Assembly: GCA_016934555.1 (NCBI GenBank)
Contig: JAFGSS010000100.1
Span: forward strand, 1 to 43,374
Direction: 5' to 3'
DNA length: 43,374 nucleotides
From: Acidobacteriota bacterium
GTDB lineage: Bacteria > Acidobacteriota > UBA6911
In this document: positions 1-43,374 of the stretch, piece by piece
How the letters are laid out: every line of letters begins with the position of its first letter
How positions within the stretch are numbered: the stretch's first letter is position 1
The notes under the pieces: model-generated
The model's input: the letters and a program-made list of their open reading frames with translations, nothing else
Databases searched by the model: none
Told to the model about the DNA's origin: nothing
Made by a program: the position numbers and the translations under genes

Positions 1-53
1 CTGCCCCTGGTGGAGAATGGAAAATGGGAAACATGTGGGACGTCCCCATTTTT
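1..53 (+). repeat. 53-bp direct repeat, truncated copy of an inverted-repeat element
   Basis: Bases 1-53 are identical to 2435-2487. In the second copy this stretch is the right end of a 207-bp element with terminal inverted repeats, so the left copy is probably the right end of another element that continues beyond the window. The outer part holds the palindromic core GGGACGTCCC followed by CATTTTT. The identity stops abruptly at base 54. The stop codon of the neighbouring minus-strand pseudogene (52-54) falls at this edge, so the element may have supplied that gene's end. Confidence 0.8.
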
Positions 54-744
54 ATTTCCACACCTTCACGACTCTCAGGAAGCCGGTTCCCGTGGGGGTG
101 GTGAACTTTTCGACTTTCGTCAGGAAACTGGCCCAGTCCGCATCGTTTTCATAGGCATCGAGGTAGGCCACCAGGGTGGCGAGCGACGGCGCCGAAATCA
201 CCGTCAGGTGGCTGCTGTCGGTGCCGGCGCGACCGGCCAGGAACTTCATCGGGCCGGGGCACCGTTTCCCGATGCCGGAGCGCATCAGTTCCCCGCTCGC
301 CGCGACGTACTCGCGCTGGGGCCCGGTGACGTTCACGCTCACCGTGTAGCTGTAGTCCCCCGCCTTTTCGGTCCTGCCGTTGCTGAGGAGCTGCGAGTAG
401 AGGGCGTCCCCCCTTTCCGTCGCGACCATGGAAGCGCGACGCTGGAGGCGCGAGAATTCGGCCGACTTCACTACGCCCTCCTGCGCGGCCTGGTAGCTCG
501 CGTAGTCCGGGTAATTGATGACGAGGTAATGCGTCGTGGGGTCGGTGCCGTTGGCCACCGTCGCCATGAGCGTGGCCGTCTGCCCGAACCTGGAATCGCG
601 GGTGGCGTACCAGCCGTCCAGAGCCTCGACCATCGTGGCCTCATCGGTGACGACATAAGAGAGCACCTGCTCTACCTAGGCCGAAGCGCCCACGCAAAAC
701 AGCAGAAAGACGGACAGCAGCAATACAGGTATCGGTCTTTTCAT
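52..744 (-). pseudogene. Exported protein gene interrupted by an in-frame amber stop
   Basis: The reading frame starts at ATG 744 behind GGGGAG and encodes a clear signal peptide (MKRPIPVLLLSVFLLFCVGASA). The next codon is TAG (676-678), and the same frame then continues for 207 residues to 52. CAG to TAG would be a single C-to-T change, and Gln would be a normal first mature residue. The mature part looks like two tandem alpha/beta ferredoxin-like units, each with a strand, helix and a YLVINYPDYASY or LTVISAPSLATL-type strand, as in dimeric alpha-beta-barrel families, but I do not recognise the family. Translation could restart at GTG 666, giving a 204-residue protein without a signal. TAG ends other intact genes here, for example at 1047, 20753 and 37429, so stop reassignment is unlikely. 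Sequencing error is the main alternative. Confidence 0.7.
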
Positions 745-1046
745 TGGGATTCTCCCCGTTTCGGGACGGCCCGGAGCTGCCGCGGAAGGAAAGGATCGGC
801 CCGCGGTCGCCGGCCGCCCGTCGAGCTGTACAATCCAAGGCAAGGAGCTGGAACGCCGACGCAACCGGCTTCCAACTCCGGTTCGTGGCAAGAAACCTGA
901 TTGATGAAATGATGGGCCCGCCGGGATGCCGAATCAAGCTGGAATACCGGGCGCGTGCGCGCCGGGAACCAGTAGCGAATAGTAAGTGTTCAGACAGGAG
1001 CGCGACTGGCGGACGCTGGCCAGCCCAGGCGCGGTTTCGGCGAGAC
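745..1046. other. Intergenic region, no gene seen
   Basis: This 302-base stretch separates two minus-strand genes. It must hold the promoter and 5' leader of the interrupted exported gene and the 3' end of the ATPase transcript. I see no convincing -35/-10 pair, no terminator with a T-run, and no supported small gene. The only local structure is a short GC palindrome, GCGCGTGCGCGC, near 951-962. Confidence 0.5.
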
Positions 1047-2213
1047 CTACGAACGGGGTGAGTGAAACCGCATCAGTTTGAGGAACCAGCCGAGGTTGCA
1101 GGAGGCACGGAGCTCGTCCCCGGCAACCTCGGAGGTCTTGGATATCAGGAATCTCCGCCGGGCTCCGATCAGGTCGGCGGCAAAATTCAACCGATCCATG
1201 TCGGCCCTGCCCGGGGAAGAAGTCAATTTCACCTCGATGGCCCACAATTCGCCGCCGAAATCGAGCACCAGGTCCAGTTCGTATTGGTCGCTGGTCCGGA
1301 ACCAGTAGGCTTCCAGGTGCAGGCCCCACATCGACGCCGCTCCCAGAATCTGTTCGATGACAAAGCCCTCCCAGCTCTTTCCGATCCAGGGCTGGACCAG
1401 CGAAGCCCTCTCGTCGGTCACGTTCATGACCGCGTGCAGGAGCCCCGAGTCGCGCCAGTACACCTTCGGGCTCCGGATCAGGCGTTTGCGGACGTTTGCC
1501 TGATAGGCCGGCAGCCTCCGGATCAGGAACGCTCCGACAAGGTAATCGACGTAACTGTTCACGGTTTTGTAATCCAGACCCAGACTCTGTCCCAGCTGTG
1601 AGGCGTTCCACGACTCGCCGTGCACGGCGGCGAGCATTTTGAGGAGACGGGTCGTGGTCTGGGGCTTGGCCGGGAGCCCCCACCCGGGCAGGTCTCTTTG
1701 CGTCAGCAGGGCCAGGTAGTCCTTCTGCCACTGCGGGTACCGGGTGCTATCCGAAGCCCCGCCGTCGGGATATCCACCGCACAGCCATAGACGGCCTTGT
1801 TCGGTGGCGGTTAATTCGGGCCAGAGAAAGGGGGTCAGTTCGGTCAGGGACAGCCGACCGGCCAGCGATTCCGAAACGTTCGCCATAAGCGCGGGAGATA
1901 CCGAACCGAGGATCAGAAACCGGCCGTTGCGCCTGCGATCTGCATCGATCGCGCCCCTCAGGCGCGGGAAGATTCCGGGCCACGCCTGGGCTTCATCGAG
2001 GATCACCATGTCCCCGGAGCGGGACACGTCATCCCATTCGAGGTCGAGCCGGAGCCTTTCCGGCTCCTGCTCGAGATCGAAATATCTTCCCGGAAAGGTG
2101 CGGCTCAGGGTGGTCTTGCCGCATTGACGAGGCCCGATAATGGCTACCGCCGGACTTGATGCCAGCCTTTCCTGGAGCAGAGGTTTCAGATGCCGCTCGA
2201 TCATTTCTTGCAT
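1047..2213 (-). CDS. AAA ATPase with C-terminal DUF4143 domain
   Basis: The 388-residue protein belongs to the common AAA_14/DUF4143 family. Walker A is GPRQCGKTT near residue 25 and Walker B is MVILDEAQAWP near residue 70. The C-terminal half contains the DUF4143 region with a winged-helix stretch (SQLGQSLGLDYKTVNSYVDYL) and a restriction-endonuclease-like segment (ELDLVLDFGGELWAIEVK). The biochemical role of the family is unknown; members are patchily distributed and often horizontally acquired. ATG 2213 was chosen because families of this type begin just before MIERHLKPLL; ATG 2204 is an equally good alternative. The open frame extends back to a TTG at 2282, inside the adjacent repeat element, which I reject as a start. 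It lies between the two repeat copies with no operon partner, which fits an accessory gene. Confidence 0.85.
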   Translation of the reverse strand: MQEMIERHLKPLLQERLASSPAVAIIGPRQCGKTTLSRTFPGRYFDLEQEPERLRLDLEWDDVSRSGDMVILDEAQAWPGIFPRLRGAIDADRRRNGRFLILGSVSPALMANVSESLAGRLSLTELTPFLWPELTATEQGRLWLCGGYPDGGASDSTRYPQWQKDYLALLTQRDLPGWGLPAKPQTTTRLLKMLAAVHGESWNASQLGQSLGLDYKTVNSYVDYLVGAFLIRRLPAYQANVRKRLIRSPKVYWRDSGLLHAVMNVTDERASLVQPWIGKSWEGFVIEQILGAASMWGLHLEAYWFRTSDQYELDLVLDFGGELWAIEVKLTSSPGRADMDRLNFAADLIGARRRFLISKTSEVAGDELRASCNLGWFLKLMRFHSPRS

Positions 2214-2280
2214 TATAGGAATTAAATCCTGTTTTGCAAAGAAGAAAACCGGATTGTAGCCGGAACGGGTACGGGCCAGC

Positions 2281-2487
2281 AAAAATGGGGACGTCCCACA
2301 TGTCTCCCTTTTTGTGCCCCCTCGGGCCAGGGTACCCGGCCGGGCTCCATGGCGTTATCCCATGGCAAGACCACTTCATGTCATGCCGGCAGACCAGGTC
2401 GAATAGAGAGGACCGGCATGATCCGATGATTTCCCTGCCCCTGGTGGAGAATGGAAAATGGGAAACATGTGGGACGTCCCCATTTTT
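2281..2487. mobile_element. MITE- or REPIN-like element with 28-bp terminal inverted repeats
   Basis: Bases 2281-2308 are the reverse complement of 2460-2487 with one mismatch in 28. Both ends start with AAAAATGGGGACGTCCCACA. The 207-bp interior encodes nothing but holds further inverted repeats: CCATGG at 2348-2353 and 2360-2365, and TCATGCCGG at 2381-2389 against CCGGCATGA at 2413-2421. Non-coding, hairpin-rich elements of this kind are usually mobilised in trans by a transposase, as with MITEs or REPINs moved by a RAYT. No transposase is present in the window. No clear target-site duplication is visible. Flanking non-coding bases 2214-2280 and 2488-2531 show nothing else. Confidence 0.65.
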
Positions 2488-2531
2488 GTGACGATCGGCT
2501 GGCCCTACGAGCCGCCGTGCGACTAGCTTCG

Positions 2532-2563
2532 GGGGTCCCGGATCCGGCTGGATCCGGGACCCC
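2532..2563 (-). terminator. Strong stem-loop after the cupin gene
   Basis: A perfect 14-bp inverted repeat (GGGGTCCCGGATCC and its complement) with a GGCT loop lies 18 bases past the cupin stop codon. There is no T-run on the minus strand after the stem, so it may act as a factor-assisted terminator or a 3' end stabiliser rather than a classical intrinsic terminator. Confidence 0.55.
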
Positions 2564-2581
2564 GACCGACGGCTATCCCGC

Positions 2582-3277
2582 CTATCTCTTTTTGGGCGAC
2601 TTGGACGGCCCGAACATCTTGAGGTTTACCGGCCCGCCCCAGTCGAAGGTGGTCAGGTCGAAGTTGGGCATCCGCTCGGCGTCCAGGTTCGGCCCCAGGT
2701 AGAGCGCGTGGAAGAGCACCGGCTTGTGGATCGCCCGGAAATTGAGCGGGCTGTGCATCACCCCCTTGGGGATGTAGATGATGGTGGTAGAGGTGATGGT
2801 GTGCTTCTCGAACTCCTCCCCCATCCAGAAATCGATCTCCGCGTCGAAGCTCTTGCACAGGTCGGGCAGCTCGGCGCCTAGGAAGATGAGAAATTCGTCG
2901 TACTTGTGGGTATGGGGTGTCTCCCAGCAGACAGGGGCCTGAAACACCTGCCACCCGATCGTGGCGGTCGCGCCCGGCAGCGCGGAAGCGCCGCGGAAGT
3001 AGGTCTGGGGGCTGGCGATTTCGGGAAACGGGGGAATGCTGTTGAGGGAGACGAAATCGTTGGCCTTGGGCGGCTCCCCCTTGTCGCTGAGGAAGAATTT
3101 CCCGTACTTCGTCCCGTCGGTCGACGGGCCCGCGGCCGGCGCCGCGGCGAGGCCCGCTTCGGGCGCCAGCGCCTCCAGCAGCAGCCCTCCGAGCGCCAGG
3201 CCTCCGGCGCCCGCGGTGATTTCCTTGACAAACCCCCTGCGCGTGGTTCCCTTTTCCCCGGTGCCGACAGGATCCAT
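2582..3277 (-). CDS. Tat-exported cupin-domain protein
   Basis: The 231-residue protein starts at ATG 3277 behind AGGGAG. A twin-arginine signal is visible (TTRRGFVKE followed by a Gly/Ala/Leu-rich stretch to about residue 45). The mature part matches both cupin motifs: motif 1 is HTHKYDEFLIFLG, and motif 2 is PKGVMHSPLN. The two His, the Glu and the last His would bind a metal. Tat export implies that it folds, probably with its metal, in the cytoplasm before crossing to the periplasm. The substrate is unknown: the cupin fold covers dioxygenases, isomerases and storage proteins. It is a single gene, divergent from the nucleotidyltransferase-like gene at 3392, and a strong stem-loop follows. 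Confidence 0.8.
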   Translation of the reverse strand: MDPVGTGEKGTTRRGFVKEITAGAGGLALGGLLLEALAPEAGLAAAPAAGPSTDGTKYGKFFLSDKGEPPKANDFVSLNSIPPFPEIASPQTYFRGASALPGATATIGWQVFQAPVCWETPHTHKYDEFLIFLGAELPDLCKSFDAEIDFWMGEEFEKHTITSTTIIYIPKGVMHSPLNFRAIHKPVLFHALYLGPNLDAERMPNFDLTTFDWGGPVNLKMFGPSKSPKKR

Positions 3278-3391
3278 AATCTGTTCTCCCTTTCATGGAT
3301 GATGGTGGACGGAATCGATCGAGCGATAGCGCCATCTTAGCACATTTGGGGTAAAGTACGGGATGCTGGAAAACAACCGGGAGGGGTGAAG

Positions 3392-4300
3392 GTGGAAACA
3401 GACGGAATAGTCGGAATCCTCAGGCAAACGGGGCCGCTGACGGGGTGGGAGCTGCTGGAGCGATCGGGGATGGAGGCGCTCGCGCTCTGGCGCGCGTGCC
3501 GGGGCGCGGGCGGGATCCGGATGGAGCGCGCGGGCACCCGCTACCTCCGGCTCGACCGCAGTGTCGAGGGATACGCGCGCCTCTCCCCCTCGATCCGGAG
3601 GGAGTTTCTGACCTACACCGTCCTGGGGGCGGAAGAGGGGTCGGGCGAGGTCGCGGAGCGGGCGCGCCGGCTCCGGGCGGAGATCGCCGAGATCAGCAGG
3701 GGCAAATTCGAGCTGGCGCGCGAGGCGGTCGCCTCCGTGACCGACGCCCTCCCGCTGTGGGAAGAGATCCGGGAGCGCGTCTGCTTCATCATCGCCGGGG
3801 ACGTGACCTACGGGATGGCCCATGCCGTGCCGCGCCCCGAGATCAGCACCGGGAGGATGGTGCGGGGTTCCGATCTCGACATCATCGTCGTCGCCCGTGA
3901 CGACGTGCCCTCGGCGGCGCTCGCGGCCCTGGACGAAGCGATCCTGCGCAAAAAACACTACCTCCTCGTCCACCCGAACTACCAGGAGGAGATCGACTAC
4001 CTGGTCAAGACCCTGTCCAGGGTGCGCGAACAGCTCGAGTTCGACTCCTTTTCCCACATGATCGCGAGCAAGATCCTCGACGAGGGGGAGTTCCTCTTCG
4101 GCAGCGACGCCGTCTTCGGGGAAGTCAAGGGCCTGGTCGGGGAAATGGGGATTCCGGCGAAGATCGCGGCTCTCGACGCACGGGCGGTCGAGAGCCGCCG
4201 GGAGGCGGAGGCCCGCCTGCTCGGGCCCGACGCGGCCCCCGATGGGCGGGCCGACCTCGGCCTGTTCTACACCAGCGAGGAGGGGGACGAGATCTACTGA
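3392..4300 (+). CDS. Winged-helix and nucleotidyltransferase-like protein, function unknown
   Basis: The 302-residue protein has an N-terminal segment of about 60 residues that looks like a winged helix (GILRQTGPLTGWELLERSG). Its central part resembles the minimal polymerase-beta-type nucleotidyltransferase core, with a glycine region GDVTYG near residue 135 and then GSDLDIIVV near 160, whose two Asp would bind metal. A helical C-terminus follows. GTG 3392 is preferred because GGGAGG lies about 8 bases before it; GTG 3386 is too close to that site. A DNA-binding domain fused to a nucleotide-transfer fold suggests a regulator or a modifying enzyme, but no partner gene is adjacent. The gene ends 7 bases from the convergent nagB-like gene. 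I do not recognise a named family. Confidence 0.7.
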   Translation: METDGIVGILRQTGPLTGWELLERSGMEALALWRACRGAGGIRMERAGTRYLRLDRSVEGYARLSPSIRREFLTYTVLGAEEGSGEVAERARRLRAEIAEISRGKFELAREAVASVTDALPLWEEIRERVCFIIAGDVTYGMAHAVPRPEISTGRMVRGSDLDIIVVARDDVPSAALAALDEAILRKKHYLLVHPNYQEEIDYLVKTLSRVREQLEFDSFSHMIASKILDEGEFLFGSDAVFGEVKGLVGEMGIPAKIAALDARAVESRREAEARLLGPDAAPDGRADLGLFYTSEEGDEIY

Positions 4301-4307
4301 CCCACCG

Positions 4308-5336
4308 TCAGCTCAGCCGGCCGGAACCGGGATCGCGGAAAAATTTGAGGTCCGCGACCGGGACCGATGCTTCCGCCCCGCCGAGGTCCTCGATATCGAT
4401 CCCCCGCTCGCGGAGTTCCGGCGCCCGGTCGAGAAAGCCGGCGGCGGCCAGGCGGTCGACGACGAAAATCATGTTCCCCCCGGAGCGCGCAAGGGCGTGC
4501 CCGTAGGAGATCGGGACCGAGCAGTCCGGCTCCATGAAGAGGGCGTCGGCGACGGCGTCCGCCTTGCGCCTGCCGTTGGCCAGAAGCAGCACGGTCCTCG
4601 CCCGGTAGACCAGTTCCGCCCCCATGGTCACGGCATAGGCCGGGGATTCGGCCCGGCTCGCGAAATGCCCGTCGGCGACGGCGTTGGCCACGGTGTTGTC
4701 GTCCAGCTTGACCAGGAGGACCTCTTTCCCTTCGAAGGGAATGCCGGCCTCGTGGAACCCGACATGCCCCCGCCCCCCGACGCCGACGACATGCAGGTCG
4801 ATGCCGCCCGAGCGGGCGATCTTCCCGGCGTACGCGTCCAGAATCGTTTTCCGGACCCAGCGGAGATACTCCGAGCCCGCGTCGGTCCGGATGACGACGG
4901 CTTTGCCCCGGTCGCTCCCCTCGAGCGTCCAGTCCCCGGGATGCGTGTTCAGTTCCGATTCGAGCCTGTCCTGGTCGATCAGGGTGGCCCAGGGGACGTT
5001 GACCTCGCAAAACTTGGTCGTGAGCAGCCCGAACAGCTCCTGGATCATGAAGAAGCTGTAGCTCTCCCGGTGCAGCGCCCGCTGCTGGGCGTTCTCCCCC
5101 GGCAGCCCGATGTATTCATCCAGGTTGAAGCTGGTGATCCGGGAAGGGTCGATCTCCCCCGCGTTCACCGCCTTGGCCAGGTGCTTGTACAGCCCCGTGG
5201 GCGAATTGCCGGTGGCCAGGCCCAGAACGTAGGAGGACTGCGAAGCGAGGGTGCGGCGCACGTCGCCGATGACGAGGCCGGCGGCCACCTCGCTCATGTG
5301 ATCGAAGTCCCGGGTGACGATGACCTTGAAGGGCAT
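4308..5336 (-). CDS. Glucosamine-6-phosphate deaminase-like protein (NagB family, variant active site)
   Basis: NagB converts glucosamine-6-phosphate to fructose-6-phosphate and ammonia. This 342-residue protein has the family's phosphate loop region (LATGNSPTGLYKHL, about 40-53) and the first catalytic segment SFNLDEYIGLP with Asp73. The second signature reads GVGGRGHVGFHEAG near 180-193. In E. coli NagB the same place reads GVGNDGHIAFNE, where Asp141, His143 and Glu148 are catalytic. Here the His and Glu are kept but the Asp is Arg. The protein also carries about 40 extra residues between the two signatures compared with the roughly 266-residue enzyme. It is the last gene of a four-gene run, 21 bases after glmM, with GAGGAAA before the start. 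It could be a deaminase, a reversed-direction aminase or isomerase, or a sugar-phosphate-binding paralogue. Confidence 0.8.
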   Translation of the reverse strand: MPFKVIVTRDFDHMSEVAAGLVIGDVRRTLASQSSYVLGLATGNSPTGLYKHLAKAVNAGEIDPSRITSFNLDEYIGLPGENAQQRALHRESYSFFMIQELFGLLTTKFCEVNVPWATLIDQDRLESELNTHPGDWTLEGSDRGKAVVIRTDAGSEYLRWVRKTILDAYAGKIARSGGIDLHVVGVGGRGHVGFHEAGIPFEGKEVLLVKLDDNTVANAVADGHFASRAESPAYAVTMGAELVYRARTVLLLANGRRKADAVADALFMEPDCSVPISYGHALARSGGNMIFVVDRLAAAGFLDRAPELRERGIDIEDLGGAEASVPVADLKFFRDPGSGRLS

Positions 5337-5357
5337 GATGGTTTCCTCGGGCCTGGG

Positions 5358-6713
5358 TTACCGGCCGATGCACTGTTTGACGGTGTCCGCCAGGGCCAGC
5401 GTCAGCCTGCCCGTCATCTCCTCGGTGGGACCCTCCACCATGACCCGGCACATCGACTGGGTCCCGGAGTAGCGGATGAGCACGCGTCCCCGCTCGCCCA
5501 GTTCCGCCTCGGCCTCCCTGACTTTCGCCTGCAGCTCGGGGAGGGTCTCGAGCGGGGGCTTGTCGGTGACGTCCACGTTGATGATCTTCTGCGGGGAGAG
5601 GGTCATGACCCCGGCCAACTCCGAAAGGCTCTGTCCGCTCCACCTCATGGCCCACAGCAGCTGCAGCGCCGAGATGATGCCGTCGCCGGTGGTATGGTGG
5701 TTCAGGAAAATGATGTGCCCCGACTCCTCCCCGCCGAGGACGCCCCCTTTCTCCTGCATCATCTCCAGGACGTAGCGGTCCCCCACCTTGCTCACCCCCT
5801 CGCGGATCCCGAGCCGCTTCATGGCGGTGAAAAAGCCGAAGTTGCTCATCACCGTCGCCACGACGAGGTTGTTCCTGAGCAACCCCAGTTCCTTGTACAT
5901 CCGGGCGCAGATCGCCATCACCTGGTCGCCCGTGATCTGGGCCCCGCGTTCGTCCACCGCGATGAGCCGGTCGCCGTCGCCGTCGAAGGCGAGCCCCACG
6001 TCCGCGCCGGTCTCGCGCACCCGCGCGGAGAGGTCCCCGGTGTGCTGCGACCCGCAGTTGTGATTGATGTTGATCCCGTCGGGGGCGCAGTGGATGGCCG
6101 TCACGTCGGCCCCCAGCTCCGAGAAGACCGCCGGCGCCAGGCGGTAGGTAGCCCCGTTGGCGCAATCGAGCACGATCTTCATCCCCTCCAGCGTCTGGTC
6201 CTCGGGGAAGGTGTTCTTGCAGAAGACGACGTAGCGGCCCGCGGCGTCCTCGATCCGCTCCGCACGGCCGATCTCGTCCGCCGTCGGCCGGATGTCCCTG
6301 ATGCGGCCGGAGGTGATCAGGTCCTCGATCTCATCCTCCTCGGCGTCCGGGAGCTTGAAGCCGCTGCGCGAGAAGATCTTGATCCCGTTGTCCTGGTAAG
6401 GGTTGTGCGACGCCGAGATCACCATGCCCGCGTCCGCCCTCATGCTGCGGGTGAGAAAGGCGATGCCGGGGGTGCTCAGCGGCCCCACCTGCAGCACGTC
6501 CACCCCCATGGAGCAGATGCCGGCGGTCAGGGCCGATTCCAGCATGTAGCCGCTGACCCGGGTGTCCTTGCCGATCACGATCTTGTGCCGCTGTTTCGGA
6601 TGCTTCTTGCAGACATAGGCCGCGGCGCGCCCGATTTCGAGCGCCATCTCCGCCGTCATCGGGTGAACGTTCGCGATCCCCCTTACACCGTCCGTGCCAA
6701 ACATGCGTCCCAT
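5358..6713 (-). CDS. glmM: Phosphoglucosamine mutase
   Basis: GlmM interconverts glucosamine-6-phosphate and glucosamine-1-phosphate in the cytoplasm, feeding UDP-GlcNAc synthesis for peptidoglycan and LPS. The 451-residue length is normal. Landmarks are in order: the N-terminal FGTDGVRG, the phosphoserine loop GMVISASHNP (Ser about 101), the metal loop DGDGDR near 243, the sugar-binding GEESGH, and a C-terminal phosphate-binding loop RYSGTQ (usually GTE). The ATG directly abuts the TGA of the upstream beta-helix gene, so translation is probably coupled. Other phosphohexomutases are conceivable, but FGTDGVRG and the neighbours favour GlmM. Confidence 0.93.
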   Translation of the reverse strand: MGRMFGTDGVRGIANVHPMTAEMALEIGRAAAYVCKKHPKQRHKIVIGKDTRVSGYMLESALTAGICSMGVDVLQVGPLSTPGIAFLTRSMRADAGMVISASHNPYQDNGIKIFSRSGFKLPDAEEDEIEDLITSGRIRDIRPTADEIGRAERIEDAAGRYVVFCKNTFPEDQTLEGMKIVLDCANGATYRLAPAVFSELGADVTAIHCAPDGININHNCGSQHTGDLSARVRETGADVGLAFDGDGDRLIAVDERGAQITGDQVMAICARMYKELGLLRNNLVVATVMSNFGFFTAMKRLGIREGVSKVGDRYVLEMMQEKGGVLGGEESGHIIFLNHHTTGDGIISALQLLWAMRWSGQSLSELAGVMTLSPQKIINVDVTDKPPLETLPELQAKVREAEAELGERGRVLIRYSGTQSMCRVMVEGPTEEMTGRLTLALADTVKQCIGR

Positions 6714-7964
6714 TCATTTATCTCCGTTTTGGATGTTGCTCCAGAGGGCGCCGGCGCCCTCGACGATCGCTTCGAGCCAGGCGACCCCCTCCGCACGCGC
6801 CCCGGGGGGGAGGCCGCCCACCGCCCGGCAGTGCCCGGAAGAGACATCCACTCCCTCCCATTCCTCCAGGAAAGCGTCGCGGTGCCGGACCCCTTCCCCT
6901 TCCGGCGGCCCCTGCTCCAGCCGCGCCTTCATCTCGGGCCACCGCCCGGCGAGCGCCCGCTGCTCGCCCCGGATCGCGGCCGGCAGTTCGGCCCCGGCCT
7001 CGGCCCGGGCGTGCCCGAGGGAGTATGTCATCTTATCGGCCAGTTCCCCGAGTCTTTTCACCCGTTCCTGGAGCCCCTCCCCGATCCGGGCCAGGGCGCC
7101 CGCGTGGCACGCCTGCCGGAAGGGGTCGGCCCCCATGCTCCGGGAGCGCACGTGGAGGTACCATGCCCGGAGGGCCCAGAGGCTGCCGATGTAGAGGAGG
7201 TTGTTGACCACGACGCGGCGGACGGCGCGATAGATCCCGGGGGCGAAAGCGCGCGCCCCTGCCGCCGCGGGGGGCGCCGCCGCGATCCTCCCCTCCTCCA
7301 GGATGTCCCCGCGCCAGACGGTGCCGGCCGGGATGACGCTCCCGTAGGCGATCCGGGCCGGCCCCACCAGCCCCCCCTGCCCCCCGAGAAAGATGGGGGC
7401 CCGGTCCAGGAAGACGCCGCGCGCGACGTCGCCGACGAGCGAGGGGGTGGCCTTGTCTTGGCGGGGGGTGAAGTTGAAGTGGATGTAGGAGGAGCCGATC
7501 TCGCTGTGGTTCTTCCGGCTGGTGCCGCCCGCCATCAGGGCGTCGCAGAAATTGATCAGGCTCCCGGCGGTGACGTAGGGGAGAAAGATGGTCTGTTTGA
7601 AGCCCACCGCGTGGGCACCCCCGGCCTCCTCTTCCAGGAGGGTCCCGGGGCGCACGTGGGCCCCGCTCCCCATGTTCGCCCCGTCGAGAAAGGTGGCGCC
7701 CGAAAAATAGCCCCCTTTCAACTCCACCCGGTGGCCGAGCTGGCACTCCTCGATGGTGACCGGGGCTTCCCGGCCGATTTCCGAGCCGGGGCCGATGGAG
7801 GTCGCGGCGCCCATAATCCTGCACCCCGCATGGATCCGGACCCCGGCGGCGATCCGCTCCGGGATGACCGTCTCGTCGATTTCGACCGTGTGGGGGGAGG
7901 GGATCACCACCCCCCGCTCCAGGAGTTTCCTGACCGGCTGCGCCGGCTGTGCTGTCCGGGTCAT
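6714..7964 (-). CDS. GlmU-like left-handed beta-helix protein without a uridyltransferase domain
   Basis: Residues from about 20 to 240 show hexapeptide-repeat character (for example GVRIHAGCRIMGAATSIGPG and GSGAHVRPG), with the arrangement of the GlmU acetyltransferase half. The N-terminal nucleotidyltransferase domain of GlmU is absent. The C-terminal third (about 250-416) is helical and shows no match I recognise. A glycine/alanine-rich segment, AVGFKQTIFLPYVTAG through FCDALMAGGTSRKNHSEIG, takes the place of the GlmU acetyltransferase catalytic loop region. The start ATG 7964 has GGAGGGAA before it. It follows the GH43 gene by 24 bases, and its TGA abuts glmM. The likely role is sugar-phosphate acyl transfer or regulation in hexosamine metabolism, inferred from context and fold only. 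Confidence 0.7.
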   Translation of the reverse strand: MTRTAQPAQPVRKLLERGVVIPSPHTVEIDETVIPERIAAGVRIHAGCRIMGAATSIGPGSEIGREAPVTIEECQLGHRVELKGGYFSGATFLDGANMGSGAHVRPGTLLEEEAGGAHAVGFKQTIFLPYVTAGSLINFCDALMAGGTSRKNHSEIGSSYIHFNFTPRQDKATPSLVGDVARGVFLDRAPIFLGGQGGLVGPARIAYGSVIPAGTVWRGDILEEGRIAAAPPAAAGARAFAPGIYRAVRRVVVNNLLYIGSLWALRAWYLHVRSRSMGADPFRQACHAGALARIGEGLQERVKRLGELADKMTYSLGHARAEAGAELPAAIRGEQRALAGRWPEMKARLEQGPPEGEGVRHRDAFLEEWEGVDVSSGHCRAVGGLPPGARAEGVAWLEAIVEGAGALWSNIQNGDK

Positions 7965-7988
7965 CTGATGGTTCCCTCCGTCCTGCGC

Positions 7989-9320
7989 CTATTCAAACCG
8001 GACCCAGTCGACTTCCACCCTGCCGGTGTCTTCGAGCAACAGCTCCAGGTCGCGGACCCCGGAAGGGGCCGTGGGAAGCGCGGCCTCGACCAGGCCCCAT
8101 TCGGCCCCTTTCGGAACGGTCCCCCTCACCGTGAGGGGTGGTCCCCCCTTCCCGATCGAGAGCGCCACGGCGGCTCCCGATTCCGACTTCGCCCGGATCT
8201 TCAGCGTCTTCACCTCCCGGGCGTCGAAATCGACGCCGGCAAAGCGGACGAACGCCCCCTTTTCCTCCAGGATGACCTTCCAGCCGTCAAAAGGGTTCTT
8301 TTCGTCCAGGAAGGCGATCGAGGCCCCCGACGCGCTGACGGCGCTGTAGCGGTCGAGCTGGATCTCGCGGTCGGCCGGGACGATGCCCACCCCCCGCAGG
8401 GTGGGGATCACCTTCCGGATCGTGCCGTCCTCGTTGAAGGAGAGCCGGTCGGCCCGGATCGAGCGGTTCTTGTCGAAGGAGGGGGAAAGGTCATTGTGGT
8501 GGTAGAACAGGTACCACTCCCCCCTGTATTCGAGGATGGAGTGGTGGTTGGTCCAGCATCCGGACGGGTGCTCGTCCATGAGGATGCCCTTGTATTGGAA
8601 GGGGCCCAGGGGGCCGGGGCCCATGCCGTAGACGAGGGCCTCCGTCTTCTCGATCACGTGGGGGAAGGTGAAGTAGTAGATGCCGTTGCGCTCGAAGAGG
8701 AAGGGTCCCTCCTTCATCCCCTCGGGGAACTTCTCGATCACCTGCGGCTTGCCGTCCAGCTGCATCATGTCGGGCCTGAGCCTGGCCCCCAGCAGCCCCT
8801 GGCCGACGCCGGCCCAGTAGAGGTAGGCCTGCCCGTCCCGGTCGATGAAAACGTTGGGGTCGATGCCCGAGACGCCCGCGATCGGCTTCGGCTCGGGGAC
8901 GAAGGGCCCATAGGGGCGGTCGGAAACAGCCACCCCGACCGTCATCCCCGCAGCCCCCTCCCCCCCCTTGGAGATGGCAGGAAAATAGAAGTAGTACTTC
9001 CCGTCCTTGAAATAGCAGTCGGGGGCCCACATGCTGTTCTTGGAAGCGTCCACCCAGGCGACCTTCTCCTGGTCGACGATCACGCCGTGATCGGTCCAGT
9101 CGACCAGGTTCTCCGAGGAGAAGACGTGGTAGTCCTTCATGCAGAACCACTCCGTGCCGCACTGGACGTCGTGGGAGGGGTAGACGTAGACCCTGCCCTC
9201 GAACACCCTGGCGGTCGGGTCGGCGGTGAACTGGTCCCGGATGAGGGGGTTCTGCGCCATGGTCACCCCGGCGCCCAGCAGAAGGAACGACAGGAAAAGA
9301 CCCGTACCCGCTTTTTTCAT
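7989..9320 (-). CDS. Secreted family 43 glycoside hydrolase with C-terminal carbohydrate-binding module
   Basis: GH43 enzymes are five-bladed propellers that cleave arabinose- or xylose-containing glycans with inversion. The 443-residue protein has a signal peptide (MKKAGTGLFLSFLLLGAGVTMAQ). The expected acidic residues are visible: an N-terminal Asp in QFTADPTARVFEGRVYVYPS, an Asp in WAPDCYFKDGKYYFYF, an Asp in GIDPNVFIDRDG, and the likely acid Glu in MKEGPFLFERNGIYYF. The last 120 residues, ending DWVRFE, resemble a CBM6 module. ATG 9320 was chosen because it starts the signal peptide, although the frame stays open upstream. It is the first gene of the run with the beta-helix protein, glmM and the nagB-like gene, which suggests use of a glycan whose breakdown feeds amino-sugar metabolism. 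Confidence 0.88.
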   Translation of the reverse strand: MKKAGTGLFLSFLLLGAGVTMAQNPLIRDQFTADPTARVFEGRVYVYPSHDVQCGTEWFCMKDYHVFSSENLVDWTDHGVIVDQEKVAWVDASKNSMWAPDCYFKDGKYYFYFPAISKGGEGAAGMTVGVAVSDRPYGPFVPEPKPIAGVSGIDPNVFIDRDGQAYLYWAGVGQGLLGARLRPDMMQLDGKPQVIEKFPEGMKEGPFLFERNGIYYFTFPHVIEKTEALVYGMGPGPLGPFQYKGILMDEHPSGCWTNHHSILEYRGEWYLFYHHNDLSPSFDKNRSIRADRLSFNEDGTIRKVIPTLRGVGIVPADREIQLDRYSAVSASGASIAFLDEKNPFDGWKVILEEKGAFVRFAGVDFDAREVKTLKIRAKSESGAAVALSIGKGGPPLTVRGTVPKGAEWGLVEAALPTAPSGVRDLELLLEDTGRVEVDWVRFE

Positions 9321-9496
9321 CCTCGACCCTCTCTTTGGGTTGATCCGCCGCCTGGATGCCGGAGGGATATCAGGGTTCCTTCCGGCGCGGCAGGAGGGTT
9401 CCAGTATACATTCCCCGCAATGGAGTTCCGATTGTTTTTCGCTCCCCGCGTCCGGGACCGGTCCGGGTCCCACGATGCGGCCGATTCTTTGCGGCT

Positions 9497-9524
9497 TTGA
9501 GTCCTTGCGTCTTCGGGGTACACT
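9497..9524 (+). promoter_or_regulatory. Candidate sigma-70-type promoter
   Basis: TTGAGT (9497-9502) and TACACT (9519-9524) are separated by 16 bases and lie about 40 bases before the CcmH-like start at 9567. Each hexamer matches its consensus at four of six positions. It would serve the CcmH-like and acyl-activating genes. Confidence 0.35.
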
Positions 9525-9566
9525 CGATAGAGCAGGCCGACGCCTGCAAGGAGAGGAACCGATCCC

Positions 9567-10046
9567 ATGAAACGCCCGATTCGACGCCGGATGCTCCTCC
9601 CCCTGGTTGCCGCATGCCTCATTGCGCCCGGGCTGCTGCCGGCCCAGAACGGGGGGGATGCGCGCCTCATCCGCGAGATCGAGGACACCCTGATCGCCCC
9701 CTGCTGCTGGAACCAGCCGATTTCGCAGCATTACTCGGAGGTCTCCGAGCAGATGCGGCAGGAGGTCCGCGCCATGGTGGCCGCGGGAAAATCGAAGCGC
9801 GAGATCCTCGATCACTATGTCGCCATCTACGGCGAGCGTATCCTGGCGACGCCGCGCGCGCGCGGGATCAACGCCCTGGCCTACCTCCTCCCCTGGGCCG
9901 CCCTGGTCGCGGGCGGGGGGTATCTCCTGGTGCTGCTCCGGAAGCGGCGCCGGGCCGCCCTGGCGGCCCCGGCCGCGCCACCCCCCCCTGCGGACCCGCG
10001 CTATGACGGGGTGATCGAAAAGGAGCTCGAGGAACTGGACACCTAG
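9567..10046 (+). CDS. CcmH/CycL-like membrane protein with a CC motif
   Basis: CcmH is the membrane thiol protein that reduces apocytochrome c for heme attachment. The 159-residue protein has a signal peptide or N-terminal anchor (to about Ala26), a three-helix domain that matches CcmH (SEVSEQMRQEVRAMVAAGKS followed by EILDHYVAIYGERILATP), and a C-terminal membrane helix (INALAYLLPWAALVAGGGYL) with a basic, proline-rich tail. Classical CcmH has LRCxxCQxQS; here the place reads APCCWNQPIS, with adjacent cysteines 46 and 47 instead of CxxC. No other ccm gene is in the window. AAGGAGAG precedes the ATG, and the next gene starts 17 bases after the stop, so the two are probably one transcript. Confidence 0.8.
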   Translation: MKRPIRRRMLLPLVAACLIAPGLLPAQNGGDARLIREIEDTLIAPCCWNQPISQHYSEVSEQMRQEVRAMVAAGKSKREILDHYVAIYGERILATPRARGINALAYLLPWAALVAGGGYLLVLLRKRRRAALAAPAAPPPPADPRYDGVIEKELEELDT

Positions 10047-10063
10047 GTCCGGAAACGATCCCC

Positions 10064-12775
10064 ATGGCACAACGCACCCGCACGGAACCCACCACCTTCA
10101 ACGAGCGGTTCGAAACGATGGCCCTCCGCGTCCCGGACCGGATCGCCTTCCGGCTCAAGACTCCCGGGGGCTACACCTCCGTCACCTACCGCGAGGCCCA
10201 TGCCGGGGCCCGGGCGACGGCCGCCGGCCTCCTCACCCTCGGCCTCGAACCCGCGAGCCGCGTGGCCGTTCTCTCGGAAAACCGCCCGGAATGGGTGACG
10301 GCCTACCTCGGGGCCTATCTCTCCGGGATGGTCGCCGTCCCCCTGGACACCCAGATATCACCCGAGGAATGGCGCCGGCTGATAGAGGACTCCGACTCGC
10401 GGGTGATTTTCGTGAGCGGGCTGCTGCGCGAGAAGCTCGAGCAGGCCCTGGCGGGAGAGGGGCCGCAGCGGCAGCTGATCTCCTTCGACCCGGTCCCCGG
10501 CCGGGGGGAGCCGCGGGAGGAACTCGCGGGATTCCTCGAGTGGGCCTCGGCTCTTCCCGATCCTCCCCCGCTTCCGCGGTGCGCCCCCTCCGACGTCGTC
10601 ACCATCATCTACACCTCGGGGACCACCGGAACCCCGAAAGGGGTGTGCCTCACCCACGGCAACATCCTCTCCGAAATCGAAAGCGCGCTCGGCGTGATCC
10701 CCCTCCGGGACGACGAGGCGTTCCTCTGCCTGCTGCCGCTGCAGCACGTGCTGGCCTCGGTGATCAACGTCCTGGTCCCCCTCTACCTCGGGGGGCAGGT
10801 GGTGTTCGCCGACACCCTCCGGCGCACCGAAATCCTCGCGGCGCTCGAAGAGGCGGGAATCACGATCCTGGTTACCGTGCCCCAGTTCTTCTATCTTTTC
10901 CACAACCGGATCCAGGAGGAGCTCGGGAAAAAGCCGGCCGCCGCGCGCCGGGCGTTCGGGGCGCTGCTCCGGCTCAACCGCTTCACGATGGGCACGCTCG
11001 GCCTCAACCTGGGCCCGCGCCTCTTCTCCCGGATCCACCGCGGTTTTGGACCGAAACTGCGCCTCTTCATCAGCGGCGGCTCCGCCTTCGACCCGGTGGT
11101 GGCCCAGGACTTTCACGACCTGGGCTTCACCATTCTCCAGGGGTACGGCCTCACCGAGACGACGGGCGCCTGCGCGGTCACGCCGGTCGAGCGCAACGTG
11201 ATCGGCTCGGTGGGGCCGGCGCTCCCGGGGACCGACATCCGGATCTCCGACCCGGACGAGACCGGCGTCGGGGAGATCCTGGTCCGCGGCCCCGTCGTCA
11301 TGCGGGAGTATTACCGCAACCCCGAGGCCACGCGCGAGGCCGTCCGCGACGGCTGGTTTCACACCGGGGACCTCGGGCGGCTCGACGCGCGCGGGAACCT
11401 CTTCGTCACGGGGCGCCGGAAGGAAGTCATCGTTCTCCCCAACGGGAAGAACATCTACCCGGACGAACTGGAAACGTATTACGGCCGGTGCAGCGCGATC
11501 CGGGAGATCGCCGTCATCGGGGTGGTCGCCCCGCAGGAGCGGGGGGAGCGGCTGCACGCGGTCGTCGTCCCCGATTTCGATTACCTGAAATCGAAAAAAA
11601 TAGCCAACACGCGCGAAATCCTGCGCGACGAGATCTCCGCGCTCTCCAACCGGCTTCCCAAATACAAACGCCTGATGAGCTACCAGCTGCAGTCCGAACC
11701 GCTGCCGCGGACCACGACGCGCAAGATCAAGCGGATTGAACTGAAACGGCTGGTGGAGAGCGGACAGCTGCGGGAGGGGGAAATCGCGGCGGAGCCGGTC
11801 GCCCCGAGCGCCGAGGACCGGGCCCTGATGGAATCGGCCATCGGGCAGGAGGTCGCCCGCTGCCTCGCCGAAACTTATCACCGGGAGGAAACCCTTTCCC
11901 CCTCCATGAATCTCGAGCTGGACCTGGGGTTCGACTCCATGGAAAAGGTCGAGCTGCTCGCCAGCCTGGAGCAGGCGCTGAACCTCCGGCTGCCGGAGGA
12001 CTTCGGCGCCGAGATCTTCACCCTGGCGGACCTGATCCGGCTCCTGGAGCAGGAGGCGGTCGCGGGCACGGGCGCGGGGGCCGCTTCCCGCCAGAGCTGG
12101 GAAACGATCCTCGCGGCCGGGTCCACGGAAGACTCGCTGCCCGTTTCGGGACCGGTCGTCTCCCTGGTCAAATACCTGCTCGCCCGGCTCCTGTACTTCG
12201 TCCTGTTTCTCCCGCTGCTGCGGCTGGAGACCCGGGGCCTCGGGAACCTGCCGGCGCGGGGGCCCTACCTTGTCTGCCCGAACCACCAGAGCTACCTCGA
12301 CGCCTTCGTCCTGGTCTCCGCCCTCCCCTACGGCCTGTTCCGGAGGATGTTCTTCGTCGGCTACAGTTTCATGTTCACCTCCCGGCTGATGAAGCTGGCC
12401 GCACGGCTCACCAACATCGTCCCCGTCGACCCCGACGCCCACCTGCTGCGGGCCATGAAGGCGGGGGCCGCCGGCCTCAGGCGGGGGCTCGTCCTCTGCA
12501 TCTTCCCCGAGGGGGGGCGCTCCTACGACGGGAAACTGCAGGACTTCAAGAAGGGGGCGGCCATCCTCGCGCGGGAACTGGGCGTCCCCCTGGTCCCCGC
12601 CGCCATCGAGGGGACCCACGCCGTGTGGCCCCGCGACAGCCTGCGCATCCGCCCGCACAAGGTCCGGATCACCTTCGGCGCCCCCATCCCGCCGGCGCCC
12701 CCGAGCGGCGACGACCCCTATGCGGAGGATACCGACAGGCTGCGCCGCGAGGTGGCCCTCCTGCTCGCACAGTGA
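10064..12775 (+). CDS. Fusion of adenylate-forming acyl synthetase, acyl carrier protein and PlsC acyltransferase
   Basis: The 903-residue protein joins three domains. Residues about 10-560 are an AMP-binding acyl-activating enzyme with the P-loop-like YTSGTTGTPKGV near 182, GYGLTETT, and GWFHTGDLG. Residues about 590-665 are a carrier protein with the phosphopantetheine Ser in LGFDSMEKVELL (about 625). Residues about 690-903 are a PlsC/LPLAT domain with NHQSYLD (HX4D) near 739 and FPEGGRS near 814, preceded by a hydrophobic segment (KYLLARLLYFVLFLPLL). The order suggests that a free fatty acid is activated, loaded on the in-cis carrier and passed to a lysophospholipid or glycerol phosphate, much as in Aas-type recycling but with a built-in carrier. 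It should act at the inner membrane. It is likely cotranscribed with the CcmH-like gene and ends 4 bases from convergent nuoH. Confidence 0.88.
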   Translation: MAQRTRTEPTTFNERFETMALRVPDRIAFRLKTPGGYTSVTYREAHAGARATAAGLLTLGLEPASRVAVLSENRPEWVTAYLGAYLSGMVAVPLDTQISPEEWRRLIEDSDSRVIFVSGLLREKLEQALAGEGPQRQLISFDPVPGRGEPREELAGFLEWASALPDPPPLPRCAPSDVVTIIYTSGTTGTPKGVCLTHGNILSEIESALGVIPLRDDEAFLCLLPLQHVLASVINVLVPLYLGGQVVFADTLRRTEILAALEEAGITILVTVPQFFYLFHNRIQEELGKKPAAARRAFGALLRLNRFTMGTLGLNLGPRLFSRIHRGFGPKLRLFISGGSAFDPVVAQDFHDLGFTILQGYGLTETTGACAVTPVERNVIGSVGPALPGTDIRISDPDETGVGEILVRGPVVMREYYRNPEATREAVRDGWFHTGDLGRLDARGNLFVTGRRKEVIVLPNGKNIYPDELETYYGRCSAIREIAVIGVVAPQERGERLHAVVVPDFDYLKSKKIANTREILRDEISALSNRLPKYKRLMSYQLQSEPLPRTTTRKIKRIELKRLVESGQLREGEIAAEPVAPSAEDRALMESAIGQEVARCLAETYHREETLSPSMNLELDLGFDSMEKVELLASLEQALNLRLPEDFGAEIFTLADLIRLLEQEAVAGTGAGAASRQSWETILAAGSTEDSLPVSGPVVSLVKYLLARLLYFVLFLPLLRLETRGLGNLPARGPYLVCPNHQSYLDAFVLVSALPYGLFRRMFFVGYSFMFTSRLMKLAARLTNIVPVDPDAHLLRAMKAGAAGLRRGLVLCIFPEGGRSYDGKLQDFKKGAAILARELGVPLVPAAIEGTHAVWPRDSLRIRPHKVRITFGAPIPPAPPSGDDPYAEDTDRLRREVALLLAQ

Positions 12776-12779
12776 GTCC

Positions 12780-13862
12780 TCACCGCAGGAGCAGGAGGAC
12801 GAAGGCGGTCACGAAGATGTTGAGGACCGAGGCCGGCAGCAGGAACTTCCACCCCAGCCGCATCAACTGATCATAACGGAAGCGGGGGAGGGTCCAGCGG
12901 ATCAGCAGCAGGAACCAGCAGAAGAAGAGGACCTTCAGCCCGAGCGCCGCCGCCTGCATGAGGACCACGGCCAGGTGCGGGAGCGCCCAATGCGCCCCCC
13001 CCGGAAGGTGGAAACCGTCGGGTTGGAGGAAGGGCACCTGCCAGCCCCCGAAGAAGAGGGTGGCGATGAGGGCGGCGATGAGGATCGTCTCGATGAAGTC
13101 GGTCATGAAGAAGGCGCCGAACTTCATGCTGCTGTATTCGACGAAATAGCCGACGATCTCCGGTTCCCCTTCCGGCAGGTCGAAGGGCACCCGCTTGGTC
13201 TCCGCCATCCCGGCGGTGACGAAAAGGAGGAACCCGAACGGCTGCAGCACGATGCCCCATTTAGGCAGCCAGCCCCAGAGGAGCTCCCCCTGCACGCGGT
13301 TGATCGCCTGCAGGTCGAGGGTGCCGAAAATCATCAGCAGGCCGATGAGGGTGGCCCCCATGGTGATCTCGTAGCTGATCATCTGGCTCGAGGCGCGCAG
13401 CCCCCCGAGAAACGCGTACTTGTTGTTGGAGCTGATGCCCGCCAGGAAGGTGCCGTAGATCCCGAGCGACGTCATGGCGAAGACGAACAGGATGCCGGCG
13501 TGGAGCGGCAGCACCTGCAGCGGGATGTCGCGTCCGGCCAGAGTGAGGGTGTCGCCGAAGGGGATGACGGCGAAACTCATCAGCGCGAAGAAGAGGGCGA
13601 CGCAGGGGGCGGCCGTGTGCAGCAGCCTGTCCCCGCCCGGCGGCACGTAGTCCTCCTTGAAGAGCATCTTGAGGGCGTCGGAAAAGATATGGGGGAGGCC
13701 GAAGGCGCGCACTCCCAGGATGGAAGCCCGGTTGGCGCCCAGGCGGTCCTGCATCACGGCCGACTGCTTGCGCTCCATCCAGGTCAGCAGCGACGTCAGC
13801 CCCAGGACGGCACCCAGGAGGAGGAGGATCTTCGCCAATACGGCGGCCAGGTCAAACAGCAT
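12780..13862 (-). CDS. nuoH: NADH-quinone oxidoreductase subunit H
   Basis: NuoH is the membrane subunit at the quinone-binding junction of complex I. The 360-residue protein has about eight or nine hydrophobic helices and typical signatures, including the loop ERKQSAVMQDRLGANRAS, and AETKRVPFDLPEGEPEIVGY with its conserved acidic residues. ATG 13862 lies inside the end of nuoG (11-base overlap), which is why it is preferred over upstream starts. It is the last gene of the nuoA-C-G-H run and ends next to the convergent acyl-synthetase gene. Confidence 0.93.
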   Translation of the reverse strand: MLFDLAAVLAKILLLLGAVLGLTSLLTWMERKQSAVMQDRLGANRASILGVRAFGLPHIFSDALKMLFKEDYVPPGGDRLLHTAAPCVALFFALMSFAVIPFGDTLTLAGRDIPLQVLPLHAGILFVFAMTSLGIYGTFLAGISSNNKYAFLGGLRASSQMISYEITMGATLIGLLMIFGTLDLQAINRVQGELLWGWLPKWGIVLQPFGFLLFVTAGMAETKRVPFDLPEGEPEIVGYFVEYSSMKFGAFFMTDFIETILIAALIATLFFGGWQVPFLQPDGFHLPGGAHWALPHLAVVLMQAAALGLKVLFFCWFLLLIRWTLPRFRYDQLMRLGWKFLLPASVLNIFVTAFVLLLLR

Positions 13863-15483
13863 GGTCGTTTCCAGGATTCGCGAGCCACCGCCCCGTGGGC
13901 CCCAGGGATTGCCAGGTGAGGGGGGCAAATTCCGGCACGTGTGCCGCGATTTCCCCGAACAACCCGGCCGCCGTGGACCCGGCGGCTCCCGCCTCCAGGG
14001 CGGCCGCGAGCCGCGCGAGGATGTCGAGATCGGTCAGGGCCGCCCCGGGCGGCGGGACGGCCGGATAAAAGCGCTGGACCCTCCCCTGGAAATTGACGAA
14101 GGTCCCTTCCTTTTCCGCGTACACGGCCGCCGGGAGCACCACGTCGGCCAGCCGCGCCGTGGGGGAGTCCCAGGATCCCTCGAAGACCACGCAATCCACC
14201 TCCCGAAGCGCCTCCGCCAGCCGCCCGGGATCGTACCAGCGCGAGAGGTCGTGGCGGAAGATGTGGAGGTAGCGGATGCGCCCTCCGGCGCAGCTCTCGA
14301 CCAGGTCGCGGCAGTCGCCGGCATCGGGGAAGAGGAGGTCCATCCCCCGGGTGTTCGGGTTTTTGTCGGCCCTGATGAGGAAATCGTCCCCGGAGGCCCC
14401 GGCGGCGGCGGGGGCGCGCCCCGCGATGCGGTCGATCCCGAGCCGGTCCCGGAACAGCCGTCGGGCGAGGAAGAGCTCTTCGTTGCTCATCTGCGGCGAC
14501 ACCATGACCGCCGCCGCCCCGGGCCCGTTCCCCCCGAGCACGCCCCGGAGCGCACCGGCCGCCTCCCCGATCGCCTCCGCCCAGGAGGCTTCGCGCAACC
14601 CGTCCCCCCGCCTGAGCGCCGGGATCTTCAGCCGGTCGGCGGCGTCGATGGTGCGATAGGCATACCGGCCTTCGTCGCAGATCCAGAAGCCGTTCACCTC
14701 CGGGTTCGGGCGCGGTTTCAGGCGGTGGACCCTCCGGTCGTGGTAGCGCGGGTCGAATCTGCGGTTATAGTGGATCTCGATGTTGCACCCCCGGCTGCAC
14801 CCGGGGCAGATCGAGGGCACGCTCCCCAGAAACCAGACCCGGCACTGGAAGCGGAAGTCGCGGTCGGTCAGGGCGCCGACGGGGCAGAGGTCGGCCACGT
14901 TCCCCGAGTAGGGGTTGTCCAGCGTCGTCCCGGGGAAGACGTCGATCACGCTCCGGTGCCCCCGGGAGAGGACGCCCAGTTCCCCGGTGCGGGTGATGTC
15001 GCGCGTGAAGCGTACGCACCGGGTGCAGAGGATGCACCGCTCCTGGTCCAGCATGATGTGCGGACCGAGCGGGACCGCCTTCTTGCGCCGGGTCTTGTCC
15101 TCGTCGTGGCGCGCGTCGTACCGCCCGTGCTCCATGTAGTAGTCCTGGAGTCCGCACTCGCCCGCCTGGTCGCAGACGGGACAGTCCAGGGGGTGGTTGG
15201 CCAGGAGGAACTCCAGCACCGAGCGGCGGTTTTCGAGGGCCTGGGGCGTCGTGGTGCGCACGACCATCCCCTCGGCCACCGGGGTGGCGCACGAGGGCTG
15301 CAGCTTGGGGACCTTCTCGATCTCCACCAGGCACATCCGGCAGCTCCCCACGACCGGCAGCCCGGGGTGGTAGCAGTAGTGGGGGATCAGGATGCCGGCG
15401 GTCCTTGCCGCCTCGAGCACCATCGTCCCCTTCGGCGCCCGGATTTCCTGCCCGTCGATGGTCAGAGACACGGATTCCGGCAT
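13852..15483 (-). CDS. nuoG: NADH-quinone oxidoreductase subunit G, short form
   Basis: NuoG is the iron-sulfur-rich peripheral subunit of complex I. The 543-residue protein contains the 2Fe-2S ligands (CYHPGLPVVGSCRMC and a following CATP), the His-Cys cluster (HPLDCPVCDQAGEC), the 4Fe-4S cluster N4 motif (CILCTRCVRF with a later ADLCPVG) and the extra N7-type cluster (CPGCSRGCNI with WICDEGRY). The rest is a shortened molybdopterin-oxidoreductase-like domain, so the protein is well under the usual 700-900 residues of NuoG. GGAGAG precedes ATG 15483. It begins 7 bases after nuoC and overlaps nuoH. A hydrogenase-linked relative is possible, but NuoA, C and H alongside make complex I most likely. 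Confidence 0.92.
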   Translation of the reverse strand: MPESVSLTIDGQEIRAPKGTMVLEAARTAGILIPHYCYHPGLPVVGSCRMCLVEIEKVPKLQPSCATPVAEGMVVRTTTPQALENRRSVLEFLLANHPLDCPVCDQAGECGLQDYYMEHGRYDARHDEDKTRRKKAVPLGPHIMLDQERCILCTRCVRFTRDITRTGELGVLSRGHRSVIDVFPGTTLDNPYSGNVADLCPVGALTDRDFRFQCRVWFLGSVPSICPGCSRGCNIEIHYNRRFDPRYHDRRVHRLKPRPNPEVNGFWICDEGRYAYRTIDAADRLKIPALRRGDGLREASWAEAIGEAAGALRGVLGGNGPGAAAVMVSPQMSNEELFLARRLFRDRLGIDRIAGRAPAAAGASGDDFLIRADKNPNTRGMDLLFPDAGDCRDLVESCAGGRIRYLHIFRHDLSRWYDPGRLAEALREVDCVVFEGSWDSPTARLADVVLPAAVYAEKEGTFVNFQGRVQRFYPAVPPPGAALTDLDILARLAAALEAGAAGSTAAGLFGEIAAHVPEFAPLTWQSLGPTGRWLANPGNDHAV

Positions 15484-15490
15484 GCTCTCC

Positions 15491-16012
15491 TCAGTTCTTC
15501 GGCCCGATAAGGGGCTGGCGTCGGTTGATCGGGTAATCCTTGCGCAGCGGGTGCCCTTCGAACTCCTCGTACATCAGGATGCGCCTCAGGTCGGGGTGAC
15601 CCCGGAAGCGTATGCCGAACATGTCCCACACCTCGCGCTCCAGCCAGTTGGCCGCCCCCCACAGGGGGGTCAGGGAATCGACCACGGGATCCGGCTCCCC
15701 CGCCGCGACCTCGAGGCGCAGGCGGCGCTTGAAGCGGAGGGAGAGGAACTGGTAGACGACGGTGAACCTCGCGGCCCCTTCGCCCGTTCCCCCGCAGCCG
15801 GACGCCGGCGCCCCCCGGTCGACGGCCGTGATGTCGACCAGGAGGTCGAAGCTGAGGCGGGGATCCTGTTTCAGAAATTCGACCGTACGGACCAGGAACC
15901 CGGGACGGACCACGGCCGTCGCCTCCCCCAGGGGAGAGCGGGCGTCCAGGATGGCCTCGGGAAACGTTTGCGTCAGCAGCGTGAGGGCGATCTCCGGCGT
16001 TTCCCCGTTCAT
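15491..16012 (-). CDS. nuoC: NADH-quinone oxidoreductase subunit C
   Basis: NuoC is a peripheral-arm subunit of complex I beside the quinone site. The 173-residue protein shows the 30-kDa-subunit signature: LEREVWDMFGIRFRGHPDLR and then the C-terminal GHPLRKDYP. The ATG at 16012 overlaps the nuoA stop as ATGA, supporting translational coupling; ATG 16018 is a close alternative. The middle contains a Gly/Pro-rich insert (GAPASGCGGTGEG). nuoB and nuoD, which normally flank nuoC, are absent here. Confidence 0.92.
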   Translation of the reverse strand: MNGETPEIALTLLTQTFPEAILDARSPLGEATAVVRPGFLVRTVEFLKQDPRLSFDLLVDITAVDRGAPASGCGGTGEGAARFTVVYQFLSLRFKRRLRLEVAAGEPDPVVDSLTPLWGAANWLEREVWDMFGIRFRGHPDLRRILMYEEFEGHPLRKDYPINRRQPLIGPKN

Positions 16013-16362
16013 TCCCATTCGAGCGCGCCCATCTTCCAGGCGTAGGCGAAGCCCGCGCCGATCACCACGACAAAAAAGAGCATCTCGACGAAACCGAACC
16101 ACCCCAGCCCCCGCAGGGCTGCGGCCCAGGGGAAGAGAAAGGCGAGTTCGACGTCGAAGACGACAAAGAGCATGGCCATGATGTAGAAGTGAACGGGCAT
16201 GCCGCCCCCGGGATACCCGTCGGAGGGGATGCCGCATTCGAAAGGCGTATCCTTGACGGGATGTCGCTTCCGGGGCCCAAGAAAAACCGACGCCAGGATG
16301 AAGGTTGCGACGATGCCGGCAACCAGGAGCGCCATGAGGGACAGGGGAATCAGCGGATTCAT
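16009..16362 (-). CDS. nuoA: NADH-quinone oxidoreductase subunit A
   Basis: NuoA is a small three-helix membrane subunit of complex I. The 117-residue protein has the expected helices (near 5-30, 60-80 and 85-110) and the family signatures FECGIPSDG and FVVFDVELAFLFPW. ATG 16362 was chosen because it gives a normal length; a start at 16386 would add eight residues, and no strong ribosome site distinguishes them. It is the first gene of the nuoA-C-G-H run and is divergent from the gene at 16482. Confidence 0.92.
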   Translation of the reverse strand: MNPLIPLSLMALLVAGIVATFILASVFLGPRKRHPVKDTPFECGIPSDGYPGGGMPVHFYIMAMLFVVFDVELAFLFPWAAALRGLGWFGFVEMLFFVVVIGAGFAYAWKMGALEWE

Positions 16363-16430
16363 GCTGATTAATGTAGCATCGCGCACGCCCGGAAATCAAT
16401 CCATTCGGCCCGCCCCCCGGGGCCGGGCCA

Positions 16431-16459
16431 TTGACTGCCCCGCCCCGTGTCACTATGAT
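16431..16459 (+). promoter_or_regulatory. Sigma-70-type promoter
   Basis: TTGACT (16431-16436) and TATGAT (16454-16459) are separated by 17 bases, each one mismatch from consensus. The expected start of transcription is about 15 bases before ATG 16482, leaving room for the GGGGGA ribosome site. Confidence 0.65.
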
Positions 16460-16481
16460 CTGACCACTACGGGGGACGACG

Positions 16482-17732
16482 ATGAAGATTCAGGCGGTCC
16501 TGGGCGTAGCGGTGATCCTGGTTTGCGGCGCGTTTGCGCCGGGGGAACCGCTCGGGGAAACGGCGGAGAGCCTCATCGGCACGGTGGCACGCCTGAGGGG
16601 TCTCACCCCCCGGGCCCCCATCCGGAAGGAACTCAAGACCCGGGAAGAGATCCGCGCTCTTCTGGGAGAACGCGCCCGGGCGGACGTGGCGCCCGACCTC
16701 ATGCTCCGGGAGGAACGGATGCTGCGCCGACTCGGCCTCATCCCCGACGGGGTCCCCTACGGAGAGACGCTCGTCCGGCTGCGCTCGGAGCAGGTCGAGA
16801 GCCTCTACGACCCGGGGCGCGGGACACTTTTCATCGCTTCCTGGCTGTCGGCGCCCGAGCAGGAACATGTCCTGGTGCACGAAATCGCCCTGGCGCTGCA
16901 GGACCAGCATTTCGACGTGGCGGCCGCCCTGGGCGGGAGCGCGCGGGAGACAAACAGCGACCGCTCGCTGGCACTCGAGGCCTTCATCGAAGGGGACAGC
17001 ACCGCGGTGATGCTCCAGCACCTCGTGGCCCCGCAGCAGCGGCATTTCGCCGACCTGCCGAATCTCGCCTTCGTCATGCAGACGCAGATGGATGCGATGA
17101 AGTCCCATTACGAGGTCCTGAAGCTCGCCCCCCGGTTCCTGCAGGAAGCCGTGATGTTCCCCTACGGCTACGGCCCCTCTTTCCTGCAGCAGGCCTGGAA
17201 ACGGAAACCGTCGTGGGACGCCGTCAACGCCATCTACGCGGATCCGCCGGAGTCGACCGAACAGATCATGCACCCGGAAAAATATTTCGGGACCCGCGAC
17301 ATCCCCCGGCCGGTGGATGCCGGGCCCTGGGCCGCCGCCCTGGGGGAGGAATGGACGGTGGCCCACCGGCGGGTGATGGGGGAATTCGGGCTGGGCCTGC
17401 TGCTCGGCCAGCACCTTACGGACGAGCGGGCGCGCAAGGGCGCCCGGGGCTGGGGGGGGGACCAGGCGCTGCTCGTGGAAAACCGGGCCGGGAAGACGGC
17501 CGTCCTGATCCTGACCGAATGGGATACGGAGGACGATGCCGCCAAGTTTTACGAGGCGATGCAGGCCTGGTTCCAGAAGCGCAGCCCCAAGACCGTACTC
17601 AGGGAAAGGGCTCCCGAAGGGTTCTCCTTCGTCCAGGACGGGGAGGTTCATGCGCTCCGGCGCGAGGGTCTTTCGGTCCGCGTGATCGTGGGGCTCCCCG
17701 AATCCGAGGGCCCGAAACTCGACGGCTTCTGA
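16482..17732 (+). CDS. Exported metallopeptidase-like protein with degenerate HExxH motif
   Basis: The 416-residue protein has a signal peptide (MKIQAVLGVAVILVCGAFAPG). Its centre reads VHEIALALQDQHFDV near residue 132, where families I know of this type read HELTHALQDQHFD, and an IEGD segment near 170 fits the third-ligand helix of zinc peptidases. The last zinc-binding His of HExxH is Leu137 here, so zinc peptidase activity is probably lost or altered. The C-terminal half includes ALLVENRAGKTAVLILTEW and a repeated alpha/beta pattern. A good sigma-70 promoter and GGGGGA precede the ATG. It stands alone, divergent from nuoA and convergent with the RDD gene 9 bases away. Confidence 0.75.
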   Translation: MKIQAVLGVAVILVCGAFAPGEPLGETAESLIGTVARLRGLTPRAPIRKELKTREEIRALLGERARADVAPDLMLREERMLRRLGLIPDGVPYGETLVRLRSEQVESLYDPGRGTLFIASWLSAPEQEHVLVHEIALALQDQHFDVAAALGGSARETNSDRSLALEAFIEGDSTAVMLQHLVAPQQRHFADLPNLAFVMQTQMDAMKSHYEVLKLAPRFLQEAVMFPYGYGPSFLQQAWKRKPSWDAVNAIYADPPESTEQIMHPEKYFGTRDIPRPVDAGPWAAALGEEWTVAHRRVMGEFGLGLLLGQHLTDERARKGARGWGGDQALLVENRAGKTAVLILTEWDTEDDAAKFYEAMQAWFQKRSPKTVLRERAPEGFSFVQDGEVHALRREGLSVRVIVGLPESEGPKLDGF

Positions 17733-17741
17733 CCCGTCGAA

Positions 17742-18770
17742 TCAGATCCGGACGACGCGGGTCCCGGAGATCCGGTCGTGCAGGCAAAGGTTGTCGCGGT
17801 TCGCCAGGGCCCACAACAGCCCGAGTCCGATCCCGAACAGGGACACCAGATAACCGCCGCACCGGCGGAAAAACTGCCCCTTCGAGGGCCGTTCCCCGTC
17901 CCTCCCCACGACCCGCAGGTCCGTGATCATCATTCCGATCGTCTGGCTGGAGGCGAGGAGGAAGAAAATGGAATAGACGAAATAGGCCAGCAGGAAAAGG
18001 GCGGAAAAGTGGACGACGCTCACGGCGTCCATCATGATGGTGCCCGTAAGGCTGTCCGCGGCGAACACCATGATCCCGACACAGGTCACGATGCAGATCA
18101 GGTCCACCAGCCCGGACAGGGTCCGGGAAAGGAGGATCAGCTTTCCTTCCGAATCGGCGGACTCCCCCCCGGAAGCCGCCGGCTCAAAAACGGCCGGGGG
18201 ATCGGCGGGAGGAACGGGCAGCGGACCGGGGGACGCCGTACCGGCCGGCTTGCGGGAAACGGCCGTATCGATGAGGCTCCGGATCTTCCGGGGATCGGAT
18301 GGGGTCGGCGGCACCGCCTTCAGGGGCTCGAGCTTTTTCTGCAGCGGGACGGGGACCGGCGGACGGGGCGCCGGCTTGCGCGCCTTCATCCGCTCCATGA
18401 TCTCGGCCCGCAGCGCGGCGGCGGCGGCGTCCGGGGGATTCAGTGCGGGCGCTCCGGCCGAATCCCGGGCGGAACGGACCTGGGGGGCCGACGCGGCCGC
18501 CCCCTTTTTCTCCTTGATGACGCGCAGGCGCTCGGAAAGCTCCTTGCGCCAGCCGGGCATTTCCTCAGCCGCGGAAACCCCCGGGCCGTCCGCATCCCCG
18601 GCGGTCGAGGCCTCCTCCCGCTCCCCCCGCACGGCATCGGCCCCGTCGCTCGGGGGCGTGCCGGGATCGGCCCGCCCGGACTCCTGGGAGTCCACCGCGA
18701 TACGGTGCCCGCAGCGCGGGCAGGAGCCCGTCGCATCCATCTCGATAACCAGACAATGAGGACAATTCAT
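17742..18770 (-). CDS. Zinc-ribbon and RDD-family membrane protein
   Basis: The 342-residue protein starts with a zinc ribbon (CPHCLVIEMDATGSCPRC, residues 3-20). A long, low-complexity Pro/Ala/charged linker follows (about 30-215). The C-terminal part is an RDD domain with membrane helices (GLVDLICIVTCVGIMVFAA, HFSALFLLAYFVYSIFFLLA, GGYLVSLFGIGLGLLWAL) and the typical endings SQTIGMMITDLRVV and NLCLHDRISGTRVV. RDD proteins are membrane proteins of poorly defined function, some linked to ion transport. The zinc ribbon should face the cytoplasm. It has its own divergent promoter region with the gene at 18921. Confidence 0.85.
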   Translation of the reverse strand: MNCPHCLVIEMDATGSCPRCGHRIAVDSQESGRADPGTPPSDGADAVRGEREEASTAGDADGPGVSAAEEMPGWRKELSERLRVIKEKKGAAASAPQVRSARDSAGAPALNPPDAAAAALRAEIMERMKARKPAPRPPVPVPLQKKLEPLKAVPPTPSDPRKIRSLIDTAVSRKPAGTASPGPLPVPPADPPAVFEPAASGGESADSEGKLILLSRTLSGLVDLICIVTCVGIMVFAADSLTGTIMMDAVSVVHFSALFLLAYFVYSIFFLLASSQTIGMMITDLRVVGRDGERPSKGQFFRRCGGYLVSLFGIGLGLLWALANRDNLCLHDRISGTRVVRI

Positions 18771-18847
18771 AAGCCGCTCCCGCGCGCCCCAGGAAAGTCG
18801 GTCTCACGCCGGCCGGAGGCCCGGCGCCCTCTGGCAGAACCGGGCTG

Positions 18848-18853
18848 ATTATA
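18848..18853 (-). promoter_or_regulatory. Candidate -10 box for the RDD gene
   Basis: The minus strand reads GCTATAATC here, a perfect TATAAT about 78 bases before the RDD start. No good -35 is seen at 16-18 bases. It mirrors the TATAAT facing the other way at 18891. Confidence 0.35.
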
Positions 18854-18866
18854 GCACAGGGAGCAC

Positions 18867-18896
18867 CTGTCAGCCCCCCCGCCCTTTTGCTATAAT
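18867..18896 (+). promoter_or_regulatory. Candidate promoter for the small exported protein
   Basis: A perfect TATAAT (18891-18896) is preceded after 18 bases by CTGTCA (18867-18872), four of six matches to the -35. The ATG is 24 bases downstream with GGGAGG between them. Confidence 0.45.
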
Positions 18897-18920
18897 TGAA
18901 GGCGGGAGGCCGTAGCCTTG

Positions 18921-19250
18921 ATGACGTTGAAAAGGCGGTCGCTGGTGATGGTCGGGTTGATGGCCTTCGCGGCGGCCGCGTACGGGACAGCCAGGCATTC
19001 GGCTCCAGCCATGATCCTTCATGTGGTGGAGCAGTCCCTGATCCAGAAAGCGCCCGCGGATGTCGGTGAAGAGACGGTCCGGCGGCGGCTCGACGAGCTC
19101 CTTTCAGCAACTCCGGATGAGAAAGCACGCATGCGGACCCTGCTCCGCATTTCCCAGGATCTGGAGAAGGTGCAAAAACTGACCCATGACGAATGGGCCC
19201 GGCTCCGGCCGGAGCAAGAGTCCGGAAATCTCCCGGGCATCCGTCATTGA
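18921..19250 (+). CDS. Small exported helical protein, unknown
   Basis: The 109-residue protein has a signal-like N-terminus (MTLKRRSLVMVGLMAFAAAAYGTA) and then a predicted charged helical region (VRRRLDELLSATPDEKARMR, RISQDLEKVQKLTHDEWARL). GGGAGG lies 11 bases before ATG 18921; a TTG at 18918 would be at closer spacing and add one residue. It precedes the ECF sigma factor gene by 45 bases with the sigma factor's own likely promoter in between. A role as an envelope component linked to that stress system is possible but not shown. I do not recognise a family. Confidence 0.6.
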   Translation: MTLKRRSLVMVGLMAFAAAAYGTARHSAPAMILHVVEQSLIQKAPADVGEETVRRRLDELLSATPDEKARMRTLLRISQDLEKVQKLTHDEWARLRPEQESGNLPGIRH

Positions 19251-19280
19251 GGAACTTTTCCCCCCCGGAAGGCGTCTGAT
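19251..19280 (+). promoter_or_regulatory. ECF (RpoE-like) promoter, likely self-regulatory
   Basis: GGAACTT (19251-19257) matches the RpoE-type -35 exactly, and TCTGA (19275-19279) matches the -10 with 17 bases between. It lies just before the ECF sigma factor gene, as expected for autoregulation. If real, it favours the second start at 19314, because the leader to ATG 19296 would be very short. Confidence 0.6.
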
Positions 19281-19295
19281 AGATAAGGACATGAA

Positions 19296-19946
19296 ATGGC
19301 CCAAAGAGGATTCATGGATGGGGTGATGTATCCCGAAGAGCTTGTGCTGTCCGAAAACAGCGGTGCCGTCACGCACGGGGCCGTCCTGGAGCAGGCCGGG
19401 TCGGAGGCCGATCTCGGCTTCGACCAGATATTCGAGCGCTACCGATCGATGGTCTACGGCCTTGCCGTGAATATCCTGGGGGACCGGGAAGAAGCGCTGG
19501 ACGTGTCCCAGGAGGTTTTCCTCACGGTGTACCGCAAACTGGACACTTTCAGGGGGGATTCCTCCCTGAAGACCTGGATCTACCGCATCGCCGCCCGCCG
19601 GGCGGCCAACCGGTTCCGCTGGTGGAACCGGATGAGGCGCAGGGGCACGGTTTCGTTGGAAGAGCACCTGGTCCAGAACCCCAACGACGAGCTCTTCTAC
19701 AATCTGCGGTCCGAAGGCCGGTCACCCGAGGAGGCTCTGGCCTTCGAGGAGCAACACGCGGAGGTCGAACGCATGCTGCGGGACCTCCCCCTGCCGCAGA
19801 GGATGGCCGTGGTGATGCGCGACATCGAGGGGTTGTCGTACGAGGAGATCGCCGAAACGCTCGAGGTGTCGCTCGGCACGGTGAAATCCAGGATCGCACG
19901 GGGGAGAGAGGGGCTCAAGCGCCGGTTCAACGGAACCGGGAGATAG
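19296..19946 (+). CDS. ECF-family RNA polymerase sigma factor
   Basis: The 216-residue protein has region 2 (FERYRSMVYGLAVNILGDRE, with DVSQEVFLTVYRKLDTFRGD and LKTWIYRIAARRAANRFRWW) and region 4 (LPLPQRMAVVMRDIEGLSYE followed by IAETLEVSLGTVKSRIARGR), typical of RpoE-like ECF factors. Such factors direct polymerase to GGAAC-type promoters in envelope stress. ATG 19296 has AAGGA six bases ahead. ATG 19314 has AAAGAGGA ahead and would suit the putative promoter better. The anti-sigma gene follows after 12 bases in the same operon. Confidence 0.93.
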   Translation: MAQRGFMDGVMYPEELVLSENSGAVTHGAVLEQAGSEADLGFDQIFERYRSMVYGLAVNILGDREEALDVSQEVFLTVYRKLDTFRGDSSLKTWIYRIAARRAANRFRWWNRMRRRGTVSLEEHLVQNPNDELFYNLRSEGRSPEEALAFEEQHAEVERMLRDLPLPQRMAVVMRDIEGLSYEEIAETLEVSLGTVKSRIARGREGLKRRFNGTGR

Positions 19947-19958
19947 CCAGAGGCTGAC

Positions 19959-20753
19959 ATGGAATGCAGGAAAGTAGTACCTTTGCTGTCGGAATTTCTG
20001 GATGAAACACTCGACGCCGGCGACGCCGTGGAAGTCTCCAAGCACCTCGGCGGGTGCGTGGGATGCCGGCGGGAGTACAACGCGCTTGCGGCCGTGCGCG
20101 CCCGGCTCCGCTCGGCGGGCAGGATCCCGGAACCCGATTACCTGGGGGACCTGGTGCGGCTCCGGATCGCCGACGCGCGCAGAAACCGCTGGAGCGTCCA
20201 GCTGCGGGAGGCCCTGGAGCTGCGCTGGTCCAGGATCCGCACGACGGGGAGGCTCTGGTACCTGAGCCGCGCCGCGGGCACGCTGATGACGGCCGTGCTC
20301 TTCGCCCTGATCCCATTTTCGATCAATCCCCCGGGGGTCGAGGCCCGCGCCACCCTCACCGAGCGGATCATGTTCACGCCCCGGGAGCGGAGCCAGATGG
20401 CCGCGTCCTTCCAGGTCAAGATGGGGATGGCCCCCGGCGGCATCCAGAAGGAAATCATCCGGCCGAAACGACCGGCCACCCGGCCCGCGATCAACGACCA
20501 GGTCCTGTCCGATTTCGGGGAACGCATCTCCCAGGACGGGGAGGATTACGTCTTCTCGGTGCTGACGACGGTCGACCGCACCGGGCAGGCCGAGGCGGAA
20601 ATGGTGGTCGAACACCCCGACGACCGGAACTTCCTCGAAAGCTTCAACAAGGTCATCTCCTCCCGCCGCCTGGCCCCGGGCCGCGCGCGCGACGGCGAAA
20701 CGATCGACTCCCGGATGCTGATGATCTTCAGCAAGATATCGGTGTACGACTAG
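19959..20753 (+). CDS. Membrane anti-sigma factor with zinc-binding (ZAS) domain
   Basis: The 264-residue protein begins with the anti-sigma zinc motif: Cys3, then His29-x3-Cys33-x2-Cys36 (HLGGCVGC). A single membrane helix (GTLMTAVLFALIPFSI, about 107-123) separates the cytoplasmic ZAS part from an outer part of about 140 residues. The outer region has no domain I recognise and ends with EMVVEHPDDRNFLESFNKV. Such proteins hold the ECF factor at the membrane until a signal leads to release or proteolysis. AGAGG precedes the ATG. Its TAG overlaps the stop of the convergent pseudouridine synthase gene in a shared CTAG. Confidence 0.88.
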   Translation: MECRKVVPLLSEFLDETLDAGDAVEVSKHLGGCVGCRREYNALAAVRARLRSAGRIPEPDYLGDLVRLRIADARRNRWSVQLREALELRWSRIRTTGRLWYLSRAAGTLMTAVLFALIPFSINPPGVEARATLTERIMFTPRERSQMAASFQVKMGMAPGGIQKEIIRPKRPATRPAINDQVLSDFGERISQDGEDYVFSVLTTVDRTGQAEAEMVVEHPDDRNFLESFNKVISSRRLAPGRARDGETIDSRMLMIFSKISVYD

Positions 20754-21550
20754 GCCGGCCGCTTCCTTCCGCCGGAGGCTTTCGGGCGTTTCCTCCCGCG
20801 TCCTGTTTCGGGGGGCGCCTCCCGCGGCGGGGGGCCGAGCAGGGCGATCTCCCGCGCGCTCAGGTCGCGCCAGCGCCCCATCGGCAATCCCTCCAGGGTG
20901 CAGGGGCCGATGCGGGTCCGGACCAGCTTGAGCACCACGAGCCCCACCGCTTCCAGGAGGCGGCGCACCTCGCGGTTTTTCCCCTCGGTCAGCACGATCT
21001 CGAGCCGGCTGTACTTTCCCCGGTCTTCGACCCGGACAACGCTCTCCGGCTGCGCCCGTTCCCCCCGCCCGAGTTCCATCCCCGCCCGCATCCTCGAAAT
21101 CACCTCGTCGTCGACCAGGCCGTTGGCCTTGACCAGGTAGGTCTTCGGCACCCGGGAGGCCGGGCTCATGACGAAATCGGCGAAATCGGTGTCGTTGGTG
21201 AGGAGGATCAGCCCCGAGGAATCCTTGTCCAGGCGCCCCACGGGCGAGACCCAGGGGACGCTTTCGTCGAGGCAGTCGTACACCGTCCTCCTCCCGCCCG
21301 GGTCCCCGTGGCTCGTGATCACCCCCCTGGGTTTGTTGAAGAGGAGATAGACCCGGCGCGCCGGGCGCAGGCGGTTTCCGTCGAGATGCACCGCGTCCAC
21401 GCGCGGGTCGAGCCAGGCGTCGGGGTCCCCGACGACGCGCCCGTTGACCTTGACGCGGCCGGCGCGGATGGCCGCGCCCGCGGCGCTCCGGGACCCGAAC
21501 CCGAAGCGCGAGAGCACCCGGTCGAGCGTCATCTCTCTTTTCGATTCCAT
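20750..21550 (-). CDS. RsuA/RluB-family pseudouridine synthase
   Basis: The 266-residue protein has an N-terminal S4 RNA-binding domain (LDRVLSRFGFGSRSAAGAAI, VKVNGRVV) and the RsuA/RluB/E/F catalytic domain with GRLDKDSSGLILLTND around residue 104, containing the catalytic Asp. It also has the expected LTEGKNREVRRLLEAVGL. It should convert uridine to pseudouridine in rRNA; whether 16S or 23S cannot be told. The C-terminal tail is basic (RGRKRPKASGGRKRPA). It ends in a CTAG shared with the anti-sigma gene. Confidence 0.92.
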   Translation of the reverse strand: MESKREMTLDRVLSRFGFGSRSAAGAAIRAGRVKVNGRVVGDPDAWLDPRVDAVHLDGNRLRPARRVYLLFNKPRGVITSHGDPGGRRTVYDCLDESVPWVSPVGRLDKDSSGLILLTNDTDFADFVMSPASRVPKTYLVKANGLVDDEVISRMRAGMELGRGERAQPESVVRVEDRGKYSRLEIVLTEGKNREVRRLLEAVGLVVLKLVRTRIGPCTLEGLPMGRWRDLSAREIALLGPPPREAPPETGRGRKRPKASGGRKRPA

Positions 21551-21650
21551 CCTTCCCCCCTGGACCCGCGGCGGACCGGACGGACTCCCGGAGGTCCGCG
21601 GGACGCTTTATGGTAACATCATCCGGAACCGAACCTCACTGGGGGCACAT

Positions 21651-22958
21651 ATGATGGCACACTTGTCCGGCCTGTTGGGCATCGACGCCCGCTATGTAGT
21701 CTACCCGCTGATCGCCGTGATCGCGGCCGGCATCCTCCGCTTCGGCCTTCTCCGGACCCTGCGCAGGAAAGCGGCGCAGACCGCGACTACCCTGGACGAT
21801 CACGTCATCCGCTACCTGGAGTCGCTCGTCACCCCGCTGCTCACGGTCGCGGTCCTCTATTACGTCGCCCACCTGGTCCCCGTCCCCTGGACGACGACCC
21901 GATATATCCACAAGGGACTGGGAGTCGCCGCCATCCTGATCGCCGCCGTCCTCACGGCGAAACTGATCACCGTCCTGCTCGCCGATATCGGCGCCCGGAG
22001 GGAGAACTGGCGCCGCTTCCTGCAGCCGCTCGCGACCCTCGCCAAAATCCTCCTCGGCCTGATCGTCGTCGCCCTCTCCATCAACACGCTCGGCCTCAAC
22101 GTCTCCGGCGAGGGGGCGCGCCTGGTCCGCATCGTGGGGATCCTCGTGGGCGCCTACATCCTGCTCCGCATCATCGGCCTCGCCGCCCTCCACCTGGAGC
22201 GCCTGGTGGAGGGGACCGAGTCCGGGGTGCTTTCGGAAGCCCAGCGCCGGGCCAGGACGCTGGGGAAGATCATCAACAGCATCGGCTACGTCCTGGTCAT
22301 TGGGGTGTCCGCCATGCTGATCCTGGACCAGTTCGGGATCAACATCATGCCCATCATCACCGGGGCGGGGATCGCGGGGCTGGCCGTGGGCTTCGGGGCC
22401 CAGAACCTGGTGCGCGACGTGATCAGCGGCTTCTTCCTCATCCTCGAAGACCAGATCCGCGTCGGCGACGTCGCCCGGATCAACGGCACCGGGGGGGCCG
22501 TGGAGGCCATCCGGCTGCGCACCACCATCCTGCGGGACATGGACGGAACGGTCCACATCTTCCCGAACGGGGAGATCAAGGCCGTCTCCAACCTGACCAA
22601 GGACTACGCCTACTACGTCGTCGACCTGGGGATCGCCTACAAGGAAAACGTGGACGAGGTGATGGAGGTGTTGCGCGGAATCGGGGCCGAACTGGCGGAG
22701 GACCCGGAGTACCGCCCCTACATCCTGGAGCCGCTGGAGGTCCTGGGGGTGGATGATTTCGGCGACTCCCAGGTGACGCTCAAGCTCCGGATCAAGACCC
22801 TGCCGCTGAAGCAGTGGGCGGTGGGGCGCGAACTGCGCCGCCGGATCAAGAACGGCTTCGACGGCAGGGGGATCGAGATCCCCTTCCCGCACCTGAGCGT
22901 CTACTGGGGCGAAGCCAGCCGCCCCCTCGAGGCGTCGGTGAAAAAACAGGAGCCGTGA
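21651..22958 (+). CDS. MscS-family mechanosensitive ion channel
   Basis: The 435-residue protein has five or so membrane helices (for example YVVYPLIAVIAAGILRFGL, LLTVAVLYYVAHLVPV, VGILVGAYILLRIIGL). It then has the MscS pore helix (PIITGAGIAGLAVGFGAQNL), followed by VRDVISGFFLILEDQIRVGD and the cytoplasmic beta and alpha-beta domains (VEAIRLRTTILRDMDGTVHI, FPNGEI). Such channels open with membrane tension and protect against osmotic downshift. ATG 21651 was chosen with GGGGG ahead; ATG 21654 is possible. It is a single gene, convergent with cysE. Confidence 0.92.
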   Translation: MMAHLSGLLGIDARYVVYPLIAVIAAGILRFGLLRTLRRKAAQTATTLDDHVIRYLESLVTPLLTVAVLYYVAHLVPVPWTTTRYIHKGLGVAAILIAAVLTAKLITVLLADIGARRENWRRFLQPLATLAKILLGLIVVALSINTLGLNVSGEGARLVRIVGILVGAYILLRIIGLAALHLERLVEGTESGVLSEAQRRARTLGKIINSIGYVLVIGVSAMLILDQFGINIMPIITGAGIAGLAVGFGAQNLVRDVISGFFLILEDQIRVGDVARINGTGGAVEAIRLRTTILRDMDGTVHIFPNGEIKAVSNLTKDYAYYVVDLGIAYKENVDEVMEVLRGIGAELAEDPEYRPYILEPLEVLGVDDFGDSQVTLKLRIKTLPLKQWAVGRELRRRIKNGFDGRGIEIPFPHLSVYWGEASRPLEASVKKQEP

Positions 22959-22976
22959 CGACCCCCGGCCGCGGTG

Positions 22977-23912
22977 TCATCCCCGGCCCGGCTCGCGCCC
23001 CGGCCGGGCGTTGGGCTCCCGCCCCTGGGAAATGACGCTCTCCGGGGGGACGCTTTCGGTCAGCCACACGTTCCCGCCGATGACGGAGCGCGCCCCGACG
23101 GTGATCCTCCCGAGGATGGTCGCCCCGGCGTAGATGACCACGTCGTCCCCGATGACGGGGTGGCGGTCGACCCCCTTGATGGGCACCCCCTTCTCGTCGA
23201 GCGGGAAGCTCTTCGCCCCCAGCGTGACCCCCTGGTAGATGCGCACGCGGTCCCCAATGACGGCGGTCTCCCCGATCACCACCCCCGTGCCGTGATCGAT
23301 GAAGAACCTCCGGCCGACCCGGGCCCCGGGGTGGATGTCGATCCCGGTGACGCTGTGGGCGTTCTCCCCGATGATCCTGGGAATCACCGGCACCTCGAGG
23401 TCGTACAGTTCGTGGGCGACGCGGTGGTTGGTGATCGCGAAAACACCCGGGTAGCAGAAGATGGTTTCGCCCGGGCTCTTGGCCGCCGGGTCCCCGTCGT
23501 AGGCGGCGCGTACGTCCTCCATGAGGAGCGCCATCACCTCGGGCACCCTTTCGAGGAACTTGCGCGTGATCCCGGCGGCCCGGTCCCTGCACTCGGACGG
23601 GCTGCGCACGCCTCCGGGGCACACGAAACAGAACCCGCGCCGGATCTGCTCCTCGAGCGCGATGGCGACGCGGTCCAGGATCGCGCCCACGTGAAGGGTC
23701 AGCGCTTCCGGGCTGAACTCGGCCAGGTGGAAGAAGCCGGGAAACAGGACGGAGCGGAGCTGCTGCATGATCTCCAGGCAGCTCGAGCGCGACGGGAGCT
23801 GCGCCCCGCACTCCTTCGGGACGTTCGGCAGGAACTCGTGCCGCCGGCTCACCTCGACGAGCCGCCGGGCGATTTCGGATATGGACACCCCGTCTGTTCC
23901 GCTCATTTGCAT
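22977..23912 (-). CDS. cysE: Serine O-acetyltransferase
   Basis: CysE makes O-acetylserine from serine and acetyl-CoA, the first step of cysteine synthesis. The 311-residue protein has an N-terminal helical region and a left-handed beta helix with IDIHPGARVGRRFFIDHGTG and VVIGETAVIGDRVRIYQGVT. The catalytic His lies in DHGTG, and the C-terminus has VGARSVIGGNVWLTESVP. The long N-terminus fits the EpsC/SrpH-type serine acetyltransferases. ATG 23912 was preferred because of a GGGGGG run before it; 23906 is also possible. It stands alone here, with no sulfhydrylase gene adjacent. Confidence 0.92.
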   Translation of the reverse strand: MQMSGTDGVSISEIARRLVEVSRRHEFLPNVPKECGAQLPSRSSCLEIMQQLRSVLFPGFFHLAEFSPEALTLHVGAILDRVAIALEEQIRRGFCFVCPGGVRSPSECRDRAAGITRKFLERVPEVMALLMEDVRAAYDGDPAAKSPGETIFCYPGVFAITNHRVAHELYDLEVPVIPRIIGENAHSVTGIDIHPGARVGRRFFIDHGTGVVIGETAVIGDRVRIYQGVTLGAKSFPLDEKGVPIKGVDRHPVIGDDVVIYAGATILGRITVGARSVIGGNVWLTESVPPESVISQGREPNARPGREPGRG

Positions 23913-24031
23913 CACCCCCCTGTCCTTTCGATGCCGTTACGGACTAATATATCATTTTCCCCGGGACCCGGCCCCGTCCGACAGGAAATACCGGAACGGG
24001 CGCCCCTTCACACGGAGGCAGAGACGAGGCC

Positions 24032-26665
24032 ATGAAACCGATCCACACCTTCACCGTGATCCCCAGGCTGCCGGCGGCGCTCGAGCGCCTGCGCGATCTC
24101 GCCTACAACCTGCGCTGGGCCTGGAACCATGACACCATCGAGCTGTTCCGCCGCCTCGACCGCGACCTCTGGGAGGAGAGCGGGCACAATCCCGTGCGCA
24201 TGCTGGGATCGCTCGACCAGAAGCGGGTGGAGGAAGCCGCGGCCGACGACTCCTTCCTGGCCTATTTCGAACGCGTCCTCGCCGATTTCGACGCCTACAT
24301 GGAAAGCCGGGGCAGCTGGTTCCGCAAGACCCACCCGGAGGCGGAAGACTCCGTGATCGCCTACTTTTCAGCGGAATTCGGCCTGACCGAGTGCCTCTCC
24401 ATCTTCGCCGGAGGCCTCGGCATCCTCTCCGGAGACCACCTGAAGGCCGCGAGCGACCTGGGGTTGCCGCTCGTGGGAGTCGGCCTGTTCTACCAGCAGG
24501 GCTACTTCCAGCAGTACCTGAACGCCTCCGGGTGGCAGCAGGAGGCCTACGCCGACAACGATTTTCACACCCTCCCGGCCGCACTGCAGCGGGGGCCCGA
24601 CGGCAGGGAACTGAGGATAGAGGTGCCGCTGCCCGGACGGAACGTGGCTGCGCGGATCTGGCGCGTCAACGTGGGGCGCGTGGGGCTTTACCTGCTCGAC
24701 ACCAACATCCCCGAGAACGCCCGGGACGAAGACCGCGACCTTACCGACCAGCTGTACGGGGGGGACCTGGAGTACCGGCTCCGGCAGGAGATCCTGCTCG
24801 GCATCGGGGGATACCGCGCCCTGGAGGCGCTCGGCATCCACCCGACCGTTTACCACATGAACGAGGGGCACTCGGCCTTCCTCTCGCTGGAATTGATCCG
24901 CAACCTGATCCGCGACCGCTCCCTCTCCTTCGCCCAGGCCCGCGAACTGGCCTCCTCCGCCCTCGTCTTCACCACCCACACCCCCGTCGCCGCGGGGCAC
25001 GATTATTTCCCCGCCGCGCTGATGGAGCGCCACTTCTCTTCCTATGCCGCGGAACTGGGGATCCCCCTGGAGGATTTCATCGCCCTGGGCCGGCGCGACC
25101 CGGCGCGAAAGGACGAAAGCTTCTGCATGACGGTGCTGGCCCTGCGGATGGCGGCCTCGAGCAACGGCGTCAGCCGCCTCCACGGGGAGGTCAGCCGCGG
25201 GCTCTGGAAGGACCTCTGGCCCGACGTCCCCGAGCGCGAAATCCCGATCACCCACATCACCAACGCGGTCCATTTCCAGTCCTGGATTTCGCAGGAGATG
25301 AACCAGCTGTACGAACGCTACCTGGGGCCCGGCTGGAGGACGCAGCCGTCCGCGGAGAACGTGTGGGACCGGATCGAATCGATCTCGTCGGAAAGCCTGT
25401 GGCGCACCCACGAGCTGCGCAGGGAGCGCCTCGTCGCCTTCGCCCGCAGGCAGCTGCGCCTGCAGCTGGAGCGCCGGGGGGCGCCGCAGGCGGAGATCGC
25501 CGCGGCCGAGGACGCCCTGGACCCCGAGATCCTGACGATCGGTTTCGCCCGCCGCTTCGCCACCTACAAGCGGGGGACCCTGCTGCTGCGCGACCGCCGC
25601 CGCCTGGCCGCCATCCTCAACGACCCGAAGCGCCCCGTCCAGGTGATCTTCGCGGGAAAGGCCCACCCCAGGGACGACGAGGGGAAGGAGCTGATCCGCC
25701 AGATCACCGCCCTGGCGCGGGAACCGGAATTCCGGCGCCGCATCGTCTTCGTCGAGGACTACGACATGAGCGTCGCCCGCTACCTGGTCCAGGGGGTCGA
25801 CGTCTGGCTGAACACCCCCCTGCGCCCCAACGAAGCGAGCGGCACCAGCGGCATGAAGGCGATCGCCAACGGGGTGCTGAATCTGAGCACCCTCGACGGG
25901 TGGTGGGACGAAGTCTGCCGCTCGCGGACCCCGAACCACCCCCTGGTCGGCTGGGCCATCGGGAAGGGGGAGTCGTACGCCGACACGGAATACCAGGCCC
26001 AGGTGGAAGCCGAGGCCCTGTACGACATCCTGGAGCGCGACGTGGTGCCCACCTTCTACGACCGCCGCGCCGACGGGGTGCCGCACACCTGGATCCGGCT
26101 CATGAAATCGTCCATCGCCGACCTCTCCCCCTGGTTCAACACCAACCGGATGGTCCGGGAGTATGCGGAACGGTTCTACCTGCCGGCACACGAACGCTTC
26201 CGCCGGCTCGGGGCCGAAGGCGCCGCACGGGCGATCGCGCTTGCGGAGGCGCTCGGACGCATCCGCGCCGCCTGGCCGGGGCTGGGGGCGGACATGATCG
26301 AGACCACCCTCCCCTCCGAGATCGCGGTCGGCGAAAGCATCCGGTTCCGGGCCCGGGTCCGCACCGGACCCCTGTCCATGAACGACCTGAGGGTCGAACT
26401 CTACGCCGGGCGCCTCAACGCGCACGGGGAGATCGAAAAGCCCCTCATCGTCGAGATGCGGCCCGCGCGGGAGGAGGCGGGAGGGACGATCTACGAGACC
26501 ACCGCCGTTCCCGACTGCGGGAGCGGCAGGCACGGCTACACCGCGCGCGTCCTGCCGCGCCACCCCGAACTCCAGAACAAGTTCATCCCGGGCCTCATCC
26601 TGTGGGCCAACGGGGCGGCCGGGAATACGGGCAGGGCGTCGGCCCCGGGCGGGAAAACCGCCTGA
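24032..26665 (+). CDS. glgP: Alpha-glucan (glycogen/maltodextrin) phosphorylase
   Basis: The enzyme uses phosphate to release glucose-1-phosphate from alpha-1,4-glucans, with pyridoxal phosphate. The 877-residue protein has the DUF3417 N-terminal domain (about 1-110) found in the TIGR02094 branch and the GT35 catalytic region (FSAEFGLTECLSIFAGGLGI, GHDYFPAALMERHF). The PLP-binding lysine is in SGTSGMKAIANGVLNLST near residue 610. The last ~90 residues appear to be a beta-sandwich extension. GGAGG precedes the ATG. The yjbQ gene follows after 25 bases. Confidence 0.93.
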   Translation: MKPIHTFTVIPRLPAALERLRDLAYNLRWAWNHDTIELFRRLDRDLWEESGHNPVRMLGSLDQKRVEEAAADDSFLAYFERVLADFDAYMESRGSWFRKTHPEAEDSVIAYFSAEFGLTECLSIFAGGLGILSGDHLKAASDLGLPLVGVGLFYQQGYFQQYLNASGWQQEAYADNDFHTLPAALQRGPDGRELRIEVPLPGRNVAARIWRVNVGRVGLYLLDTNIPENARDEDRDLTDQLYGGDLEYRLRQEILLGIGGYRALEALGIHPTVYHMNEGHSAFLSLELIRNLIRDRSLSFAQARELASSALVFTTHTPVAAGHDYFPAALMERHFSSYAAELGIPLEDFIALGRRDPARKDESFCMTVLALRMAASSNGVSRLHGEVSRGLWKDLWPDVPEREIPITHITNAVHFQSWISQEMNQLYERYLGPGWRTQPSAENVWDRIESISSESLWRTHELRRERLVAFARRQLRLQLERRGAPQAEIAAAEDALDPEILTIGFARRFATYKRGTLLLRDRRRLAAILNDPKRPVQVIFAGKAHPRDDEGKELIRQITALAREPEFRRRIVFVEDYDMSVARYLVQGVDVWLNTPLRPNEASGTSGMKAIANGVLNLSTLDGWWDEVCRSRTPNHPLVGWAIGKGESYADTEYQAQVEAEALYDILERDVVPTFYDRRADGVPHTWIRLMKSSIADLSPWFNTNRMVREYAERFYLPAHERFRRLGAEGAARAIALAEALGRIRAAWPGLGADMIETTLPSEIAVGESIRFRARVRTGPLSMNDLRVELYAGRLNAHGEIEKPLIVEMRPAREEAGGTIYETTAVPDCGSGRHGYTARVLPRHPELQNKFIPGLILWANGAAGNTGRASAPGGKTA

Positions 26666-26690
26666 CCCCGCGCGCGGGGAGGGGGAAACC

Positions 26691-27083
26691 ATGGAAACAT
26701 TTTCCGTCCGGACCCGGGAGCACACCCAGTTCCTGGACATCACTCGGAAACTCGAGACGGCGGCGGCGGGGCTCCGGCGCGGGGTGCTGACGGCGTTCGT
26801 CCCGCACACCACCGCCGGGATCACGATCAACGAAAACGCCGACCCGAGCGTCACGGCCGACATGGCCGCGGCCCTGGAGCGCTCCGTCCCCTGGCAGGCG
26901 GGTTACGCGCACGGCGAGGGGAACGCGGCGGCCCATGTCAAGGCGAGCATGATGGGGTCCTCGGTGCAGGTCATGGTGGAAGACGGGCGCCTGATGCTCG
27001 GCACCTGGCAGGCGGTCTATCTCTGTGAATTCGACGGCCCCCGCACCCGCGACGTCTGGGTCACGACCGTGCCGCATCCATAG
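26691..27083 (+). CDS. yjbQ: YjbQ/UPF0047-family protein
   Basis: The 130-residue protein matches the compact YjbQ family from end to end: VPHTTAGITINENADPSV, HGEGNAAAHVKASMMGSS and LGTWQAVYLCEFDGPR. Members have weak thiamine-phosphate synthase activity in vitro; the true role is unclear. The conserved His and the GEGN region would bind metal or phosphate. GGAGGGGG precedes the ATG. Its last 23 bases overlap the end of the convergent histidine kinase gene. Confidence 0.9.
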   Translation: METFSVRTREHTQFLDITRKLETAAAGLRRGVLTAFVPHTTAGITINENADPSVTADMAAALERSVPWQAGYAHGEGNAAAHVKASMMGSSVQVMVEDGRLMLGTWQAVYLCEFDGPRTRDVWVTTVPHP

Positions 27084-28158
27084 GGAAAACCACGCGGAAG
27101 CAGGCCCCGCGGCCGGGCGTCGAGTCGACCCGGATCTCCCCGCCGTTGTTGCGGACCAGCTGGTAGGAGATCGAAAGGCCCAGCCCGGTCCCTTCCCGCC
27201 TGGTGGTGAAAAAGGGATCGAAGATCGAGTCCAGTTTTTCGGGATCGATCCCGGGTCCGTCGTCCTCGACCGCGATCTCGAACGTGCCGTCCCCGGTCGC
27301 GCCGCAGATCCGGACTTCCCCCCCTTCCGGCTGCGCCTGGACGGCGTTGAGGAGGATGTTGATCAGCACCTGCTTCACCTGCTCCGGGTCCACGTCGAGG
27401 GTCGCCGCGGGAGCGTCGAAGCTCCCGACGATCGTAACCCCCCGGCGCCGGGCTTCGTCATCGCACAGGCGCGCCGCAGCCCCGGCGATCTCGCGCCAGT
27501 CGGCCGGCATCCGCCGGGGGGGCGCGGGGCGGGAGAACGCGAGGATCTCGCCCGTCAGCTTTTCCAGCCGGGCGACCTCCTGCCGGGCGATGCGCGCGAA
27601 CTCGCTCCGAGGATCGTCTTCCGGAAGGTCCTGCCCCAGGATCTCCACCGCCCCCTGGATCGACCCGAGGGGATTGCGGATTTCGTGCGCGATCCCGGCC
27701 GAGAGCCGCCCGAGCGACGCCAGCCGGTCCGAGTGCCGGATCTGCTCGAAGGCCTGGTTCAACCTGCCGTAGGCCTCCTCCAGATCGGATCCTGTCTTCT
27801 CCAGCCGCTCCCTGGTTTTCCGCTGCGCCCGCGCCAGGTACCCCAGAAGCACGGCGATGACGAGGTACATGAGGATCTCAGCGTACTGCTGGAAGGCGTA
27901 GGTCGGGTGGTGCCCCCAGTCCCGCCAGATGTGGACGAGATAAAGCAGGGCCAGGCCCGCGGCCGTGACCACCCCGCCCAGGATCTCGAACCAGAAGCTG
28001 GCCAGGATGACGGGCAGGTAGTAGCCGCGCTGGTAGACCTGGTGCAGGTACATGTGCTCGGTCCCGGTCGCATAATGGAGCGCCGTGATCCCCAGCACGA
28101 GCGCCAGGATGATCCCCCTTTTTACCCAGGCGTTTTTCCGCTTTCCGGCGGGGATCAT
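27061..28158 (-). CDS. NtrB/ZraS-like membrane histidine kinase
   Basis: The 365-residue sensor has several membrane segments (VKRGIILALVLGITALHYAT, YYLPVILASFWFEILGGVVT, ILMYLVIAVLLGYLA). The kinase domain has the H box around His158 (SAGIAHEIRNPLGSIQGAVE), the N box QVLINILLNAVQA, and G boxes EDDGPGID and GTGLGLSIS. The short segment after the first helix carries His and Met residues (HYATGTEHMYLHQ), which might bind a metal. Its ATG overlaps the stop of the response-regulator gene as ATGA. It follows the cus genes on the same strand, so it probably senses copper or silver stress. Confidence 0.9.
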   Translation of the reverse strand: MIPAGKRKNAWVKRGIILALVLGITALHYATGTEHMYLHQVYQRGYYLPVILASFWFEILGGVVTAAGLALLYLVHIWRDWGHHPTYAFQQYAEILMYLVIAVLLGYLARAQRKTRERLEKTGSDLEEAYGRLNQAFEQIRHSDRLASLGRLSAGIAHEIRNPLGSIQGAVEILGQDLPEDDPRSEFARIARQEVARLEKLTGEILAFSRPAPPRRMPADWREIAGAAARLCDDEARRRGVTIVGSFDAPAATLDVDPEQVKQVLINILLNAVQAQPEGGEVRICGATGDGTFEIAVEDDGPGIDPEKLDSIFDPFFTTRREGTGLGLSISYQLVRNNGGEIRVDSTPGRGACFRVVFPMDAARS

Positions 28159-29558
28159 GGGTCCTCCGCCCCGTCATTCTCCGACAGGCCCCGGTTAGGG
28201 CCCAGTCCGTACTTCTGCATGCGGTAGACCAGCACATTGCGCGAAATATGCAAAAATTCCGCCGCCCGGGTCTGGTTCCCCCCCGTCCGCTCGAGCGCCT
28301 CGGCGATGACGTCCTTCTCCAGTTCCTCGAGGGACACCCCTTCGGGCGGGAGGCTGATGGAAGCCCGGCCGACCGTCAGGCGGGGCTCCAGGATCTCTCC
28401 CGGAAGGCATTCCAAGTCGGCCTCCTCTCCCCGTGAAAGGACGACCAGGCGCTCCACGACATTTTCGAGTTCGCGGACGTTTCCCGGCCAGGGGTGGGCC
28501 TCCAGCTTGTGGAGGACGGCCGATCCGATCCGGATGAGCGGACGGTTGTAGCGGCCGCAGATCCGCTCGGCGAACAGCCGTACAAACAGGGGGATATCCC
28601 CCCGCCGCTCGCGCAGCGGCGGCACGACGAGGGGCGCCACGTTCAGGCGGTAGAACAGGTCCTGCCGGAACCCGCCGTCCGCCACCATCTGCCGGAGATC
28701 CCGGTGAGTGGCGGCGATGATGCGCACATCCACCTTGCGCGGAATGGCTTCCCCGATGACGTCGATTTCGTTCTCCTGGACCACCCGCAGGATCTTCGCC
28801 TGCAGCTGCGGCGGCAGGTCGCCTATTTCGTCCAGGAACACCGTGCCGCCGTCCGCCGCCTCGAATTTGCCGGTCCGGTCGGCCGCGGCCCCGGTGAAGG
28901 CGCCCTTGCGGTACCCGAACAGTTCCGACTCCAGGAGCGCCTCGGGGATCGCACCGCAATTGACGATGACGAACGGCCGGCCCGCGCGCGGACCGTTGTA
29001 GTGGATGGCCTTGGACAGGATCTCCTTCCCGGTCCCGCTCTCGCCCGTCACCAGCACCGTGGTGTCGACGGAGGCGAGGCGGCCCGCCTGCTCGATGACG
29101 CGCCGCATCGCCTTCGAGCCCCCGATGAGGCCGTCGAACCGGAAGGCCGTCGTCACCGCCTCCCGCAGGTTGCGGTTTTCCGCCACCAGGCCGGCGAATG
29201 CGAGCGCCTGCCCCAGGGTATGCAGCAGGGCGTCCCGGTTCAGCGGTTTCGTCAGGTAATGGAATGCCCCCGCCTTGATGGCCTCCACGGCCGAATCGAT
29301 CGTGCCGTAGGCCGTGATGACGATCACCGGCGTATCCGGAGACCTGCGCCTGATTTCGAGCAGGAGCTCCTGGCCCGGGATGCCGGGCATGTCCAGGTCA
29401 GTCAGGACCGCGTGGCAGCGGTGGCGGGAAAACAGCTCGAGCGCCCGCTTGCCGTCTTCGGCCTCGAGCGCCTCGTAGCCCGCCTGCCGGAGCTGGTACT
29501 GCAGCACGCGGCGGAAGCTCGCGTCGTCGTCGGCGATAAGAATCAGGGGCGCAGGCAT
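28155..29558 (-). CDS. NtrC-family sigma-54-dependent response regulator
   Basis: The 467-residue regulator has a receiver domain with Asp10-12 and phospho-acceptor Asp54 (LTDLDMPG), and the conserved Lys in YLTKPLN. The AAA+ domain has Walker A GESGTGKE, GAFTGA (the loop that contacts sigma-54) and Walker B FLDEIGD. It ends in a Fis-type helix-turn-helix (NQTRAAEFLHISRNVLVYRM). It should bind an upstream site and activate a sigma-54 promoter once phosphorylated. Such a promoter and a dyad site lie before cusC. ATG 29558 has AAGGAGAG ahead. It follows the small exported gene by 76 bases and overlaps the kinase gene. Confidence 0.93.
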   Translation of the reverse strand: MPAPLILIADDDASFRRVLQYQLRQAGYEALEAEDGKRALELFSRHRCHAVLTDLDMPGIPGQELLLEIRRRSPDTPVIVITAYGTIDSAVEAIKAGAFHYLTKPLNRDALLHTLGQALAFAGLVAENRNLREAVTTAFRFDGLIGGSKAMRRVIEQAGRLASVDTTVLVTGESGTGKEILSKAIHYNGPRAGRPFVIVNCGAIPEALLESELFGYRKGAFTGAAADRTGKFEAADGGTVFLDEIGDLPPQLQAKILRVVQENEIDVIGEAIPRKVDVRIIAATHRDLRQMVADGGFRQDLFYRLNVAPLVVPPLRERRGDIPLFVRLFAERICGRYNRPLIRIGSAVLHKLEAHPWPGNVRELENVVERLVVLSRGEEADLECLPGEILEPRLTVGRASISLPPEGVSLEELEKDVIAEALERTGGNQTRAAEFLHISRNVLVYRMQKYGLGPNRGLSENDGAEDP

Positions 29559-29634
29559 GGCGGAGTCTCTCCTTTTCAATATTACGGGGAGCGGCGGCCG
29601 CGGCATACCGAAATCTCGCCGGGCCGGCAGCGGG

Positions 29635-30318
29635 CTACCGGATGTGCCGCCGGTGGATTCTTTCCCAGATGAAGTCGTACTCCTCCGGCTCGAGCCGCCG
29701 CTTCAGGTCGAACACGTAGTTCCGCCCGGAGCCGAACGGGCCGCCGGGGGAAGGGGCGCCGAGGCGCAGCTGAAAGGGCCCCGTGCTCCCCAGGGATTCC
29801 AGTTCGTCATACCGCCACAGGGCCGACCCTCCCGGAGCGGAGGTACGATAGACGACCTGCTCTTCCCCGAACTCGAGCACCCCTTCGGTGCCCGCGGGAA
29901 ATTTCCGGTGGCGCGCCGGGAGCGCAAACCGGGGCGACGACTCCCGGGGAACGATCCCCGACACCAGCGGGCGCGCCATCCTGGCTTCCATCTCCCGGCG
30001 GAAGCCGTCGTCCAGCGTCCCCGAAAGCAGGCGGAAATTGAAGGCTTCGTCGCCGCCCATGCGCATCGGCCGCGAGCGGTAGGTAAGGATGGAGACCCGG
30101 TCCGGGAAAAGCGTCATCTGCTGAATGTCCCCATACTTCCAGGTGCGCTCGTGATCCTTTTTTCCGGAAGCGTACCGCACCTCCTCGGCGCCGAAGACGA
30201 GTTCCCCCCTGCAGCCGCCGAGCAGATGGTCATGCCGGACCGGGACCACCCTGGGTTCCTCCCCGTTGCCCGGCGCCGGACTGAGGGCAAGCAGCAGAAC
30301 AAAAATCCCGACTCTCAT
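29635..30318 (-). CDS. Exported two-repeat protein in the cus operon, unknown
   Basis: The 227-residue protein has a signal peptide (MRVGIFVLLLALSPAPGNG). The rest appears to be two copies of an ~80-residue unit: GCRGELVFGAEEVRYAS with WKYGDIQQM, and GTEGVLEFGEEQVVYRTS with LWRYDELESL, each ending in a short helix (REMEARM, FIWERIH). The pattern resembles bacterial PH-like beta sandwiches, though I cannot name the family. A perfect ribosome site, TAAGGAGGT, precedes the ATG, and its TAA is the stop of cusA, so translation is coupled to cusA. The position suggests a role in metal efflux or its sensing. Confidence 0.75.
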   Translation of the reverse strand: MRVGIFVLLLALSPAPGNGEEPRVVPVRHDHLLGGCRGELVFGAEEVRYASGKKDHERTWKYGDIQQMTLFPDRVSILTYRSRPMRMGGDEAFNFRLLSGTLDDGFRREMEARMARPLVSGIVPRESSPRFALPARHRKFPAGTEGVLEFGEEQVVYRTSAPGGSALWRYDELESLGSTGPFQLRLGAPSPGGPFGSGRNYVFDLKRRLEPEEYDFIWERIHRRHIR

Positions 30319-30327
30319 GAGACCTCC

Positions 30328-33300
30328 TTATGCGGCGGAAACGATGCGCAGCTTGACCTCCGCGTGCCATTTCCAGAGACAATAGACCGCCGGGTAGACC
30401 AGGAGTTCGAGCAGGAACGAGGTCGCCAGCCCTCCCACCATGGGGGCCACCACGCGCTTCATCATGTCCGAACCCACGCCCGTGGCCCACATGATCGGCA
30501 TCAGCCCCAGGAAGGCGGCCGTCACCGTCATCATTTTAGGGCGCACCCGCTTGACCGCGCCGTGGATGACGGCTTCCACCAGTTCGGCCCGGCTCTGCAG
30601 CTTCCCCTTGCGTTTGGCCTCCTCGTAGGAAAGGTCGAGGAACAGGAGCATGAACACGCCGGTCTCGGCATCGAGCCCCATCAGGGCGATCATCCCGACC
30701 CAGGCGGCGATGGAGAGGTTGTAGCCGAGGATCCACATGAACCAGACGGCGCCGATGAGGGAGAAGGGGACGGCCAGCATCACGATCGACGCCTTCATGA
30801 GCGATTTCGTGTTCATATACAGGAGGGCGAAGATGAGGAAAAGGGTGATCGGGAGAACGATCTTGAGCCGTTCCCGCACCCGGAGCATGTTTTCGTACTG
30901 CCCGCTCCAGTCCAGTGAATAGCCCGCGGGGAGCGCGATCGTCTCGTCGACGATGCGCCGGGCGCGCTCCACGTACCCGCCGATATCTTCCGTGGCCAGA
31001 TCGACGAACACGTAGCCGGCCAGCATGCCGTTCTCGTTCCGGATCATGGAGGGGCCGGTGGTGCGCCGGATGGCGGCGACCTGGGAAATCGGGATCTGCG
31101 CGCCGGCCGGAGTCGAAATCAGGACATCCCCCAGGCGTTCCATGTTGTCCCGGGCCTCCCGGGGGTAACGGATATTGACCGGGTGGCGCGCGCGCCCCTC
31201 GATCGTCGTCATGATGTTCTCCCCTCCGATGGCCGAGAGGATCACCTCCTGGGCATCGGCGACGGACAGTCCGTACCGGGCCAGCCGCTCCCGCTTGAGT
31301 TCGAAATCCACAAAATATCCCCCCGCAACGCGCTCGGCGTAGACCGATCGGGTTCCCGGGATCGCGCCCATGATCGATTCCAGGCGGGCCCCGATCTTCT
31401 CGATTTCCGCGAGATCCGGACCAAAGATCTTGATGCCGACAGGGGTCCTCACCCCGGTGGTCAGCATGTCGATGCGGGCGCGGATCGGCATGGTCCAGGC
31501 GTTGGTGACCCCGGGGATCCGAAGCCGGGCGTCCATCTCGGCGATCAATTCTTCCATGGTGATCCGGTCGGGCCAGATCCGGCGGAAAACGAGGTTGCTG
31601 AGCCATTCCGGAGACCAGTCCGAGTACCATCGTTCCTTCGGCCGCCACTCCGACTGCGGCTTGAGCAGGATCGTCGTTTCCATCATGGAAAGGGGGGCCG
31701 GGTCGGTGGAGGTATCCGCGCGCCCTGCCTTGCCGAACACCCTTGCCACCTCGGGAAAACTCTTCAACAGCCGGTCCTGGACCTGGAGGACGCGTTGCGC
31801 CTCCGCGACCGAAATGCCCGGAAGCGTCGTCGGCATGTACAGGATGGAGCCTTCGTTCAGGGGGGGCATGAATTCACTCCCCAGCTGCAGGTACACCGGG
31901 ATGGTGGTCAGGACGAGCGTCAGCGCCACGGCGATGGTGGTTTTGGGGTTCCCGAGAGCCCAGCGCGCCGGGGGCTCGTAGATTTTGAATAGCAGGCGGC
32001 TGATCGGATGCTTTTCCTCCCGGTAATACTTCCCCACCAGCGCCTGGCTGGCGATCCAGGCGAGCGGCCGGGGCCGGAAATGGAAATCGTCCATCCGGGC
32101 GAAGAGCATGCGCAGCGCCGGGTCGAGCGTGATCGCCAGGAGCGCCGCGATGGCCATGACGAAATTCTTGGTATAGGCGAGGGGCTTAAAAAGGCGCCCC
32201 TCCTGGTCCACCAGGGTGAAGACGGGGAGAAAGGCGACGGCGATGACCAGCAGGGAGAAGAAGACGCTCGGGCCGACTTCTTTCAGGGCTTCGAGCCGGA
32301 TCCGGTGAAAATCCCCCCGGCGCCCCCCCTCGATCCAGAGCTCCAGCTTTTTGTAGGCGTTCTCCACCTCCACGATGGCGCCGTCGACCAGGACGCCGAT
32401 GGAGATCGCGATTCCGGCCAGCGACATGATATTGGAATGGATTCCCAGAAAATACATCGGGATGAAGGACAGGAGCACGGCCACGGGGATGGTCAGGATC
32501 GGCACCAGGGCCGAGGGGATGTGCCAGAGAAAGACGAGGATCACCAGGCTGACGATGGCCATCTCCAGGAAAAGCTCGTGCCTGAGCCTGTCGATCGATT
32601 GCCGGATCAGGTCGGAACGGTCGTAGGTATTGACGATCCTGACCCCCTCGGGGAGCGAGGACTCCAGTTCCCGGAGCCGCGTCTTCACCCGGTCGATGAC
32701 CTTGTCCGCGTTCTCCCCGTGGCGCATGACGATGATGCCGCCGACCACATCCCCCCGGCCGTCCAGGTCGGCCACACCGCGGCGGATGTCGGGCCCCCGT
32801 TCGATCCGGGCGACATCCCGGAGCAGGACGGGAGTCCCCCGCGCGTCCGTTTCCAGGACCGCCTGACCGAGATCGTCTTCGGACTTCACGTAGCCCCGCC
32901 CGCGCACCATGTACTCGCGCCCCGAGGACTCGAGCAGGCGCCCGCCCGATTCGACGTTGGAGTCGCGCACCGCCCGGCGCACCTGCCCGATCGAGATCCC
33001 GCGGGCCGCAAGCTTCTGGCGGTCGACCGTCACCTGGTACTGGTTCTGAAACCCGCCCACGGTGGCGACCTCGGCCACTCCCGGGACCGCCTGCAGCCAG
33101 TAGCGCAGGCTCCAGTCCTGGAACGACCGCAGATCCGCGAGGCTGTGCCTGCCGCTCCCGTCGACCAGGGCGTACTGGTAGATCCACCCGACCCCGGTGG
33201 CGTCGGGCCCGATTTCGGTCCGCACCTCCGGGGGGAGCGCGGCCGACGTCTTGCTGAGATATTCCAGCACCCGGCTCCGGGCCCAGTAAATGTCCGTACC

Positions 33301-33594
33301 GTCTTCGAAGACGACGTAGACGTAGGAAAAGCCGAAATCGGAATAGCCCCGGATCGACTTCACCCCGGGGGCGCCCAGCAGGGCGGCCGTGATGGGATAG
33401 GTGACCTGGTCTTCGATGATGTCCGGGGAGCGGTCCCAGCGGGAGAAGACGATGACCTGCGTGTCGGACAGATCGGGGATGGCGTCGATCGGCTGGTGGT
33501 AGACGGTCCAGACGCCGCCGGCTACGGCGGCGGCGGCCAGCATCAGCACGATGAATCGATGTCGGGCGCTCCATTCAATGATGGTTTCGACCAT
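30328..33594 (-). CDS. cusA: Heavy-metal RND efflux pump, CusA type
   Basis: The 1088-residue protein is an inner-membrane RND transporter of the heavy-metal group that, with CusB and CusC, exports Cu(I)/Ag(I). Typical features are the N-terminal helix, DAIPDLSDTQVIVFSRWDRS, SPDIIEDQVTYPITAALLGA, the charged helix 4 (VLVDGAIVEVENAYKKLEL) with proton-relay Asp residues, and a full set of 12 membrane helices. A CzcA-type Co/Zn/Cd specificity cannot be excluded from sequence alone, but the pattern fits the CusA branch, and CusB has a copper-type metal-binding domain. GAGGA precedes the ATG, 20 bases after cusB. Confidence 0.93.
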   Translation of the reverse strand: MVETIIEWSARHRFIVLMLAAAAVAGGVWTVYHQPIDAIPDLSDTQVIVFSRWDRSPDIIEDQVTYPITAALLGAPGVKSIRGYSDFGFSYVYVVFEDGTDIYWARSRVLEYLSKTSAALPPEVRTEIGPDATGVGWIYQYALVDGSGRHSLADLRSFQDWSLRYWLQAVPGVAEVATVGGFQNQYQVTVDRQKLAARGISIGQVRRAVRDSNVESGGRLLESSGREYMVRGRGYVKSEDDLGQAVLETDARGTPVLLRDVARIERGPDIRRGVADLDGRGDVVGGIIVMRHGENADKVIDRVKTRLRELESSLPEGVRIVNTYDRSDLIRQSIDRLRHELFLEMAIVSLVILVFLWHIPSALVPILTIPVAVLLSFIPMYFLGIHSNIMSLAGIAISIGVLVDGAIVEVENAYKKLELWIEGGRRGDFHRIRLEALKEVGPSVFFSLLVIAVAFLPVFTLVDQEGRLFKPLAYTKNFVMAIAALLAITLDPALRMLFARMDDFHFRPRPLAWIASQALVGKYYREEKHPISRLLFKIYEPPARWALGNPKTTIAVALTLVLTTIPVYLQLGSEFMPPLNEGSILYMPTTLPGISVAEAQRVLQVQDRLLKSFPEVARVFGKAGRADTSTDPAPLSMMETTILLKPQSEWRPKERWYSDWSPEWLSNLVFRRIWPDRITMEELIAEMDARLRIPGVTNAWTMPIRARIDMLTTGVRTPVGIKIFGPDLAEIEKIGARLESIMGAIPGTRSVYAERVAGGYFVDFELKRERLARYGLSVADAQEVILSAIGGENIMTTIEGRARHPVNIRYPREARDNMERLGDVLISTPAGAQIPISQVAAIRRTTGPSMIRNENGMLAGYVFVDLATEDIGGYVERARRIVDETIALPAGYSLDWSGQYENMLRVRERLKIVLPITLFLIFALLYMNTKSLMKASIVMLAVPFSLIGAVWFMWILGYNLSIAAWVGMIALMGLDAETGVFMLLFLDLSYEEAKRKGKLQSRAELVEAVIHGAVKRVRPKMMTVTAAFLGLMPIMWATGVGSDMMKRVVAPMVGGLATSFLLELLVYPAVYCLWKWHAEVKLRIVSAA

Positions 33595-33614
33595 GATCCG
33601 TCCTCGGGCGGGCG

Positions 33615-34901
33615 TCAGGGACCATGCCCGTGCCCGCCGGCATCCGCAAGCGCCGCTTTCAGCCGGGATTCGGAATCGAGCAGGAAATTGGCCCCGGCCG
33701 CCACCCGCTCCCCTTCAGACAATCCCTCGACAATCTCCACCCAGGGGCCCCAGGAAACGCCCAGCCGGACTTCCCGCGGTTCGAAAACCCCTTCCCCCCG
33801 GGCCACGAAAACGATATCGCGAGCGCCGGTTGAAACGACCGCGCTGTCGGGCACGCCGATGCCCGATGCGCGCATGCCCCCCACCAGGACGTCCGCGTGC
33901 ATCTCCGGCTTCAATCGCCCCCCGGGGTTGGAAAATTCCAGCCGGGCGCGCACCGTCCGGGTGGCGCCATCGACCGTGGGGTCGATGAAGGTCACCCTGC
34001 CGCGCCATATTTCGCCGGGAAGGAAAGGGAGCGTCAGCGTCGCGCTCTGGCCCGGCCTGACCCGCGGCAGGTCCCGCTCGTAGATGTCGGCCTGGACCCA
34101 GACCCGGCCGAGGTCGACGATCTCGTACAGGCTGGCTCCCGCGACGACGCGCGCCCCCTGCTGCGCCGTTTTGGCGATCACGGTACCGGAGACCGGCGCC
34201 ACGAGCGTCAGCGCGCGTACCGGCATGCGCGTCCTTTCCAGGGCATCGATCTGCTCCGCCCCGATGTCCCAGAGCCTGAGGCGCTGCCGCGCCGCGGCGA
34301 GCAGATCCATGGTCGGGGTCCCCGGCGCCCCGGGCTCGAGCCCGGGCATCTGTTCCCGCGCCCGCAAAGCCAGCAGATATTCGTTCTGGGTGGCATACAG
34401 CTCGGGGGAATAGACGCTGAAGAGCGGCTGCCCCTTCCGGACATAGGCGCCCGTGTAATCCACGAACAGCTCCTCGATGTAGCCGTCGAATTTGGCGTGG
34501 ACGCGATGGATGCGGGTTTCGTCATAGGTGACGATGCCCGAGGTCCGGATCGTGGGGGTGAGATCGAGAGTGCGCGCCTCTGCCAGGGTGATGCCCATCA
34601 TCTGGACGCGGTCATCAGGGATGGAAACGGTCGCATATCCCGCCGGCGCGGGGCCTTTCCCCGCCTCGCCCGCCGCCTCGCCCCCGGAATCCCCTGCGGC
34701 ATCCCTGATGGGGACGAGCTTCATCCCGCAGATCGAGCAGTCGCCGGGGTGATCGGAGGTGTAGGTGGGGTGCATGGGGCAATGGTACCGGGCCTCGCCC
34801 GTGACGCCCCCCTCCCCCGTCTCCCCGCGATGCTGATAGAGGAAGAAGCCACCGGACACCAGTATCGCCGCCGCCAGAAATCCCAGCATAAAATATTTCA
34901 T
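33615..34901 (-). CDS. cusB: RND efflux adaptor, CusB type, with heavy-metal-binding domain
   Basis: The 428-residue periplasmic membrane-fusion protein bridges CusA and CusC. It has an N-terminal anchor (MLGFLAAAILVSGGFFLY). A heavy-metal-binding domain follows (YHCPMHPTYTSDHPGDCSIC and GMKLVP, residues about 39-65), with Cys, Met and His ligands, probably for copper. The rest is a hairpin and lipoyl/beta-barrel adaptor region (YIEELFVDYTGAYVRKGQPL and VSGTVIAKTAQQGARVVAG). The end is His/Gly-rich (GGHGHGP). AAGGGAAG precedes the ATG, 14 bases after the cusC stop. Confidence 0.92.
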   Translation of the reverse strand: MKYFMLGFLAAAILVSGGFFLYQHRGETGEGGVTGEARYHCPMHPTYTSDHPGDCSICGMKLVPIRDAAGDSGGEAAGEAGKGPAPAGYATVSIPDDRVQMMGITLAEARTLDLTPTIRTSGIVTYDETRIHRVHAKFDGYIEELFVDYTGAYVRKGQPLFSVYSPELYATQNEYLLALRAREQMPGLEPGAPGTPTMDLLAAARQRLRLWDIGAEQIDALERTRMPVRALTLVAPVSGTVIAKTAQQGARVVAGASLYEIVDLGRVWVQADIYERDLPRVRPGQSATLTLPFLPGEIWRGRVTFIDPTVDGATRTVRARLEFSNPGGRLKPEMHADVLVGGMRASGIGVPDSAVVSTGARDIVFVARGEGVFEPREVRLGVSWGPWVEIVEGLSEGERVAAGANFLLDSESRLKAALADAGGHGHGP

Positions 34902-34915
34902 CGCCGCTTCCCTTC

Positions 34916-36187
34916 TTATCCTGCCAGGCTCTCCCCGGAAAGTTCCTCCAGGCCGGCCAGCGCCTGCAGGTACCTGGCGCGGTTTTGGTGGTAGTTCATC
35001 TCATGCTCCAGAACGGCCGTGAAGTTCGACAGCACGGAGAGAAAATCCACTTTCCCCGTCCCGTAGCTTGCGAGCGAGGATTCCAGCGCCAGCGTGGCCT
35101 GGGGTACGATCGTTTTGGAGTAGAGCTCCATCAGCCGGCGGGCGGTCTCGGCCTCGAGCCAGGCCTCCCGGATCCCCTGCTGGAGCCGTTGTTCCTCGGC
35201 CCGGTAGGTTTTCCGCGCCTCCGCCAGCCGGGCCCCGCTCTCTTCCAGCCCCAGGCGCTGCTTGCGGGCGAAAAACAGGGGAAGATTCAGCTGGACCCGG
35301 AACTCCCAGGCATCCTTCATGGATCCCTGGTTGCCGTACCCCCCCATCACCTCAAAATCGGGATAATATTCGCGCCGTGCCAGGTCGGAGCCCAGTTGGC
35401 GGCCGTCGATCATCGCTTTCCGGGCCCGCAGCGCCGGGGACGTCTGCACGGCCCTCTGCTTCAGATATTCCGGGGAGGGGAGAGGGGGCGGTTCGTCCGG
35501 GGATCCGGGCCGGCCGAGCGGAGCATCCACGTCCCGATCGAGCAAAGCATTGATTTCGGCGGCCAGGATCCCCTTCCGTCGCTCGACTTCCAGAATCCGG
35601 GTCCCGATGATCGAAATTTCGACCTGGGACTTGATGAGGTCCTGCTGCATGGCCGTACCCGCCACATACCGGAATTCGGCCGCCTGGGCCAGGCGCCCGA
35701 GCAGGCTCCGGTTGCGCCCGAGGATCTCCAGGGCGCTGTGGACAAACTCCAGTTCGTGGAACGCGCGCTTCATGCGGTTGATCAGGTTCCGCCGGGTCGC
35801 TTCATAGACGAACGACTCCGATTCCGCCTCCCGCTCGGCGATGGCGCTCCGCAATCCGCGCTTGCCCGGAAAGGGGATACCCTGAGCCACGCCGATGCCC
35901 AGGGAGGCCATCGGAGCGGAACCCAATCCCGCGCCCGGCAGGGGACTCCCGACGCTCGTGTAGCCCAGGCGGAGGGTGGGATCGGGAAGGGCCCCCGCCT
36001 GTCCCGGCCGCTTCTGCATGGCTTCCCACCGTTTCCGGGCGGCCAGCAGGTCGGGGTTCCGCGCCAGCATCTGTTCCAGGAGTTCCTCCAGCCGGAGAGA
36101 CCCGGTCTGGTCGCCGGGCGCTCCGGAGAATGCCGGAGGAAGGATCAAGCCCAGAGTCAGGGGCAATACCCGGAGAATCCCTTTCAT
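34916..36187 (-). CDS. cusC: TolC-family outer-membrane efflux protein, CusC type
   Basis: The 423-residue protein has a signal peptide (MKGILRVLPLTLGLILPPAF) and no lipobox Cys. The body has two OEP repeats with long coiled-coil helices, for example LEELLEQMLARNPDLLAARK and RWEAMQKRPGQAGALPDPTL. It forms the outer-membrane channel for the pump. A sigma-54 promoter lies about 20 bases of leader upstream, with AAGGAG before the ATG. It is the first gene of the operon with cusB, cusA, the exported repeat protein and the two-component genes. Confidence 0.9.
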   Translation of the reverse strand: MKGILRVLPLTLGLILPPAFSGAPGDQTGSLRLEELLEQMLARNPDLLAARKRWEAMQKRPGQAGALPDPTLRLGYTSVGSPLPGAGLGSAPMASLGIGVAQGIPFPGKRGLRSAIAEREAESESFVYEATRRNLINRMKRAFHELEFVHSALEILGRNRSLLGRLAQAAEFRYVAGTAMQQDLIKSQVEISIIGTRILEVERRKGILAAEINALLDRDVDAPLGRPGSPDEPPPLPSPEYLKQRAVQTSPALRARKAMIDGRQLGSDLARREYYPDFEVMGGYGNQGSMKDAWEFRVQLNLPLFFARKQRLGLEESGARLAEARKTYRAEEQRLQQGIREAWLEAETARRLMELYSKTIVPQATLALESSLASYGTGKVDFLSVLSNFTAVLEHEMNYHQNRARYLQALAGLEELSGESLAG

Positions 36188-36217
36188 GTCCGGCTCCTTT
36201 CAACCCGACCCGAAGAA

Positions 36218-36234
36218 CGCAAATGCCGGGCCAG
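36218..36234 (-). promoter_or_regulatory. Sigma-54 promoter of the cus operon
   Basis: The minus strand reads CTGGCCCGGCATTTGCG. The invariant GG (-24) and GC (-12) are separated by exactly 10 bases, and TGGC and TTGC match the consensus. The predicted transcript start is near 36207, leaving a 20-base leader with AAGGAG before cusC. An NtrC-type activator is encoded downstream in the same operon. Confidence 0.75.
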
Positions 36235-36306
36235 AAACAACCAACCCGCGAATAACTCCATTTAAAGGGTTTATATTGGGACAACCGAGAGCGGCCCGTC
36301 GGTGCA

Positions 36307-36340
36307 GTTGGATATTCAACTATACTGTTGAATATCCAAC
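36307..36340. promoter_or_regulatory. 34-bp double dyad, candidate activator binding site
   Basis: GTTGGATATTCAAC (36307-36320) and its exact reverse complement GTTGAATATCCAAC (36327-36340) flank TATACT. Each arm is itself a near-palindrome (GTTG-xATATx-CAAC), giving two dyads with centres 20 bases apart, about two helical turns. It lies about 100-133 bases upstream of the predicted sigma-54 start, the usual place for NtrC-type sites. It also lies between the divergent cus and AOR operons and could serve both. Bases 36188-36661 hold no supported gene apart from the sites listed here. Confidence 0.7.
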
Positions 36341-36466
36341 GATTCCGAGGGGGGCCACCGGAATAGTGCAGGCCAGCTTCCTCCTCAGCCCCTATGCCCG
36401 TACCCGGGCCCAAAGAAACGGATCGATCCCCCGGCGGCCCCGGGAGCCATAACCCCTTCAATTCGA

Positions 36467-36496
36467 TTGACCCGCCGCCCCGTAGAACCTTAGGAT
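36467..36496 (+). promoter_or_regulatory. Candidate promoter for the AOR operon
   Basis: TTGACC (36467-36472) and TAGGAT (36491-36496) are separated by 18 bases. The -35 has five of six matches and the -10 four of six. The leader would be about 160 bases. Confidence 0.35.
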
Positions 36497-36539
36497 AGAG
36501 AGGCAAATGAGCCCTGTTTTTCCGCATCATCGAATGAGA

Positions 36540-36566
36540 CCGGACGCCCTCCCCGGTCCCGTCCGG
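36540..36566 (+). other. Stem-loop in the AOR leader with two alternative pairings
   Basis: CCGGACG (36540-36546) pairs with CGTCCGG (36560-36566). An overlapping pairing, GACCGG (36538-36543) with CCGGTC (36553-36558), excludes it. It lies within the likely untranslated leader about 100 bases before the ferredoxin start. It matches no riboswitch I recognise. Confidence 0.3.
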
Positions 36567-36661
36567 CTTCCGCCCCATGAAAAAAGGGAGCCCGAGACTG
36601 AGATAAACGGTCGCTTGGGTCGTAAATCTATGTGAATAGTTTTCCAAAGAGGTGTTCATCC

Positions 36662-37429
36662 ATGGCTGGAGACAAAAAACCTGAAACTGAAAAAGCCGAG
36701 AAAAGGTTTTCCCGGCGCGCTTTCGTCGTAGGCAGCGGCACCGCCCTCGCCGGAGGAGCCCTGACCGCCGTATCCGGCACCACCGCGATGGCGGCGCAGG
36801 GTACCAAGAAAAACGCTATCGACTATCCCCTTTCAACCAAGTACCTGGTCTACGACAGCAAGCATTGCGCCGGGTGTCTCAGCTGCATGATGGCCTGCTC
36901 GATGGTGCATGAAGGAGCGACCAGCCTGTCGCTGGCCCGCATCCAGGTCCACCGGGCCGTGCTCAACCAGTACCCCCAGGACATCGTGCAGAACATCTGC
37001 CGGCAGTGCCCGGAACCGCTCTGCGTGGACAACTGCCCCACCGGCGCCTGCCACGTCAGCGCCGAAAACGGCAACGTCCGGCTGATCGACCAGGAAAAAT
37101 GCATCGGGTGCCAGACCTGCATGCGCTCCTGCCCCTACAGCCCCCACCGCCCGATCTGGAACCCCGTGACCAAGAAGGCCACCAAGTGCGACCTGTGCGT
37201 CGACACCCCCTACTACAACAAGAAGGGGGGGCCCGACGGAACCCAGGCCTGCGTGGAGATCTGCCCGGCCAACGCGCTCGCCGTCGTGGACAAGCTCCCG
37301 GACCAGGCCGACAACCGGGGTTACGACCGTAATCTGCAGCCGCCGCCGAAGAAGGCGCCTCCTTTCGGAGCATTCCCTAAAGGGAAACCCAAAGCCAAAA
37401 CCGAGGCGCCCAAAGCGCCCGCAAACTAG
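36662..37429 (+). CDS. Tat-signal polyferredoxin with four 4Fe-4S clusters, AOR partner
   Basis: The 255-residue protein has a twin-arginine signal (FSRRAFVVGSGTALAGGALT ending near AMAA). It carries 16 cysteines in four groups: CAGCLSCMMAC, CRQCPEPLCVDNC, CIGCQTCMRSC and CDLC with CVEIC. This is the DmsB/HybA-type electron-transfer pattern and also resembles the four-cluster AorA-type subunit of multi-subunit AOR enzymes. It would pass electrons to or from the AOR encoded 17 bases downstream. The signal implies a periplasmic complex, with the AOR perhaps carried along. The tail is Pro/Lys-rich (KPKAKTEAPKAPAN). AGAGG precedes ATG 36662; an upstream ATG at 36632 would disturb the signal position. 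Confidence 0.88.
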   Translation: MAGDKKPETEKAEKRFSRRAFVVGSGTALAGGALTAVSGTTAMAAQGTKKNAIDYPLSTKYLVYDSKHCAGCLSCMMACSMVHEGATSLSLARIQVHRAVLNQYPQDIVQNICRQCPEPLCVDNCPTGACHVSAENGNVRLIDQEKCIGCQTCMRSCPYSPHRPIWNPVTKKATKCDLCVDTPYYNKKGGPDGTQACVEICPANALAVVDKLPDQADNRGYDRNLQPPPKKAPPFGAFPKGKPKAKTEAPKAPAN

Positions 37430-37446
37430 GGAAAGGAGGAGACGTT

Positions 37447-39501
37447 ATGGCTACACCAGGATTTGGTGGAAAGATTCTGCTGGTCAACCTGTCCACCAAG
37501 GAAATCAGGGCGCTCGATTCGGAGAAGTATGAAATGTACGGCGGCGGCCACGGCACGGCCACGGCCCTCTTCTGGGAGTTCTGCGTGGCCCCCGGAGACT
37601 GGGACCTGCAGGACGCCTTCAACCCCAAGAACATGGTCGCCCTGATGACGGGGGCGATGGCGGGCACCGCCACCCCGGCCGCCTCGCGCACCAGCGTCTC
37701 GGGCCTGTCCCCGCAGTGCTACCCGGTCCAGTGGTTCTGCCACAGCAACTTCGGCGGCGCCTTCGCCACGATGATGAAATTCGCCGGCTGGGACGGCGTG
37801 GCCGTCATCGGCAAGGCGGAATCCCCCGTCTATATCAACATCGTCGACGACAAGGTCACCCTCGAAGACGCCAAGGCTTTGTGGGGGCTCGATTCCTGGA
37901 AGACCCAGGAGGAGATCTGGAAACGCACCGGCGTCCGCTTCGGCGAAGAGTGGTGGCACCTCGACGGCGGCTACTCCGTGCAGCGGCCCCAGATCGTGAC
38001 GACGGGCCCGGCGGGCACAAACATGACGCGCGTGGCCTCCCTTATCCACGGCGGCGGCAGCGGCGCCGGCCAGGGGGGGTTCGGCGGCGTCTTCGGGTCG
38101 AAAAACCTCAAGGCGGTGGCCGTCATCGGCACCGGGAGCATCAAGATCGCCGACCCGAAGGGGCTCAAGAACGCCCGGGAATGGTGGGACAAGACCTGGC
38201 CCCGGGCGGGCGGGGGGTTCGGCGGTTTCGGACCCGCCTCGGTGTCCTCCTGCTGCGCCGGCTGCGGCATTCCGCGCATGTGCCACAACCGCGACCGCAC
38301 CTACAGCATGGACTCGGACGACTGCGCGGAATCGACCTGGTATTCGCTCGTCGACCACCAGACCCCGACGGAGATCAACCAGAAGGGGACCGACATCTGC
38401 CAGCAGCTCAGCCTGAACGCCATGGAAACCTGTTTCATGGGCCCGATGTCGTTCCCGACCGACCACAACAAGGACTTCCCGATCCAGCCGAAGATCCCCG
38501 CCTACACCGCCCTGGGCTGGTACATGAAGAAGATGTACGACATGGGCATCATCGGCCCCGGCACGAAGTACGACACTTCCCCCCTGCCGATGGACGCTTT
38601 CAAGAGCGAGCAGTTCATGGAGATCTACGGCATCGCCCTGGCCAACCGGATCGGCATCGGCGACCTGCTGGCGGAAGGGACGGCGCGCTTCGCCGAGAAG
38701 CTCGGCCGGACCGACGATTTCAACACCCTCTGCCGGCTGACCATGTGGGGGTACCAGGACCACTGGTCCATGCCCGGGGTCGAATGGGCCTACGGCAACC
38801 TGCTCGACTCGCGCGACATCAACAACCACGACATGTCCGTGGGGCGCAAGCGCGGGATCACGTGCGAGCAGTTCGTCAACATCCTCGCCGAGCGGACGCT
38901 GGGGAAAGACCCCTTCTGGTTCGACTACACCTGGGAGGGGGACCGGGCCTACAAGACCGGGATCTACTCCGAATCCACCGCCAAGTGGGTGGCCTGGCAC
39001 CAGCACTACTGGAACTACTACAAGGAATCGGTCGGCTTCTGCGACTGGGGATACTCCCAGCTCTACAACCAGGCCCACGCCCAGGGCTACGGGCACACGC
39101 CCGAGATCGAGCCCAAGTACCTCAACGCCGTCACCGGGCGCAACCACACCTTCCAGGACGGGCTGGAAATCGGCCGGCGCGCCTGGAACCTGAAGCGCGC
39201 GATCTTCGTCCTGCAGGGGCGCCACCGCAAGATGGAGAACTTCACCGGGTACTACTACCGCCCGGGGGCTTCCTATTGCGGCTACGCCAGCGAGCTCCCC
39301 ATCTACGACGGAACCAAGTGGGACTGGCAGAACTGCCGGGAACTCTACTTCACCCGGGAAGGGGTGGACACCTTCAAGACCCTCTTCTACAAGGAAGAGG
39401 GGTGGAACCCCGATTCAGGTTACCCCACGCGCAAGACGCTTGAGGATCTGAATATGAAGTATGCGGCCGACCATCTCCAGGCCAAGGACAAACTGGGGTA
39501 G
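37447..39501 (+). CDS. Aldehyde:ferredoxin oxidoreductase family tungstoenzyme, divergent
   Basis: AOR enzymes oxidise aldehydes (or reduce acids) at a tungsten bis-pyranopterin with a nearby 4Fe-4S cluster. The 684-residue protein has the AOR N-terminal domain (GKILLVNLSTKEI) and the conserved GPAGTNMTRVASLIHGGGSG with GGFGGVFGSKNLKAVAV. The cluster motif near 267-277 reads CCAGCGIPRMC (C-x2-C-x5-C from the second Cys) rather than C-x2-C-x3-C. The later ligand motif is SVGFCDW near 529, in place of DxxGLC. The other pterin motif, usually near GLD, reads QQLSLN. It has no signal peptide. A strong ribosome site (AAAGGAGGA) precedes the ATG. Substrate unknown; it could be aldehydes, acids or another W-dependent reaction. 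Confidence 0.9.
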   Translation: MATPGFGGKILLVNLSTKEIRALDSEKYEMYGGGHGTATALFWEFCVAPGDWDLQDAFNPKNMVALMTGAMAGTATPAASRTSVSGLSPQCYPVQWFCHSNFGGAFATMMKFAGWDGVAVIGKAESPVYINIVDDKVTLEDAKALWGLDSWKTQEEIWKRTGVRFGEEWWHLDGGYSVQRPQIVTTGPAGTNMTRVASLIHGGGSGAGQGGFGGVFGSKNLKAVAVIGTGSIKIADPKGLKNAREWWDKTWPRAGGGFGGFGPASVSSCCAGCGIPRMCHNRDRTYSMDSDDCAESTWYSLVDHQTPTEINQKGTDICQQLSLNAMETCFMGPMSFPTDHNKDFPIQPKIPAYTALGWYMKKMYDMGIIGPGTKYDTSPLPMDAFKSEQFMEIYGIALANRIGIGDLLAEGTARFAEKLGRTDDFNTLCRLTMWGYQDHWSMPGVEWAYGNLLDSRDINNHDMSVGRKRGITCEQFVNILAERTLGKDPFWFDYTWEGDRAYKTGIYSESTAKWVAWHQHYWNYYKESVGFCDWGYSQLYNQAHAQGYGHTPEIEPKYLNAVTGRNHTFQDGLEIGRRAWNLKRAIFVLQGRHRKMENFTGYYYRPGASYCGYASELPIYDGTKWDWQNCRELYFTREGVDTFKTLFYKEEGWNPDSGYPTRKTLEDLNMKYAADHLQAKDKLG

Positions 39502-39525
39502 ACTCCGCCCCCACGGATCCTACCA

Positions 39526-39561
39526 GGCCTCCGGGGCTCCGGCCCCGGGGGCCTTTTTTTT
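39526..39561 (+). terminator. Intrinsic terminator of the AOR operon
   Basis: An 11-bp stem with one G-T wobble (39526-39536 with 39543-39553), a CTCCGG loop and a run of eight Ts (39554-39561) lie 25 bases past the AOR stop. Confidence 0.88.
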
Positions 39562-39668
39562 GCTGCCCCCTCCCCCCCGTTTGCGATAACGTATCAGTCC
39601 TCAGCCATCCTGAAGAATGGAAGGACGCAACCCGCCCCGGACGCCGGGGCCCAGACAGGGAGCAGCCG

Positions 39669-41492
39669 ATGAAAAAAACGATCGTTCGTCTCTGTATTCT
39701 ACTCGCCGCCGGAGCCCTGGCCGCCGCCTGTTCAAAGGGCCCGAAGCAGCCCGACCGCGCGGCCCTGGTCGAAATGATGGACCGCTATCTCCAGGCTGTC
39801 GTGAGGCATGACCCCACCGGGCTCCCCTTCGCGCGCGACGTCAGGCTCGTGGAAAACATCCAGCCCACCAAGGTGGGCAAAGGGCTCTGGGAAACCGCCA
39901 CCTCCGGGCCGACCGAGTTCAAGATCTATGTCGCCGACCCCGCGGCCGGGCAGGTGGGATTCATGGGCGTGATCGGGGACAAGGGGAAACCGGCGCTGCT
40001 CGGGGCGCGCCTGAAGGTGGTCGACGGCAGGATCGCCGAAATCGACCACATGGTCTCCCCCCTGACGGGCGAGCTGCCGGCGGGGCTCCTCAAGCCGCGC
40101 GCGGGGCTGGTGACGCCCCTTGACGCCTCCGAGCGGGTGCCGCGCGAGGAGATGCTCCGGGCGGCCAATGCCTACTACGACGCCATCGAGCAGAGCGACG
40201 GCAACGTGGCCCCCTTCGCCGACGAGTGCCAGCGCCGGGAGAACGGGGTCACCGCGGCCAACAACCAGGACCCACCCCCGCCGGGGCCGACCCCCTTCGG
40301 CGCCATGGCCGCCTTCGGCCGGATGAAGTGCGCCGAGCAGCTCTCGACCGGGATCATGGGCTACATCACCGACATCAACCAGCGGCGCCCCATCGCCGTA
40401 GACGAGGAGATGGGCCTGGTCATGGTTTACTCCGTCTTCAACCACGACGGCGAACCCAACCCCCTCAAGATCCGCAACATGCCCGGGGTGACCGAAAGCC
40501 CCAACAGCTGGGGCGAATTCACCGTCCCCGCCGCCCACATCTACAAGATCCGAAACGGCAAGATCCACGAAATCGAGGCGATGGCCATCGTCGGAGTCCC
40601 CTACCGGGCGAGCGACGGCTGGAACCTGACCCGGCAGGGCCTCGTCGACCTCATGGACAGCTATCTCGCCGCGCTGGCCCGGCACGACCCCTCCGGGGTA
40701 CCGCTCGACCGGGACGTGAAGCTGGTGGAGAACACGCAGAAAATCCCCGTCGGCAAGGGGCTCTGGGAAACGGCGAGTTCCGGGCCGACCGACTTCAGGA
40801 TCTACGCGGCCGACCCCGACAGCGGGGAGATCGGCTTCATGGGCGTGATCGGGGAGAAGGGGAAACCGACCATCGCCGCCGTCCGCCTGAAGGTGGACAA
40901 CCGCAAGATCACCGAAATCGACCACCTGGTGGTCCACGGCGAGGGGCCGCTCAACCCGAACATGTCGAAGCTGCGCCCCGCCCTGCTCGAGCGGGTTCCG
41001 AAACTCGAGAGGGTGCCGCGTGACAAGATGCGGGAAATCGCCGACTCCTACTACGAGGCGATCGTGCAGGACAACGGCGGCGTCGCCCCCTTCGCCGACG
41101 AGTGCGAGCGGAGGGAGAACGGCGGCACGAGCGCGGGCGACCGGACCCCGCCGCAACCGGGCGAGGACGACTTCTCCCCCTTCCGCCGGATGACGTGCGG
41201 CGCGCAGCTCTCGACCGGCGTCATGAGCTACATCGGCAACATCAACAACCGCCGCATCCTCGCCCTCGACGAGGAGAAGGGGCTGGCCTTCGCCTTCTCC
41301 ATCTTCCGCCACGACGGGGAGCCGAAGGTGATGAACATCGTCGGCGTCCCCGGCATCACCGAGCGCAAGAACGACTACGGCCCGTTCGACCTCCCCGCCG
41401 CCCACGTCTTCAAGATCCGCAACAACCGGATCTACGAGATCGAGGCGATCGGCTACATGGACCAGCACGGCATCCCGAGCGGCTGGGAATAA
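39669..41492 (+). CDS. Exported lipoprotein with a large tandem duplication (NTF2-like/DUF8021-like units)
   Basis: The 607-residue protein has a lipoprotein-type signal (MKKTIVRLCILLAAGALAAAC, lipobox Cys21). The mature protein is two copies of a ~288-residue block, residues about 29-317 and 320-607. Strong shared segments include VGKGLWETA with SGPT, GFMGVIG, and APFADEC with RREN. Each block has an A part of about 120 residues and a B part of about 150, giving A-B-A-B. The B part (DKMREIADSYYEAIVQDNGG in the second copy) resembles the DUF8021/NTF2-like fold. This fold often binds small hydrophobic molecules, but no catalytic role is shown. It follows the AOR terminator by 108 bases, so it has its own transcript. 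A link to the AOR system is only positional. Confidence 0.75.
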   Translation: MKKTIVRLCILLAAGALAAACSKGPKQPDRAALVEMMDRYLQAVVRHDPTGLPFARDVRLVENIQPTKVGKGLWETATSGPTEFKIYVADPAAGQVGFMGVIGDKGKPALLGARLKVVDGRIAEIDHMVSPLTGELPAGLLKPRAGLVTPLDASERVPREEMLRAANAYYDAIEQSDGNVAPFADECQRRENGVTAANNQDPPPPGPTPFGAMAAFGRMKCAEQLSTGIMGYITDINQRRPIAVDEEMGLVMVYSVFNHDGEPNPLKIRNMPGVTESPNSWGEFTVPAAHIYKIRNGKIHEIEAMAIVGVPYRASDGWNLTRQGLVDLMDSYLAALARHDPSGVPLDRDVKLVENTQKIPVGKGLWETASSGPTDFRIYAADPDSGEIGFMGVIGEKGKPTIAAVRLKVDNRKITEIDHLVVHGEGPLNPNMSKLRPALLERVPKLERVPRDKMREIADSYYEAIVQDNGGVAPFADECERRENGGTSAGDRTPPQPGEDDFSPFRRMTCGAQLSTGVMSYIGNINNRRILALDEEKGLAFAFSIFRHDGEPKVMNIVGVPGITERKNDYGPFDLPAAHVFKIRNNRIYEIEAIGYMDQHGIPSGWE

Positions 41493-41522
41493 CCCCGCCG
41501 CCCGATTCCGCGCCATCATTCA

Positions 41523-41555
41523 GGGGCAGGCCTGCAGGGCCTGCCCCTTCTTTTC
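41523..41555 (+). terminator. Intrinsic terminator of the duplicated lipoprotein gene
   Basis: A 10-bp perfect stem (GGGGCAGGCC and complement), a TGCAG loop and TTCTTTT follow 30 bases past the stop. It sits between convergent genes and may also serve the minus strand. Confidence 0.85.
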
Positions 41556-41563
41556 GGGATGGT

Positions 41564-42913
41564 CTACTCCGCGCCCGAAAGCTCCAGCTCGTAGATGAAG
41601 TCGGGGCGGCCGTCGCCGCGCAGGTCGCTGACCCGGAGGTAGTAGGTCCCCGCGGTGGAAATGTAGAAATCCGAGATCTGCGAATCGAGCACAACCCCCA
41701 GCTCCAGGTCGTCGTTGTACGTCATCCGGGCGCAGTCGCCATTCAGGATTTCGAGGAAGGAATCGAGAAAGACATCGGGGCTCGTAGGGTCCCCGTACAG
41801 CGACAGGCGCTGGGCCCGGATCCCGGCCGTGATCCTGGCCCCCGCGCCCGCCTGGAACCGGTAGACGTCGACGTCCCCGTACGGGCTCAGCGAGGCGCGG
41901 ACCACGCCGCTCGATATGGGGCTGGCCGTCGTCGGGCCGCAGCTGTCGTTGCGCCCCGGCGCCGCGGTGCGGACCGTGACCGCAAGGGTCTCCGTGACCG
42001 TCGAGCCCGTGAAATCGGTCACCTTCGCCCCGAACTGGAAGGCGGTGTCGACCATGACAACGGGCGCCGTCCCCGTGATCGCGCCGTCGGCGGAGAGAGT
42101 GAGCCCCGCGGGGAGCGCGCCGGATGCGAGCGCCCAGGAATAGGGGGCGATCCCTCCCGCGGCCGCAAGCGCGTAATCATAGGCCTTGCCGGAAGCGCCC
42201 GGGGGGAGGCTTCGGGTCGACACGTAGAGGCCGGGCGCGGCGACGTCGAGGGCGATCTGGCCGCTTGTCCCCCCGCCGGGGACCGGATTTCTCACCGAGA
42301 GCGAGACGCTGCGGGCGGCGGCCAGATCCGCCGCGGTCAGCGCCACGACCAGGCGGGTCGAATTGATGAGGGACCCGGTCCGGCCGGCGCCGCCGAACAG
42401 GACGACGGAGTCGGGTACGAAATTCTCCCCGTAGAGGATCAGGCTGGTGGCGGGACTTCCGGCCGTGATCCGGAGCGGGTTCAGGGAATAGAGGACCGGG
42501 ACCGGGTTGTTGATGGCAAAGCTGGACTCGGCCGAGAATTCGAATCCGGGGGATGAGTTCGCCACCACGACCTTGGCCGTCCCCGCCGTGGCCACGTCCG
42601 CCGAGGAGATGTCGGCCCGCAATTCGGTGGCGCTCACATAGGCCGTGGGGCGCTCGCTGCCGTTCCAGCGCACCTTCGCACCGTTCGTGAAGTTCCTTCC
42701 CTTCACCGTCAGGGTGAAGGTGATGGAGCCCACCTGGGCTCCCGCGGGCGAAATGGAGGTGATCACCGGGCGCGTGTCCGTCTGGGGCGGGGTGATGCCG
42801 CCCGGGGAGGTGGAGGACGACCCGCCACCGCACCCCGAGAAGGAACCCGCCAAAAGCAGGGCGAGCGCGAAATGGAGGAAGGGCCGCCGGAGGCGAAAAC
42901 GCGGAAAGAACAT
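41564..42913 (-). CDS. Lipoprotein with IPT/TIG, Ig-like and PPC domains
   Basis: The 449-residue protein has a lipoprotein signal (FALALLLAGSFSGC), then a Gly/Ser linker. Two IPT/TIG beta-sandwich domains follow: one at about 48-135 (PVITSISPAGAQVGSITFTL), the next at about 137-225 (PVLYSLNPLRITAGSPATSL). An Ig-like putative domain comes at 228-318 (GIAPYSWALASGALPAGLTL). A C-terminal PPC domain (DVDVYRFQAGAGARITAGIR, TYYLRVSDLRGDGRPDFIYE) ends the protein. Such arrays are typical of surface-adhesive or secreted-enzyme proteins; no catalytic domain is visible. Its ATG overlaps the stop of the upstream gene as TGATG, so translation is coupled. Confidence 0.85.
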   Translation of the reverse strand: MFFPRFRLRRPFLHFALALLLAGSFSGCGGGSSSTSPGGITPPQTDTRPVITSISPAGAQVGSITFTLTVKGRNFTNGAKVRWNGSERPTAYVSATELRADISSADVATAGTAKVVVANSSPGFEFSAESSFAINNPVPVLYSLNPLRITAGSPATSLILYGENFVPDSVVLFGGAGRTGSLINSTRLVVALTAADLAAARSVSLSVRNPVPGGGTSGQIALDVAAPGLYVSTRSLPPGASGKAYDYALAAAGGIAPYSWALASGALPAGLTLSADGAITGTAPVVMVDTAFQFGAKVTDFTGSTVTETLAVTVRTAAPGRNDSCGPTTASPISSGVVRASLSPYGDVDVYRFQAGAGARITAGIRAQRLSLYGDPTSPDVFLDSFLEILNGDCARMTYNDDLELGVVLDSQISDFYISTAGTYYLRVSDLRGDGRPDFIYELELSGAE

Positions 42914-43374
42914 CACAAGCCATCCTCCCAGGCGTCGTAGCGCGGTCCGGTTCCGATGAGAACGATGTCGGTGCCGGTCGAGAGAACCTGCCCGGGCCCG
43001 ACGCTCACGGTCGTGCGCGAGCCGCAGTCGTCCGTCGGCCGCGGCGGGTGGTGCAGGTACTGGAGCTCGCAGCTCCCGGGCATCTTGTACTGGAAGCCGA
43101 GATAGTCCCCGATGGGGCCCACCCCGCTTTCATAAACGAAGGGGACGGGGTCCGAATTGAAGATCGCCTCCACCTCCACCGTGTAGGTCCCCGGGGGGAG
43201 TCCCGGTAGGTCGTAGAAGCCGGTCAGGCCGGGGTCGTGCGACCCGTAGAAAAAGCTCGTGTCCATTCCGATGGGGACCAGGGAGTTTCCGGCCCCCGCC
43301 GTAAACCGGAACCCCGAAACCGAGGAGACCGCGGTAACGCGCGGGTCGGCCGTATTCCGGGCGATCACGTTGTA
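42913..43374 (-). CDS. C-terminal part of a secreted protein, cut by the window edge
   Basis: The frame is open from the right edge of the window (the start lies outside) to a TGA at 42913, giving 153 residues. It contains a carboxypeptidase-regulatory-like beta sandwich (YDLPGLPPGTYTVEVEAIF) and a Cys pair (GSCELQYLH, DDCGSRT). The end, TGTDIVLIGTGPRYDAWEDG, resembles C-termini of secreted acidobacterial proteins including matrixin-like metalloproteases, but no catalytic region is in view. The next gene starts at the overlapping TGATG, so the two are one operon. Confidence 0.6.
   Translation of the reverse strand, partial: YNVIARNTADPRVTAVSSVSGFRFTAGAGNSLVPIGMDTSFFYGSHDPGLTGFYDLPGLPPGTYTVEVEAIFNSDPVPFVYESGVGPIGDYLGFQYKMPGSCELQYLHHPPRPTDDCGSRTTVSVGPGQVLSTGTDIVLIGTGPRYDAWEDGL

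Follow-up and report, generated by a model that had tools for sequence, protein, structure and literature searches.

The closest described counterparts of the gene pair reported here are the Class V WORs (clade 41), which were defined in 2026 by a Tat-bearing small subunit and are held to be periplasmic (PMC13328260). They include E. coli YdhV–YdhY(–WXUT), for which a periplasmic location had been predicted in 2014 (PMC4257093), and WOR41 from Cetobacterium somerae (CsWOR41), which consists of L, S and W subunits. In these systems a large subunit that has no signal accompanies a polyferredoxin with a Tat or Tat-like signal, and all Class V WORs have at least one further subunit beyond WorL and WorS (PMC13328260). 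The metal preference is Mo in E. coli YdhV and W in CsWOR41 (PMC13328260). The substrate of YdhV is not known (PMC9103625), and CsWOR41 oxidized none of 46 aldehydes, although the small subunit was missing from the assay (PMC13328260). Co-expression of the C. somerae L and S genes yielded L alone (PMC13328260); thus, a stable complex has not been demonstrated even in that system. A preliminary description of the DNA analyzed here stated that bacterial AORs act in the cytoplasm, a view that the Ydh prediction and the Class V assignment have made out of date.

Several other systems resemble parts of this architecture. BamB (class II benzoyl-CoA reductase; PDB 4z3w) belongs to the cytoplasmic 1-MDa Bam complex. 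A Cys residue is the protein ligand of W/Mo in both BamB and YdhV; no family member outside these two clades has it (PMC12096430). The Class II WORs with a polyferredoxin, such as the Aromatoleum AOR (8c0z) and P. furiosus WOR5 (6x1o), likewise combine a large subunit with a four-cluster ferredoxin, but they lack both the Tat signal and the Cys ligand and have aldehyde-oxidizing second-shell residues (PMC12096430). The periplasmic four-cluster ferredoxins of the NrfC, DmsB and PhsB type are also Tat-exported electron-transfer subunits, although they serve a multiheme cytochrome/NrfD or a bis-MGD enzyme rather than a WOR large subunit. Finally, hitchhiker export has been proven for E. coli PaoABC, a periplasmic Mo aldehyde oxidoreductase whose subunits are co-translocated by Tat (PMC4273604). 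PaoABC is comparable as a multi-subunit metalloenzyme, but it belongs to the xanthine-oxidase family and its fold and cofactor are unrelated.

Here, we analyze a 43,374-nucleotide stretch of DNA (the window) from an Acidobacteriota metagenome-assembled genome of 3.25 Mb in 233 contigs. The Tat-linked periplasmic WOR is a known idea and is not new here. What is possibly new is a sister clade to YdhV in Acidobacteriota that consists of two-gene units lacking a membrane subunit and is present in many copies within one genus. The taxa mentioned in the text of the Class V paper do not include Acidobacteriota (PMC13328260), and the literature was also searched for reports of the trait in Acidobacteriota or the termite gut, with no relevant result.

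The two-gene unit and its surroundings

The first gene of the pair (36662..37429, + strand) encodes a WorS-like or NrfC-like polyferredoxin subunit of 255 residues. Its ORF starts at the ATG at 36662, with an in-frame GTG further upstream at 36632. The 16 Cys residues fall into four groups that form four 4Fe-4S motifs. The protein matches Fer4_11 (1.1e-12), and its top NCBIfam profile is NrfC at 104 bits, which is under the cutoff of that profile; all equivalog cutoffs were missed. The top PDB matches are the AOR small subunits 9mqx_E and 8c0z_C, to which the ferredoxin core is homologous. The N-terminus has the layout of a Tat signal peptide (36710..36793, + strand): an n-region KRFSRRAFVVGSG, the motif SRRAF with RR at residues 18–19, a hydrophobic h-region at about residues 20–39 and an A-x-A site, with likely cleavage after residue 44, between TAMA and AQG. 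The full signal reads KRFSRRAFVVGSGTALAGGALTAVSGTTAMA, followed by AQG.

The second gene (37447..39501, + strand) follows after 17 bp and encodes a catalytic subunit of 684 residues belonging to the AOR/WOR family. From its ATG at 37447 the N-terminus, MATPGFGGKILLVNL, leads directly into the AFOR_N domain, so that there is no signal. In these respects the ORFs bear out the preliminary description, which had placed at 36662–39501 an AOR without a signal next to a 16-Cys ferredoxin with an SRRxF Tat motif. Its remark that no quinone-linked membrane subunit adjoins the pair is also true at the locus, and an all-against-all comparison of neighbors at clade loci found no conserved third subunit. 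Most of the recurring neighbor clusters reflect flanks that orthologous loci have in common, or are antisense ORFs in G+C-rich DNA. The pair therefore differs from the Class V WORs in having two genes and no cytochrome, membrane or W/X subunit.

An intrinsic terminator-like hairpin (39525..39554, + strand), with a 13-pair G+C-rich stem and a T-run, closes the two-gene unit. Upstream of the pair lies a divergent CusCBA-like efflux operon, and between the two are two palindromic 14-mers, GTTGRATATYCAAC, spaced by 6 bp (36307..36340, no strand assigned; 0.08 expected by chance). These palindromes are a candidate operator that may belong to either flanking unit, and the GTTGRATATYCAAC pair was not found in the other loci. 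Beyond the terminator, a secreted lipoprotein with tandem NTF2/SnoaL-like domains is encoded (39669..41492, + strand). It is a recurrent neighbor of clade members, its relatives adjoining the catalytic gene in four paralog lineages (window/L060/L061, L065, L068 and L077). No Pfam family was found for this protein, and a single unit, modeled with AF2, has a fold similar to those of SnoaL, limonene epoxide hydrolase and ketosteroid isomerase. A functional link between the lipoprotein and the catalytic pair is possible, but it is not a demonstrated subunit.

Candidate electron partners were also considered. The multiheme cytochrome adjoining the C7 paralog (L012:912–1514) matches Cytochrom_c3_2 and not NapC, and it is not claimed as a partner. 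The NapC and NrfD matches of the host genome are weak or single and are unlinked to the pair; they were rejected as well.

Tat signals and ferredoxin pairing among relatives

Searching 60 related genomes and genome contigs with the catalytic protein, and retrieving the DNA that flanks its relatives, gave a clade of 77 members after de-duplication. Upstream of these, 49 ferredoxins with an intact N-terminus were found and three more are cut by a contig end; another six loci are themselves at the end of a contig, and 19 lack a ferredoxin over at least 1.6 kb. In all 49 of these intact ferredoxins, which lie directly upstream and have 16–17 Cys residues, RR stands in a Tat context (48 according to a scripted motif rule and L115 by inspection), the weakest motif being that of L124 (DRRTALKF); the corresponding rate in other ORFs of the same loci is about 5–6%. 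A stricter rule, which requires 13 or more uncharged residues in addition to RR, is passed by 42 of the 49 paired ferredoxins, compared with 21 of 347 other ORFs. The ferredoxins that fail have an Asp inside the h-region; in those that pass, 44–55 residues separate RR from the first cluster. The motif is also present in distant loci from Syntrophaceae (L059) and STA_72 (L058), and it is absent from ferredoxins adjoining ordinary AORs in the same phylum (L127–L130), Azospirillum (L148) and Chloroflexota (L151).

Judged from these sequence comparisons, the Tat pairing is more than chance. The preliminary description had named the conservation of signal and adjacency in homologous pairs as a check on its proposal, and the result is in its favor. 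Its central claim, that both proteins are exported as one complex, gains from this conservation within the genus and in distant bacteria, from the TatC encoded in the host genome and from the Class V model (PMC13328260). The conserved signal and adjacency stand as observed, and co-export of both subunits is likely, as a prediction from them.

The copies without a ferredoxin bear on where the enzyme family acts. Each of the three basal lineages of the clade shows the pairing, and the tree requires six changes, which we read as six putative losses of the ferredoxin. The possibility that the ferredoxin-less copies carry a Tat signal of their own was rejected, as none was found on inspecting those catalytic proteins. 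Because 19 of the 77 members have neither an adjacent ferredoxin nor a signal, the catalytic subunit may also be active in the cytoplasm, or may use a ferredoxin supplied in trans. The host genome encodes a solitary Tat ferredoxin without an adjoining catalytic gene (C70:2356–3060), so pairing in trans is possible. A mixed arrangement, in which the paired copies are exported while the ferredoxin-less copies are cytoplasmic or borrow the Tat ferredoxin of another copy, has in our estimate a considerable chance of being right, if somewhat short of even. It would account for the orphans being spread across six separate lineages and for a catalytic gene at a contig edge of the same genome (C131) with no visible ferredoxin, although in a few cases the missing ferredoxins are possibly assembly gaps. 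This arrangement is compatible with export of the window pair.

Active site and descent of the catalytic subunit

Both family domains are found in the catalytic subunit over cutoff (AFOR_N, PF02730, 8e-50; AFOR_C, PF01314, 3.5e-23). The top NCBIfam model, PRK09849, is that of E. coli YdhV; the score of 206 bits is far below the cutoff of 868, which places the protein outside the YdhV equivalog. Cys270, Cys273, Cys279 and Cys532 are the ligands of the active-site 4Fe-4S cluster, in keeping with membership of the AOR/WOR superfamily. In one subclade, an Asp replaces the third of the 4Fe-4S Cys residues; the cluster of WOR5 is held by three Cys and one Asp (PMC12096430).

The putative metal ligand is Cys293 (codon at 38323..38325, + strand). 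Aligning a profile of 57 clade members with solved structures places it at the position of BamB Cys322, and profile–profile alignment places it at that of YdhV Cys336, both being correspondences in sequence position only. The residue is kept in 74 of 75 clade members, and the alignments strongly suggest a Cys-ligated active site of the YdhV type.

The AF2 model of the catalytic subunit (pLDDT 89, pTM 0.92) has its best TM-score with BamB (0.72), compared with 0.60–0.65 for AORs. In the trees, the clade together with YdhV and CsWOR41 is separated from other AORs with 99–100% bootstrap support; the clade itself, a long separate branch of 1.2 changes per site, has four YdhV/WOR41 sequences as its sister group. 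BamB, represented by residues 6–425 and 613–651 only, joins this side at 98%, outside the clade and YdhV; the alternative topology that unites the clade with BamB and excludes YdhV is not clearly rejected (p-AU 0.054). There are distinguishable differences from YdhV: the clade protein is 26–28% identical to the E. coli enzyme, has an insertion of 15–17 residues near residue 170 and lacks a large segment ahead of the first Fe-S Cys.

The Cys ligand and best structural match held in common with BamB raise the alternative of a cytoplasmic BamB-like enzyme acting on CoA-thioesters, whose Tat motif would anchor or export the ferredoxin only, or would be an unused signal. The 19 relatives without an adjacent ferredoxin would fit such an enzyme, as would the few that adjoin acyl-CoA ligase, thiolase or CoA-transferase genes (L058, L068 and L116), but these CoA-related neighbors are not conserved and the Tat motif is universal on the paired ferredoxin. 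Furthermore, no bamC–I-like genes lie beside the pair, and the Zn/proton-relay residues of BamB (Glu251, His255, Glu257 and His260) form an insertion relative to the clade, the segment being missing here. We consider this alternative improbable.

The residues around the metal separate the clade from the aldehyde-oxidizing AORs, which have no protein ligand to W and use Thr243, Glu313, Tyr427 and His448. Here, the segment corresponding to Thr243 is deleted and Tyr427 is replaced by Trp434, a change tied to activity loss in WOR4 (PMC12096430). Only the counterparts of Glu313 (Glu295) and His448 (His461) are retained; the His is invariant, whereas the Glu position is variable in the clade (E in 20, D in 21 and G in 25 of 75 members). 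A periplasmic tungsten aldehyde oxidoreductase, as proposed in the preliminary description, with the same export and with electrons passing from aldehydes to a membrane acceptor, is unlikely: the AFOR domains, the two retained residues and a TupA-like tungstate-binding protein encoded in the genome speak for it, but the aldehyde label is made doubtful by Cys293, which matches the metal-ligating Cys of YdhV and BamB that aldehyde-oxidizing AORs lack (PMC12096430), and the inactive CsWOR41 represents the nearest characterized kin group. The name 'aldehyde oxidoreductase' is therefore probably a misnomer for the catalytic subunit. The metal may be Mo or W; among the metal-related genes, the host genome has two matches to ModA, three MoeA and the TupA-like protein, which has TTTS and VGTG motifs.

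Proposed function and the paralog expansion

We consider it fairly probable that the two genes encode a periplasmic oxidoreductase with two subunits and a Mo- or W-bis-pyranopterin cofactor, which belongs to the Cys-ligated YdhV/BamB branch, is exported as a hitchhiker on its ferredoxin, is likely reductive and differs in substrate among its paralogs. The catalytic subunit would be loaded with cofactor and folded in the cytoplasm; the folded protein would then bind the ferredoxin subunit, and the complex would be exported by Tat via the signal of the ferredoxin. Once in the periplasm, the four ferredoxin clusters would relay electrons between the active-site 4Fe-4S/metal center and a membrane quinol dehydrogenase or a periplasmic cytochrome c encoded elsewhere. 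We infer complex formation, co-export, this electron partner and a reductive direction from the features described above. Most likely, a small organic molecule would be reduced, with substrates that may differ among the many paralogs. We favor reduction because a reductase has the same Cys ligand and because CsWOR41 is inactive on the 46 aldehydes, the latter being weak evidence owing to the missing small subunit in that assay (PMC13328260). Our best guess is a set of terminal reductases in the periplasm, each specific for its substrate and supplied with electrons by quinol or cytochrome c, for which the reductive role and the diversity of substrates are conjecture.

The most unusual feature is the genus-level expansion of the AOR family. 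All ten genomes of the host genus have between 8 and 25 AFOR_C matches, counts in which a few may include split genes, whereas 42 of 50 other Acidobacteriota genomes have none and the rest have 1–6. A comparable expansion, in another family, is that of the Mo-dependent catechol dehydroxylases of Eggerthella. More speculatively, the genus might have expanded the YdhV sister clade into stand-alone, Tat-exported two-subunit Mo/W reductases, each copy serving a different external organic electron acceptor and using shared quinol or cytochrome carriers rather than dedicated membrane subunits.

These findings matter for how such enzymes are annotated: where a protein is labeled 'aldehyde ferredoxin oxidoreductase', the Cys ligand should be checked before aldehyde metabolism is inferred. 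No activity, substrate or role is known for any Class V WOR, and the many diverged two-gene paralogs offer natural variation of the active site. The two-gene lineage is a minimal system for asking whether the Cys-ligated YdhV/BamB type travels with its small subunit, and what is reduced.

Copy number and variants of the catalytic gene

The AOR family is numerous in the genus of the window, where matches to AFOR_C, the C-terminal AOR-family domain, give 8-25 genes per genome in 10/10 genomes (G000-G009), although a few of these counts may include split genes; 42 of the 50 other sampled Acidobacteriota have zero matches. An enzyme closer to YdhV, with a YdhY-like ferredoxin, occurs in genome G014, from another genus of the taxonomic family to which the window's genus belongs (L126:762-3824; L-numbers denote loci fetched around relatives of the catalytic gene, with coordinates within each locus). 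Its ferredoxin carries the Tat motif SSRRGFLL and scores 161 bits against the NCBIfam model PRK09898. In one subclade (L078, L077, L083, L088, L011 and their kin), the third Fe-S cysteine is replaced. Since CxxC-x3-D stands where this cysteine would be, the sequence suggests a 3Cys+Asp cluster, like that of P. furiosus WOR5.

Neighbouring genes and the upstream region

YdhV-like genes are repeatedly adjoined by an uncharacterised NTF2/SnoaL-like secreted protein, which is found in the window (39669-41492, with an internal duplication), L060, L061, L065 (807-1805), L068 (5143-6081) and L077 (9538-10626). Aldo/keto reductase-like genes with twin-arginine N-termini lie near some paralogues (L119:5159-6325; L085:4110-5159), and a distant clade member sits amid genes for acyl-CoA ligase, thiolase, APH-like kinase and DUF7064/7065 proteins (L058:4316-14906), surroundings that resemble a degradation cluster. 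Between the pair and the divergent efflux operon are two 14-bp palindromes, GTTGRATATYCAAC, spaced by 6 bp (window 36307-36340); the chance expectation for this arrangement is 0.08 in the window, and none was seen in the other loci.

Ferredoxins and a possible electron partner

The window's own genome also encodes a Tat polyferredoxin that stands alone, with no adjoining catalytic gene, and belongs to the same family as that of the pair (G000, contig C70:2356-3060; L158). Near the paralogue on contig C7, a membrane-anchored multiheme cytochrome c3-like protein (L012:912-1514, minus strand) is a possible electron partner.
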